In this document: in pieces, positions 1 to 43,215 of the stretch
Position numbering within the stretch: the first letter of the stretch is position 1
Layout: each line of letters starts with the position of its first letter
DNA from: Acidimicrobiia bacterium
GTDB taxonomy: Bacteria > Actinomycetota > Acidimicrobiia > Acidimicrobiales > AC-14
DNA length: 43,215 bases
Direction of reading: 5' to 3'
NCBI GenBank assembly: GCA_023265025.1
Contig: JAHFUP010000038.1
Span: forward strand, 1 to 43,215
Made by a program: the position numbers and the translations under genes
The notes under the pieces: generated by a model
What the model was told of the DNA's origin: nothing
The model's input: only the letters and a program-made list of their open reading frames with translations
The model's database searches: none

Positions 1-1405
1 CCTTCTCGGCGAAGTGCATGGCGCTCGCCGCCGCGTAGGCCTGGAAGTAGGTGCGGGCCCGGTTGCGCTCGATGGCGTTGGACCACTTCGGGATCTTCCA
101 CTCGAAGCTGACCTCGGGCTTGAGGGCGGTCTTCGGGAGGTTGATGACGACGCTCTTGCCGGTGGCCTTGACCCAGCCGCCGGCGTCGACGAGGCCCGAG
201 AGGGCGGTCGACCACAGGCGGGCGATGGGGCCGCCACCGGTGTCGAGGGCGAGGTGGTCCTTGCCGTCGAACCAGCGGGGCGACATGACCCAGCTGTACT
301 TGCCGTCGAAGTCACGCTTCTGGGGCTGGGGCACGGTGTGCTGGTTCCACGGGTGCCGGCGGTCCACCGGGTTCCCCAGCGGGTCGCGCTCCACGAACAT
401 GGGCTGGTCGGCCCAGTCGTCGTAGAACGAGCTGCCGAGCAGGATGCGGATGCCGAGGTTGATGTCGACCAGGTCGTTGCTGACCAGCTTGCCGTCGACG
501 ACGACGCCGGGCGTGACGAACATGGCCCGGCCCCACTCGGTCATGTCGCGGTACTTGAAGTTGCAGACGTCGGGGTCCTGGAAGGCGCCCCAGCAGTTGA
601 GCAGGATCCGCCGGCGGCCGACCTCTTCGTAGCCGGGCATGGCCTCGTAGATGAAGTCGAACAGGTCGTCGTGCAGCGGGACGACCTTCTTCATGAACTC
701 GCAGTAGCGCATGAGGCGGGTGATGTAGTCGGTGAACAGCTGGATGGTGGCCGTGGTGCCGACGCCGCCCGGGTACAGGGTGGAGGGGTGCACGTGGCGA
801 CCCTCCATCAGGCAGAACATCTCCCGGGTGTACCGGGAGACCATCAGCGCCTCGCGGTAGAACTCGCCCGAGAACGGGTTGAGCGACCGCATGATGTCGC
901 CGATGGTGCGGTAGCCGTGGCTCTCGGCGTTGGGCGCCTCGGTGGCGTTGGCCAGCTCCAAGACGCCGGGGTTCGTCTCCGCGATCATCTTCTCGCAGTA
1001 GTCCACCCCGACCAGGTTCTCCTGGAAGATGTTGTGGTCGAACATGTACTCGGCGGCCTCGCCGAGGTTGACGATCCACTCCCCCAGGTGGGGCGGGCGG
1101 ACGTCGTAGGCCATGTTCTGGCAGTAGACCGAGCAGGTGGCGTGGTTGTCACCGCAGATGCCGCAGATGCGGCTGGTGATGAAGTGCGCGTCCCGAGGGT
1201 CCTTGCCCTTCATGAAGATGCTGTATCCGCGGAAAATCGACGAGGTCGAGTGACAGTCGACGACCCGGCCCGTGCCGAAGTCGATCTTCGTGTAGATCCC
1301 GAGGCTCCCGACAATGCGGGTGATCGGGTCCCACGCCATTTCGACCAGTTCGCTGTCCCGGCTGGATTTCGTCGTACCAGCCCGCTTCGGAATCGTTGTT
1401 GCCAT
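1..1405 (-). CDS. hhyL: Group 1h [NiFe]-hydrogenase large subunit (3' end outside window)
   Basis: Catalytic subunit that oxidises H2 at a Ni-Fe centre. ATG at 1405, preceded by AAGGGGG about 10 nt upstream; 468 codons are visible and the reading frame leaves the window at the left edge. The N-terminal nickel-binding motif is intact (RICGIC, Cys81 and Cys84, followed by GDNHATC). The C-terminal DPCxxC motif would lie outside the window. Family logic: group 1h enzymes (the actinobacterial type first described in Streptomyces and Ralstonia) scavenge atmospheric H2 with high affinity and tolerate O2. The assignment to 1h rests on the small-subunit partner immediately upstream (1599-2669), which carries the group's unusual cluster ligand. 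No Tat signal is seen. Maturation genes are not in the window and are probably further left. Very confident as a hydrogenase large subunit, slightly less for the subgroup. Confidence 0.93.
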   Translation of the reverse strand, partial: MATTIPKRAGTTKSSRDSELVEMAWDPITRIVGSLGIYTKIDFGTGRVVDCHSTSSIFRGYSIFMKGKDPRDAHFITSRICGICGDNHATCSVYCQNMAYDVRPPHLGEWIVNLGEAAEYMFDHNIFQENLVGVDYCEKMIAETNPGVLELANATEAPNAESHGYRTIGDIMRSLNPFSGEFYREALMVSRYTREMFCLMEGRHVHPSTLYPGGVGTTATIQLFTDYITRLMRYCEFMKKVVPLHDDLFDFIYEAMPGYEEVGRRRILLNCWGAFQDPDVCNFKYRDMTEWGRAMFVTPGVVVDGKLVSNDLVDINLGIRILLGSSFYDDWADQPMFVERDPLGNPVDRRHPWNQHTVPQPQKRDFDGKYSWVMSPRWFDGKDHLALDTGGGPIARLWSTALSGLVDAGGWVKATGKSVVINLPKTALKPEVSFEWKIPKWSNAIERNRARTYFQAYAAASAMHFAEK

Positions 1406-1528
1406 ACGGAGAAGTCCCCCTTATTTGGAGTGGTGAGAGTTCAGTGGAGAAGGGTGAATCCGGCGGCCGCTGGCGCCGCCTAAGGCGGCCCCGATCCGGC
1501 TGGCGGCTAGAAAGAACGGCGAGCGAAA

Positions 1529-1590
1529 GCCGGCTCCGCCGGCCGAGCGAGCACCATCAAGCTCGCTCGGAAAGCTCTGCTTTCCGAGCG
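1529..1590 (-). repeat. Cluster of three hairpins between hhyS and hhyL
   Basis: The 193-base gap between hhyS and hhyL contains no gene but holds three inverted repeats. They are 1529-1543 (GCCGGC, 3-nt loop), 1544-1569 (CGAGCGAGC, 8-nt loop, perfect) and 1564-1590 (CGCTCGGAAAGC, 12 bp perfect, loop TCT). The last two overlap in 1564-1569, so they are mutually exclusive in RNA. A fourth short stem lies at 1475-1489 (GCCGCC-TAA-GGCGGC). Inference: mRNA processing, stabilisation or partial termination that sets the ratio of the two subunits. There is no T-tract for the minus strand, so a simple intrinsic terminator is unlikely. Confidence 0.7.
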
Positions 1591-1598
1591 AAACCCGC

Positions 1599-2669
1599 CT
1601 AGCGCCACTCGCTGCGGTAGCCGGTGAGGAGCTTCTGGCTCTTCTTTCGCCACTGCGGCTCCTGGTCGACCGTCTTCGCCGTGATGCTCCGGAGGCCGCG
1701 GATCACGACGCCGTAGGCGCCGCTGGCCGCAGTGGAGACCTTGCCGCCCGGAGGCTCGTCCATGAAGGGCATGAACTTGTCCGGGAAGCCGGGCATCGTG
1801 CAGCCGATGCAGATGCCGCCCACGTTGGGACAGCCGCCGACGCCGTTCATCCACCCCCGCTTGGGGACATTGCATTTGACCACCGGACCCCAGCAGCCCA
1901 ACTTGACGATGCACTTGGGCGAGCCGTACTCGGTGGCGAAGTCACCCTGCTCGTAGTAGCCGGCCCGGTCACAGCCCTCGTGGACGGTGTTGCCGAAGAG
2001 CCACTGGGGTCGGAGGGCGTCGTCGAGCGGGATCATCGGCGCCTGGCCGGTGGCCATGTAGAGCAGGTACAGCAGCGTCTCGGACATGTTGTCCGGGTGG
2101 GCCGGGCAGCCGGGGATGCAGACGATCGGGATCCCGGCCTTGGACTTCCAGCCCCAACCCAGGTAGTCGGGCACACCCATGGCGCCGGTCGGGTTGCCGG
2201 CCATGGCGTGGATGCCGCCGTAGGTCGCGCAGGTGCCCACGGCGACGACCGCGGTCGCCTTGGGGGTGAGACGGTCGAGCCACTCGCTGGTGGTCATCGG
2301 CTGGTCGGTGTCGGGGTTGTTCCCGAACCCGCACCAGTAGCCCTCGGCCTTGATGGCCTCGTTGGGGATGGAGCCCTCGACGACCAGCACGAAGGGCTCG
2401 AGCTCGCCGCGCTCGGCCTTGAAGAACCACTCGATGAAGTCGTCGGCGCCGCCGACCGGACCGCACTCGTAGTCGATTAGGGGCCAGTGCACGGCGATCT
2501 TGGGCAACCCCGGCAGCGCCTGCAGGGCGATCTCCTCGATACTCGGCTGGGTGGCAGCGGTAAGGGCGACGGAGTCGCCGTCACAGCTGAGACCGGCGTT
2601 GATCCAGAGGATGTGGATCACCGTCTCGGCCGGAGGAGCGGCCTTGCTTGCGGCCTTGGTTGCGGGCAT
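1599..2669 (-). CDS. hhyS: Group 1h [NiFe]-hydrogenase small (Fe-S) subunit
   Basis: Electron-transfer subunit carrying three Fe-S clusters from the Ni-Fe site to the respiratory chain. 356 aa; ATG at 2669 with a GGGGGG purine run 9 nt upstream. The N-terminus has no Tat signal. The proximal-cluster motif, normally CxxC, reads here C29-D-G-D32, so the second Cys is Asp. This is the feature reported for the actinobacterial-type (1h) enzyme of Ralstonia, whose proximal cluster has three Cys and one Asp ligand. The remaining ligands are present: GTCATYGG, PGCPAHP, then His and Cys residues of the distal and medial clusters in the last third (VHEGCDRAG, KLGCWGP, GGCPNVGGICIGC). It is followed by hhyL after a hairpin-rich gap. 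Confidence 0.95.
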   Translation of the reverse strand: MPATKAASKAAPPAETVIHILWINAGLSCDGDSVALTAATQPSIEEIALQALPGLPKIAVHWPLIDYECGPVGGADDFIEWFFKAERGELEPFVLVVEGSIPNEAIKAEGYWCGFGNNPDTDQPMTTSEWLDRLTPKATAVVAVGTCATYGGIHAMAGNPTGAMGVPDYLGWGWKSKAGIPIVCIPGCPAHPDNMSETLLYLLYMATGQAPMIPLDDALRPQWLFGNTVHEGCDRAGYYEQGDFATEYGSPKCIVKLGCWGPVVKCNVPKRGWMNGVGGCPNVGGICIGCTMPGFPDKFMPFMDEPPGGKVSTAASGAYGVVIRGLRSITAKTVDQEPQWRKKSQKLLTGYRSEWR

Positions 2670-3020
2670 CTATTCAAACCCCCCTGTTCTCGGAGCGCGT
2701 TGAAGAAAGCTGATGAGAAGCATGGAACGCCGCCGGGGAGGGTGCCCCGGTCGCCGTCAGAACTACACCCCCGGCAAGGCCGTGTAAAGAAGTGTCTTTG
2801 GACTAGGTGGTCGGTTCACTAGGTGTTCAAAACCTGTTCCGAACGTTGTGTACTTCGCCGTTCCGGACGAAACCTGTTGCGGCGCCGGCGGAACGCGGCG
2901 GAGACTGTGGGTGGGCCCGATGGCGGAAAGGTCCCAGCGGGACGACCCGGCGGGCACGCCGCTGCACCCTTCCTTTGGACACATTGCGCGCCCGCCGGGT
3001 TTCTCGCGCCGCATACTCGA
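2670..3020. promoter_or_regulatory. hhyS upstream region with tandem short repeats and a candidate promoter
   Basis: No gene is supported in these 351 bases between gcvPB and hhyS. On the minus strand a weak sigma70-like pair is visible: TTTACA at 2788-2783 and TAGTTC at 2765-2760, 17 bp apart. Upstream of it lie three pairs of direct repeats: ACTAGGTG at 2802-2809 and 2818-2825, GTTCCGrACG at 2836-2845 and 2860-2869, and AAACCTGTT at 2830-2838 and 2870-2878. 2836-2844 is also a GTTC-c-GAAC palindrome. This is what an operator region for the hydrogenase could look like, but I cannot name a regulator. Confidence 0.4.
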
Positions 3021-4532
3021 TCAGGCGTCGGACCGGGCGTCCCAGGTGGGTACGAGTCGACGGGCGGCACGGGCTTCGTCGACCCTGCCGACCGGCGACG
3101 TCCGCGGCGCCGCGTGGCCCTCCTCAGCAGTATCGCCGGCTATTTCTCGAAGGGCCTGGGCCAGCGCAGCAAGCGTCTGCGGGCTCTCCGTCTCGGTGGG
3201 CTCGATCATGAGCGCCTCTTCGACGATGAGGGGAAAATACGTCGTCGGCGCGTGAAAGCCCTCTTCGAGCATCCGCTTGGCCACGTCGAGCGCCCGCAGG
3301 CCGCCGGCCCGCTTGAGATTGGTGGCCGACGCCACGAACTCGTGCATGCACGGCCGGTCGTAGGGAATGTCGTAGGTGCCCCGCAGCTGGTGGCGCAGCC
3401 AGTTGGCATTGAGCACCGCCGCATCCGAGACACGCCGGAGCCCGTCACCGCCGTTGGCCAGGATGTAGGACCAGGCTCGGGCGAGGGCCAAGGCGTTGCC
3501 GTGCCAGGAGTGGATCCGCCCGATCGAGCGCTCCGGCTCGACCCACGCGTAGGTGCCGTCGCCCGCCGCTTCCGGGCGGGGCCCAGGGAGGTACGAACTG
3601 AGGCGTTCTGTCACGGCCACCGGGCCGGCGCCGGGCCCACCGCCGCCGTGGGGGACGGCGAAGGTCTTGTGCAGGTTCATGTGGACGATGTCGAAGCCCA
3701 TGTCGCCGGGGCGGGTGACGCCCAGGATGGCGTTGAGGTTGGCGCCGTCGTAATAGAGAAGTCCACCGACGCCGTGCACGGCGCCGGCGATGGCGACGAT
3801 GTCCTCCTCGAACAGCCCGAGGGTGTTCGGGTTGGTGAGCATGATGCCGGCGACGTCGTCGTCGAGCCGGGCCGCCAGCGCGTCGAGGTCGACGCAGCCG
3901 CGATCGTCCGACGGCACCTGCGTCACTTCGTAGCCGCCGAGGGTCACCGACGCCGGGTTGGTGCCGTGGGCCGAGTCCGGGATGAGCACCCGGCGCCGGC
4001 GCCGGTCCTCGCCGGCAGCCCCGTGGAATGCCCGCATGAGGAGCAGGCCGGTCAGCTCGCCGGCCGCGCCGGCCGGCGGTTGGAGGGTGGCGGCGGCCAT
4101 GCCGGTGATGCGGCACAGGGCCGACTCCAGGTCGGTGAGCAGCGCCATCCAGCCCTGGGTGAGCGAGGCCGGCGCCGCCGGGTGGACGTCGGCCAGGCCG
4201 GCGCGGGCCACCGCGTCGTCGCAGAGCTTGGGGTTGTACTTCATGGTGCACGAGCCGAGCGGGTAGGCCCCCAGGTCCACCGAGAACTGGCGGTGGCTCA
4301 GGCGGGTCATGTGGGCCACCAGGTCGCGCTCGGAGATCTCGGCGATCGGCGCCGGCGCCTCCCGCAGGTGGGCCGCCGGCACGAGCTCCTCGGCGGCCCA
4401 CTCGGGCACGCCGGTCGTGCGGAAGTTGGACGCCACCCGGCCGGGCGAGGACAGCTCGAACAGCGTGGGCTCGGGGTCACGCCCCATGAGAGGGGCGCTG
4501 GTGGCTTTCCCCCCGGGGCCGGCCGCGGTCAC
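3021..4532 (-). CDS. gcvPB: Glycine dehydrogenase (decarboxylating) subunit 2
   Basis: PLP-binding half of the two-subunit P-protein of the glycine cleavage system. It decarboxylates glycine and passes the aminomethyl group to the lipoyl arm of GcvH. 503 aa. The GTG start at 4532 overlaps the gcvPA stop (GTGA), so translation is probably coupled. The PLP-lysine motif is visible as HMNLHKTF, followed by the glycine-rich HGGGGPGAGP; YPLGSCTMKYNP near the N-terminus is also typical. The C-terminus carries about 30 extra residues rich in Ala and Arg that are not typical of the family. Third gene of gcvT-gcvPA-gcvPB. Confidence 0.96.
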   Translation of the reverse strand: MTAAGPGGKATSAPLMGRDPEPTLFELSSPGRVASNFRTTGVPEWAAEELVPAAHLREAPAPIAEISERDLVAHMTRLSHRQFSVDLGAYPLGSCTMKYNPKLCDDAVARAGLADVHPAAPASLTQGWMALLTDLESALCRITGMAAATLQPPAGAAGELTGLLLMRAFHGAAGEDRRRRRVLIPDSAHGTNPASVTLGGYEVTQVPSDDRGCVDLDALAARLDDDVAGIMLTNPNTLGLFEEDIVAIAGAVHGVGGLLYYDGANLNAILGVTRPGDMGFDIVHMNLHKTFAVPHGGGGPGAGPVAVTERLSSYLPGPRPEAAGDGTYAWVEPERSIGRIHSWHGNALALARAWSYILANGGDGLRRVSDAAVLNANWLRHQLRGTYDIPYDRPCMHEFVASATNLKRAGGLRALDVAKRMLEEGFHAPTTYFPLIVEEALMIEPTETESPQTLAALAQALREIAGDTAEEGHAAPRTSPVGRVDEARAARRLVPTWDARSDA

Positions 4533-5851
4533 CGGACCACCTTCTCCAGGGCGCCGGCGAAGGCGTCGATCTCGGCCTTGGTGCGCTTCTCGGTGACGGC
4601 GACGAGGAGGCCGGCGTCGTACTCCTCGCCGAGGGCGACGCCGGCGAGGAAGCCCTCCTCGGCCATGCGGGCGACGACCACGTCTGCCGGCACCGGCGTG
4701 CGCACCGCGAACTCCCGCAGCACCGGGGCGCCGGCGAGCGGCTCCACGCCGTCGATGGCCAGCAGCGCCTCTCGGCAGTAGCGGGTGCCACGCGCGCAGC
4801 GCAGCGCCAGCTCGCGGAGGCCCGACGTGCCGAGCCAGGAGAGGTGCACCAGGAACGCCACCGCCATGAGCGTCTGGTTGGTGCACACGTTCGACGACGC
4901 CTTCTCCCGGCGGATGTCCTGCTCCCGGGTGCGCAGGGTGGTGACGTAGGCCCGCCGGCCCTCGGTGTCGACGGTCTCCCCCACCAGCCGGCCGGGCAGG
5001 CGGCGGACGTGCTCCCGCCGGCAGGCGAAGAGGCCGAGGTAGGGGCCGCCCAGTGAGAGGGACGCGCCGAAGGGCTGGCCCTCCCCCACCACCACGTCGG
5101 CCCCGAGCGACCCGGGCGACTTCAGCAGGCCGGCCGACACCGGGTCGGTGGCGACGACGAGCAGGGCGCCGAGCCGGCGGGCGAGCTCGCCGGCCGCGCC
5201 CACATCCTCGAGACAGCCGAGGTGGTTGGGGCTCTGGACGACGATCGCACCGGGCGCGCCGTCCACGGGCCAGTTCGTGAGCCCGTCGTCCAGGGCGACG
5301 TCGACGAGCTGGTGCCCGGTGCCGACCGCCATCGTGGCCAGCACCTGTCGCCAGTGCGGGTGGAGGCCCCGGGACACCCAGACCTCCTGGCGACCGGTGG
5401 CGGCGACGGCCAGGTTGACGGCCTCCACCGTCGCCGACGCACCGTCGTAGAGCGACGCGTTGGCCACGTCGGTGCCGAACAGGCGGCACACCAATGTCTG
5501 GTACTCGAAGAGGGCTTGGAGCACGCCCTGGGCCACCTCGGGCTGGTACGGCGTGTAGGCGGTCACGAACTCCGAGCGGTAGGCCAGGCGACCGACCACG
5601 GAGGGGATGTCGTGGTCGTAGGCGCCGGCGCCGGCGAAGCACACCAGGCTCCGACCGACCGGACGGTTGGCGGCCGCGTAGTCGTCGAAGCGGCCGGCCA
5701 CGTCGGCCTCGGCCAGCCCCGGCTCGAGGTCGAGCCCGCCGGCGAGGCGGAGGGCGGCGGGGACGGCGTCGAACAGCTCGTCGAGTGATGACAGGCCCAT
5801 GGAGGCCAGCATGTCGGCGATCTCGGCGTCGGTGTGGGGAACGAAGTGCAC
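4529..5851 (-). CDS. gcvPA: Glycine dehydrogenase (decarboxylating) subunit 1
   Basis: The other half of the split P-protein; forms the heterotetramer with GcvPB. 440 aa, the usual length. GTG start at 5851, five bases after the gcvT stop. The N-terminus (FVPHTDAEIADML) and the segments TPYQPEVAQG, LYDGASATVEA and EGQPFG are those of the family. It overlaps gcvPB by four bases. A split P-protein differs from the fused GcvP (gcvB) of mycobacteria, although the surrounding gcvH-garA-ftsR block is shared with them. Confidence 0.96.
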   Translation of the reverse strand: MHFVPHTDAEIADMLASMGLSSLDELFDAVPAALRLAGGLDLEPGLAEADVAGRFDDYAAANRPVGRSLVCFAGAGAYDHDIPSVVGRLAYRSEFVTAYTPYQPEVAQGVLQALFEYQTLVCRLFGTDVANASLYDGASATVEAVNLAVAATGRQEVWVSRGLHPHWRQVLATMAVGTGHQLVDVALDDGLTNWPVDGAPGAIVVQSPNHLGCLEDVGAAGELARRLGALLVVATDPVSAGLLKSPGSLGADVVVGEGQPFGASLSLGGPYLGLFACRREHVRRLPGRLVGETVDTEGRRAYVTTLRTREQDIRREKASSNVCTNQTLMAVAFLVHLSWLGTSGLRELALRCARGTRYCREALLAIDGVEPLAGAPVLREFAVRTPVPADVVVARMAEEGFLAGVALGEEYDAGLLVAVTEKRTKAEIDAFAGALEKVVR

Positions 5852-5856
5852 GGCGT

Positions 5857-6909
5857 TCAGTGCCGGCGGGACACGAACGGCGGGTAGACGACCCGGGCGG
5901 GCATCCGCTGGCCGCGGGCGTCGACCGAGACCGACGCCCCCGCCTTCAGGGGCGGCGGGAGGAAGGCGAGGGCGATGCCGCGGCCGAGGGTCGGCGAGAA
6001 GTTGCCGCTGGTGACATCGCCCACCGCGGCGCCGTCGAGCATGACCTTGTACCCCGCACGGGGCGGTTGGCGGCCGTCGACCTCCAAGCCCCGGAGGACG
6101 CGCTCGATCCCCCGCTTGCGCTCGGCCTCCAGCGCCTCACGGCCCCTGAAGGCGCCCTTGGTCCACGAGACCACCCAGTCCAGCCCGGCCTGGGCCGGCG
6201 TGATCCCGGGGCCGAGCTCGTGGCCGTGGAGGGGCAGGCCGGCCTCCAGGCGCAGCGTGTCGCGGGCACCGAGGCCGGCGGGCAGGATGCCGGCGTCGAG
6301 GAGGGCCTCCCAGAGGTCGGGGGCGGCGCCGGCGGCGATGGCGATCTCGACCCCGTCCTCGCCGGTGTAGCCGGTACCGGCGACGACGCAGGTCGTCCCC
6401 CGCCAACCCACGGTGGCCACGTGGAAGCGGCCGACCGCCGCCGCCTCCGGCATGACGTCGGCGAGCCACCGCCGGGACTCCGGCCCCTGGACGGCGACGA
6501 TCGCCCTCGACCCGGTGATGTCGTCACCGCCGATCGCCTCCCGGACCCGCTCGGTGTTGGCCGCGTTCGGCATGACGTGGAACTCGTCGCGGCCCACCCA
6601 CCACACGATGATGTCGTCGAGGACCGAGCCCTTCTCGTCGAGCAGGTGGGTGTACTGGGCCCGCCCGGGGCCGATCTTGCCCATGTCGTTGGTGAGGGTG
6701 CGCTGGATGGCGTCGTAGGCGCCGGCGCCGTGGAGGCGGACGGTGCCGAGGTGGCTGACGTCGAAGGCCACCGCGCCCGTCCGGCACGTCCGGTGCTCGG
6801 CGAGCGTCCCCGTCGGGTACGACAGCGGCATCACCCAACCCGAGAACGGGATCATCTTGGCGCCGAGGGCCCGGTGCGCGGCATCGAGGGGCGAGTGGCG
6901 CTCGGACAT
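5857..6909 (-). CDS. gcvT: Aminomethyltransferase (glycine cleavage T-protein)
   Basis: Transfers the methylene group from the aminomethyl-lipoyl arm of GcvH to tetrahydrofolate and releases ammonia. 350 aa, slightly shorter than the usual 360-370. The N-terminus has the family signature PFSGWVMPLSYP, and FDVSHLG replaces the more common FDVSHMG. TNDMGKIGPGRAQYT and the C-terminal GDVTSGNFSP are further family motifs. ATG at 6909 lies 8 nt after TAGCCT (6923-6918), so a separate leaderless transcript from here is likely. This fits the hairpin that ends the hisN block just upstream. First gene of gcvT-gcvPA-gcvPB. Confidence 0.96.
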   Translation of the reverse strand: MSERHSPLDAAHRALGAKMIPFSGWVMPLSYPTGTLAEHRTCRTGAVAFDVSHLGTVRLHGAGAYDAIQRTLTNDMGKIGPGRAQYTHLLDEKGSVLDDIIVWWVGRDEFHVMPNAANTERVREAIGGDDITGSRAIVAVQGPESRRWLADVMPEAAAVGRFHVATVGWRGTTCVVAGTGYTGEDGVEIAIAAGAAPDLWEALLDAGILPAGLGARDTLRLEAGLPLHGHELGPGITPAQAGLDWVVSWTKGAFRGREALEAERKRGIERVLRGLEVDGRQPPRAGYKVMLDGAAVGDVTSGNFSPTLGRGIALAFLPPPLKAGASVSVDARGQRMPARVVYPPFVSRRH

Positions 6910-6917
6910 GGCTCCCG

Positions 6918-6923
6918 AGGCTA
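6918..6923 (-). promoter_or_regulatory. -10 box (TAGCCT) of a leaderless gcvT promoter
   Basis: TAGCCT read on the minus strand fits TAnnnT and lies 8 nt before the gcvT ATG. No ribosome binding site lies between. Same geometry as at 9355, 11760, 14912, 14956 and 25564. Confidence 0.55.
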
Positions 6924-6953
6924 CCGGCGCCCCGCCGCTACCGGCACGATCTC

Positions 6954-7003
6954 GTTCCGCGTCCCTGAGAGCGTCAAAAACATACAGTTCAGGGACACAG
7001 AAC
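6954..7003 (-). terminator. Long hairpin downstream of hisN
   Basis: Arms 6954-6968 (GTTCCGCGTCCCTGA) and 6989-7003 (TCAGGGACACAGAAC), loop 20 nt. 13 of 15 positions are Watson-Crick. The two exceptions are C-A in plus-strand RNA but U-G wobbles in minus-strand RNA, so the full 15-bp stem forms only in the transcript that reads out of hisN. It starts 11 bases after the hisN stop. The loop contains TTTTTG on the minus strand. Likely ends or processes the hisN transcript before gcvT. Confidence 0.65.
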
Positions 7004-7014
7004 GGCGACGCGTG

Positions 7015-7782
7015 CTACCGAGTGAGCGCGGCCAGCACCTCGTCGTGGAGGAGGCCGTTGGTGGACACCGCGCTGCCGCCGTCGGGCCGGGCGACGCCCG
7101 ACAGGTCGGTGAAGCGCCCGCCGGCCTCCTCGACGATGACCTGGACGGCGGCGACGTCCCAGACCGACACCTCGGGCTCGACGGCGACGTCGACCGCCCC
7201 TTCGGCGACGAGCACGTGCGACCAGAAGTCGCCCAGGCCCCGCGTGCGCCAACAGCGGCGGGCCAGGGCCATGAAGTGCTCCCCCAGCCCGAAGGGCTCC
7301 CAGCCCTGCACGCTGTCGTAGCTGAGCAGGGCGTCGGCCACGTCGGCCACCGCGGAGACATGGATGAGCCCGTCAGCGGTGCACGCGCCCTGGCCGCGCG
7401 CCGCCCACCAGCGCCGGCCCAGGGCCGGCGCCGACACCACTCCCACGGTCACCTCGTCGTCGTGGCGGAGGGCGATGCAGGTCGCCCACACCGGGATGCC
7501 CCGGACGTAGTTCTTGGTGCCGTCGATCGGGTCGAGGATCCAGTGCCACCCCGACCCGCCGGGCTGGGCCCCGAACTCCTCGCCCACGACGCCGTGCTCC
7601 GGCCGGGCCCCGGCGATCGCGGCCCGCAGGGCCTGTTCGACGGCCCGGTCGGCGTCGGTGACCGGGGTCAGGTCGGGCTTGGTGGACACGACGAGGTCGG
7701 ACCGCCGGAAGCGGGCCAGGGTCAGGACGTCGGCCATGTCGGCCAACTCGAGGGCGAGGTCGAGGTCGGAGATGGGGCTCAG
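7015..7782 (-). CDS. hisN: Histidinol-phosphatase / inositol-monophosphatase family
   Basis: Mg-dependent phosphatase of the IMPase superfamily, most likely the actinobacterial HisN that dephosphorylates histidinol phosphate in histidine synthesis. Motifs: VGEEFG, WILDPIDGTKNYVRG (metal site), and WDVAAVQ near the end. About 255 aa. The N-terminus LDLALELADMADVLTLARFR is the expected beginning of the family. No ATG, GTG or TTG precedes it; the only candidate in register is CTG at 7782-7780, which overlaps the upstream stop as CTGA. Fallbacks are TTG at 7746 or ATG at 7737, both of which remove part of the first helix. An inositol-1-phosphatase role cannot be excluded. Confidence 0.88.
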   Translation of the reverse strand: MSPISDLDLALELADMADVLTLARFRRSDLVVSTKPDLTPVTDADRAVEQALRAAIAGARPEHGVVGEEFGAQPGGSGWHWILDPIDGTKNYVRGIPVWATCIALRHDDEVTVGVVSAPALGRRWWAARGQGACTADGLIHVSAVADVADALLSYDSVQGWEPFGLGEHFMALARRCWRTRGLGDFWSHVLVAEGAVDVAVEPEVSVWDVAAVQVIVEEAGGRFTDLSGVARPDGGSAVSTNGLLHDEVLAALTR

Positions 7783-8264
7783 GCGGGCTTGCGCCGGCCA
7801 TGGGCCGGCCGGACGGCGTCGGCCTCCGGCTTGGAGAAGCGCAGGGGCAGCGGCTCGACGCCCTCCTCCACCGGCGGGATGCTCTGCGACGGCGGCTCCA
7901 GGCCGTACTTCACCAGCAGGTTCAGGTAGTCGCGCTGGTACAGGACGCGGATGTTGACCTCCGGGTACAGCTCCTTCAGCCGGCGGGCCTTGCGGTTCTT
8001 CTTGGTCACCAGCTTCTGGTTCATCGTGGTGATCTCGATGAACAGGTCGTACGCCGGCAGGTAGAAGTCGGGCGTGAAAGCCTGGGCCGAGTGGCCCTCG
8101 TTGTCCCACTCGAGCACGAACGTACGCGGCTCGTAGTGCCAGACGATGCCGTAGAAGTCGAGCAGCTTGGCGAACTGAAGCTCGGAATTGTGGGCGAAGC
8201 GGACTCCGGCGTGGGGCAGCGGGAGGTCGTCCGGCGCCGGGGCGGAGTCGCGCAGCTCGCTCAG
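7779..8264 (-). CDS. Conserved actinobacterial protein of unknown function (TPDFYLP motif)
   Basis: About 161 aa; function unknown. The centre has the pattern KLLDFYGIVWHYEP, then EW, then FTPDFYLPAYDLFIEIT with VTKKNRKARRLKELYP. This alternation of acidic and basic residues (E...PDFYLP...E.T..K) resembles small restriction-like nuclease folds, but I would not assign activity from that. The conserved part begins well before the first GTG (8120). The reading frame is open from a stop just upstream, and the only fitting start is CTG at 8264, which has a perfect GGAGGGGG ribosome binding site 9 nt before it (8281-8274). It overlaps hisN by four bases and follows merR by five. Confidence 0.8.
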   Translation of the reverse strand: MSELRDSAPAPDDLPLPHAGVRFAHNSELQFAKLLDFYGIVWHYEPRTFVLEWDNEGHSAQAFTPDFYLPAYDLFIEITTMNQKLVTKKNRKARRLKELYPEVNIRVLYQRDYLNLLVKYGLEPPSQSIPPVEEGVEPLPLRFSKPEADAVRPAHGRRKPA

Positions 8265-8269
8265 GACGA

Positions 8270-8752
8270 CTAGCCCCCTCCGCCGGCGGCGCTACGCGAA
8301 GGGTGGGTGGACCCGACGGGCTGCGCCCGGGGCATGTCGGTGATCGCGGCGTCGAGCTCGTCCTTGACCCCGCCCAGGGCGACGATCGACAGGACTCCCT
8401 GGCCCCGACGGATCAGATCGACCAGTTCGCCGTCGGTGCGGACCAGCACCGAGCCGGCCCCGTTGATGACCAGGCTGGCGGTGGCGATGTCCTCCCCCAG
8501 GTGGTCGCGCAGGTACTCGATGGCCTTGCGGGCCGACTGCAGGGAAACGCCGGCGTCCAGGAGCCCCTTGATGACCTTCAGCTCGACCAGATCCCGGTAG
8601 GAATAGCGACGCTGCGTCCCCGAGCCGCGCGCATCGGCGATCGAGGGCCGGATGAGATCGGTACGGGCCCAGTAGTCCAGCTGCCGGTAGGTAATGCCAA
8701 CGATCTTGCAGACCTGCGGCCCCCGAAACCCGACCAGATCGTCCTCGCCCAT
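8270..8752 (-). CDS. MerR-family transcriptional regulator (Rv1830-like)
   Basis: 160 aa with an N-terminal winged-helix domain (VCKIVGITYRQLDYWARTDLI, about residues 14-34, then RRYSYRDLVELKVIKGLL). This is the hallmark of the MerR protein encoded next to the bifunctional nuclease in mycobacteria (Rv1830). The C-terminal half has the segment SLVINGAGSVLVRTDGELVDL and no Cys metal site, so it is not a metal sensor. ATG at 8752 follows AAAAGGGG. The short C-terminal tail (SAAGGGG) ends next to the ribosome binding site of the downstream gene. Likely role: regulation of growth or cell-division genes together with FtsR; inferred from synteny. Confidence 0.88.
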   Translation of the reverse strand: MGEDDLVGFRGPQVCKIVGITYRQLDYWARTDLIRPSIADARGSGTQRRYSYRDLVELKVIKGLLDAGVSLQSARKAIEYLRDHLGEDIATASLVINGAGSVLVRTDGELVDLIRRGQGVLSIVALGGVKDELDAAITDMPRAQPVGSTHPSRSAAGGGG

Positions 8753-8862
8753 CCCATCCCCTTTTCCACAAGGTCGAGCGCTTACGCAAACCGTGTAGTT
8801 ACGCCCTTGTCACGAGAGTAGGGGGTTGTCCACCGGATATCAACGACCGCCGAGTCGAAGCC
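8753..8862 (-). promoter_or_regulatory. merR upstream region with TTACGC direct repeat
   Basis: 110 bases between the nuclease stop and merR. TTACGC occurs at 8782-8787 and 8799-8804 (17-bp period). AAAAGGGG just before the merR ATG is the ribosome binding site. No clear -10/-35 pair. The repeat could be an operator for MerR itself. Confidence 0.35.
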
Positions 8863-9348
8863 TCAGGAGGCGAAGTCTTCGGGGTTCACTCCTTCGAGGA
8901 ACTCGCGGAAGCGCTCGACCTCGTCATCCTCCTCGTCGTCGTCCTCGCTCATCGTCACCGCCGCCTCCTCGAGGACGGACTCGTCGGCGAAGATCGGGGT
9001 GCCCAGGCGGGCGGCCAGGGCGATGGCGTCGGACGGGCGGCTGGAGACCTTGTACCCCGAACCGTTGGTGGTCATCTCGATCTCGGCGTAGAAGGTGCGG
9101 TCCCGCAGCTCGGTGATGACGATGCGCTCCACGCCGACTCCGAGGGCGATCAGCAGGTCGCGGAGGAGGTCATGGGTCAGGGGCCGGGCGGTGACCACGC
9201 CGTTCTGGGCGAAGGCGATGGCGGTGGCCTCGACCGGGCCGATGAAGATGGGCAGCACCCGGTGCTGGCCCTCGGCCTCGCGCAGGAGGACGATCGGGCT
9301 GTTGGTGGGCATCTCAACCCGCACCCCGACGAGGTGCATCTCGACCAC
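8863..9348 (-). CDS. Bifunctional nuclease domain protein (DUF151)
   Basis: 161 aa. The sequence MHLVGVRVEMPTNSPIVLLRE, then LPIFIGPVEATAIAF and SSRPSDAIALAARLGTPIF, is the DUF151/BFN fold, known from plant bifunctional nucleases and from mycobacterial Rv1829. The tail after residue 130 is strongly acidic (SEDDDEEDDEVERF). GTG at 9348 lies exactly 6 nt after TAACGT (9360-9355), so I prefer GTG with leaderless initiation over the ATG three codons later. Neighbours ftsR and merR are the conserved context. Cellular role unknown; nuclease activity is family knowledge, not visible here. Confidence 0.9.
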   Translation of the reverse strand: MVEMHLVGVRVEMPTNSPIVLLREAEGQHRVLPIFIGPVEATAIAFAQNGVVTARPLTHDLLRDLLIALGVGVERIVITELRDRTFYAEIEMTTNGSGYKVSSRPSDAIALAARLGTPIFADESVLEEAAVTMSEDDDEEDDEVERFREFLEGVNPEDFAS

Positions 9349-9354
9349 CTGCCG

Positions 9355-9360
9355 ACGTTA
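9355..9360 (-). promoter_or_regulatory. -10 box (TAACGT) of the leaderless nuclease gene
   Basis: TAACGT on the minus strand, 6 nt before GTG 9348. No Shine-Dalgarno lies between. Confidence 0.55.
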
Positions 9361-9389
9361 CCTCGCGCCGGGCGGAGCGACGAACGCGG

Positions 9390-9929
9390 CTAGGACCCGT
9401 AGAGGGCCCCGACGTAGGCGTCGGGGTCGTCCCGGAGGACGGCGAGGTCGGCCACCACCACCCGGTCGAGGTTCCGGTACCGCTGGGCGAAGTCCAGCCC
9501 GTACCCGAGCACGAACTCGTCGCCGATCTCGAACCCGCGGTAGTCGACCGGCGTGGGGATGATCCGCCGGGACGTCCGGTCGAGGAGGGTGCAGGCCTGG
9601 ATCGACCGGGGCCCCCGCCGGCCCAGCTCGGCGAGGAGGTAGTGGAGGGTGAGCCCGGTGTCGACGATGTCCTCCACCAGCACGACATCGCGGTCGGAGA
9701 CGTCGATGTCCAGGTCCTTGACGATGCGGACCCGGCCGCTCTCGGGGGCGTAGGTCGAGATGGCCATGAAGTCGACGATCGGGACGATCGTCAGGGCCCG
9801 GACCATGTCGGCCAGGAACGGCACGCTGCCCTTGAGCACCGCCACCAGCACGACGCCGTCGGCGTGGGCGTCGGAGATCTCCGCGGCCACCCGGGCCGCC
9901 CCCGCCGCCAGCTCTTCCGCCGGGATCAG
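9390..9929 (-). CDS. hpt: Hypoxanthine-guanine phosphoribosyltransferase
   Basis: Purine salvage enzyme that makes IMP or GMP from hypoxanthine or guanine and PRPP. Motifs: VLVAVLKGSVPFLADM, the PRPP loop VVLVEDIVDTGLTL, and FVLGYGLDFAQRYRNL near the end. The start is uncertain. GTG at 9890 would begin after the conserved first helix. The family segment RVLIPAEELAA lies upstream and is open to the ftsR stop (TAG 9946-9944), but contains no ATG, GTG or TTG. CTG at 9929 is the most likely start, giving 179 aa; no clear ribosome binding site precedes it. Its position between ftsR and the nuclease is an insertion relative to the mycobacterial order. Confidence 0.9.
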   Translation of the reverse strand: MIPAEELAAGAARVAAEISDAHADGVVLVAVLKGSVPFLADMVRALTIVPIVDFMAISTYAPESGRVRIVKDLDIDVSDRDVVLVEDIVDTGLTLHYLLAELGRRGPRSIQACTLLDRTSRRIIPTPVDYRGFEIGDEFVLGYGLDFAQRYRNLDRVVVADLAVLRDDPDAYVGALYGS

Positions 9930-9943
9930 GACGCGCGGAGGAT

Positions 9944-10810
9944 CTATTGCCCCTCGATGTACTTGCGGAGCGCCTGGCGCAGCATGGCGGCCCGCAGTCC
10001 CTGGCCCAGCTTGGTCAGGTCGGACAGGGCGTCGGCCGCCTGGCGGCGGGCCTGGGGGTTGCGCTGCTTCAGCATGGGCAACACCACCTGCTCCAGGAAG
10101 CCGGCCTCCCGCTCGCCGGCGGTCTTGTACATCCGCAGGTGGCGGGCCTCCACGCCGTACTTCATGAAGCCGGCGGCCAGCTGGGCGACCATCAGGGCCT
10201 CCTCGTCGTAATAGACGCTGGAGGCGGCCCGCCGACCGGCGAGGAGGCCGTAGCGCTCCAGCTCCCGCACGTCGTCGTCCTCCAGGCCGCTGGCCGCAGC
10301 CAGCTCGCCGATGGTCATGCTGACGCCGCTCGACGACAGGCTCAGCGGAGCCGCCTCGGCGATCGCCGGCGGTGCCGCGGGGGCGGGTTGCGCCCGCGTC
10401 GCCGCCGGCCGGGCGGCCGGCCGTGCCGGCGCCGGCACCTCGACCGACTCGACGACCTCCGCCACATCCGGCTCGCCGGCGTCGGCCGCACCGCCGGTCT
10501 CAGCCTCGACATCGGGCACGACCGGCGCCGGCGGCTCGTCGGCCACCTCGGCGCCGCCGCCCCGTAGCCGGCCTTTGATGACCTTCAGCGGCAGGAAGTG
10601 CTCCCGCTGCTGGCGGAGGATCCACCGCAGCCGCTCGACATCGGTGTCGTAGAACTTCCGGTACCCCGACGGCGTGCGCTCGGGGTCGAGCAGCCCCTGG
10701 CTCTCCAGGAAGCGGATCTTGGAGATGGTGACGTCGGGGAACTCCTCCTTGAGGAGCGCCAGGACCTCGCCGATGGACAGGTACGCCCGGTCCTCCACAG
10801 TTCCGCTCAC
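9944..10810 (-). CDS. ftsR: FtsR-like MerR-family regulator
   Basis: 288 aa. The N-terminus YLSIGEVLALLKEEFPDVTI, then SKIRFLESQGLL, ERTPSGYRKFYDTDVERL and WILRQQREHFLPLKVIKGRL, is diagnostic of the family of Rv1828 and of corynebacterial FtsR, an activator of ftsZ. A Pro/Ala/Glu-rich linker (about residues 85-160) joins it to a C-terminal domain starting at SMTIGELAAASGL, which itself looks like a second degenerate helix-turn-helix. GTG at 10810. Conserved neighbour of garA and gcvH. Function is inferred from the family. Confidence 0.9.
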   Translation of the reverse strand: MSGTVEDRAYLSIGEVLALLKEEFPDVTISKIRFLESQGLLDPERTPSGYRKFYDTDVERLRWILRQQREHFLPLKVIKGRLRGGGAEVADEPPAPVVPDVEAETGGAADAGEPDVAEVVESVEVPAPARPAARPAATRAQPAPAAPPAIAEAAPLSLSSSGVSMTIGELAAASGLEDDDVRELERYGLLAGRRAASSVYYDEEALMVAQLAAGFMKYGVEARHLRMYKTAGEREAGFLEQVVLPMLKQRNPQARRQAADALSDLTKLGQGLRAAMLRQALRKYIEGQ

Positions 10811-10834
10811 CAGGTCGCCGTCTGCGACGGCTGT

Positions 10835-10886
10835 CCCGCTGAGCGGGGCTCTGTTTTCATTGGTTCGCTCACTGTCGTTCGCTCAC
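10835..10886 (-). repeat. garA-ftsR gap: small hairpin and GTGAGCGAAC direct repeat
   Basis: Hairpin 10835-10847 (CCCGC-TGA-GCGGG). Direct repeats on the minus strand, GTGAGCGAAC, at 10886-10877 and 10872-10863 with a 14-bp period; the first covers the garA stop codon. The GAGCGA core is also present several times in the hhyS-hhyL gap (1521-1590), which suggests a dispersed repeat family. Confidence 0.5.
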
Positions 10887-11374
10887 TCGTCGCCCGGCCC
10901 GCCGGCGAAGAAAACCAGGCGGAACTTGCCGATCTGGAGCTCGTCGCCGTTGGCCAGCGGTGCCTCCTCGATGCGCTCACGGTTGAGGTACGTGCCGTTC
11001 AGGGAGCCGGCGTCGCGCACGGAGTAGTCGTCGCCGGCTCGGACGATCTCGGCATGGCGGCGGGAGACGGTGATGTCGTCGAGGAAGATGTCGGAGTCGG
11101 GGTGGCGGCCGGCGCGGGTGACGTCGCCCTCGAGGACGAACTTCGAGCCGGCGTTGGGCCCCCGCTTGACGACGACCATGGCGGTCGACTCCGGGAGCTC
11201 CTCCAGCGCCATGGCCAGGTCGTCGTCGAGGATCTCGCCGGTGGCGTCGACCGGGGCGAAGGTGATGGTGGTCTCCTCGCCGGAGTCGGACTCCAGGGCC
11301 GCCCCGCACGAGGAGCAGAACTTGGCCCGGAGCGCGTTCCGGTGCCCGCAGTTCGTGCAGAAGATGTCCGTCAT
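10883..11374 (-). CDS. garA: GarA/OdhI-type FHA protein with N-terminal zinc ribbon
   Basis: 163 aa. Residues 5-24 form a zinc ribbon (CTNCGHRNALRAKFCSSCG). An acidic stretch with EETT follows; this is the place where GarA and OdhI carry the Thr phosphorylated by Ser/Thr kinases (ETTS motif). The FHA domain covers roughly 65-155, with GRHPDSDIFLDD, VSRRHAEI and GSLNGTYLN. Family knowledge: the unphosphorylated protein inhibits 2-oxoglutarate dehydrogenase and tunes glutamate metabolism; phosphorylation makes the FHA domain bind its own tail. The ATG overlaps the gcvH stop (ATGA). The zinc ribbon is an addition relative to mycobacterial GarA. Confidence 0.9.
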   Translation of the reverse strand: MTDIFCTNCGHRNALRAKFCSSCGAALESDSGEETTITFAPVDATGEILDDDLAMALEELPESTAMVVVKRGPNAGSKFVLEGDVTRAGRHPDSDIFLDDITVSRRHAEIVRAGDDYSVRDAGSLNGTYLNRERIEEAPLANGDELQIGKFRLVFFAGGPGDE

Positions 11375-11751
11375 CCGGAGATGAGGGCCTGGTACGCGCC
11401 GGCGTCGAGGAGCCCCTCGAGCGACGCCTCGCCGGCGGGCTCGATCACGCAGATCCAGCCGTCGCCGTAGGGATCCTCGTTCATTCGCTGCGGGGCCTCG
11501 GCCAGCTCGGCGTTGACCTCCACGACCGTGCCGGCGACCGGTGAGTAGATGTCGGACACCGACTTGGTGGACTCCACCTCGCTGCATGCCCCGCCGGCCT
11601 CGACGACCGTTCCCACGGCCGGCAATTGTACGAACACGACGTCGCCCAGGGCGTCCTGGGCGTAGTCGGTGATACCGATCCGTACCCGTCCCTCGTCGAC
11701 GAGCGCCCACTCGTGGTCCTTGGTGTACCGCCGGTCCTCGGGCACGTTCAT
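11371..11751 (-). CDS. gcvH: Glycine cleavage system H protein
   Basis: Lipoyl carrier that shuttles the aminomethyl group between P-, T- and L-proteins. 126 aa. The lipoylated Lys lies in EVESTKSVSDIYSPV; RYTKDHEWA at the start and NEDPYGDGWI near the end are family signatures. ATG 11751 lies 8 nt after TAGCGT (11765-11760), without a ribosome binding site, so leaderless. An upstream in-frame ATG would add seven poorly conserved residues. Translationally coupled to garA. Confidence 0.96.
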   Translation of the reverse strand: MNVPEDRRYTKDHEWALVDEGRVRIGITDYAQDALGDVVFVQLPAVGTVVEAGGACSEVESTKSVSDIYSPVAGTVVEVNAELAEAPQRMNEDPYGDGWICVIEPAGEASLEGLLDAGAYQALISG

Positions 11752-11759
11752 GGCGCGAG

Positions 11760-11765
11760 ACGCTA
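11760..11765 (-). promoter_or_regulatory. -10 box (TAGCGT) of the leaderless gcvH-garA-ftsR transcript
   Basis: TAGCGT on the minus strand, 8 nt before the gcvH ATG. Confidence 0.5.
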
Positions 11766-11797
11766 GCGCCAACGCGACGGGTGCCGGGCATACTGCG

Positions 11798-14287
11798 CTA
11801 CCGCAGGAGCTGGCCGATCCTCCGGGCGTACTCCTGGGCGAGGTGCCGGGCCGCGGCGTCGGAGGAGCCCTCGGCCCACACGTGGGTCACCGGCTCGTCG
11901 GGGTCAGGGAGGATCAGGGCCCAGCCGTCCTCGTGGAGGATCTTCACCCCGTCGACCAGCACGACCTCCCGGTCCTTGGCGGCCTCCACCACCCTGCGCA
12001 TGACCAGCCCCTTCTGCTCCCAGGGGGTGACGACGCTGTCCTGGGCCATGTGCACATCGGGCAGGCCGGCGACGATCTTCGACAGGCGCACGCCCGACCG
12101 GGCCAGCAGCTCCAGCAGGTGGACCAGAGAGGCGGTGGCGTCGTAGGCCGGGAGGAAGTCCGGGAAGATGAAGCCCCCGTCCTGGCTACAGGCCAGCACG
12201 ACCCCCTCCGTCGCCTCGGCCACGTCCATGATGTGGGTGGCAGAAACCTTGGTCCACACGATCTCGGCCCCGGCCTCGGCGGCGATGCGCTCGGCCGCCG
12301 AGGAGACCGACACGGGCAGGGCGATGCGGGCGTCCCTGACCTGGGAGGAGACCAGGGTCACCAGGACCAGCAAGGCCTCCTCGTCGGACAGCAGGTGCCC
12401 GTCGTCGTCGACGAGGGTGAGGCGCTCCCCGTCGGGATCGATGATGGCGCCAAGATGGGCGCCCGACGAGCGGACCAGCCCTGCCACCCGCTCCCCGTGC
12501 ACCTTCGGGTCGAACGCCGCGGCGCCGGCGGTGAACGCGTAGGGGTTCACCGACAGGATATCGGCGCCGAGCTTGGAGAGCACGCTGGGCATGACCACCG
12601 ACGTGGAGCCGTAGCCGTGGTCGACGACGAGCCGGAACCCCGCCCCCGGGATGAGCCCGACGTCGACGGTGGCCAGCATGGCCGCCGAGTAGTGCTCGAG
12701 GGCCCGGGCCGGGTAGCTGATGTCGCCGATGTCGGCCGCGAACGCCCGCCGGAAGTCCTCCCGGTCGAAGAAGCGCTCGATCTTGCGCTGGGCCGCTTCG
12801 TCGACGTCGGTGCCGTCGGCGTCGAGGAACCGGACGGTGACCGACTGGGGGTCGCCCCTCGCCAGGCGGACGGTGACCCCGCCCTGGCCCTGCGACCGGC
12901 GGACGTGGAACCGGGTGACGGGCACCGGCGACATCTCCAGGTCGGTGACGTCGACGCCACCGGCGTTCAGGCCGGCCATCACCGCCCGCTTCAGGGCCCG
13001 GGCCGCCCGGCTCGAGTCACGCGACGTCGTGACCGTCGAGCCCTTCTTCATGGTGGTGGCGTAGGCCATCGCCAGCCGGCAGGCGAACTCGGGGGTCATG
13101 TCGACGTTGGCCAGGCCCGTCACGCCGTTGCGGCTGAACAGTTTGCGGGCGCCCCGTGACTCCCAGACAATCGACGAGTTGATGATGGCGCCCGGCTCGA
13201 CGGTCTTGAACGGGTAGACCTTCACGCCGGGGTTCACGACCGCGTGGTCGCCGACGAAGCAGTTGTCGCCCACCACCACGCCTTCCTCACAGCGGGCGTA
13301 GGCCCGCAGGTCGGTCGACCGGCCGATGACCGAGCCCCGCAGGATGACGCTCTGGCTGATGTAGGCGTTGTCGTGGACCACCGAGCGCTCAATGAAGGCG
13401 TCGGCGCGGACCATCACGTTGGTGCCGAGCACCGAGTACTCCCGGAGCTGGGCGCCGGCCTCGACCCGGCAGTAGTCGCCGATGATGGCCGGCCCGACGA
13501 TCTTGGCCGCGGGGTCGACCTCGGCCCCCTCCCCGAGCCAGACGCCCTCGGCGATCCGGAACCCGGGCATGTCGACGGCGACCTTGCCGTCGAGCACGTC
13601 GCGGTGCGCCTTGAGGTAGGCCTCGAGCGTGCCGACGTCCTCCCAGTAGCCCTCGGCCACGTGGCCGAAGATCGGCTTGCCGTCGGCCAGGAGCCCGGGG
13701 AAGACGTCGCTGGAGAAGTCGACCTGCTCGCCCTCGGGGATGTAGTCGAACACGGCCGGGTCACAGACGTAGATGCCGGTGTTCACCGTGTCGGAGAAGA
13801 CCTGGCCCCACGTCGGCTTCTCCAGGAAGCGCTCAATGGACCCGTCGTCCCGAACGATGACGATGCCGAACTCGAGGGGGTTCTCCATCGCCTTGAGGGC
13901 CAGGGTGGCCAGGGAGCCCTTGCGCTCGTGGACGGCCACCAGCTCGGAGAGGTCGATGTCGGTGAGGACATCGCCCGAGATGACGAGGAACGGCTCGTCG
14001 AGCTCGTCCCGGGCGTTGCGGACGGAGCCGGCAGTGCCGAGAGGCGTCTCCTCGGTGGCGTAGACCATCCGGACCCCGAACTCCGAGCCGTCGCCGAAGT
14101 AGGTGCGGATCGTCTGTGGCAGGAACGCCAGGGTGACGACGATGTCCTCGAAGCCGTGGGACTTCAGCAGCCGCACGACGTGCTCCATCATCGGCCGGTT
14201 GGCCAGGGGCATCAGGGGCTTGGGCTGGTTGGACGTGAGGGGCCGGAGGCGGGTGCCCTCGCCGCCGGCCATGATCACGGCTTTCAT
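11798..14287 (-). CDS. Fused sugar-1-phosphate nucleotidyltransferase / phosphomannomutase-like protein
   Basis: 829 aa; ATG at 14287, 22 nt after the pgsA stop. Residues 1-235: nucleotidyltransferase fold with MKAVIMAGGEGTRLRPLT and FLEKPTWGQVFSDTVNTGIY. About 250-370: left-handed beta-helix hexapeptide repeats (IIGDYCRVEAGAQL, VVGDNCFVGDHAVV). About 380-829: phosphomannomutase/phosphoglucomutase-like region. In place of the usual TxSHNP phosphoserine loop it has VTTSRDSSRAARALKRA, as in other members of this fused actinobacterial/cyanobacterial family. It may make GDP-mannose or a related activated sugar for envelope glycans. Whether the mutase half is catalytic or regulatory cannot be told from sequence. 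Confidence 0.88.
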   Translation of the reverse strand: MKAVIMAGGEGTRLRPLTSNQPKPLMPLANRPMMEHVVRLLKSHGFEDIVVTLAFLPQTIRTYFGDGSEFGVRMVYATEETPLGTAGSVRNARDELDEPFLVISGDVLTDIDLSELVAVHERKGSLATLALKAMENPLEFGIVIVRDDGSIERFLEKPTWGQVFSDTVNTGIYVCDPAVFDYIPEGEQVDFSSDVFPGLLADGKPIFGHVAEGYWEDVGTLEAYLKAHRDVLDGKVAVDMPGFRIAEGVWLGEGAEVDPAAKIVGPAIIGDYCRVEAGAQLREYSVLGTNVMVRADAFIERSVVHDNAYISQSVILRGSVIGRSTDLRAYARCEEGVVVGDNCFVGDHAVVNPGVKVYPFKTVEPGAIINSSIVWESRGARKLFSRNGVTGLANVDMTPEFACRLAMAYATTMKKGSTVTTSRDSSRAARALKRAVMAGLNAGGVDVTDLEMSPVPVTRFHVRRSQGQGGVTVRLARGDPQSVTVRFLDADGTDVDEAAQRKIERFFDREDFRRAFAADIGDISYPARALEHYSAAMLATVDVGLIPGAGFRLVVDHGYGSTSVVMPSVLSKLGADILSVNPYAFTAGAAAFDPKVHGERVAGLVRSSGAHLGAIIDPDGERLTLVDDDGHLLSDEEALLVLVTLVSSQVRDARIALPVSVSSAAERIAAEAGAEIVWTKVSATHIMDVAEATEGVVLACSQDGGFIFPDFLPAYDATASLVHLLELLARSGVRLSKIVAGLPDVHMAQDSVVTPWEQKGLVMRRVVEAAKDREVVLVDGVKILHEDGWALILPDPDEPVTHVWAEGSSDAAARHLAQEYARRIGQLLR

Positions 14288-14309
14288 GCCCACCGTCCCG
14301 GTGACAAGG

Positions 14310-14903
14310 TCACGTGGCCAATCGTCCGGCCCGGCCCTCGCGCAGGGCCTGGCGAGCGGGCCCCACATAGGTGGCGGCGGCGTACCAGGCCATGATCAGG
14401 CCGGCGACCGCCACCACCCAGGCCAGGGCGTACGCCGGGCCGTGCCGGTGGCCCCAGAGGAACAGCGGGAAGGCCACCATCATGAGGAGGGTGCCGCACT
14501 TGCCGGCCCAGCTGACGTCGATGCGGCGAGCTCCCATGGCGCCGAGCAGGATGGTGGTCCCGGCCACGAGCACCTCCCGGGCGATGGCCGGCCAGAAGAT
14601 CACCGCCGGCACCGAGCCGTCGACCAGGATGGCGACCATCCCGACGACCAGCAGAACCTTGTCGGCGATCGGGTCGAGCACCTTGCCCAGATTGGACACC
14701 TGGTTGAAGTGGCGGGCGATGTAACCGTCGACCCAGTCGGTGGCGCCGAGCCCCCCGAGCAGCAGCGCCGCGCCCAGCCGGTTCTCCCGGCCGAACAGCA
14801 GCCACAGGAACACCGGCACGCACGCCAGGCGCAACAGCGAAATGGCGTTGGGGAGGGTGGCGACCCGGTCGAGGCGATCTCCGTCTGCTTCCGGCCCCGT
14901 CAT
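14310..14903 (-). CDS. CDP-alcohol phosphatidyltransferase (PgsA-like)
   Basis: Integral membrane enzyme that joins a CDP-diacylglycerol phosphatidyl group to an alcohol. 197 aa with about five hydrophobic segments. The CDP-alcohol motif is complete: DG..AR (DWVDGYIAR), then GKVLDPIADK. ATG 14903 lies 8 nt after TAGGAT (14917-14912), and that decides the start over an in-frame ATG 24 bases upstream. PgsA (phosphatidylglycerophosphate) and cardiolipin or inositol-phosphate variants share the motif; PgsA is the commonest assignment at this length. Shares a divergent promoter region with the metzincin gene. Confidence 0.85.
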   Translation of the reverse strand: MTGPEADGDRLDRVATLPNAISLLRLACVPVFLWLLFGRENRLGAALLLGGLGATDWVDGYIARHFNQVSNLGKVLDPIADKVLLVVGMVAILVDGSVPAVIFWPAIAREVLVAGTTILLGAMGARRIDVSWAGKCGTLLMMVAFPLFLWGHRHGPAYALAWVVAVAGLIMAWYAAATYVGPARQALREGRAGRLAT

Positions 14904-14911
14904 GTCGCGTA

Positions 14912-14961
14912 ATCCTACCTGCGCCACACGAGGGCCGGTCCGGGCCGGCCGGCGCTAGTGT
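14912..14961. promoter_or_regulatory. Divergent leaderless promoters (pgsA-like / metzincin)
   Basis: Minus strand: TAGGAT at 14917-14912, 8 nt before ATG 14903. Plus strand: TAGTGT at 14956-14961, 7 nt before ATG 14969. Neither start has a Shine-Dalgarno. The gap between the two start codons is only 65 bases. Confidence 0.6.
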
Positions 14962-14968
14962 CGCCAGC

Positions 14969-16510
14969 ATGGGGGTTTCCGCGGTGATCGTTCCGCGCCC
15001 GTTGACGGTGTCGGCCATGGTCGTCACCGGCGGCGAGGTGCGGGTGACCAACACCGGCACCGAGGAGGACGAGTACGCGTTCGTCATCGACCGTGAGGCC
15101 GCGCAGTGGGGCTGGGTGACCCCACCGACGGTCACCGTGCCCGCCGGCGGGGAGGGATCGGTCAAGGTCCTCTTCCGCCTGCCCAAGTCGCACAAGCCCC
15201 CGGCCGGGCCGATGCCGTTCACCGTCACGGTCAAGTCGGTGCGGGACAAGGCGGTCTCCACTGTGGCCGACGGCGTGGTCGACGTCGCCGCCTTCTCTGA
15301 CCTTCTCGCCACCCTCAACCCGACCACCGCCCAGGGCAGTGGCCCGTCGCACCACACGGTGGCCGTCTCGAACCGGGGGAACGCCCCGGCCCGCTTCCGA
15401 CTGAAGGCGACCGACCCCGACGGCAGCCTGGATATCGACGTCGAGCCGGTCACTCTGGAGACCGGGCCCGGCACCGTGGCGTCGGCCAATCTTCGGGTCA
15501 CGCCGAAGAAGGGCCTGCGCCGGGGCACTGCCGAGCGGCCCTTCCAGGTGGTCGCCGAGGCCGAGGGTCACGAGCCCTTCCAGATGGAGGGCACCTTCAC
15601 CCAGGAGGGCACCGGCGCGGGTCGCACGCCGGTCATCATCGCCATCGTCGTGGCGGTGCTGGTGCTGGCCGGCGCGGCCATCGCCCTGGCCGGCGGCAGC
15701 GACGACCCCGCGACCTCCTCCTCGTCGGGGACGACCGTCGCCGGCGCCCCCGGCGCGCCGGCGGCCGACGACCCCGCCTGCCCGGCGAAGGGCCATGACA
15801 ACCGCGACCGCGGCACGTCCGGGGCCCTGCCCTTCAACTACTCGTTCCTCTTCACCACGCCCGACGGCTGCAAGCCCGTCCGGTTCAACCCGTGCGAGCC
15901 GATTCACTTCATCGTCAACCCGGCCGACGCCCCGGCGGGCGGCCTGGCCGACGTCCGCCAGGCGTTCAGGATGATCGCCGACGCCGGCGGCTACACCTTC
16001 GTCGACGACGGCACCACCGATGCCGACCGCTTCGACTTCGGCCGCCAGGCGTACAACCCGGCCCGCTACGGCGAGCGGTGGGCGCCGATCGTCGTCAGCT
16101 GGGGGCGGCTCGGCAGCCAGGGACGCAACGACGTGGTCATCGCCGGCATGGGGAACGGCCAGGTGGTCGACGGCACCATCGTCACCGGCATGCTCAACCT
16201 CAACGCCGACGCCCGCATCGACGCCTCCCGGGAGACCCCGGTCCCCGACGGCTACGGCGAGGGCATCTCCTGGGGCCGGGTGATCCTCCACGAGCTCGGC
16301 CACGTGTTCGGGCTCGGCCACGTCCAGAGCAAGAACGCCATCATGCACGAGGCGCTGCTCGAGCAGACGCTCAGCCGCACCGAGTACGGGGTGGGCGACA
16401 TCCAGGCGTGGCGCCAGCTCGGCCGCCAGGCAGGTTGCACCCAGACGCCGGCGCCCCGGGTGGTCGCGCCCCTCGGCGTGAGCCGGGCCACCACCACCGT
16501 CACCCGGTAG
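14969..16510 (+). CDS. Membrane-anchored metzincin-type metalloprotease with two Ig-like domains
   Basis: 513 aa. Residues 1-105 and 115-215 look like two beta-sandwich domains of the ASPM/NEW3 kind (LTVSAMVVTGGEVRVTNTGT; HHTVAVSNRGNAPARFRL). One strong membrane helix follows at about 222-245 (VIIAIVVAVLVLAGAAIALA), then a Ser/Thr/Gly/Ala linker. About 270-490 is a matrixin-like protease with the zinc motif HELGHVFGLGH and a downstream Met-turn (NAIMHEA). There is no signal peptide, so by the positive-inside rule the Ig-like half should be cytoplasmic and the protease outside (type II topology). Substrate unknown. Leaderless ATG after TAGTGT. The next gene, mobA, follows closely but is functionally unrelated. 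Confidence 0.8.
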   Translation: MGVSAVIVPRPLTVSAMVVTGGEVRVTNTGTEEDEYAFVIDREAAQWGWVTPPTVTVPAGGEGSVKVLFRLPKSHKPPAGPMPFTVTVKSVRDKAVSTVADGVVDVAAFSDLLATLNPTTAQGSGPSHHTVAVSNRGNAPARFRLKATDPDGSLDIDVEPVTLETGPGTVASANLRVTPKKGLRRGTAERPFQVVAEAEGHEPFQMEGTFTQEGTGAGRTPVIIAIVVAVLVLAGAAIALAGGSDDPATSSSSGTTVAGAPGAPAADDPACPAKGHDNRDRGTSGALPFNYSFLFTTPDGCKPVRFNPCEPIHFIVNPADAPAGGLADVRQAFRMIADAGGYTFVDDGTTDADRFDFGRQAYNPARYGERWAPIVVSWGRLGSQGRNDVVIAGMGNGQVVDGTIVTGMLNLNADARIDASRETPVPDGYGEGISWGRVILHELGHVFGLGHVQSKNAIMHEALLEQTLSRTEYGVGDIQAWRQLGRQAGCTQTPAPRVVAPLGVSRATTTVTR

Positions 16511-16513
16511 CGC

Positions 16514-17200
16514 GTGCCAGTCGCCGGCCCAGGGATCGGCGGCATTGTCCTCGCCGGCGGGGCGGGGCGGCGCATGGGTGGCGTCGACAAGGCTGCGCTG
16601 GCGGTCGACGGGGTCACCCTGCTCGACCGGGTGCTGACCGCGGCCCGGCCGGTGTGCGACCAGCTGGTGGTCGTGGGGCCGACCCGGCCGACCGGGGTGG
16701 CCGGCGTGTCGTTCGTGACCGAGGCCGCGCCCGGGGGTGGACCGGTCCCGGCGGTGCTGGCGGGGGTGGACGCCTGTCCTCGGTGCGACCTCGTCCTGGT
16801 CCTGGCCGTCGACCTGCCGTTGTTGCGCAGCGAGGATCTGCGCCGGCTCCTCGTCGCCGTCGACCAGCCGGGCGTCGACGCAGCTGCGTCGGGCGAGGGT
16901 AGGGGGCCGAATCCCCTGCTGGCCGCCTATCGGGTGCCGGCGCTCCTGGCCCGGGCCGGAGATCCGGCGCTGGGCGCCGGCGCCCGCGCCGGCCGGCTGC
17001 TGCCGGCGTCGACCGTCACGGTCGACCTGGGGCCGGCGGCGCTCAACGTCAACCGGCCCGAGGACCTGGCTGCCGCCGCCTCGGCTGCGGTGGCGGGCAA
17101 CCGTCCTGGACACGGCGACGAAGACGCCGGCGAGCCAGGCGGCGGTGGCGAGGAGGACCGTCCAACCGACCCTCGGGAGCACCGGCTGCGCCCCGAATGA
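16514..17200 (+). CDS. mobA: Molybdenum cofactor guanylyltransferase (MobA-like)
   Basis: Attaches GMP to molybdopterin to give the bis-MGD cofactor that formate dehydrogenases need, so its place before fdhA makes sense. 228 aa; GTG at 16514, three bases after the preceding stop. The nucleotide-binding signature IVLAGGAGRRMGGVDKA is at residues 10-26. LVLAVDLPLL is the metal-binding acidic motif and LNVNRPEDL the usual end. After this, the last 33 residues (from GNRPGHGDED) are atypical and lie antisense to a stretch with coding character on the other strand (17093-17333). The real family domain therefore ends near 17100. Confidence 0.85.
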   Translation: MPVAGPGIGGIVLAGGAGRRMGGVDKAALAVDGVTLLDRVLTAARPVCDQLVVVGPTRPTGVAGVSFVTEAAPGGGPVPAVLAGVDACPRCDLVLVLAVDLPLLRSEDLRRLLVAVDQPGVDAAASGEGRGPNPLLAAYRVPALLARAGDPALGAGARAGRLLPASTVTVDLGPAALNVNRPEDLAAAASAAVAGNRPGHGDEDAGEPGGGGEEDRPTDPREHRLRPE

Positions 17201-17333
17201 TCCCACCGCCACCCCGAAGCGGGCGACCAGGAGGTGGGCGCCGGCGCCGGCGGCGACCGTCGGCGCCGGCGCAGACCATCCCGCGGGTAGTGTCGACGAT
17301 CCTGGTCACCCGACGCCGGACGGTGATGGGCAT
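17093..17333 (-). pseudogene. Possible frameshifted small membrane-protein gene antisense to the mobA tail
   Basis: On the minus strand TAGTTT (17345-17340) is followed after 6 nt by ATG 17333, opening with MPITVRRRVTRIVDTTRG. After about 17 codons the strong coding signal moves to another frame, reading about 65 residues with two hydrophobic stretches (GAGAHLLVARFGVAVGSFG and VGWTVLLATAAWLAGVFVAV). Third codon positions are over 90 percent G/C in both pieces, but clearly lower in the overlapping mobA tail on the plus strand. This suggests a decayed or sequencing-frameshifted gene divergent from fdhA. No family recognised; the 3' end is uncertain. Confidence 0.35.
17288..17293 (+). promoter_or_regulatory. 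Candidate -10 box (TAGTGT) for the fdh operon
   Basis: TAGTGT, 85 bases before the fdhA GTG. It gives a leader long enough to hold a short reading frame (17332-17382). Confidence 0.4.
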
Positions 17334-17382
17334 GAGCGCAAACTACCCAGGCCGGTACGCAAGCGAGCGGGACCAACCGTGA
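17332..17382 (+). CDS. Possible 16-residue leader peptide overlapping the fdhA start
   Basis: ATG 17332 opens MSANYPGRYASERDQP, whose TGA (17380-17382) overlaps the fdhA GTG as GTGA; an in-frame ATG at 17326 would add two residues. The geometry allows translational coupling to fdhA. It could equally be chance. Confidence 0.3.
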   Translation: MSANYPGRYASERDQP

Positions 17383-20300
17383 GCGCCCGCAAGCTCATCG
17401 CGTCGTGGCCCGTGGTCCGCCAGCTCACCGGTCCTGACCGGCTGGGCCTGCGCCAGTCGGCGCAATCGGAGTGGTCGGCCACCCTCGAATCGCGTACCGA
17501 GACCGCCGACCGGGTCGTGCCTTCGATCTGCCCCTACTGTGCCGTCGGCTGCGCCCAGCGCATCTACGTGAAGGACGAGAAGGTCATCCAGGTCGAGGGC
17601 GACCCGGACAGCCCCGTCTCGCGCGGGCGCCTGTGCCCCAAGGGATCGGCGACCAAGCAACTGGTGACGGGCGGCCAGCGGGAGTACAAGGTCAAGTACC
17701 GCCGCCCGGGCGGGGCCGACTGGGAGGACCTCGCCCTCGACCGGGCCATGGACATGATCGCGGACCGGGTGATCGCCACCCGCGCCGCCACCTGGGACGG
17801 CCCCAACCGCAGGACCCTCGGCATCGCCAGCCTTGGAGGAGCGACCCTCGACAACGAGGAGAACTACCTCATGAAGAAGCTGTACACCGCCCTGGGTGCC
17901 ATCCAGGTCGAGAACCAGGCCCGCATATGACACTCCTCCACCGTCCCCGGTCTGGGGACATCGTTCGGTAGAGGCGGGGCCACTCAGTACCTTCAGGATC
18001 TGGCCACGTCGGATTGCATCCTGATCATGGGCTCGAACATGGCCGAGTGCCATCCCGTCGGCTTCCAGTGGGTGATGGAGGCCAAGGCGGCCGGCGCCCG
18101 GGTCATCCACGTCGACCCCCGCTTCACCCGGACCAGCGCGCTGGCCGACACCTTCGTCGCCCTGCGGGCCGGCAGCGACATCGCCTTCCTCGGCGCCATC
18201 GTCAACCACATCCTCACCAACCGGCGGGAGTTCCGGGAGTACGTGGTCGCCTACACGAACGCCTCGTCGATCGTCGGCGATGACTTCAGGGACACAGAGG
18301 ACCTCGACGGACTGTTCTCCGGCTGGGACCCCGAAGAGAAGGCCTACGACCCCTCGACGTGGCAGTACGCCGGCATGCCGGTCGCCCCCTCGGCCGGGCA
18401 CCGGGAGGCGGCGGCGCAGGGCGAGGCCCACGGCCACGGCGCCAAGCTCGCCGCCGGCGAGCCGGCCACCGATCCCACCCTCGACGACCCGCGGTGCGTG
18501 TTCCAGATCCTCAAGCGCCACTTCGCCCGGTACACCCCCGAGCTGGTCGAGGAGGTGTGCGGTGTGCCGCGGGAACAGTTCCTGGAGGTGGCCGAGGCGC
18601 TCTGCGCCAACTCCGGCCGGGAGCGGACCACGGCCATGTGTTACGCGGTGGGCTGGACCCAGCACACCGTCGGCGCCCAGTACATCCGCACCGCGGCGAT
18701 CATCCAGCTCCTGCTCGGGAACATGGGCCGACCCGGCGGCGGCATCCTGGCCCTTCGGGGCCACGCCAGCATCCAGGGGTCGACCGACATCCCGACCCTC
18801 TACAACATCCTCCCGGGGTACCTCCCGATGCCCCACGCCGCCACCCACCAGACCCTGGCGGATTACATCGCGGCGAACACCGCGCCGGGAGGGTTCTGGG
18901 GCCACACCGATGCCTACGTCGTCAGCCTGCTCAAGGCGTGGTGGGGCGACGCCGCCACCGCCGAGAACGACTGGTGCTACGACTACCTGCCGTTCATCAC
19001 CGGCGACCACTCGGCCTACCGGACCACCCTCGACATGGTCGACGGCAAGGTCAAGGGCTACTTCGTCATGGGCGAGAACCCGGTTGTCGGCTCGGCCAAC
19101 GGCAAGCTCCAGCGGCTGGCCCTCACCAAGCTGGACTGGATGGTCGTGCGCGACCTGGTCGAGATCGAGACCGCGTCGTTCTGGAAGGACGGCCCGGAGA
19201 TCGACAGCGGCGAGCTGAAGACCGCGGAGATCGCCACCGAGGTCTTCTTCCTGCCGGCGGCCGCCCACACCGAGAAGGACGGCAGCTTCACCCAGACCCA
19301 GCGCATGCTCCAATGGCACACCAAGGCGGTCGAGCCCCAGGGCGACTGCCGGTCGGAGCTGTGGTTCTACTGGCACCTCGGCCGGATTATCCGGGAGAAG
19401 CTGGGCGGGTCGACCGACGAGCGGGACCGGCCTGTGCTCGACCTCACCTGGGACTACCCGCTGGTGGACGGCGACCCTGCGGCCGCCACCGTGCTCCGGG
19501 AGATCAACGGGGTCGGCCCGGACGGGCGGACGGTCTCCGGCTACACGGCACTGAAGGCCGACGGGTCAACCCGATGCGGCTGCTGGATCTACAGCGGGTG
19601 CTACGCGGACGAGGTCAACCAGACGGCGCGCCGCAGGCCCGGTCACGAGCAGACTCACTACGCCCTGGAGTGGGGGTGGGCGTGGCCGGCGAACCGGCGC
19701 ATCCTGTACAACCGGGCGTCCGCCGACCCGTCGGGCAAGCCCTGGTCGGAGCGCAAGAAACTGATCTGGTGGGACGAGGCCGAGGGAAAGTGGACGGGCG
19801 AGGACGTGCCCGACTTCGTGATCGACAAGCCGCCCGACTACGCGCCGGTCGAGGGCGCCAAGGCCGAGCACGCGTTGCGCGGCGACGAGCCCTTCGTCAT
19901 GCAGACCGACGGGAAGGGCTGGCTGTTCGCGCCCAGCGGACTGGTCGACGGGCCCCTGCCGTCCCACTACGAGCCCCATGAGTCCCCCTTCACCAACCCG
20001 CTGTACGCGCAGCAGGCCAACCCCGCCCGCCAGATGTTCCGCCGCAAGGGCAACCGCTACAACGACGAGGACGGCAAGGCGTACCCGTTCGTCATGACCA
20101 CCTACCGGTTGACCGAGCACCACACCGCCGGCGGCATGTCCCGCTTCCTCCCCCACCTCGCCGAGCTGCAGCCCGAGATGTTCTGCGAGGTCAGCCCGGC
20201 GCTGGCCGCCGAGCGGGGCCTGGTCAACGGCGGCTGGGCGACGATCTCCTCGGCCCGGACGGCGATCGAGGCCCGGGTCCTGGTGACCGACCGGGTGAAG

Positions 20301-20483
20301 CCGTTGACGGTGCAGGGGCGGGTCCTGCACCAGGTCGGGCTCCCCTACCACTGGGGATGGAAGGGCCTGGTGACCGGCGACGCGGCCAACGACCTGTTCG
20401 CGCTGGCCCTCGACCCGAACGTCCACATCCAGGAGGTCAAGGCGGCGACATGCGACATCCAGCCGGGCCGGCGACCCCGATGA
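17379..20483 (+). CDS. fdhA: Formate dehydrogenase alpha subunit, selenocysteine-containing
   Basis: Molybdopterin subunit oxidising formate to CO2. GTG 17379; 1034 residues if the in-frame TGA at 17928-17930 is read as selenocysteine (residue 184). Context NQARI-Sec-HSSTVPGLGTSFGRGGATQ is the exact active-site environment of FdnG/FdhA enzymes. The frame continues without break to 20483. The N-terminal 4Fe-4S ligands are C51, C54, C58 and C86 (CPYCAVGC...LCPKG). There is no Tat signal, so the subunit should be on the cytoplasmic side. A SECIS-like hairpin follows the TGA (17943-17959). It closely resembles, from memory, the Streptomyces Sec-type FdhA beginning with a WPV.RQLTG.D.LG segment. 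Overlaps fdhB by four bases. A conventional gene finder would split this into two genes. Confidence 0.95.
17943..17959 (+). promoter_or_regulatory. Bacterial SECIS element in fdhA
   Basis: Perfect 6-bp stem GTCCCC/GGGGAC closing a GGTCT loop. The loop begins 18 nt after the TGA. From memory, E. coli fdhF has the same 18-nt spacing and the same GGUCU apical sequence, which is read by SelB. This is the expected signal for selenocysteine insertion. Confidence 0.88.
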
Positions 20484-21253
20484 CACGCATGGGCTTCTTC
20501 ACCGACACGTCAATCTGCATCGGGTGCAAGGCGTGCGAGGTGGCGTGCAAGGAGTGGAACGACGTGCCCGACGACGGGTTCGACTTCCTCGCCACCTCGT
20601 ACGACAACACCGGCGGCCTGAGTGCCGACACCTGGCGCCACGTGGCCTTTGTGGAGCAACCCGTGTCGGTGCCTGCCTTGGGCGAGAACGGGATCAGATG
20701 GCTGATGTCCTCGGACGTGTGCAAGCACTGCACGCATGCCGCGTGCCTGGAGGTGTGCCCGACGGGGGCGTTGTTCCGCACGGAGTTCGACACGGTCGTG
20801 GTGCAGCAGGACATCTGCAACGGGTGCGGGTACTGCGTGCCGGCCTGCCCCTTCGGGGTGATCGACGAGCGGGAGTCCGACGGGCGGGTGTGGAAGTGCA
20901 CCCTCTGCTACGACCGGCTGAAGTCCGACCTGGAGCCGGCGTGCGCCAAGGCGTGCCCGACGAAGTCGATCCAGTTCGGGCCGCTCGATGAGCTGCGGGC
21001 GCGGGCCGCCGGCCGTCTGGGCGCGCTCCGGGAGGCCGGCGTGGCCGACGCCCGGCTCTACGGGGCGGACGAGACCGACGGCGTGGGCGGGTTCGGCGCC
21101 TTCTTCCTCCTCCTGGACAAGCCCGAGGTCTACGGCCTGCCGCCCGACCCCGTGGTCACGACCCGCGACCTCCCACGGATGTGGCGAGCCGCCGCCGGCG
21201 CTGCGCTCGCGCTGGTCGGCGCAGTCGCCGCGGCATGCGCCCGACAAAGGTGA
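20480..21253 (+). CDS. fdhB: Formate dehydrogenase iron-sulfur (beta) subunit
   Basis: Electron-transfer subunit with four 4Fe-4S clusters. 257 aa from ATG 20480, which overlaps the fdhA stop (ATGA). Cysteine groups: CIGCKACEVAC, CKHCTHAACLEVCP, CNGCGYCVPACP and CTLCYDRLKSDLEPACAKACP-type final motif. A hydrophobic C-terminal helix (AAAGAALALVGAVAAAC) may touch the membrane subunit. An alternative ATG at 20450, inside fdhA, has a better ribosome binding site (GGAGG 13 nt before it) and would add ten residues. Overlaps the next gene by 19 bases. Confidence 0.93.
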   Translation: MTRMGFFTDTSICIGCKACEVACKEWNDVPDDGFDFLATSYDNTGGLSADTWRHVAFVEQPVSVPALGENGIRWLMSSDVCKHCTHAACLEVCPTGALFRTEFDTVVVQQDICNGCGYCVPACPFGVIDERESDGRVWKCTLCYDRLKSDLEPACAKACPTKSIQFGPLDELRARAAGRLGALREAGVADARLYGADETDGVGGFGAFFLLLDKPEVYGLPPDPVVTTRDLPRMWRAAAGAALALVGAVAAACARQR

Positions 21254-22140
21254 CGGGCTACTACGGGCGGCCCGTCCTCAAGGCGCCGGTGTGGAAGTCG
21301 GCCATCCCGCTGTACTTCTTCACCGGCGGCGTGGCCGGCGCCTCGTCCACGTTGGCGTTCGCCGCCGGCCTGCGGGGCAACCGGCGCCTGGCCCGCTCGG
21401 CGATGCTGGCGTCGGTGGCGGGCGTCGCGGCCAGCGGCCCGCTGCTCGTCATCGATCTCGGCAAGCCGAGCCGGTTCCTGAACATGCTGCGGGTCGCCAA
21501 GCCGACCTCGCCGATGAGCGTGGGCAGCTGGGTCTTGACGGCTTTCGCGCCGGCGTCGATGGCGGCCGCGGCCAGCGACGTCACCGGCCGGCTGCCACGC
21601 CTCGGACGGGTGGCCGCCGGCGCCGGCGCCGTCCTCGGCCCGGTGGTCGCCACCTACACCGCGGTGCTGGTAGCCAACACCGCCATCCCGGCGTGGCACG
21701 ACGCCCATCGCGAGCTGCCGTTCCTGTTCGTCGGCAGCGCGGCGGCCAGCGCCGCCGGCATCGCCATGATCGCCACGCCGGTCGCCGACGCCGGCCCCGC
21801 CCGCCGCCTCGCCATGATGGGCGCCGCCCTGGAGCTAGGGGCGTTCCGGGCCATGGAGTCCCGCCTCGACGAGGCGGTCGCCGGCCCCTACATGCACGGC
21901 CGCGCCGGGCGCCTGGCCAAGGCGGCCGAGGCCTGCAGCGCCACCGGGGCGGTCCTCGCTGTCACCGCCGGCCGGCGGCGCCGGCGGGCCGCCGTCACTG
22001 CCGGGGCGCTCCTCTGCGCCGGCAGCCTGCTCACCCGCTTCTCGGTCTTCCGGGCCGGCATCGAGTCCGCCGCCGACCCGGCGGCGACCATCGACCCCCA
22101 GCGCCGGCGGGTGGACGGTCGGGGTACGGTCGGGGCATGA
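21235..22140 (+). CDS. NrfD-type membrane subunit of formate dehydrogenase
   Basis: 301 aa, rich in hydrophobic segments (about eight), with the NrfD/PsrC-like opening YYGRPVLKAPVWKSAIPLYFF and the loop IDLGKPSRFLNMLRVAKPTSPMS. This family replaces the cytochrome b subunit in many oxidoreductases and passes electrons to quinone without haem. ATG 21235 lies inside fdhB. Together with fdhAB it makes a membrane-associated, cytoplasm-facing formate:quinone reductase. The C-terminal 60 residues are Arg/Ala-rich and poorly conserved. Overlaps the next gene (ATGA). Confidence 0.88.
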   Translation: MRPTKVTGYYGRPVLKAPVWKSAIPLYFFTGGVAGASSTLAFAAGLRGNRRLARSAMLASVAGVAASGPLLVIDLGKPSRFLNMLRVAKPTSPMSVGSWVLTAFAPASMAAAASDVTGRLPRLGRVAAGAGAVLGPVVATYTAVLVANTAIPAWHDAHRELPFLFVGSAAASAAGIAMIATPVADAGPARRLAMMGAALELGAFRAMESRLDEAVAGPYMHGRAGRLAKAAEACSATGAVLAVTAGRRRRRAAVTAGALLCAGSLLTRFSVFRAGIESAADPAATIDPQRRRVDGRGTVGA

Positions 22141-22637
22141 CCGTCGCACCCGACTTCGAGGCCCGCCGGCAGGCGGTTGTGGCCGCCCACCTCAAGCCGG
22201 CGGACCAACGGCCGGCCTCCAGCGCCCGGGGCGTCCACCACCTGGCCATGATCTGTAGCGACGTCGAGACGACCGTCCGCTTCTACCAGGACGTGCTCGG
22301 CTTCCCGCTGGTCGACGTGATGGAGAACCGGGACTACCCCGGCTCCACCCACTTCTTCCTCGACATCGGCAACGACAACCTGCTGGCCTTCTTCGACTTC
22401 CCCGGCCTCGGCCTCGCCGAGGCCACCGAGACCCTCGGGTCGGTCCAGCACGTGGCCATCTCCGTCGACCGGCCCAGCTTCGAGGCCATCAAGGAGCGGC
22501 TCGACGCCGCCGGCGTCGCCTACGTCGGCCCCGACCGGGGCCTCACCGACTCGATGTACGTCAAGGACCCCGACGGCATCCAGATCGAACTGCTGGCCGA
22601 ACCGCTACGGATCATGGACGGCCGCCACCTCGGCTGA
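22137..22637 (+). CDS. VOC-family (glyoxalase/dioxygenase-like) protein
   Basis: 166 aa with two beta-alpha-beta-beta-beta halves: GVHHLAMICSDVETTVRFYQ opens the first and VQHVAISVDRPSFEAIKERL the second; the end has MYVKDPDGIQIELL. Candidate metal ligands are the His of HHLA, the His of VQHVA and the Glu of IQIELL. This fits glyoxalase I, extradiol dioxygenase or fosfomycin-type members; the substrate cannot be told. Last gene of the fdh operon (ATGA overlap), although no functional link to formate is evident. A strong hairpin follows after 16 bases. Confidence 0.85.
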   Translation: MTVAPDFEARRQAVVAAHLKPADQRPASSARGVHHLAMICSDVETTVRFYQDVLGFPLVDVMENRDYPGSTHFFLDIGNDNLLAFFDFPGLGLAEATETLGSVQHVAISVDRPSFEAIKERLDAAGVAYVGPDRGLTDSMYVKDPDGIQIELLAEPLRIMDGRHLG

Positions 22638-22653
22638 CGCCCGTCATGAGCGA

Positions 22654-22692
22654 GTGTGCAATCTTGTACCACTGCGGTACAAGATTGCACAC
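22654..22692. terminator. Perfect 17-bp inverted repeat (IR-1) between convergent genes
   Basis: Arms 22654-22670 (GTGTGCAATCTTGTACC) and 22676-22692, loop ACTGC. It lies between the VOC gene and the small minus-strand gene, so it could stop transcription from both sides; there is no long T-tract. Shares its end sequences (CGAGTGTGCA and TGCACACCG) with IR-2 at 25366-25427. Confidence 0.75.
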
Positions 22693-22701
22693 CGGGCGGC
22701 G

Positions 22702-22845
22702 TCAGCAGGCGTGAGCCCGGCACACCGGGCAGTCCTGCGCCGGCGTCGGGTGTTCGCCGAGGCGGTGCTGGACGTCCATCTCCTCGCGGATCAGCACCCT
22801 CACATTCGCCTCGACGTCGTCGAGATCGTCCTTCACCATCCCCAT
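22702..22845 (-). CDS. Small protein with C-terminal CxxCxxHxC motif
   Basis: 47 codons from ATG 22845 (or 45 from ATG 22839). It opens MGMVKDDLDDVEANVRVLI, continues with a charged helical segment (REEMDVQHRLGEHP) and ends CPVCRAHAC. Third positions are almost all G/C in this frame, so I believe it is translated. The terminal Cys/His cluster could bind one zinc. It begins 27 bases after the thiolase stop and may be the last gene of that operon. No clear ribosome binding site and no family recognised. Confidence 0.55.
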   Translation of the reverse strand: MGMVKDDLDDVEANVRVLIREEMDVQHRLGEHPTPAQDCPVCRAHAC

Positions 22846-22872
22846 CCGTGTCGGCGAATCGGGCGGATTTCT

Positions 22873-24039
22873 TTACCCCGCTTCGAGCACGACGGCGATC
22901 CCCTGGCCGACGCCGACGCACATGGTGGCCAGGCCGTAGCCGCCGCCCCGCCGGCGCAGCTCGTGGGCCAGGGTGACGACGATCCGGGCACCCGAGCACC
23001 CGATCGGGTGGCCCAGGGCGATGGCGCCGCCGTTGGGGTTGACCAGCGCAGGGTCGAGGGCCGGCCACTCCCGCAGGCACGCCAGCGCCTGGGCCGCGAA
23101 GGCCTCGTTGAGCTCGACAACGGACAGATCCGACCAGCCGATGCCGGCGCCGGCCAGTGCCTTGGCCGCCGCCTCCACCGGGCCGATCCCGTAGAGCTGC
23201 GGCTCGACGGCGCTCGTCGCCCGGGACACGATGCGGGCCAGCGGCCGGCGGCCCGTCTCCGTGACGACCGAGTCGTCGGCCAGCAGCAGGGCAGCGGCCC
23301 CGTCGGCCAGAGGCGAGGCGTTGCCCGCCGTGACTGTGCCGCCGTCCGGGCGGAACACCGGCCGGAGCGCCCCCAGCGCGTCGGCCGACGTGTCCCGGCG
23401 CACGCACTCGTCGGAGGCCACCGCGGCGCCGGCCACCTCGACCACCTCGCCGGCGAACCGGCCGGCGTCCCAGGCCGCCACCGCCTTGCGGTGGCTGGCC
23501 AGGGCGAATGCGTCCTGCTCGTCGCGGGAGACGCCGTAGCGGTCGGCGAGCAGCTCGGCGCCCTCCCCCAGCGACACCGTCCACTCGGTCGGCATAGCCG
23601 GGTTCACCAGGCGCCAGCCCAGCGTCGTCGAGACCAGCCCCGAGCCCCCGGGGTCCAGCGTCACCCACGGCGCCCGGCTCATCGACTCCACACCGCCGGC
23701 GATCACCACCCGGCCCTCGCCGGCCAGCAGCACCCGGCTCCCCTGGGCCACCGCCTCCATCCCCGACCCGCACAGCCGGTTCACGGTCGTCCCGGGCACG
23801 GTCACCGGCAGGCCGGCGAGCAGCGCGGCCATGCGGGCGACGTTGCGGTTGTCCTCGCCGGCGCCGTTGGCGTCGCCCAGGACGACGTCGTCGATGCGCG
23901 CGACCTCCACCTCGGGAACCCGGTCGACCAGGGCCCGGACGACGCCGGCGGCCAGGTCGTCGGGCCGCACGCCGGCCAACCCGCCACGGAACCGCCCGAT
24001 CGGCGTGCGGACCGCGTCGAGGATGTACACGCCACTCAC
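22873..24039 (-). CDS. Thiolase (acetyl-CoA acyltransferase family)
   Basis: 388 aa. Catalytic residues are all present: nucleophile Cys in NRLCGSGMEAV, NEAFAAQ, GHPIGCSGARI and the final Cys in CVGVGQGIAVVLE. VYILDAVRTPIGRFRGGLAGV is the usual start. The GTG at 24039 overlaps the stop of the upstream reductase (GTGA). With a maleylacetate reductase and CoA-transferase remnant upstream it could be a 3-oxoadipyl-CoA thiolase, cleaving to succinyl-CoA and acetyl-CoA. A general beta-oxidation thiolase is equally possible on sequence alone. Confidence 0.92.
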   Translation of the reverse strand: MSGVYILDAVRTPIGRFRGGLAGVRPDDLAAGVVRALVDRVPEVEVARIDDVVLGDANGAGEDNRNVARMAALLAGLPVTVPGTTVNRLCGSGMEAVAQGSRVLLAGEGRVVIAGGVESMSRAPWVTLDPGGSGLVSTTLGWRLVNPAMPTEWTVSLGEGAELLADRYGVSRDEQDAFALASHRKAVAAWDAGRFAGEVVEVAGAAVASDECVRRDTSADALGALRPVFRPDGGTVTAGNASPLADGAAALLLADDSVVTETGRRPLARIVSRATSAVEPQLYGIGPVEAAAKALAGAGIGWSDLSVVELNEAFAAQALACLREWPALDPALVNPNGGAIALGHPIGCSGARIVVTLAHELRRRGGGYGLATMCVGVGQGIAVVLEAG

Positions 24040-25103
24040 CCCGGGCTGTCGCCCTCCCATGCGGACCGGAGCAAGGACCGCAGCGCGGCCTCGTCCAGCG
24101 GTCGGGGGTTGGCGGGGGGGGACGCCGCCACCTCGGCCGCCACCTCGGCGATCCCCGACTCCGGCATCCCCAGCTCGGACAGCTCCATGGTCAGCCCCAT
24201 GCGCACGGCCAGGTCGTGGACGCCGGTCGACGCGCGGCCCGAGCCGACGGCGATAGCCATGCGGGCGGCCAGGGCGCCCAGCACCGGCTCGTTGAAGCCG
24301 ACGACGTGGGGCAGCAGGGCGGCGTGGGTCTCGGCGTGGGGCATGTCGTAGCGGCCGCCCAGGACGTGGCAGAGCTTGTGGTGCAACCCGGTCCCCGCCG
24401 TGGCCAGGGCGAGGCCCGCCTGGCAGGCGCCGACCAGGGCACGGCTGCGGACCTTCGGGTCCCAAGGCTCGGCCACCGCGGCCGGGACCGCCTCGCACAG
24501 CGCCCGGGCGCCATCGAGGGCCCAAGGCGCCGAGATCGGGCTGGCGCCGGCCGCCCACAGCGCCTCCAGGCAGTGGGCCAGGGCGTTCATGCCGCTGGCC
24601 GCGGTCACCAACGGCGGCAGGCCGAACGTGAGCTCCGGGTCGTAGAGCACGGTCTTCGGCAGCACCTGGGAATTGCGCCGGACCTCCTTGTGCCCAGCGG
24701 TGGTGACGCCCCAGAAGGCTGTCATCTCGGAACCGGAGTACGTCGTCGGCAAGGCGACGAGCGGCAGGCCCGACACGGCGACCGCCTTCCCGAGGCCGAC
24801 GGCCGATCCCCCACCCAGCGTGACGACACCGTCGGCCCCGACCCGGGTGGCGTCCTGGGTCACCTCGGCGGCCAGCTCGGCGGGGACGTGCTGGCGGACG
24901 CCGTCGACCCGCCAGGTCAGGCGGTGGTCGAGGATGCCGGCCAGCTCGTTGGCCGCGTCGCGCGACGAGCCCGAGGCGATGAGCAGGACCTGGGACAGGC
25001 CCAGCCGGTCCAGCTCGTCGGCCAGGCCGTGGCGGGAACCGAGCCCGAAGACGATCCGGGTCGGCACCCCCTCGTGGACGAAGCTCGGCACGGGGCCGGT
25101 CAT
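24036..25103 (-). CDS. Iron-containing alcohol dehydrogenase, maleylacetate reductase type
   Basis: 355 aa. NAD(P)-binding GGGSAVGLGKAVA near residue 97; metal/active-site region GLHHKLCHVLGGRYDMPHAETHA, typical of maleylacetate reductases; LPTTYSGSEMT is another family segment. Predicted reaction: maleylacetate plus NAD(P)H to 3-oxoadipate, the step that brings hydroxyquinol, resorcinol or chloroaromatic routes into the beta-ketoadipate pathway. ATG 25103 overlaps the stop of the preceding fragment. Coupled to the thiolase downstream. Confidence 0.88.
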   Translation of the reverse strand: MTGPVPSFVHEGVPTRIVFGLGSRHGLADELDRLGLSQVLLIASGSSRDAANELAGILDHRLTWRVDGVRQHVPAELAAEVTQDATRVGADGVVTLGGGSAVGLGKAVAVSGLPLVALPTTYSGSEMTAFWGVTTAGHKEVRRNSQVLPKTVLYDPELTFGLPPLVTAASGMNALAHCLEALWAAGASPISAPWALDGARALCEAVPAAVAEPWDPKVRSRALVGACQAGLALATAGTGLHHKLCHVLGGRYDMPHAETHAALLPHVVGFNEPVLGALAARMAIAVGSGRASTGVHDLAVRMGLTMELSELGMPESGIAEVAAEVAASPPANPRPLDEAALRSLLRSAWEGDSPG

Positions 25104-25333
25104 ATCGTCATCGCCCGCCGGGCGTCCAGCTCGACGACAGTCGGCGCCGGCATGACCGACACGGGGTCAGACGTGCGGAGGTCACAAGTCGTCGCGGCCC
25201 ACACGTCCTCCAGCCTGACACCCGAATGGACCGACGTGATGCCGGCGAAGCGGTCGATCCCGGCCGCGCCGAGGAGGCCAACGTCGACGCGCCCGCCCTG
25301 GGGCCAGTAGTTGTGGATCTCGGGAACGGACAC
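25100..25333 (-). pseudogene. Remnant of a CoA-transferase beta subunit
   Basis: From GTG 25333 (an ATG at 25399 would run through an inverted repeat). 77 residues with excellent third-position G/C. The first part, PQGGRVDVGLLGAAGIDRF, matches the middle of acyl-CoA transferase beta subunits. The second part, GVRLEDVWAATTCDLR and PAPTVVELDARRAM, matches their C-terminus. The roughly 200 residues that should precede and separate these are missing. I read it as a gene with 5' truncation and an internal deletion. It still overlaps the reductase start (ATGA), so it may survive for coupling. A 3-oxoadipate CoA-transferase would be the missing step between its two neighbours. Confidence 0.5.
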
Positions 25334-25365
25334 GACCGTATCGGCCTGCGCCGTGCGGTCACCGA

Positions 25366-25427
25366 GTGTGCATTTCTGGTCGTGAAAGTCGGACGACACC
25401 GATAGGATCGCGACCAGAAATGCACAC
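25366..25427. repeat. Perfect 17-bp inverted repeat (IR-2)
   Basis: Arms 25366-25382 (GTGTGCATTTCTGGTCG) and 25411-25427, spacer 28 nt. Same ends as IR-1 but a different inner arm, fully compensated on the other side. It lies directly beside the truncated CoA-transferase remnant and in the mainly divergent gap before 25576, where a terminator is not obviously needed. Confidence 0.75.
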
Positions 25428-25563
25428 CGCCCAGCCGGGCAGCACGACGGAGCGCGGCCGGGGCTCGAGCGCCACGAGGAGACCGTCTATGACGGTGCCC
25501 GCCACCGCCTCGGTGAGCGTCGTGAGCTCGGTCTCGGGGCAGTCTCTCGCGACGGCAACGCGG
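25428..25563 (-). pseudogene. Short stretch with coding character, unidentified
   Basis: On the minus strand about 45 codons (PETELTTLTEAVAGTVIDG, then VALEPRPRSVVLPGW) have strong third-position G/C. They have no start of their own because the upstream side is the divergent promoter of 25576, and the frame runs into IR-2. Probably the end of a deleted gene. No family recognised. Confidence 0.3.
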
Positions 25564-25569
25564 TAGATT
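25564..25569 (+). promoter_or_regulatory. -10 box (TAGATT) of the leaderless hydrolase gene
   Basis: TAGATT lies 6 nt before ATG 25576, with no Shine-Dalgarno between. Confidence 0.6.
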
Positions 25570-25575
25570 CGCGCT

Positions 25576-26640
25576 ATGCGCGGTTCGTTCAGGCGATGGT
25601 CGACGTTGCTGGTGGTCACGGTCGGCCTGGTCGCCGGCGCGTGCTCGGGTGGAGGCGGATCCGGGGGTGACGATGACCTGCGCCTCGGCCAGGGCGGCGA
25701 GTCGGTCCTGCAGTTCCAAGGCGCAGCCAAGCTGAACTTGGGCGGCACCCTGGCCATGCCCGACCGGCGCGGGAGCGGGTCGGTGGGCGCGGTGCTCATC
25801 GTGCCGTCGGTGGCCCGCAACGACCGCAACGGGTACATCGACGTCGTCCCCGGCGACCCGATCTACGAGGACCTGAGCAAAGCCATCACCGGCGCCGGCC
25901 TGGCCGCGTTCCGCTACGACCGCCGCAGCATGGGGGTCAGCAAGATGGAGCCGGGCGAGCAGGTGACGTTCGAGGACATGGTCACCGACGCCCACGAGGC
26001 GCTGCTGTTCCTCGCCCAGCGCTCGGGCATCGACGCCACCAACCTCGCCATCGTCGGCCACGACATCGGCGGGATCATCGCCATGCGCGTGGCCGCCACC
26101 GACGACAAGGTGCGCAGCGTCGCCCTCGTCTCGACGCCAGGCCGCCCTCTGGTCGACATCATGGCCGGCAACTTCCAGACCGAGAACGGCAAGGAGTCGG
26201 CCGACGCCTTCCGCTCGGTGATCGCCACCCTCCTGGCGACGGGCGCCCTCCCGGACCGCTCGACGATCCGTCCGGAGCACCAGACGATCCTGCCCACGGG
26301 CCAGGACGCCCTCCTCAAGGCCCTCTACGCCCTCGACCCGGTCGCCGAGGCGGCCAAGGTCAAGATGCCGACGCTCGTGATGACGGGCAAGGAATCCAAG
26401 CTCGTCAGCCAGATCGATGGCGACAAGCTCAAGGCCGTCCTGACCTCGGCCCAGGTGTTCAGCGCCGACTCGACCGCCAGCCTCCAGAAGATCACGCCGG
26501 CCCTGCCCCAGGCCTTCGACCCCAACGACCACCGGGCCCACGGCGGCGGTCGCCCTCCGGACACGGCCGACCGCGACCAGGCGGCGGTCACCCAAATCAC
26601 CGCGTTCCTCGGCGCCAAGCTCGGCGCGCCCCGCCAATAG
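25576..26640 (+). CDS. Lipoprotein alpha/beta hydrolase with Asp nucleophile motif
   Basis: 354 aa. Signal peptide with lipobox VAGAC (Cys23), so anchored on the outer face of the membrane, followed by a Gly/Ser/Asp linker. Alpha/beta hydrolase core: FRYDRRSMGVS (oxyanion region), then the nucleophile elbow AIVGHDIGGIIA, where the usual GxSxG Ser is Asp, as in epoxide hydrolases and haloalkane dehalogenases. The acid may be in MTGKESKLV and the His in NDHRAHGGG. The substrate is unknown; most lipoprotein alpha/beta hydrolases have Ser here. Leaderless start after TAGATT. Confidence 0.82.
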   Translation: MRGSFRRWSTLLVVTVGLVAGACSGGGGSGGDDDLRLGQGGESVLQFQGAAKLNLGGTLAMPDRRGSGSVGAVLIVPSVARNDRNGYIDVVPGDPIYEDLSKAITGAGLAAFRYDRRSMGVSKMEPGEQVTFEDMVTDAHEALLFLAQRSGIDATNLAIVGHDIGGIIAMRVAATDDKVRSVALVSTPGRPLVDIMAGNFQTENGKESADAFRSVIATLLATGALPDRSTIRPEHQTILPTGQDALLKALYALDPVAEAAKVKMPTLVMTGKESKLVSQIDGDKLKAVLTSAQVFSADSTASLQKITPALPQAFDPNDHRAHGGGRPPDTADRDQAAVTQITAFLGAKLGAPRQ

Positions 26641-26667
26641 CCGTCTGGAGCCGCCGGCGCCCGCCGG

Positions 26668-26673
26668 TACTGT
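26668..26673 (+). promoter_or_regulatory. -10 box (TACTGT) 7 nt before a CTG start
   Basis: TACTGT followed by seven bases and CTG 26681. The geometry is identical to 14956-14969, except that the start codon is CTG. Confidence 0.5.
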
Positions 26674-26680
26674 CGCAGCC

Positions 26681-27973
26681 CTGAGACACTTCGACGTCCT
26701 CATCGTCGGGGGCGGGTTCGGCGGCGCGACGGTCGCCCGCCACCTGCAGGATCTCCTGGCGCCCCGCGGCCGGCCGGGCGGCCCGCGGGTGCTCCTGGTC
26801 GCCCCGGAGAACTTCCTGCTCTTCGCACCCCTGCTGCCGGAGGCGGCATCGGGGACGATCGAGCCCCGCCACGCGGTGATCCCGCTCCGGGAGATGCTGC
26901 GCCGGACGCAGCTCCTCGTCGGCGAGGTCACCACCATCGACCTCGAAGCCCGGACGGCCGTCGCCCGTGACCTGACCGGCGCCGAGCACGAGCTGTCGTG
27001 GAGGCAGCTGGTCCTCTCCCCCGGCTCGGTGCCCAGCGTCGTTGCCGTCCCCGGCCTGGTCGAGCATGCCGTCGGGTTCAAGACCCTGAGCGACGCCATC
27101 TGGCTTCGCAACCGTGTCCTGCGCCAGCTGGAGACGGCCGACGCCACCGTCGACCCGGTCCGCCGGCGGGAGCTGCTCACCTTCACCGTGGTGGGCGGTG
27201 GCTACGCCGGCGTCGAGGCCCTGGCCGAGATGGAGTCGCTGGTCGGGGACGCCCTGCACACCTATCCGAGCCTCAGCCGCCGCGACCTGCGCTGGGTCCT
27301 GATCGAGGCCCGGGACTCACTCCTGCCCGGGCTCGACCCCAAGCTGGCCCGCTACAGCGCCGACCACCTCCGCCGGCGGGGCGTCGAGATCCTGCTCGAG
27401 ACCTGGCTGGAGAGCTGCATCGACAAGCGGGTGGTCGTCTCGACGCCCGGGGTGCAGCCGTACCTGTCGGACACCATCGTGTGGGCCACGGGGCAGCGGC
27501 CGTCGCCGCTGGTCTCCCGCCTCGGGCTGGCCACCGACGACGCCGGGCGGCTGATCGTCGACGACGGGATACGGGCCATCGGGCGGCGCGACGTCTTCGC
27601 CCTCGGCGACGCCGCCGCCGTACCCGACCCCGACGGTGGGGTCTGCCCCGGCACCGCCCAGCACGCGGTCCGCCAGGCCAAGGTGTGCGCCCGCAACGTC
27701 GCCGCCGCCCTCGGCGTGGGCGAGCCGACCACGTTCACCTACCGCAACCGCGGGCTGGCGGTGACGCTGGGCCGGAACCAGGGCACGGCGCAGGTCTACC
27801 GCTTCACCTTCACCGGCGTGCTGGCGTGGCTGATGGGGCGGTCCTACCACCTGCTGATGATGCCGGGGCTGGCCCGGAAGGTGCGGGTGGTCGCCGACTG
27901 GACCACCGCCATGCTGTTCCCACGCGATCTGTCCCAGCTGGGCGCGTTAGGTCGCCGGGCGCCGCTCGAATAG
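26681..27973 (+). CDS. ndh: Type II NADH dehydrogenase (NDH-2)
   Basis: Single-subunit FAD enzyme passing electrons from NADH to quinone without pumping protons. 430 aa from CTG 26681. FAD-binding DVLIVGGGFGGATVAR lies at residues 5-20, so the start must be upstream of it. No ATG, GTG or TTG occurs in the open frame before it, and CTG is the only plausible codon, 7 nt after TACTGT. Second nucleotide fold FTVVGGGYAGVE; DVFALGDAAAVP binds FAD; a hydrophobic and basic C-terminus (LMGRSYHLLMMPGLARKVR) suits peripheral membrane attachment. ATG 26789 would remove the FAD site. Confidence 0.92.
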   Translation: MRHFDVLIVGGGFGGATVARHLQDLLAPRGRPGGPRVLLVAPENFLLFAPLLPEAASGTIEPRHAVIPLREMLRRTQLLVGEVTTIDLEARTAVARDLTGAEHELSWRQLVLSPGSVPSVVAVPGLVEHAVGFKTLSDAIWLRNRVLRQLETADATVDPVRRRELLTFTVVGGGYAGVEALAEMESLVGDALHTYPSLSRRDLRWVLIEARDSLLPGLDPKLARYSADHLRRRGVEILLETWLESCIDKRVVVSTPGVQPYLSDTIVWATGQRPSPLVSRLGLATDDAGRLIVDDGIRAIGRRDVFALGDAAAVPDPDGGVCPGTAQHAVRQAKVCARNVAAALGVGEPTTFTYRNRGLAVTLGRNQGTAQVYRFTFTGVLAWLMGRSYHLLMMPGLARKVRVVADWTTAMLFPRDLSQLGALGRRAPLE

Positions 27974-27985
27974 CCACCGTTGCGT

Positions 27986-28034
27986 GGGCCCCGACACAGC
28001 CGGACACGGCGGACGTCCGCTGACGTCGGGGCCC
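27986..28034. terminator. Inverted repeat after ndh
   Basis: Arms GGGCCCCGAC (27986-27995) and GTCGGGGCCC (28025-28034), perfect, enclosing a 12-bp palindrome GCGGACGTCCGC (28009-28020). It starts 13 bases after the ndh stop and suits termination between convergent genes. Between 28035 and 28188 I see no gene. Confidence 0.6.
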
Positions 28035-28188
28035 GCCGGCACACTACGCCGAGCCGGCGGCGCCGGCAACCGGAGGACGTTCATCCCCCGTTAATCGCCC
28101 TGTCGCACACTACAAAGGTCCGCAGACGGCCTCCTCGGGCCGGGCGCAGGTGGAATGAAGGTTTGTACGGGGCCCGGGCGACGGCGGG

Positions 28189-28209
28189 TCCCGAACAAGC
28201 CTGTCGGGA
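28189..28209 (-). terminator. Short hairpin after the regulator gene
   Basis: TCCCGA (28189-28194) and TCGGGA (28204-28209), 9-nt loop, directly after the stop of the BTAD regulator on the minus strand. Confidence 0.45.
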
Positions 28210-31200
28210 TCAGGCGTCGCCGGTGATGCGGGCGATCGACGCCTTCGCCCGGTCGACGTAGACGGCTGCGCCCTGCTCCGTCCCCCGGCACACGGCCTCC
28301 CGGAGGTCGGCGAGGGCTTTCGGCCGCGCCGCCGGCGCCGAGGTCGCGACGATCTCGCCCCGGAGGCGGTACAGCTCGGCGACGCAGAACGACGCCCCCA
28401 TCTCGTCGACCTCTGCGAACGCCTCGTCGATCACCCGGCGGGCCTCGTCCGGACGGTCGAGCCGGAGCCAGGACTCGGCGAGCAGCGCCATCCAGAACGG
28501 GCGCCACGGCCTGATGCCGGCGGCGGACGCCGCAGGGAGGCGCTCCAGGTTCCCCTGGACATCCTCCTCGGCCTCTCCGCGCCGGGCGCCGGTCCAGATG
28601 CGCGCCACCCGGGCGTGGAAGGCGAAGTCGGTGAGCTGGTAGGTGCCGGACTGGTCGAGGAGCTCCTGGGCCAGGTGATGCACCTCGTCGTCCGCGTCGC
28701 TCAGTACCCGGCCGAAGACGGCGAAGGCCAAGGCGATGGCGATGGTGAACGGTCCGCCGAGCGAATGGGCCCGAACCACGGCGCCGTCAGAGAGGCGGAG
28801 GCCCTCTTCGTGCATGCCCCGGAGATGGCAGGCCATCCCCAACCAGCTGTCGACCTGGACCCGCAGGTCCGCATTGGTCACCTCGGCGAGGAGGTGATCG
28901 GGAATGGCGTCCGCCAGGGCCTTGCCGGCCATGAGGTGGCGGCTGCCGTCGGCCAGCTCGCCGCAGCAGAGAGCCACGCTGCCGAGGCCCAGATAGGCGG
29001 CGGCGGTGACGACGGGCAAACCTGAGGCCTCGCCCAGGCGGAGGAGGTTCTCGCCCAGGGTGCGGGCGCCGGCCAGGTCGCCGCTCGCCCAGGCGAAGCT
29101 GAGCAGGCCCCACAGGGAGGTCAGGAGGTGGTGCTCGTCGTCGACCGCCCGGGCGAGGTCGGTGGCCCGGGCCCACGCCCCAGCGGTCTGCGGGTCGGCG
29201 ACCCCCTTCACCAGCGTCAGGAGGGCGGCGAGGTGGTCCTGCACGTGGAGCTCGGACCGGTCGCGCTGGGTCCCCGCCGGCATCGTGGCCACCAGCGCCA
29301 GGGCGCGGCGGAGGTGGTCCTCGGCTACCTCGTGGGCCAGCGCGGCCTGCGCCGACCTCGACGCCCGCATGGCCGCCGCGACCGCCCGTTCGGGACCGGT
29401 CACGGACACCGCCTCGTACAGGTGACGGGCGACCTCGGTGGCCGGCGCCTGGGCACCACCCACCTTCTCGAGGGCATCGGCGACCAGGCCGTGGATGCGG
29501 GCCCGCCGCAACGGCGTGGCATCCTCGTACACCGTCTCCTGGACCAGGGCGTGGGCGAACTCGAACCGCTCGACGCTCTCGGGGTGCTCCCTCAGCACGC
29601 CGGCCGCCACCGCCACGTCGACGAGATCCAGGGCACGGGCGAGGTCGACGCCGGCCGCGCCGGCCACCACCCGGAGGTCGAAGTCCTGCCCGGCGACCGC
29701 GGCGGTGGTCAGGAGCTGCCGGGTCTCGCCCGGCAGCCGGGCCAGGCGGCGCAAGACGACCTGGCGCACCGCCCACGGCACACCGGCGGAGTTCGCCGCC
29801 GCCTCGGTCAGGCCCTTCTCGGCCACCAGCATGCGGGTGAGCTCGCCGACGAAGAAGGGGTTGCCGGCGGCACGGGCCCACACCGCGGCGACCACGCCGG
29901 CCGGCGCCTCGGTCCCGGCCTCGTAACCCATGAAGGCGGCCACCTCGTCCTGGCTCAGGCCCTCCAGGGAGAAGACGAGACGGCCGGGCAGGCGGGCGAG
30001 GATGGCGAGCGTGGCGGTGAGGCGGTCGTCGGGCGGCGGGTCGACGTCGCGGTAGGTGGCGACCAGCAGGGCCTTCATCCTGGGCACCCGGCGGGCGACG
30101 TGGGCGGTGAGATCGAGCGAAGGGGGGTCCGCCCAATGGAGGTCGTCGAGGACGACGGCCACCGGCCGCACATCGGAGAGCCGCTCGACGAAGCCGGCCA
30201 GTGCCTCGAAGAACCGGTGGCGGGCCGCGGCGGGGTCAAGCGGTGCCGGGGCCGTCACCTCTCCCACGACGTCCTTCACCTCGGGGACGATCTGGGCCAG
30301 CTCCGAGGCGAACGGCGCGAGCGCGGCCCGCACCAGGTCGGTGTCGGGGTGGCCGATGAGCGAGCGGACGACCTGAATCCAGGGCCAGAAGGGCGGGGCG
30401 CCGTCGCCCTCCTCGCCGCGGCCCCACGCCACCGCACACCCCCGCGCCTCGGCCCGTCCCACCGCCTCCTGGACCAGGCGGGTCTTGCCGATGCCCGGCT
30501 CGCCCGACACGAGGACGATCGCCCCCGGCCCCGCACCCAACCCGAGGAGAACCTCCCCGAGCGCGGCCAGCTCCGCGGTACGGCCGAAGAAGGGGTCGGC
30601 GGGGACAGGATCGGCCGGCGTGCTCGGATCCGCACTGAGCACGGCCGGCACACCGTCCTCCGGCGGCGGCTGCCAGTCCAGGTCCGGCGACTGCTCCAGG
30701 ATCTCGGCCTCGAGGCGGCGGAGGTCGGGGCCGGGGCCGATCCCCAGCTCGTCGCCGAGGAAGGTTCGCGCCGCCGTGTACGCCCGCAGCGCTTCAGCCT
30801 GGCGTCCGGAGCGGTACAAGGCCAGCATCAGGAGACCGGCCAGGCGCTCCCGAAGGCCGTGCTCCTGCACCAGGCGCTCGAGCTCGGCGACGACCGCGGT
30901 GTGGGCGCCGAGAACCAGGTCGGCCTCCAACCGGTCCTCGGTCGCGGCGATGCGGAGCCCCTCGAGCCGGCCGGCCTCGAGCTCGGCGAACGGAAACTCC
31001 TCCAGCGGCCGGCTCCGCCACAGGGCGAGCGCGTCGCCGAGCGCCCGGCGGGCGGCGCGCGGCCGGCCCTCGGCGAGGTGCCGGTTCCCCTCGGCCGCCA
31101 ACGCCTCGAAGTCGGCGGCGTCGTACTCGCCAGGCTCGACCCGGAGCAGGTAGCCCGGCGCTCGGGTGACGATGCGCCCAGGCGCGGTGCGCGCCGGCCG

Positions 31201-31425
31201 GTCGGGCTCGATCAGGCGTCGGAGGTTGGCGATGTAAACAGGAAGGCTGCCCATCGACTGGGCCGCCCCACCCGGCCACAGCACATCGGCGAACCGGTCG
31301 AGCGACACCACCCGGTTGGCGTGGATGAGGAGCGCCACGAGGACGGCACGTTGCTTCGGACGGCCGAGGTCGAGCGGCCGTCCGTCGATGGACACCTCGA
31401 ACGGGCCGAGGATGCCGAAGTGCAG
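28210..31425 (-). CDS. BTAD/AAA-type transcriptional regulator (SARP-like, large)
   Basis: About 1071 aa. Residues 1-100: OmpR-like winged helix (LGRPKQRAVLVALL, SLPVYIANLRRLIEP). About 105-250: bacterial transcriptional activation domain (FEALAAEGNRHLAEGR, ALYRSGRQAEALRAY). About 275-450: AAA ATPase with Walker A GEPGIGKTRLV and Walker B VAVVLDDLHWADPPS. The rest is TPR-like helical repeats. The first beta strand of the DNA-binding domain (HFGILGPFEV) lies upstream of the first GTG (31395); the only matching start is CTG 31425, with AGGGG 4 nt before it. Probably senses a ligand through the repeats and controls neighbouring genes such as the secreted protein, binding protein and mannosidase; this is inference from position. 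Confidence 0.9.
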   Translation of the reverse strand: MHFGILGPFEVSIDGRPLDLGRPKQRAVLVALLIHANRVVSLDRFADVLWPGGAAQSMGSLPVYIANLRRLIEPDRPARTAPGRIVTRAPGYLLRVEPGEYDAADFEALAAEGNRHLAEGRPRAARRALGDALALWRSRPLEEFPFAELEAGRLEGLRIAATEDRLEADLVLGAHTAVVAELERLVQEHGLRERLAGLLMLALYRSGRQAEALRAYTAARTFLGDELGIGPGPDLRRLEAEILEQSPDLDWQPPPEDGVPAVLSADPSTPADPVPADPFFGRTAELAALGEVLLGLGAGPGAIVLVSGEPGIGKTRLVQEAVGRAEARGCAVAWGRGEEGDGAPPFWPWIQVVRSLIGHPDTDLVRAALAPFASELAQIVPEVKDVVGEVTAPAPLDPAAARHRFFEALAGFVERLSDVRPVAVVLDDLHWADPPSLDLTAHVARRVPRMKALLVATYRDVDPPPDDRLTATLAILARLPGRLVFSLEGLSQDEVAAFMGYEAGTEAPAGVVAAVWARAAGNPFFVGELTRMLVAEKGLTEAAANSAGVPWAVRQVVLRRLARLPGETRQLLTTAAVAGQDFDLRVVAGAAGVDLARALDLVDVAVAAGVLREHPESVERFEFAHALVQETVYEDATPLRRARIHGLVADALEKVGGAQAPATEVARHLYEAVSVTGPERAVAAAMRASRSAQAALAHEVAEDHLRRALALVATMPAGTQRDRSELHVQDHLAALLTLVKGVADPQTAGAWARATDLARAVDDEHHLLTSLWGLLSFAWASGDLAGARTLGENLLRLGEASGLPVVTAAAYLGLGSVALCCGELADGSRHLMAGKALADAIPDHLLAEVTNADLRVQVDSWLGMACHLRGMHEEGLRLSDGAVVRAHSLGGPFTIAIALAFAVFGRVLSDADDEVHHLAQELLDQSGTYQLTDFAFHARVARIWTGARRGEAEEDVQGNLERLPAASAAGIRPWRPFWMALLAESWLRLDRPDEARRVIDEAFAEVDEMGASFCVAELYRLRGEIVATSAPAARPKALADLREAVCRGTEQGAAVYVDRAKASIARITGDA

Positions 31426-31484
31426 TGGTCCCCTACCGATGGACAGAGGCTAATGGAGCCGCCTCGGCTTGCCGATCTGACCCG

Positions 31485-33149
31485 TCAGCGGGATGGTCGC
31501 AGGCGGCCGGCCGCCGCGGCCAGCATTCCCTGCGCCTTCTCGGGCGGGACGCCGCTCACGGCAAGGCCCGTGTCCCGACAGACTCCCACGACGGTGACGA
31601 ATGCGGGGTAGTAGTAGCTGTCCGTGCACGGGCCAGCGACTGGGATGCGGGGCGGTAGCTCCGCCGGATACGCGGCCGCGAAGTCCTGCAGCTTGGCCGG
31701 CGGGGCGAGCTCCACCGACAGCCCCGAGTTTCCGTCGGTCTTGTACCAGTTGCACGACACCCGGGGGGCGTCGCTGGTCGCCGAGAGCCTGGGGTTCACG
31801 GGCACACCGCGGGTGAGATCGGCGACCTCAGGACCGGTCAGCAGCGTGCAGGCGTCCACCCTGCCGTATCGCTGCCACCAGCCGTTGAGCGTGGTGGTGG
31901 TCTCCTGCGCCACCGACTGCGACAGGGATGCGCGCCACACAACCGCCCTGTCCGCGCTCGTGCCGCCGACGACCAGCACCCCCCGCTCGACGAGGATCGA
32001 ACGTCCGTCGCCGACCCCCCTCCCGGCCCCTAGCGCCTCCAGCCGTTCGAGTCGCACCGCTCGTCCCTTGCCCGTCCGCCAGACAGCCATGTCGCCACCG
32101 TCGTCATTGGACGTGTCGTACCCGACCACGACGATGTCTCGCCCCACGATCGCCACGCCCCGGGCGGCGGTGTGGGCCTGACGGTCGGGTCGCTGCGGCC
32201 CGAGCATCTCAGCATCCGGGAACGCTCCACCCCTCTCGACGCTGACAAAGGCCCAGTCGTAGGCGTGCAGGGTGGCCGTGCCGACGACTGCGACTCCCGA
32301 GCGCGTCGTGGTACAGGCATTGGCCCGCGCGTTCGTGCCCTGGAGCAGGCTGCTGGTGAGCGGAAGGGAGCGCCACCTTCGGCCGCTGTCGGACGAGCGG
32401 AGCACGAACGCCCGGTCAGTGCCGTTGCGATCGCCGGCCTTTCCGACCAGCGTCACTTCCCTGCCCGAGGCGCAGGCGCCCCGGACCTCGCCCTCGTAGG
32501 CGCCCAGCTCCCCCAGCAAGGCGGCAGCCGTCCAACCCTCCTTGGCATCGGGCACGAACGCCACCGGCGCGATGCCTTCGACGTCCTGGCGGTTCCCGGC
32601 CAGCAGGGCACCGGCAGGCGTGGGGACGGCTGTGAACAGCTGCACGTCCTCGCCGTCGAGGGTCGCTTCGTCCCAGGAACGGCCGTCGACGCTGGTCAGG
32701 ACGAGCGCCCGTGCGCCGCGACTGGTCGGACGTGACCCGACCGCGACGAAGCGGCCGCCCGCCGCGACTACCGCCGAGAGCCTGCCGGGGCCGGATGTGG
32801 GCGCCGGGTGCCAGGTCACGCCCGCGTCCTCGGACCACCAGATCAGTGGCTCCGACGGCTGCGGCCGAGGATCTCTCTCCCGACTCAGCCGCTCGCCGAC
32901 GGCGACAAGGGTGCCCCGAAGCGACGCCAGGCCCGAGAGCTGGTCGTAGCGCACCGCGTTGCCGGCGGTGGGCGCGTCCGGGGGCCCGGGCACGGAGTCG
33001 CCTGCACGGTCGAGTACGACGGCCGTCGGAGCGACATCCGGCCCCGTTCCGGTCGGATCTGTTCCCGCGCCTCGGACTGCCACGCTGACACCCGCCAGCA
33101 CCAGGAGCGCGGCCGTGATCGCGAGCGGCGCCGTCCTTCGAAGTGGCAT
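31485..33149 (-). CDS. Secreted beta-propeller-like protein with C-terminal DUF3558-like domain
   Basis: 554 aa. An N-terminal signal or anchor helix (PLAITAALLVLAGVSVAV) is followed by a Thr/Pro/Gly/Asp linker. About 70-420 contains repeats of the BNR/sialidase type, with WWSEDAGVTWHPAP, LTSVDGRSWDEAT and LRSSDSGRRWRSLP (SxDxGxxW pattern). About 435-554 resembles DUF3558 of actinobacterial cell-envelope proteins: DACTLLTGPEVADLT, CNWYKTD and a Cys pair CTDSYYYPAFVTVVGVC. It probably binds something at the cell surface; no catalytic residues are evident. It starts 53 bases after the binding-protein gene, across a small hairpin (CGGCTC/GAGCCG, 33162-33179). Confidence 0.75.
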   Translation of the reverse strand: MPLRRTAPLAITAALLVLAGVSVAVRGAGTDPTGTGPDVAPTAVVLDRAGDSVPGPPDAPTAGNAVRYDQLSGLASLRGTLVAVGERLSRERDPRPQPSEPLIWWSEDAGVTWHPAPTSGPGRLSAVVAAGGRFVAVGSRPTSRGARALVLTSVDGRSWDEATLDGEDVQLFTAVPTPAGALLAGNRQDVEGIAPVAFVPDAKEGWTAAALLGELGAYEGEVRGACASGREVTLVGKAGDRNGTDRAFVLRSSDSGRRWRSLPLTSSLLQGTNARANACTTTRSGVAVVGTATLHAYDWAFVSVERGGAFPDAEMLGPQRPDRQAHTAARGVAIVGRDIVVVGYDTSNDDGGDMAVWRTGKGRAVRLERLEALGAGRGVGDGRSILVERGVLVVGGTSADRAVVWRASLSQSVAQETTTTLNGWWQRYGRVDACTLLTGPEVADLTRGVPVNPRLSATSDAPRVSCNWYKTDGNSGLSVELAPPAKLQDFAAAYPAELPPRIPVAGPCTDSYYYPAFVTVVGVCRDTGLAVSGVPPEKAQGMLAAAAGRLRPSR

Positions 33150-33202
33150 CCCTTGGACTTTCGGCTCGGATCAGAGCCGCTTGAGAACATCTTGACGGCT
33201 GG

Positions 33203-34735
33203 CTAGCTCGAGGGGGTGAGCGTGACCCAGGTCTGGTTGATCGCGGAGGGGTGCGGCTCGGCCAGTTCGACGCCGGCCCGCAGGCCGTAGATCTGGAACA
33301 CGCCGGCCAGCGGGACGACCGAGAAGTCCCTGGTCACGAGCATCGCCGTCATGGCCGCCGCCGCCCGCTGGACCTCCTCACGGGTGCCGGCGGTGATCGC
33401 CCGCTCCGCGAGGGCGGCGTACTCCGGGTCGGGTGCCGTCCGCGACGTCAGGAGGAACGCCGGGTTGGCATCGTTCTGGTTGGGCACGGAGAGCTCGACG
33501 TCGTAGCCCCGATCGCGGTTCTGCTCCCCCGTCCGGATGTCGAATGCCTTCCTGACCGTGACCTCGACACCGATGTCCTTCAGCTGGGCGGCCACCAGGC
33601 GCATGCCGGCTTCCGGGACGAGGGGGCCGCCGATCAGGACCATGGCGAGACGCCGAGGCCCGTTCATCCGTGTCCCGTCGGCGCCGGCCGGCCAGCCGGC
33701 GGCGTCCAGGATCCTTCGCGCCTCCGGGGGATCGAAGGCCGGCGCCGGCACGGTCGAGGCCGCGGCACCGAGGACGGCGGGCGGCGAGGTCCACCGCCCC
33801 GGCTCGCCGTTGCCGCCCAGGACATCGGCCACGTACTTCGGCCGGTCGACGGCCAGGGACACCGCCCGGCGGACGGCCCGGTCAGCGCCGAACGGGCTGG
33901 CGGCGTTGAAGGAAAGGATCTGCGTCGCGCCCGCCGGCGCCCGGACGACGTGGAACCGCCTGTCACCCTCCACCGCCGCGGTCGACTCCCGGGGCAGACC
34001 GGCCACCACGTCGACCTCGCCCCGCCGGAGCGCCTCCAAACGCACATCGGCGTCCGGCATGAACCGGAACGTGAGACGGGCGGCGCGGGCCTTGGGCCCC
34101 CAGTACCCCTCGAAGCGCTCGACGACGAGCTGCCGGCGGGGCTGGTAGTCGACGACCTTGAACGGGCCGGTCCCCACCGGCGGCGTCGAGTCGTTGTGGG
34201 CGTCCTTCGGGACGATCGGTCCCTCAGGGTGCACCAGTTGCTCGGGCAGGCGCAGGTTGGGCGACGTGGACACGAAGTCCACCGTGAGGTCGTCGACCTT
34301 CACCACCTTGTCGAGGGTGGCCGACACCGAGCGGGGCATGAACTGGCGGCCGGTCCATGACCACACGACGTCGTCGGCGCCGAAGCGGCGGCCGTCGTGG
34401 AAGGTGACGCCGGGCCGGAGGTGGAAGCGCCACGTCGTCGGGCCGACCATCTCCCACCGCTCGGCCAGGCCGGGCCGGACGGTGAAGTCCGGCCCCATCG
34501 AAAGGAGCGGCTCGTAGACGCCGGCGTTGAGCTCGCCGGCGGCGAAGTGCTTCGAGGTCGGGCCTTCGCCGGTGAGGGGCCAGATGTCCTCGCTGATGGC
34601 GATGCGGACCTCGCCCGGGGCGCCCGGCGGGCCGGCGGACGACCCGTCGTCGCCACCATCGCCTGAGCAGGCGGCGGCCAGGGCGGCCAGGACGACCGCC
34701 CACACGACCAGCCCCCGACGTAGTCCCCGTTCGAT
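33203..34735 (-). CDS. ABC transporter solute-binding lipoprotein (SBP_bac_5 family)
   Basis: About 510 aa. Lipoprotein signal ERGLRRGLVVWAVVLAALAA followed by Cys, so membrane-anchored. Family 5 motifs: PLLSMGPDFTVRPGLAERWE, WRFHLRPGVTFHDGRRFGADDV and GTGPFKVVDYQP. Such proteins capture oligopeptides, or in some cases nickel or oligosaccharides. No ABC permease or ATPase gene is nearby, which is odd. There is no ATG, GTG or TTG ahead of the signal peptide. ATC at 34735 stands 6 nt after TACGAT (34747-34742), exactly where the leaderless pattern puts the start. Confidence 0.88.
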   Translation of the reverse strand: MERGLRRGLVVWAVVLAALAAACSGDGGDDGSSAGPPGAPGEVRIAISEDIWPLTGEGPTSKHFAAGELNAGVYEPLLSMGPDFTVRPGLAERWEMVGPTTWRFHLRPGVTFHDGRRFGADDVVWSWTGRQFMPRSVSATLDKVVKVDDLTVDFVSTSPNLRLPEQLVHPEGPIVPKDAHNDSTPPVGTGPFKVVDYQPRRQLVVERFEGYWGPKARAARLTFRFMPDADVRLEALRRGEVDVVAGLPRESTAAVEGDRRFHVVRAPAGATQILSFNAASPFGADRAVRRAVSLAVDRPKYVADVLGGNGEPGRWTSPPAVLGAAASTVPAPAFDPPEARRILDAAGWPAGADGTRMNGPRRLAMVLIGGPLVPEAGMRLVAAQLKDIGVEVTVRKAFDIRTGEQNRDRGYDVELSVPNQNDANPAFLLTSRTAPDPEYAALAERAITAGTREEVQRAAAAMTAMLVTRDFSVVPLAGVFQIYGLRAGVELAEPHPSAINQTWVTLTPSS

Positions 34736-34741
34736 GGGCGG

Positions 34742-34767
34742 ATCGTAGAGGAGCGGCCCGGTAGCTT
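34742..34767. promoter_or_regulatory. Divergent leaderless promoters (binding protein / alpha-mannosidase)
   Basis: Minus strand: TACGAT at 34747-34742, 6 nt before ATC 34735. Plus strand: TAGCTT at 34762-34767, 5 nt before GTG 34773 (the five bases are GAGGA). The start codons are only 37 bases apart, so the two genes are likely co-regulated. Confidence 0.55.
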
Positions 34768-34772
34768 GAGGA

Positions 34773-37745
34773 GTGTCGATCCTGGGCCGGGCCCGAACGC
34801 TGCTGGTCGAGGCCGTCCAGCCGGCGGTCTTCGGGGCGACGGTGCCGCTGGAGGTCTCGGCGCACCACCTCCCAGGCGAGCCGGTCCCGTACCACGACGC
34901 GGTCGCCGGCCCGTTTACGCCCTTCGATGTCGGCGGTCGGTGGGGCCCGCAGTGGGGGACGACGTGGTTCCGGCTGCGGGGCGAGGTGCCCCCGGCATGG
35001 GCCGGCGAGGAGGTCGCCCTCCGCTTCGAGATGACCGAGCCGGCCGAGGGCCTCCTGTGGCGGGACGGCGCCCCGTTGGTGGGGCTCTCGTGGCTGCGCC
35101 AGGACGCCATCCTGCGCCGGCGGGCCGAGGCCCTGGAGGCGGTCGACCTCTACGTCGAGGCCGCGGCGAACCCCGCCGTCCCCGCGCACGACGCCGGCGT
35201 GGACTGGCCGCTGTTGGTGGCCGAGTCCGGCGGCGAGCCGGGCTTCGAGCTGCTGCGCTGTCAGCTCGCCGTGCGCCGGCGCCACGTCTACGACCTGGCC
35301 TGTGACGTGCGGACCGTGCTGGAGTTGGCCGACGTGGCCGACGCCGACACCACGACGGGCACCGACTTCGGTCTGCTGGAGGCGCTGGCCGCCATGTTCG
35401 CCGTCGTCGACCCCGACGACGTGGCCTCCACCGCCGGCGCCGGACGGGACGCCCTGGCCAAGGTCCTCGACCGCCGGGCCCCCGTGGGCGCCCACCGGAT
35501 CTCCGCCGTCGGGCACGCCCACATCGACACCGCCTGGCTGTGGCCCATGCGGGAGGCGGCCCGCAAGTGCGCCCGCAGCTTCGCCAACGCGGTGACCCTC
35601 ATGGAGGAGTACCCCAGCTTCGAGCTGGTCTGTTCGGCCGCCCGCCACCTGGCGTGGGTCGAGGAGCGCTGGCCGGCGCTGTTCGACCGCATCCGCGACC
35701 GGGTGGCCGCAGGGCAGTTCCAGCCGGTCGGCGGCATGTGGGTGGAGGCGGACTGCAACATGCCGTCGGGCGAGTCGCTCGTCCGCCAGATCGTCCACGG
35801 CCAGCGCTGGTACCTGAGCCGCTTCGGGCACGAGTGCCGGGAGGCCTGGCTGCCCGACGGCTTCGGGTTCCCGGCCAGCCTCCCGCAGATCCTCGCCGAG
35901 GCCGGTATGGACTGGTTTGTCACCCAGAAGCTCTGCTGGAACGAGGTGAACCGCTTCCCCCACCACACCTTCTGGTGGGAGGGAATCGACGGCACCAGGG
36001 TGCGGGCCCACTTCCCTCCGGCCGAGACCTATAACGGCAACATGTCCCTCGCGGAGCTGCTCCGTGCCCCGCGGGCGGCCGGCGCCGGCCCCCGGTCGCT
36101 GTACCCCTTCGGCCACGGCGACGGCGGCGGCGGCCCCACGCGGGACATGATCGAAGCCGCCCTGCGGGCCGCCGACCTCGACGGGGCCCCGAAGGTGGTC
36201 ATGGAGTCGCTGGCACAGTTCTTCGCCGCCGTGGAGGAAGACCCCGCGCCGCTGCCGGTCTGGGTGGGCGACCTCTATCTGGAGAAGCACCGCGGCACGT
36301 TCACCAGCCAGGCCGCGGTCAAGGCGGGCAACCGAGGGGGCGAGCTGGCCCTGGCTGCCGCCGAGCTGTGGTCGACGGTCCGGCCCGACCGCGCCCCGTG
36401 GCCCGCCGGCGACCTCGACCGGGCCTGGAAGCTACTCCTGGTCAACCAGTTCCACGACATCCTCCCGGGGTCGTCGATCCACTGGGTCTTCGAGGAGACC
36501 GCCGCCGACCACGCCGAGGTCCGCTCGGTGGCCGACGGCTTGGCCGGCGAGGCCATGGCTGCGATCGCTTCGGCGGTCGACACCTCCGGGGTGCGCCGGC
36601 CGGCGGTGGTGTTCAACCCCACGCCGTTCGCCCGCGGCGAGGTGCCGGCGATGGGGTACGCGGTCGTGGACCTCGACGCACCGGCCGATCCCGTCGGAGT
36701 CGACGCCGGCGACGGGTGGATCTCCAACGGGCTGCTTCGGGTCGCCTGGGACCCGGCCGGCGGCCTGACGTCGGTCTGGGATGTCGAGCATGAGCGGGAG
36801 GTTCTGGCCGAGGGCCGGCGGGGCAACGTCTTCCACCTCCACCACGACCGACCACGGGAGTACGACGCCTGGGACGTCGAGCGCAGCTACCTGGACGACT
36901 TCGTCGAGCTGGACGGCCCCGTCGAGATCGACACCTCGGAGGCCGGCGCCGGCCGCGTGCGGTTCCGCCGCGAGTTTGGCGAGTCGTCCATTGAGCAGAC
37001 GTTGGTGCTCACGCCGGGCTCCCGGCGCATCGACTTCGTGACCGATGTGGACTGGGGTGAGACCCACCGGTTCCTCAAGGTGGCGTTCCCGGTGGCCGTC
37101 CACGCCGACCGGGCGACGTTCGAGATCCAGTTCGGGCACGTCAGCCACCCCACGCACGAGAACACGTCGTGGGAGCAGGCCCGCTTCGAGGTGTGCGCCC
37201 AGCGGTGGGCCGACCTGTCCGAAGCCGGCTACGGCGTGGCCCTCCTCAACGACTGCAAGTACGGCTACGACGTGCGGGGCGACGTCCTCCGGCTGTCACT
37301 GCTGCGCTCGCCCACCGCCCCTGACCCCCTCTGCGACCGGGGCCGCCACCGGTTCACCTACGCCCTGTTCCCCCACGCCGGCGATCCCTTCGCCGGCGGC
37401 GTGTTGGAGGCGGCGTCGGCGCTCAACACGCCGCTCACGGTCGTGCCGGTGGAGGCCCACACGGGTCCGCTGCCGGCGTCGACGTCGTTTGTCACGGTCG
37501 ACGACCCTGCCTTCGTGATCGTCGCCGTCAAGCGGGCGGACGACGGCAGCGGCGACCTCGTCCTCCGTGGCTACGAGGCCTACGGCGGCCGCCGGCGGGT
37601 GCGGGTCCGGGTCGCGCAGCCGTTCACGACTGCGTCGCGGGTCGACCTGCTCGAGCGGCCCCGCCACGATCTCATCGTCGACGACGGGGCGGTCTGCCTG
37701 TCGGTGCGCCCGTTCGAGCTCATTACCCTCCGCCTGTCGCCCTGA
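34773..37745 (+). CDS. GH38 alpha-mannosidase
   Basis: 990 aa, normal for cytoplasmic-type GH38. No signal peptide, so it acts on imported or internal mannosides. Catalytic domain: GHAHIDTAWLWPMREAARK (metal-binding His and Asp), EAWLPDGFGFPASLPQI (nucleophile Asp), and VNQFHDILPGSSI (metal-binding His and Asp). The C-terminal beta domains begin near residue 600 and include FEIQFGHVSHPTHENTSWEQ. It removes alpha-linked mannose, possibly from glycans taken up through the divergent binding protein; that link is inferred from the shared promoter region. GTG start fixed by the TAGCTT box. Confidence 0.94.
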   Translation: MSILGRARTLLVEAVQPAVFGATVPLEVSAHHLPGEPVPYHDAVAGPFTPFDVGGRWGPQWGTTWFRLRGEVPPAWAGEEVALRFEMTEPAEGLLWRDGAPLVGLSWLRQDAILRRRAEALEAVDLYVEAAANPAVPAHDAGVDWPLLVAESGGEPGFELLRCQLAVRRRHVYDLACDVRTVLELADVADADTTTGTDFGLLEALAAMFAVVDPDDVASTAGAGRDALAKVLDRRAPVGAHRISAVGHAHIDTAWLWPMREAARKCARSFANAVTLMEEYPSFELVCSAARHLAWVEERWPALFDRIRDRVAAGQFQPVGGMWVEADCNMPSGESLVRQIVHGQRWYLSRFGHECREAWLPDGFGFPASLPQILAEAGMDWFVTQKLCWNEVNRFPHHTFWWEGIDGTRVRAHFPPAETYNGNMSLAELLRAPRAAGAGPRSLYPFGHGDGGGGPTRDMIEAALRAADLDGAPKVVMESLAQFFAAVEEDPAPLPVWVGDLYLEKHRGTFTSQAAVKAGNRGGELALAAAELWSTVRPDRAPWPAGDLDRAWKLLLVNQFHDILPGSSIHWVFEETAADHAEVRSVADGLAGEAMAAIASAVDTSGVRRPAVVFNPTPFARGEVPAMGYAVVDLDAPADPVGVDAGDGWISNGLLRVAWDPAGGLTSVWDVEHEREVLAEGRRGNVFHLHHDRPREYDAWDVERSYLDDFVELDGPVEIDTSEAGAGRVRFRREFGESSIEQTLVLTPGSRRIDFVTDVDWGETHRFLKVAFPVAVHADRATFEIQFGHVSHPTHENTSWEQARFEVCAQRWADLSEAGYGVALLNDCKYGYDVRGDVLRLSLLRSPTAPDPLCDRGRHRFTYALFPHAGDPFAGGVLEAASALNTPLTVVPVEAHTGPLPASTSFVTVDDPAFVIVAVKRADDGSGDLVLRGYEAYGGRRRVRVRVAQPFTTASRVDLLERPRHDLIVDDGAVCLSVRPFELITLRLSP

Positions 37746-37760
37746 CCGCCCCGACGTCGC

Positions 37761-38390
37761 TCAGGCCTTCGAGATGCGGGTCCCGGCGCCCGCCCGGTAC
37801 AGGATGATGGCGGCGGCCAGCACCCAGATCGGGAACAGCAGGAAGGCGGCGATGCCCGCCGGGCCGGCCATCGACAGCACCCCCAGGACGATCGCCGCCC
37901 AGGCCAGCCAGGCCGGCAGCACCGCCGATCGAAGGGCGTGCCATCCGGTCGCCAGGAGCACGGTGGCCAGCCCGAGCACCGCGGGGAAGAAGTTGTCGTT
38001 GTCGAAGATGTTCAGCGCCTGGGCCACCTCCGGCTGGCCGAGGTCGGCGGCGTCGATCAGCATGATTTGCGACATGGCGAAGATCGCCAGGGCGACGGCG
38101 TAGATGACCGCGCCGCCGAAGGCCACCGTCGCCAGCCACTCCGGGGCCTCGACGGTGCCGGCCATCGCCCCCCGCAGCGCGCCGGCGAAGAACAGGAACA
38201 GGACCGCTGCGACCAACAGGGCGATGATGCCGACAAAGATGCCCCCCTCGTCGGAGTAGTGGGAGATCACCTCCTCGCCCGTCGCATCCGTGTCCGGCGT
38301 GTCGCCGGAGGTGAGAAAGCCGATGGCGAATATCACCGTGAACGCCACTCCGGCCAACGGCGCGAGCCGTTCCAGACGTCCCTCCCCCAC
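37761..38390 (-). CDS. Integral membrane protein of unknown function
   Basis: 209 aa with about five or six membrane helices: LAPLAGVAFTVIFAIGFL, FVGIIALLVAAVLFLFFAG, VAFGGAVIYAVALAIFAM, FPAVLGLATVLLATGW, LAWAAIVLGVLSMAGPAG and FLLFPIWVLAAAIILY. An acidic loop between helices 1 and 2 (DTPDTDATGEEVISHYSDE) is probably extracellular. GTG at 38390. This arrangement, with a helix followed by EEVxxYY-like residues, is common in actinobacterial membrane proteins of no known role. Convergent with the mannosidase at 15 bases' distance. Confidence 0.7.
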   Translation of the reverse strand: MGEGRLERLAPLAGVAFTVIFAIGFLTSGDTPDTDATGEEVISHYSDEGGIFVGIIALLVAAVLFLFFAGALRGAMAGTVEAPEWLATVAFGGAVIYAVALAIFAMSQIMLIDAADLGQPEVAQALNIFDNDNFFPAVLGLATVLLATGWHALRSAVLPAWLAWAAIVLGVLSMAGPAGIAAFLLFPIWVLAAAIILYRAGAGTRISKA

Positions 38391-38528
38391 ACCGACTCCT
38401 TCCGCAAAGAATCCTGTGGCGGGATCATGCGCTTCAGGAGCGCCGGAATCAACCGGCGATTCGCGGGCCGCCGTCGATCCTCAAGTAGCGGTGGTCGCCG
38501 GCCGACAAGGCCAAAGGCACGTCGCGAC

Positions 38529-38535
38529 AAGGTGG
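38529..38535 (+). promoter_or_regulatory. Ribosome binding site deciding the kinase start
   Basis: AAGGTGG, 6 nt before TTG 38542. The open frame continues upstream, but without protein-like composition or another good site. 38391-38528 holds no other gene I can support. Confidence 0.55.
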
Positions 38536-38541
38536 GCCGCA

Positions 38542-40785
38542 TTGCACACGTCTCATGAGGATTGGCTCGAGCTGCTGCCGGAGGCGGCACTGCTCGTTGA
38601 CGCCCATGGGACGGTCGTCGCCGGGAACCGCCACGCCGCTGCCCTCGTCGGCCATGACGGGCCGTCGCCGGCCCTGGCGCTGGCCGAGCTGCCCGGCTTC
38701 ATGGACTGGCTGGCCGCCCCCGGTACCGAGAACTTCCGCGCCCGGCTCCACGCCCGCCGGCCCAGCGGCGTCCCCCTGACCGTCGAGCTGAGCGCCCAGC
38801 GAGTGGCCGGCGGGGGGCCCGGCGCCGTCTGCCTCATCGTGGAGCCCGACCCCGAGCGGGTCGCCTCCGAGGCCCAGCGGTACTTCGACATCGCCTTCGA
38901 CGCCGCCCCGATCGGCATGGCCCTCTTCAACACCGACGGGGAGTACGTACGGGTCAACGAAGCCCTGTGCGGGCTCCTCGGCCGCCGCGAACCCGAGCTG
39001 CTCGGGCACCGCGACCAGGAGTTCACCTATCCGGACGATCGCCAATCCGACGTCGACGCCGCATGGCGGATCCTCCGGGGCGAGATCTCGGTCTGGCAGT
39101 GCGAGAAGCGGTTCGTCCGACCGGACGGCACCGTGGTGTGGGCCATCGCCAACATGACGTTCCTGCGGGACGAGGACGGCAATCCGATCAGCTGGGTCGG
39201 CCAGTTTCAGGACATCAGCGCCCGCAAGCGTGACGAGAAGGCGCTGGAGGGGGCCATGTCGCTGCTGGCCGCCACCCTCGACGCCACTGCCGACGGCCTC
39301 CTCGTCGTCGACCCCGCCGGGCGTATCACCAGCTACAACCGGCGGTTCGCAGAGTTGTGGCGGCTCCCGGAGTCGCTCTTGGAGACCGGCGACGACGCCG
39401 CCCTGCTGGCCAGCGTCCTGGGCCAGCTCACCGACCCCGAGGCGTTCCTGGCCAAGGTCGAGGCGCTGTACAAGCAGCCCGACGCCGAAAGCGACGACGT
39501 CCTCCAGTTCCTGGACGGCCGGGTCTTCGAGCGGACGTCCAAGCCCCAGCGGGTCGGCGGCGCGATCGTGGGCCGGGTCTGGAGCTTCCACGACGCCACC
39601 GAGCGCAAGCGGCTGGAGGCGGACGTGGCTTCCGCCCTCACCCGGGCGCGGGAGGCGTCGCGCCTCAAGTCGGCGTTCCTGGCTACCATGAGCCACGAGA
39701 TCCGCACCCCCATGAACGGCGTGCTGGGCATGGCCGAGCTCCTCGTCGACAGCAACCTCGACGTGACCCAGCGGTCCCGGCTCACCGCCCTCCGGGAGTC
39801 GGGCCACACGCTCATGGCCCTCATCAACGACATCCTCGACTTCTCCAAAATCGAAGCCGGCAAGCTCGACCTCGAGCACATCGAGTTCGACCTGCCCGCC
39901 GCCGTCCAGAGCGTCGCCCGGCTCGTCTCCTCTCAAGCCCACGACAAGGGGCTCATCCTGCGGCTCCAACTGGCGGCCGACGTGCCGGCCCGGGTGTCGG
40001 GCGACCCCCTCCGGCTGCGGCAGGTCCTGCTCAACCTGGCCAGCAACGCGGTGAAGTTCACCGACGCCGGCGACGTGACGATGGCCGTCGCCGCCCTGTG
40101 CGACGGTCGCCTGCGCTTCAGCGTCACCGATACCGGGATCGGCATCGACCCCTCCCTCCGCCACCTCCTCCTCGACCCGTTCTCCCAGGCCGACAGCTCG
40201 ACCACCCGCCGCTTTGGCGGCACCGGTCTCGGCCTGGCCATCTGCGCCCAGCTCGTGGAGCTGATGGGCGGCACGCTGGACTTCGACAGCGCCCTCGGCT
40301 CCGGCAGCTGCTTCTGGTTCGACGTTCCCCTGCGGGCCTCCAACCGTTCCGGGGCCCTTCCCGCCCCCACGATGGCGGCCCACCTGCCGGCTGCCTTCCC
40401 GGAGCGGCTCGCCGGCACACGGGTGCTCCTGGCCGACGACACCGGCATCAACCGGCTGGTCGGCGTGGCCATGCTCGAGCGGCTCGGCTGCGTTGTCGAC
40501 GTGGTGAGCGACGGGGCCGCGGCCGTGGACGCCGCCCGGCGCAACCACTACGACGCCATCCTGATGGACTGCCTGATGCCGGTCATGGACGGCTTCGAGG
40601 CCACCGGCCTCATCCGCCGCACCGAGCTCGGAACGACCCGGACCCCGATCATCGCCCTCACCGCCTCGGCCATGGCGGGCGACCGTGAGAAGTGCCTGGC
40701 CGCCGGCATGGACGACTACCTGTCCAAGCCGCTCGACCAGTCCGCGCTCGCCGGCGCGCTCACCCGCTGCCGGGCCCGGGTCTGA
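38542..40785 (+). CDS. PAS-containing hybrid histidine kinase/response regulator
   Basis: 747 aa from TTG 38542. Three PAS-type sensor domains: about 10-105; 110-235 (FDAAPIGMALFNTDGEYVRV, then a PAC end WVGQFQDISARK); 240-360 (LDATADGLLVVDPAGRITSY). Then HisKA with FLATMSHEIRTPMNGVLG (phospho-His), HATPase with NLASNAVKFT, DTGIGID and GGTGLGLAI, and a C-terminal receiver domain with LMDCLMPVMDGFEA (phospho-Asp), acidic pair ADD, and the Lys in LSKPLD. There is no membrane segment, so it senses a cytoplasmic signal. No HPt protein or DNA-binding partner is adjacent: an orphan kinase that needs a separate phosphotransfer partner. Confidence 0.93.
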   Translation: MHTSHEDWLELLPEAALLVDAHGTVVAGNRHAAALVGHDGPSPALALAELPGFMDWLAAPGTENFRARLHARRPSGVPLTVELSAQRVAGGGPGAVCLIVEPDPERVASEAQRYFDIAFDAAPIGMALFNTDGEYVRVNEALCGLLGRREPELLGHRDQEFTYPDDRQSDVDAAWRILRGEISVWQCEKRFVRPDGTVVWAIANMTFLRDEDGNPISWVGQFQDISARKRDEKALEGAMSLLAATLDATADGLLVVDPAGRITSYNRRFAELWRLPESLLETGDDAALLASVLGQLTDPEAFLAKVEALYKQPDAESDDVLQFLDGRVFERTSKPQRVGGAIVGRVWSFHDATERKRLEADVASALTRAREASRLKSAFLATMSHEIRTPMNGVLGMAELLVDSNLDVTQRSRLTALRESGHTLMALINDILDFSKIEAGKLDLEHIEFDLPAAVQSVARLVSSQAHDKGLILRLQLAADVPARVSGDPLRLRQVLLNLASNAVKFTDAGDVTMAVAALCDGRLRFSVTDTGIGIDPSLRHLLLDPFSQADSSTTRRFGGTGLGLAICAQLVELMGGTLDFDSALGSGSCFWFDVPLRASNRSGALPAPTMAAHLPAAFPERLAGTRVLLADDTGINRLVGVAMLERLGCVVDVVSDGAAAVDAARRNHYDAILMDCLMPVMDGFEATGLIRRTELGTTRTPIIALTASAMAGDREKCLAAGMDDYLSKPLDQSALAGALTRCRARV

Positions 40786-40800
40786 GCGGCCGACCCTCCA

Positions 40801-40930
40801 CCCGCCGGCGCCGGCCCCGCTACCCGCCGGCGCCGTCCCGCTCCCGCCGGCGCCAGCCCTGCAACCCGCCGGCGCCGTCCCGCTCCCGCCGGCGCCGTCC
40901 CTCCACCCGCCGGCGCCGGCGCCGGCGCCG
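40801..40930. repeat. Six-copy repeat of CCCGCCGGCGCC with about 21-bp period
   Basis: Exact copies of CCCGCCGGCGCC begin at 40801, 40823, 40843, 40865, 40885 and 40906 (periods 22, 20, 22, 20, 21). Spacers are 8-10 bases. Two spacer types alternate loosely; GTCCCGCT occurs twice. After the last copy GGCGCC-type steps run on to 40930. Each copy holds the palindromes GCCGGC and GGCGCC. It fills the whole gap between the convergent kinase and gnd genes. Confidence 0.8.
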
Positions 40931-41950
40931 CTACCCCCCGGCGGTCTTTTCGGTGTGCCCACCGAATTCCTTGCGCATGGCTGACAGCACCTTGTCGGCG
41001 AAGTCGCCCTCGCCCCGGGAACTGAACCGCTCGAACAGGGCCGTCGTCAGTACATAGGCGGGTACGCCTTCGTCGACCGCGGCGAGCACCGTCCAGCGGC
41101 CCTCGCCCGAATCCGACACCCGGCCGCTGAAGCCCGAGACATCGGGATCCTTGAAGAGCGCCGACGCGGTGAGGTCGAGCAGCCACGAGCCGACCACGCT
41201 CCCCCGCCGCCACACCTCGGCCACATCGGTCGTGTCGATGTCGTACAGGTACGCCTCGGGATTGGTCAGTGGCGCAGTCTCGGCATCGGCGTCGCGGGCG
41301 TGCTTGCCGATGTTGGCCTTGCGCAGGATGGCCAGGCCCTCGGCGTAGGCCGCCATCAGCCCGTACTCGATGCCGTTGTGGACCATCTTCACGAAATGGC
41401 CGGCGCCGTTCGCCCCGCAGTGCAGGTACCCGTTCTCGGCCGGCGTCGGCTCCCCCTCCCGGCCAGGGGTGCGCGCCGCCGCATCCACTCCGGGGGCGAT
41501 GGTGGCAAAGATCGGCTCCAGGTGGCGGAAGATGTCCGGCTCGCCACCGATCATCAGGCAGAAGCCCCGATCCAGCCCGAACACGCCGCCGCTCGTGCCC
41601 ACGTCGACGTAGTGGATGCCCATGGGCGCCAGCGCCGCCGCCCGCTCGATGTCGAGCAGGTAATGGGAGTTGCCACCGTCGATGATGATGTCGCCCGGCT
41701 CGAGGTGCTGCGCCAGGTCGAAGGCGGTGGCGCCGGCGAAGGCGGCGGGCACCATGATCCACGCCGCCCGGGGCGGGGTGAGCTTGGCCGCCAGGTCCTC
41801 CAGGGACGACGCCGCCACCGCCCCCTCGGCCTGCAGGGCCTTGGCCGACTCGGGATTCACGTCGTAGACCACGCACTCGTGGCCGTCGCGCATCAGGCGC
41901 CGGACCAGGTTGGCCCCCATGCGCCCCAGGCCGATCATCGCCAGCTGCAT
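40931..41950 (-). CDS. gnd: 6-phosphogluconate dehydrogenase (decarboxylating), short form
   Basis: 339 aa, the short (NAD-preferring, YqeC/GndA) form. Rossmann start [26 protein letters not shown]; substrate region [22 protein letters not shown]; catalytic [18 protein letters not shown] (Lys and His). Oxidises 6-phosphogluconate to ribulose 5-phosphate with release of CO2. ATG 41950 has a strong ribosome binding site, GGAAGGA, 8 nt before it (41965-41959). TAGCCT at 41984-41979 is a possible -10. Gluconate or pentose-phosphate genes are not adjacent in the window. Confidence 0.95.
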
Positions 41951-41958
41951 TTCGCGGT

Positions 41959-41984
41959 TCCTTCCTCGTCGACGGGCCAGGCTA
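41959..41984 (-). promoter_or_regulatory. gnd -10 box and ribosome binding site
   Basis: TAGCCT (41984-41979) and GGAAGGA (41965-41959) upstream of ATG 41950. Unlike the leaderless cases, this gene has a conventional leader. Confidence 0.45.
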
Positions 41985-41993
41985 CCGGCGCGG

Positions 41994-43211
41994 TCATGCC
42001 GCGCTCGCCGGCGCGTCGCCGTGGCGGGGATGGCGGGGATCGTCTGGCGGTACGAAAGCCCGTTTGCCCCGCCCCGCCACCAGGCGCCACCCGTCCAGGC
42101 TCTTGAGGTCGTGGTGATGGGGACACAACCTGTCCAGTAGATCGAGCGCGGTGAAGTGCGTCGCCGCCCAGTCCACCCGATGGTCGGTCTCCAGCCACGT
42201 CGAAGCCGAGCAGCCCTCGGCCGCGCACGTCGGGTACAGCCATTCGAGTGCCGTCTGCTGTTTGGCGGTGGCCCGCCGGCCCAGATGAGCCACCCCCACC
42301 ACCGCCTCGCCGTCGGTCACGACGGCAGCCAGGAACGGATCTCCGCTGTCCAGGAGCTCTCGCACCGCAGAGACGGCCACCGGCCCGAAGCCGGCGATCT
42401 CGCATACCTCGCCCTCGATCACCCGGCCCCGCAGCAGCGCCGGCAGGTCGATGCGGACAATCGTCTTGGCTCCCGAGCGAGCGGGCCGGGACGCCGGCGC
42501 ACACACCGCCTCAGCCAGAGCATCGGCGGCGTAGGCCTCGGAGGGCTCGGAGCGCCCTTCGGAGCGGGCCCTGCGGAACAGCCGGTCCCGAATGGGCAGC
42601 AGGGCGGCCATGATCGCGGCCCCGACTTCAGGGTTGTCGCGCATACGGAGATTCCAGCCCCCTTCGGCGTCACCCCAGGTGCGCAGGAACCGCTCGTCGT
42701 GGATCTTGGCCCGCCGGGCCTCGGGGTCGGGCAGCGCCGCCGCCTTGGTCCGGGCGCACTCCTCCCGCAGCTCGGCCAGCGACGACGTCGCCGCCTTGGC
42801 CAGTAGCCGATCGGCGGCCGAACCATCGATCGCCGCCGCATCGGCCACCGCCGCCGCCTGCTGCGCCGACAAGGAACCAGCACGAGCCGCGGCGTCCACC
42901 GCCGGCAACTTCCCCAGCCGGCGGGCGGTGGTGATCGTCTCCGACGCCTGGCCCACCGACGTCCCCGTCGAGCGGGCCAGGTGGTGGGCCGGCGATCGCT
43001 CGCCGGCCCGCTTCCACTCACCGCCATCGGCCGCCCGGGCCGCGGCCAGCCCCTTCACCGTCGCCGCCATGCGCTCGATGGCCGCCGCCTCGGCCACCGC
43101 CAGACCGGCGGCCTCGGCACCCAGCAGCGACGCGTCGAACCCGGCCGCGTAGCGACCCATCGCATCCCGCAACTCCGCCAACCGCTCGCACATCGGCGCC
43201 ATCTCCATCAC
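41994..43211 (-). CDS. DUF222 / HNH endonuclease (13E12 repeat family)
   Basis: 405 aa from GTG 43211 (ATG 43208 is equally possible, and the true start may lie outside the window). The N-terminal two thirds are the helical DUF222 region, with [21 protein letters not shown] and [17 protein letters not shown]. The C-terminal HNH nuclease motif reads [19 protein letters not shown], then [15 protein letters not shown]. This family is very numerous in high-GC actinobacteria and often associated with mobile DNA, but the biological role is unclear. No flanking repeats or recombinase are seen here. Confidence 0.9.
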
Positions 43212-43215
43212 GATG

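What the first reader, a model, noticed from the sequence alone, without database searches (positions are those of the whole stretch)
7779..8281. CTG start with a perfect Shine-Dalgarno in the TPDFYLP gene
The conserved domain starts far upstream of the first GTG (8120). The frame is closed by a stop shortly before, and no ATG, GTG or TTG lies between. CTG 8264 has GGAGGGGG at an ideal 9-nt spacing. This is the cleanest case of several here (7782, 9929, 26681, 31425) and suggests that CUG initiation is common in this lineage and missed by gene finders.
Basis: partly seen in the sequence, partly recalled or inferred. Interest (0 to 1): 0.75.

Follow-up and report, generated by a model that had tools for sequence, protein, structure and literature searches.

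The report
Class-wide nuclease-like gene starting at CUG
A small nuclease-like gene in a large group of mostly uncultured bacteria appears to begin at CUG (or AUC) instead of a normal start codon in more than half of the families examined, which suggests that cells keep its production low on purpose and that gene finders clip the protein.

Summary
The TPDFYLP gene (minus strand) has an in-frame TAG at 8294, no ATG/GTG/TTG before GTG 8117, and GTG 8117 lies 27 codons inside the conserved domain. CTG 8264 follows GGAGGGGG.

Orthologues make it stronger. In 89 of 184 distinct loci (mostly the window's class, Acidimicrobiia by record titles) no ATG/GTG/TTG lies within 45 codons upstream of the conserved core; neighbouring genes give 0/168, 0/128, 1/137, 0/51, 2/38. 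The first NTG/ATN codon from the upstream stop on is CTG in 100/184 and ATC/ATA/ATT in 26. Of 96 CTG loci with the upstream MerR-type gene adjacent, 73 overlap its stop as CTGA and 23 lie 4-8 nt after it. A Shine-Dalgarno 4-mer precedes 73/100 of these CTGs, against 27/418 internal ones. All three relative frames occur, so it is not a frameshift fusion.

Best reading: a conserved, deliberately weak, coupled start for a PD-(D/E)XK-like protein, of the infC/pcnB/sigR/ccpN kind. Control by IF3 is inferred.

"CUG is common" is only partly supported: the genus has two or three more good cases, neighbours across the class almost none, and site 9929 fails.

The parts
7779..8264 (-). TPDFYLP gene, read from CTG 8264 to stop TGA 7781-7779; 161 residues, PD-(D/E)XK-like
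8262..8264 (-). CTG start codon; unchanged in the two congeneric species; an in-frame CTG lies 4 to 8 nt from the upstream stop in 7 of 7 family-f1 loci tested besides the window
8274..8281 (-). Shine-Dalgarno-like GGAGGGGG, unchanged in the two congeners
8292..8294 (-). in-frame TAG that closes the TPDFYLP frame upstream
8270..8752 (-). upstream MerR-type regulator gene (MerR1; PF13411), stop TAG 8272-8270; the TPDFYLP CTG starts 8 nt after the first base of this stop
8115..8117 (-). first canonical codon in frame (GTG), 27 codons inside the conserved domain; a gene finder limited to ATG/GTG/TTG would start here
7015..7782 (-). downstream inositol-phosphatase/HisN-like gene (PF00459); possible CTG start 7782 overlapping the TPDFYLP stop as CTGA

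Best explanation
The TPDFYLP gene is translated from CTG 8264, and its family has kept a weak non-canonical start (CTG, in one group ATC, rarely ATA or ATT) across much of class Acidimicrobiia. The codon sits on, or within a few nt after, the stop of the co-directional MerR1 gene and behind a Shine-Dalgarno sequence. Ribosomes that finish MerR1, helped by the SD, start TPDFYLP at low efficiency, so this PD-(D/E)XK-like protein is made in much smaller amounts than MerR1 and its yield depends on initiation fidelity, that is on IF3. Shown by sequence: the start must be non-canonical in many species; the site is position-specific, SD-linked, independent of relative frame, and richer in C than the upstream gene's wobble composition predicts. 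Inferred: coupling, low yield, IF3 sensitivity, and selection for low dosage of a nuclease-like protein. I put about 0.9 on the non-canonical start and about 0.5 on the regulated low-dosage mechanism.
For: Loci with no ATG/GTG/TTG within 45 codons upstream of the conserved anchor: 89/184 distinct TPDFYLP loci, against 0/168 MerR1, 0/128 BFN, 1/137 GcvT, 0/51 GcvPA and 2/38 Hpt in the same loci. Strict set: 53/184 are closed by an in-frame stop within 60 codons with no canonical codon before the anchor, the next one lying 10-63 codons inside the domain. First NTG/ATN codon: CTG 100, ATC 20, ATA 5, ATT 1, canonical 53, none 5, of 184. SD 4-mer at 4-12 nt: 73/100 CTG and 19/26 ATH starts, against 27/418 internal in-frame CTGs. 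CTG offset from the MerR1 stop: -1 in 73 and +4 to +8 in 23 of 96. At 100 NTGA overlaps the base is C 73, G 12, T 8, A 7, against 44.6, 32.7, 11.5 and 11.2 expected from MerR1 third positions. The last MerR1 codon in the 73 CTGA loci has ten forms for nine residues, so the C rather than the residue is kept. Family f1: CTG at +4 to +8 in 7/7, in three relative frames. One locus per genus: CTG 47, ATH 10, canonical only 16, none 13, of 86. Of 44 coded families, 24 are mostly non-canonical in the loci seen, many with one locus. Positive control: infC has ATA/ATC at its conserved start in 30/30 fetched relatives and ATA in 3/3 congeners. Precedents: PMC5472188, PMC13009471 (passages).
Against: No protein, ribosome-profiling or mutant data exist. 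53 of 184 loci have a canonical first codon, and the tree needs at least 27 canonical/non-canonical changes over 178 labelled loci, so the trait is not fixed: f23 (7 of 7) and f50 (4 of 4) are canonical throughout, f37, f68 and f75 too (2 of 2 each). The strict set touches only 7 of the 44 coded families (21 of its 53 loci bear a code). In GC3 > 0.9 genomes the CTGA excess vanishes (C 9 observed, 12.1 expected, of 22), and below 0.6 only 1 of 7 is C. 5 of 92 MerR1 third-position columns are as C-rich. Two of the seven f1 loci (L012, L016) also have GTG or TTG at the overlap, before their CTG. Loci are not independent. In mycobacteria CTG was not enriched as a leadered start (0.03%, PMC4633059). 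Excess IF3 inhibited re-initiation less when an SD was present (PMC2268962). Non-canonical starts at other genes of this genus allow a simpler relaxed-initiation reading. IF3 control was not tested.
Confidence: 0.6

Rival explanations
1. Relaxed initiation and drift: start discrimination in this lineage is loose, CUG works well enough, and no regulation is involved.
For: In the window's genus the FAD gene has CTG where relatives have GTG, BTAD alternates CTG/ATG between species, HisN has CTG where several relatives have GTG, and Hpt and a YgfZ-like gene lack clear canonical starts. IF3 of all 3 congeners carries N where 30 of 30 other relatives' IF3s examined carry D (5 further matches were not read), next to the Tyr of the motif NYGK (DYGK-type in others).
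Against: The TPDFYLP pattern spans the class, including genomes whose IF3 has the D, while neighbouring genes in the same loci keep canonical starts (3/522 without). Canonical codons at the overlap are rarer than wobble composition alone predicts. The initiator tRNA found has normal GGGCTCATAACCC pairs.
Confidence: 0.3
2. A -1 frameshift (or stop readthrough) joins MerR1 and TPDFYLP into one protein, so no separate start is needed.
For: In 118 of 173 loci TPDFYLP lies in the -1 frame relative to the MerR1 stop, and SD-like sequences can stimulate frameshifting (recalled).
Against: 30 and 25 loci lie in the other two frames. Within family f1 all three frames occur with CTG always 4-8 nt from the stop. 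The sequence before the stop varies between loci.
Confidence: 0.04
3. Translation starts at another codon: GTG 8117, a GTC at 8270 or 8267 (sigR-like), or a canonical codon far upstream.
For: GTC is a proven start in Streptomyces sigR (PMC5472188), and the two GTCs here have shorter spacing from GGAGG (6 and 9 nt).
Against: GTG 8117 would remove 12 of 34 invariant columns. The GTCs are ACC/GCC in one congener and GTC/GCC in the other, while CTG is unchanged. TAG 8294 closes the frame.
Confidence: 0.05
4. Assembly or base-calling error created an apparent lack of a start.
For: Most of the named records are metagenome assemblies.
Against: The same arrangement recurs in dozens of assemblies, including contigs of 1.7 and 2.2 Mb (L166, L190), and neighbouring genes read normally.
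Confidence: 0.01

Closest known systems
infC (IF3) with AUU/AUC/AUA start; pcnB with AUU start
   Same: Conserved non-canonical start behind an SD that keeps yield low and exposes the gene to IF3. Here infC has ATA/ATC at its conserved start in 30 of 30 fetched relatives.
   Different: TPDFYLP is not a translation factor, mostly uses CUG, and sits on or next to the stop of the gene before it. infC facts come from passages of PMC5472188 and PMC13009471; pcnB from a reference title seen in PMC13009471.
Streptomyces sigR, GTC start repressed by IF3 (PMC5472188)
   Same: Actinobacterial gene with a conserved non-canonical start missed by annotation; canonical replacements overproduce the protein; IF3 level matters.
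   Different: sigR is a sigma factor with GTC in 32 and GTT in 2 of 34 Streptomyces; here the codons are CTG/ATC across a class, next to MerR1, with no experiment.
Staphylococcus/Bacillus ccpN (AUA) and staphylococcal cvfC1 (AUU) (PMC13009471)
   Same: Conserved non-canonical starts with strong SDs; reporters give about 10-30% of AUG yield.
   Different: AUA/AUU rather than CUG/AUC; no stop-start overlap is described in the passages I saw.
RTGA/NTGA coupling tetramers (termination-reinitiation)
   Same: Four-base overlap of stop and start plus SD, as described for mycobacterial gene junctions (PMC4633059 passages).
   Different: That paper speaks of RTGA (ATGA/GTGA); here CTGA dominates (73 of 100 NTGA overlaps).
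PD-(D/E)XK nucleases: T7-type endonuclease I, TnsA, Vsr, Bax1, VRR-NUC
   Same: Fold and the acidic residues of the core; profile hit to endonuclease I 3cae (E 8e-5); TnsA Z 7.3, Vsr Z 6.4.
   Different: The lysine of E-x-K (recalled) is Thr (E-I/V-T-T); the nearest invariant Lys is 7 residues after the Glu. Below Pfam's cut-off for PF05367 (19.6 vs 29.1 bits). Z values under 8 can reflect a common arrangement only (note).

Membership tests
Genes limited by a conserved non-canonical start codon (infC/pcnB/sigR/ccpN kind) | No ATG/GTG/TTG available at the start of the conserved protein | tested here: met
   89/184 loci within 45 codons; strict 53/184; controls 3/522. Met in these loci, not in all members
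Genes limited by a conserved non-canonical start codon (infC/pcnB/sigR/ccpN kind) | Non-canonical codon conserved among orthologues behind an SD | tested here: met
   CTG in 100 and ATH in 26 of 184; SD 73/100 and 19/26 against 27/418 in control
Genes limited by a conserved non-canonical start codon (infC/pcnB/sigR/ccpN kind) | Change to ATG raises yield; IF3 level alters yield | not testable with these tools
   needs reporters or infC alleles
Termination-reinitiation coupled gene pairs | Downstream start on or next to the upstream stop | tested here: met
   CTG at -1 (73) or +4 to +8 (23) from the MerR1 stop in 96 of 96 CTG loci with a MerR1 stop within 150 nt of the anchor
Termination-reinitiation coupled gene pairs | Downstream translation depends on upstream translation | not testable with these tools
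   needs a stop mutation in MerR1
Programmed frameshift fusions | Constant relative frame between the two ORFs | tested here: not met
   118/30/25 loci in the three frames
PD-(D/E)XK superfamily | alpha-beta core with conserved acidic residues | tested here: met
   mean pLDDT 79.8, 73 of 161 residues at 90 or more; E28, D66, E77 invariant in 38 sequences; many of the structural matches are PD-(D/E)XK proteins (recalled classification), none at Foldseek E <= 0.001
Phage endonuclease I, PF05367 | Score over Pfam's gathering cut-off | tested here: not met
   19.6 vs 29.1 bits; 5 of 38 members hit at E <= 0.1
Phage endonuclease I, PF05367 | E-x-K catalytic lysine (recalled) | tested here: not met
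   E77-I/V78-T79-T80; K84 invariant instead

The most novel reading that the evidence does not exclude
A class-wide, start-codon-gated nuclease: Acidimicrobiia keep this gene on CUG/AUC so that its output follows IF3 or ribosome status, and in the window's own genus a changed IF3 (conserved Asp to Asn in the N-domain) has loosened start selection, letting further genes move from GUG/AUG to CUG.
Probability: 0.15. Interest if true: 0.85.

Novelty: new variant of a known kind. Interest (0 to 1): 0.64.

Why it matters
The papers I saw describe conserved non-canonical starts for only a handful of bacterial genes. Here one is kept, mostly as CUG, in more than half of 44 coded families (24 mostly non-canonical, many seen through one locus), which makes its regulation directly testable and suggests that start-codon identity can be under selection to stay weak. 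A gene finder limited to ATG/GTG/TTG would clip 49 residues from this protein in the window. The genus-level spread of CUG starts together with an unusual IF3 residue gives a concrete hypothesis about how initiation fidelity evolves.

Tried and rejected
Rfam scan of the window: nothing at gathering thresholds. Frameshift fusion: rejected on relative frames. Unusual initiator tRNA: the single exact match to the pattern is a normal tRNA-Met with 3 GC pairs. Genome-wide CTG excess: none seen, but the same test does not show GTG either (11.3 vs 10.9 per spacing; ATG 6.5 vs 2.4; CTG 9.8 vs 11.0), so it is weak. The ORF-level test was weak too: 43 of 237 gene-like ORFs had no canonical codon in the first 60 codons after the stop. 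NCBIfam: no family for TPDFYLP. PADLOC: weak hits, E 9e-4 and 1.5e-3. Site 9929: CTC in both congeners, rejected as a CTG start.

Limits of counts: the 184 distinct loci are those left after removing 34 duplicates and 3 unusable ones; they pool two collections and include some relatives outside the class (Solincola, Geothermincola and others). Unusable control loci: MerR1 5, BFN 35, GcvT 1, GcvPA 2, Hpt 95. Only 23 of 184 TPDFYLP loci have a canonical codon with an SD in the 45 codons, and the 53 'canonical first codon' loci have an SD 4-mer in only 12, so some canonical labels may be chance codons. For one search I chose 30 of the genomes with weaker hits; searches took 60 places, mostly one per genus, from the listing, which was itself cut. 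In one search AGC and ACC rank with CTG in enrichment near the stop; they are the codon after CTGA, whose first A is fixed by TGA. infC: an ATA/ATC codon sits at the conserved place in 30 of 30 loci; in 4 (L271, L273, L274, L275) a canonical codon also lies in the open frame shown. 38 infC matches exist, 30 were fetched, 3 more read, 5 not read. In one search one further IF3 column differs (I vs L in 29 of 30). Literature listings were partly cut (for example 25 of 45 papers, 12 of 133).
Full report
WHAT IS THERE. The finding lies on the minus strand of contig G000:C160. The nearest named record is an uncultured Acidimicrobiales MAG (88% protein identity); I call the class Acidimicrobiia from such titles, because the genomes themselves carry codes only. 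Reading order: bifunctional-nuclease-domain gene (BFN), a MerR-type regulator (MerR1, 8270-8752), the TPDFYLP gene, then an inositol-phosphatase/HisN-like gene. The TPDFYLP frame opens after TAG 8294-8292 and ends at TGA 7781-7779. Its first ATG/GTG/TTG is GTG 8117. CTG 8264 follows GGAGGGGG (8281-8274) by 9 nt; the GGAGG core ends 12 nt before it.

IS THE REGION BEFORE GTG 8117 PART OF THE PROTEIN? Yes. In an alignment of 38 sequences, 12 of 34 invariant columns lie before GTG 8117. In the two congeneric species CTG is unchanged, the two GTC codons just before it are not both kept in either, and the GGAGGGGGCTA block is unchanged.

HOW GENERAL IS THE MISSING START? I collected orthologues from 41 genomes of the neighbourhood (23 with a match), the GTDB-220 contigs (79 loci), 395 genomes of the class, of which 241 have a match (30 loci returned), 60 further regions and 30 chosen genomes with weaker hits. 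With one procedure for all genes, 89 of 184 distinct TPDFYLP loci have no ATG/GTG/TTG within 45 codons upstream of the conserved anchor. The same procedure on neighbours in the same loci gives 0/168 (MerR1), 0/128 (BFN), 1/137 (GcvT), 0/51 (GcvPA) and 2/38 (Hpt, both in the window's genus). In 53 of 184 loci an in-frame stop within 60 codons closes the frame and no canonical codon precedes the anchor; the next one lies 10-63 codons inside the domain. These strict loci fall in 7 of the 44 coded families (21 of the 53 bear a code). In them a non-canonical start is forced unless the protein is a fusion.

WHICH CODON? From the MerR1 stop onward, the first NTG or ATN codon is CTG in 100, GTG 25, ATC 20, ATG 15, TTG 13, ATA 5, ATT 1 and none in 5 of 184 loci. 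Where MerR1 adjoins, such CTGs lie at only two kinds of place: overlapping its stop as CTGA (73) or 4-8 nt after the first base of the stop (23). A subgroup (families f56, f57, f60) has ATC shortly after the stop instead (15 of 20 ATC cases at +2 to +7). An SD 4-mer lies 4-12 nt upstream of 73 of 100 CTG starts and 19 of 26 ATH starts, against 27 of 418 internal in-frame CTGs and 12 of 53 loci labelled canonical. With one locus per genus, CTG is found at -1 to +8 in 47 of 86 genera (13.2 expected from gene-body codon use); 10 have an ATH codon, 16 a canonical codon only and 13 none. In the window's family the CTG is at +4 to +8 in 7 of 7 loci tested, in all three frames relative to MerR1; two of them also have GTG or TTG at the overlap. 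Among 44 coded families, 29 have at least one non-canonical case and 24 are mostly non-canonical, many through a single locus. Families f23 (7 loci) and f50 (4) are canonical throughout.

IS IT SELECTION OR COMPOSITION? At CTGA the C is the wobble base of the last MerR1 codon, and C-to-T there is always synonymous and would create TTG. In 100 NTGA overlaps C occurs 73 times (44.6 expected from MerR1 third positions), G 12 (32.7), T 8 (11.5) and A 7 (11.2). The excess is strong at GC3 0.6-0.9 (C 63 of 71) and absent above 0.9 (9 of 22, 12.1 expected) and below 0.6 (1 of 7). The last MerR1 residue varies (nine residues in the 73 CTGA loci), so the base and not the residue is kept; 5 of 92 MerR1 third-position columns are at least as C-rich. 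Loci are related, so these numbers are not probabilities; a tree needs at least 27 switches between canonical and non-canonical over 178 labelled loci.

ALTERNATIVES. A frameshift fusion is excluded as a general account because TPDFYLP occurs in all three frames relative to MerR1 (118, 30 and 25 of 173). A relaxed initiator tRNA is not supported: the single match to the initiator anticodon-stem pattern is a normal tRNA-Met. As a positive control, infC, a documented non-canonical gene, has ATA or ATC at its conserved start in 30 of 30 fetched relatives, 4 of which also have a canonical codon in the open frame, and ATA in the three congeners, so the method finds real cases.

IS CUG COMMON IN THE LINEAGE? 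Mixed. In the genus, 26681 (FAD gene) is CTG in 3 of 3 species, and GTG in the four relatives at 63-68% identity that could be read (L397, L398, L399, L401; L400 could not); 31425 (BTAD) is CTG in two species and ATG in the third; 7782 (HisN) is CTG in 3 of 3 with GTG in several relatives, though TTG/ATG codons follow downstream; 9929 is CTC in both congeners. Of 100 genes with clear coding-type divergence from a congener, 16 had no canonical codon in the narrow window tested; by eye these include TPDFYLP, FAD, BTAD, Hpt and a YgfZ-like gene, the rest being explained by canonical codons just outside, cut genes or doubtful frames. Against this stand the clean neighbours across the class. An SD-based test in 360 kb shows no CTG excess, but it does not show GTG either, so it has little power. 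A survey of 36 genome triplets found 1 GUG-to-CUG switch in 5,080 and 2 AUG-to-CUG in 61,358 (PMC5622118, passage), so even two or three such genes in one 43-kb window are unusual. IF3 of all three congeners has Asn where 30 of 30 other relatives' IF3s examined have Asp; the two solved bacterial IF3s whose alignments were shown (5lmn, 5me0) have Asp there too. That is a correlation in one lineage, not a cause.

WHAT THE PROTEIN IS. The model (mean pLDDT 79.8, 73 of 161 residues at 90 or more) has a PD-(D/E)XK-like arrangement. A family profile hits phage endonuclease I (3cae, E 8e-5). Foldseek and VIA-align list Vsr, TnsA, Bax1, VRR-NUC and mitoribosomal chains among others (best Z 8.4, no Foldseek E under 0.001, so the match is suggestive). 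E28, D66 and E77 are invariant, but E-x-K reads E-I/V-T, so activity is uncertain. It is not a member of PF05367 by Pfam's cut-off.

MECHANISM. Most likely, ribosomes ending MerR1 start TPDFYLP inefficiently at the adjacent CTG/ATC with help from the SD, keeping a nuclease-like protein scarce and tying its output to initiation fidelity. The position and codon are shown; the coupling, low yield and IF3 control are inferred from sigR (PMC5472188: outline, passages and section 10), ccpN/cvfC1 (PMC13009471, passages) and re-initiation work in which excess IF3 reduced re-initiation, less so with an SD (PMC2268962, passages). In mycobacteria CTG was not enriched as a leadered start in a selection (0.03%; PMC4633059, passages), consistent with a very weak codon. 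A structural study (PMC11497404, passages) describes weak pairing of CUG with a variant initiator tRNA.

NOVELTY. Nine full-text searches showed, in the rows listed, no paper on a conserved CUG start for this gene or in Acidimicrobiia; only open-licence papers are held and several listings were cut. The kind (conserved weak start) is known; the CTGA-coupled, CUG/AUC-swapping, class-wide case is, as far as these searches show, a new variant.

Noticed in passing
window 26681 (+): FAD-dependent oxidoreductase-like gene: CTG conserved in 3 of 3 congeners with no clear SD; first canonical codon is 26789, inside the conserved domain; four readable relatives outside the genus have GTG at this place.
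   Followed up: partly
window 31425 (-): BTAD-type regulator: CTG here and in one congener, ATG in the other, a likely recent AUG/CUG switch.
   Followed up: partly
window 7782 (-): HisN-like gene: CTG overlapping the TPDFYLP stop (CTGA) in 3 of 3 congeners; several relatives have GTG.
   Followed up: partly
window 9947-9927 (-): Hpt-like gene has no canonical codon at its conserved N-terminus; CTG 9929 is not conserved; ATA overlapping the upstream TAG is possible, and the congeners differ.
   Followed up: partly
L451, L452, L453 (infC region of the genus): IF3 carries Asn at a position that is Asp in 30 of 30 other relatives' IF3s examined and in the two solved IF3s shown; possible link to looser start choice.
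   Followed up: partly
L437, frame opening at 10841 (-): YgfZ-like gene (named from recall) whose frame has no canonical codon until well inside the protein; CTG codons lie at different places in the two species.
   Followed up: no
L109, L111, L112, L123, L128, L132, L134: Subgroup of TPDFYLP loci with ATC, not CTG, shortly after the MerR1 stop.
   Followed up: partly
L222, L223, L224, L226 (family f50, genomes of about 1 Mb): TPDFYLP starts with ATG overlapping the MerR1 stop (ATGA), right at the conserved core: canonical ATG in 4 of 4 loci.
   Followed up: no
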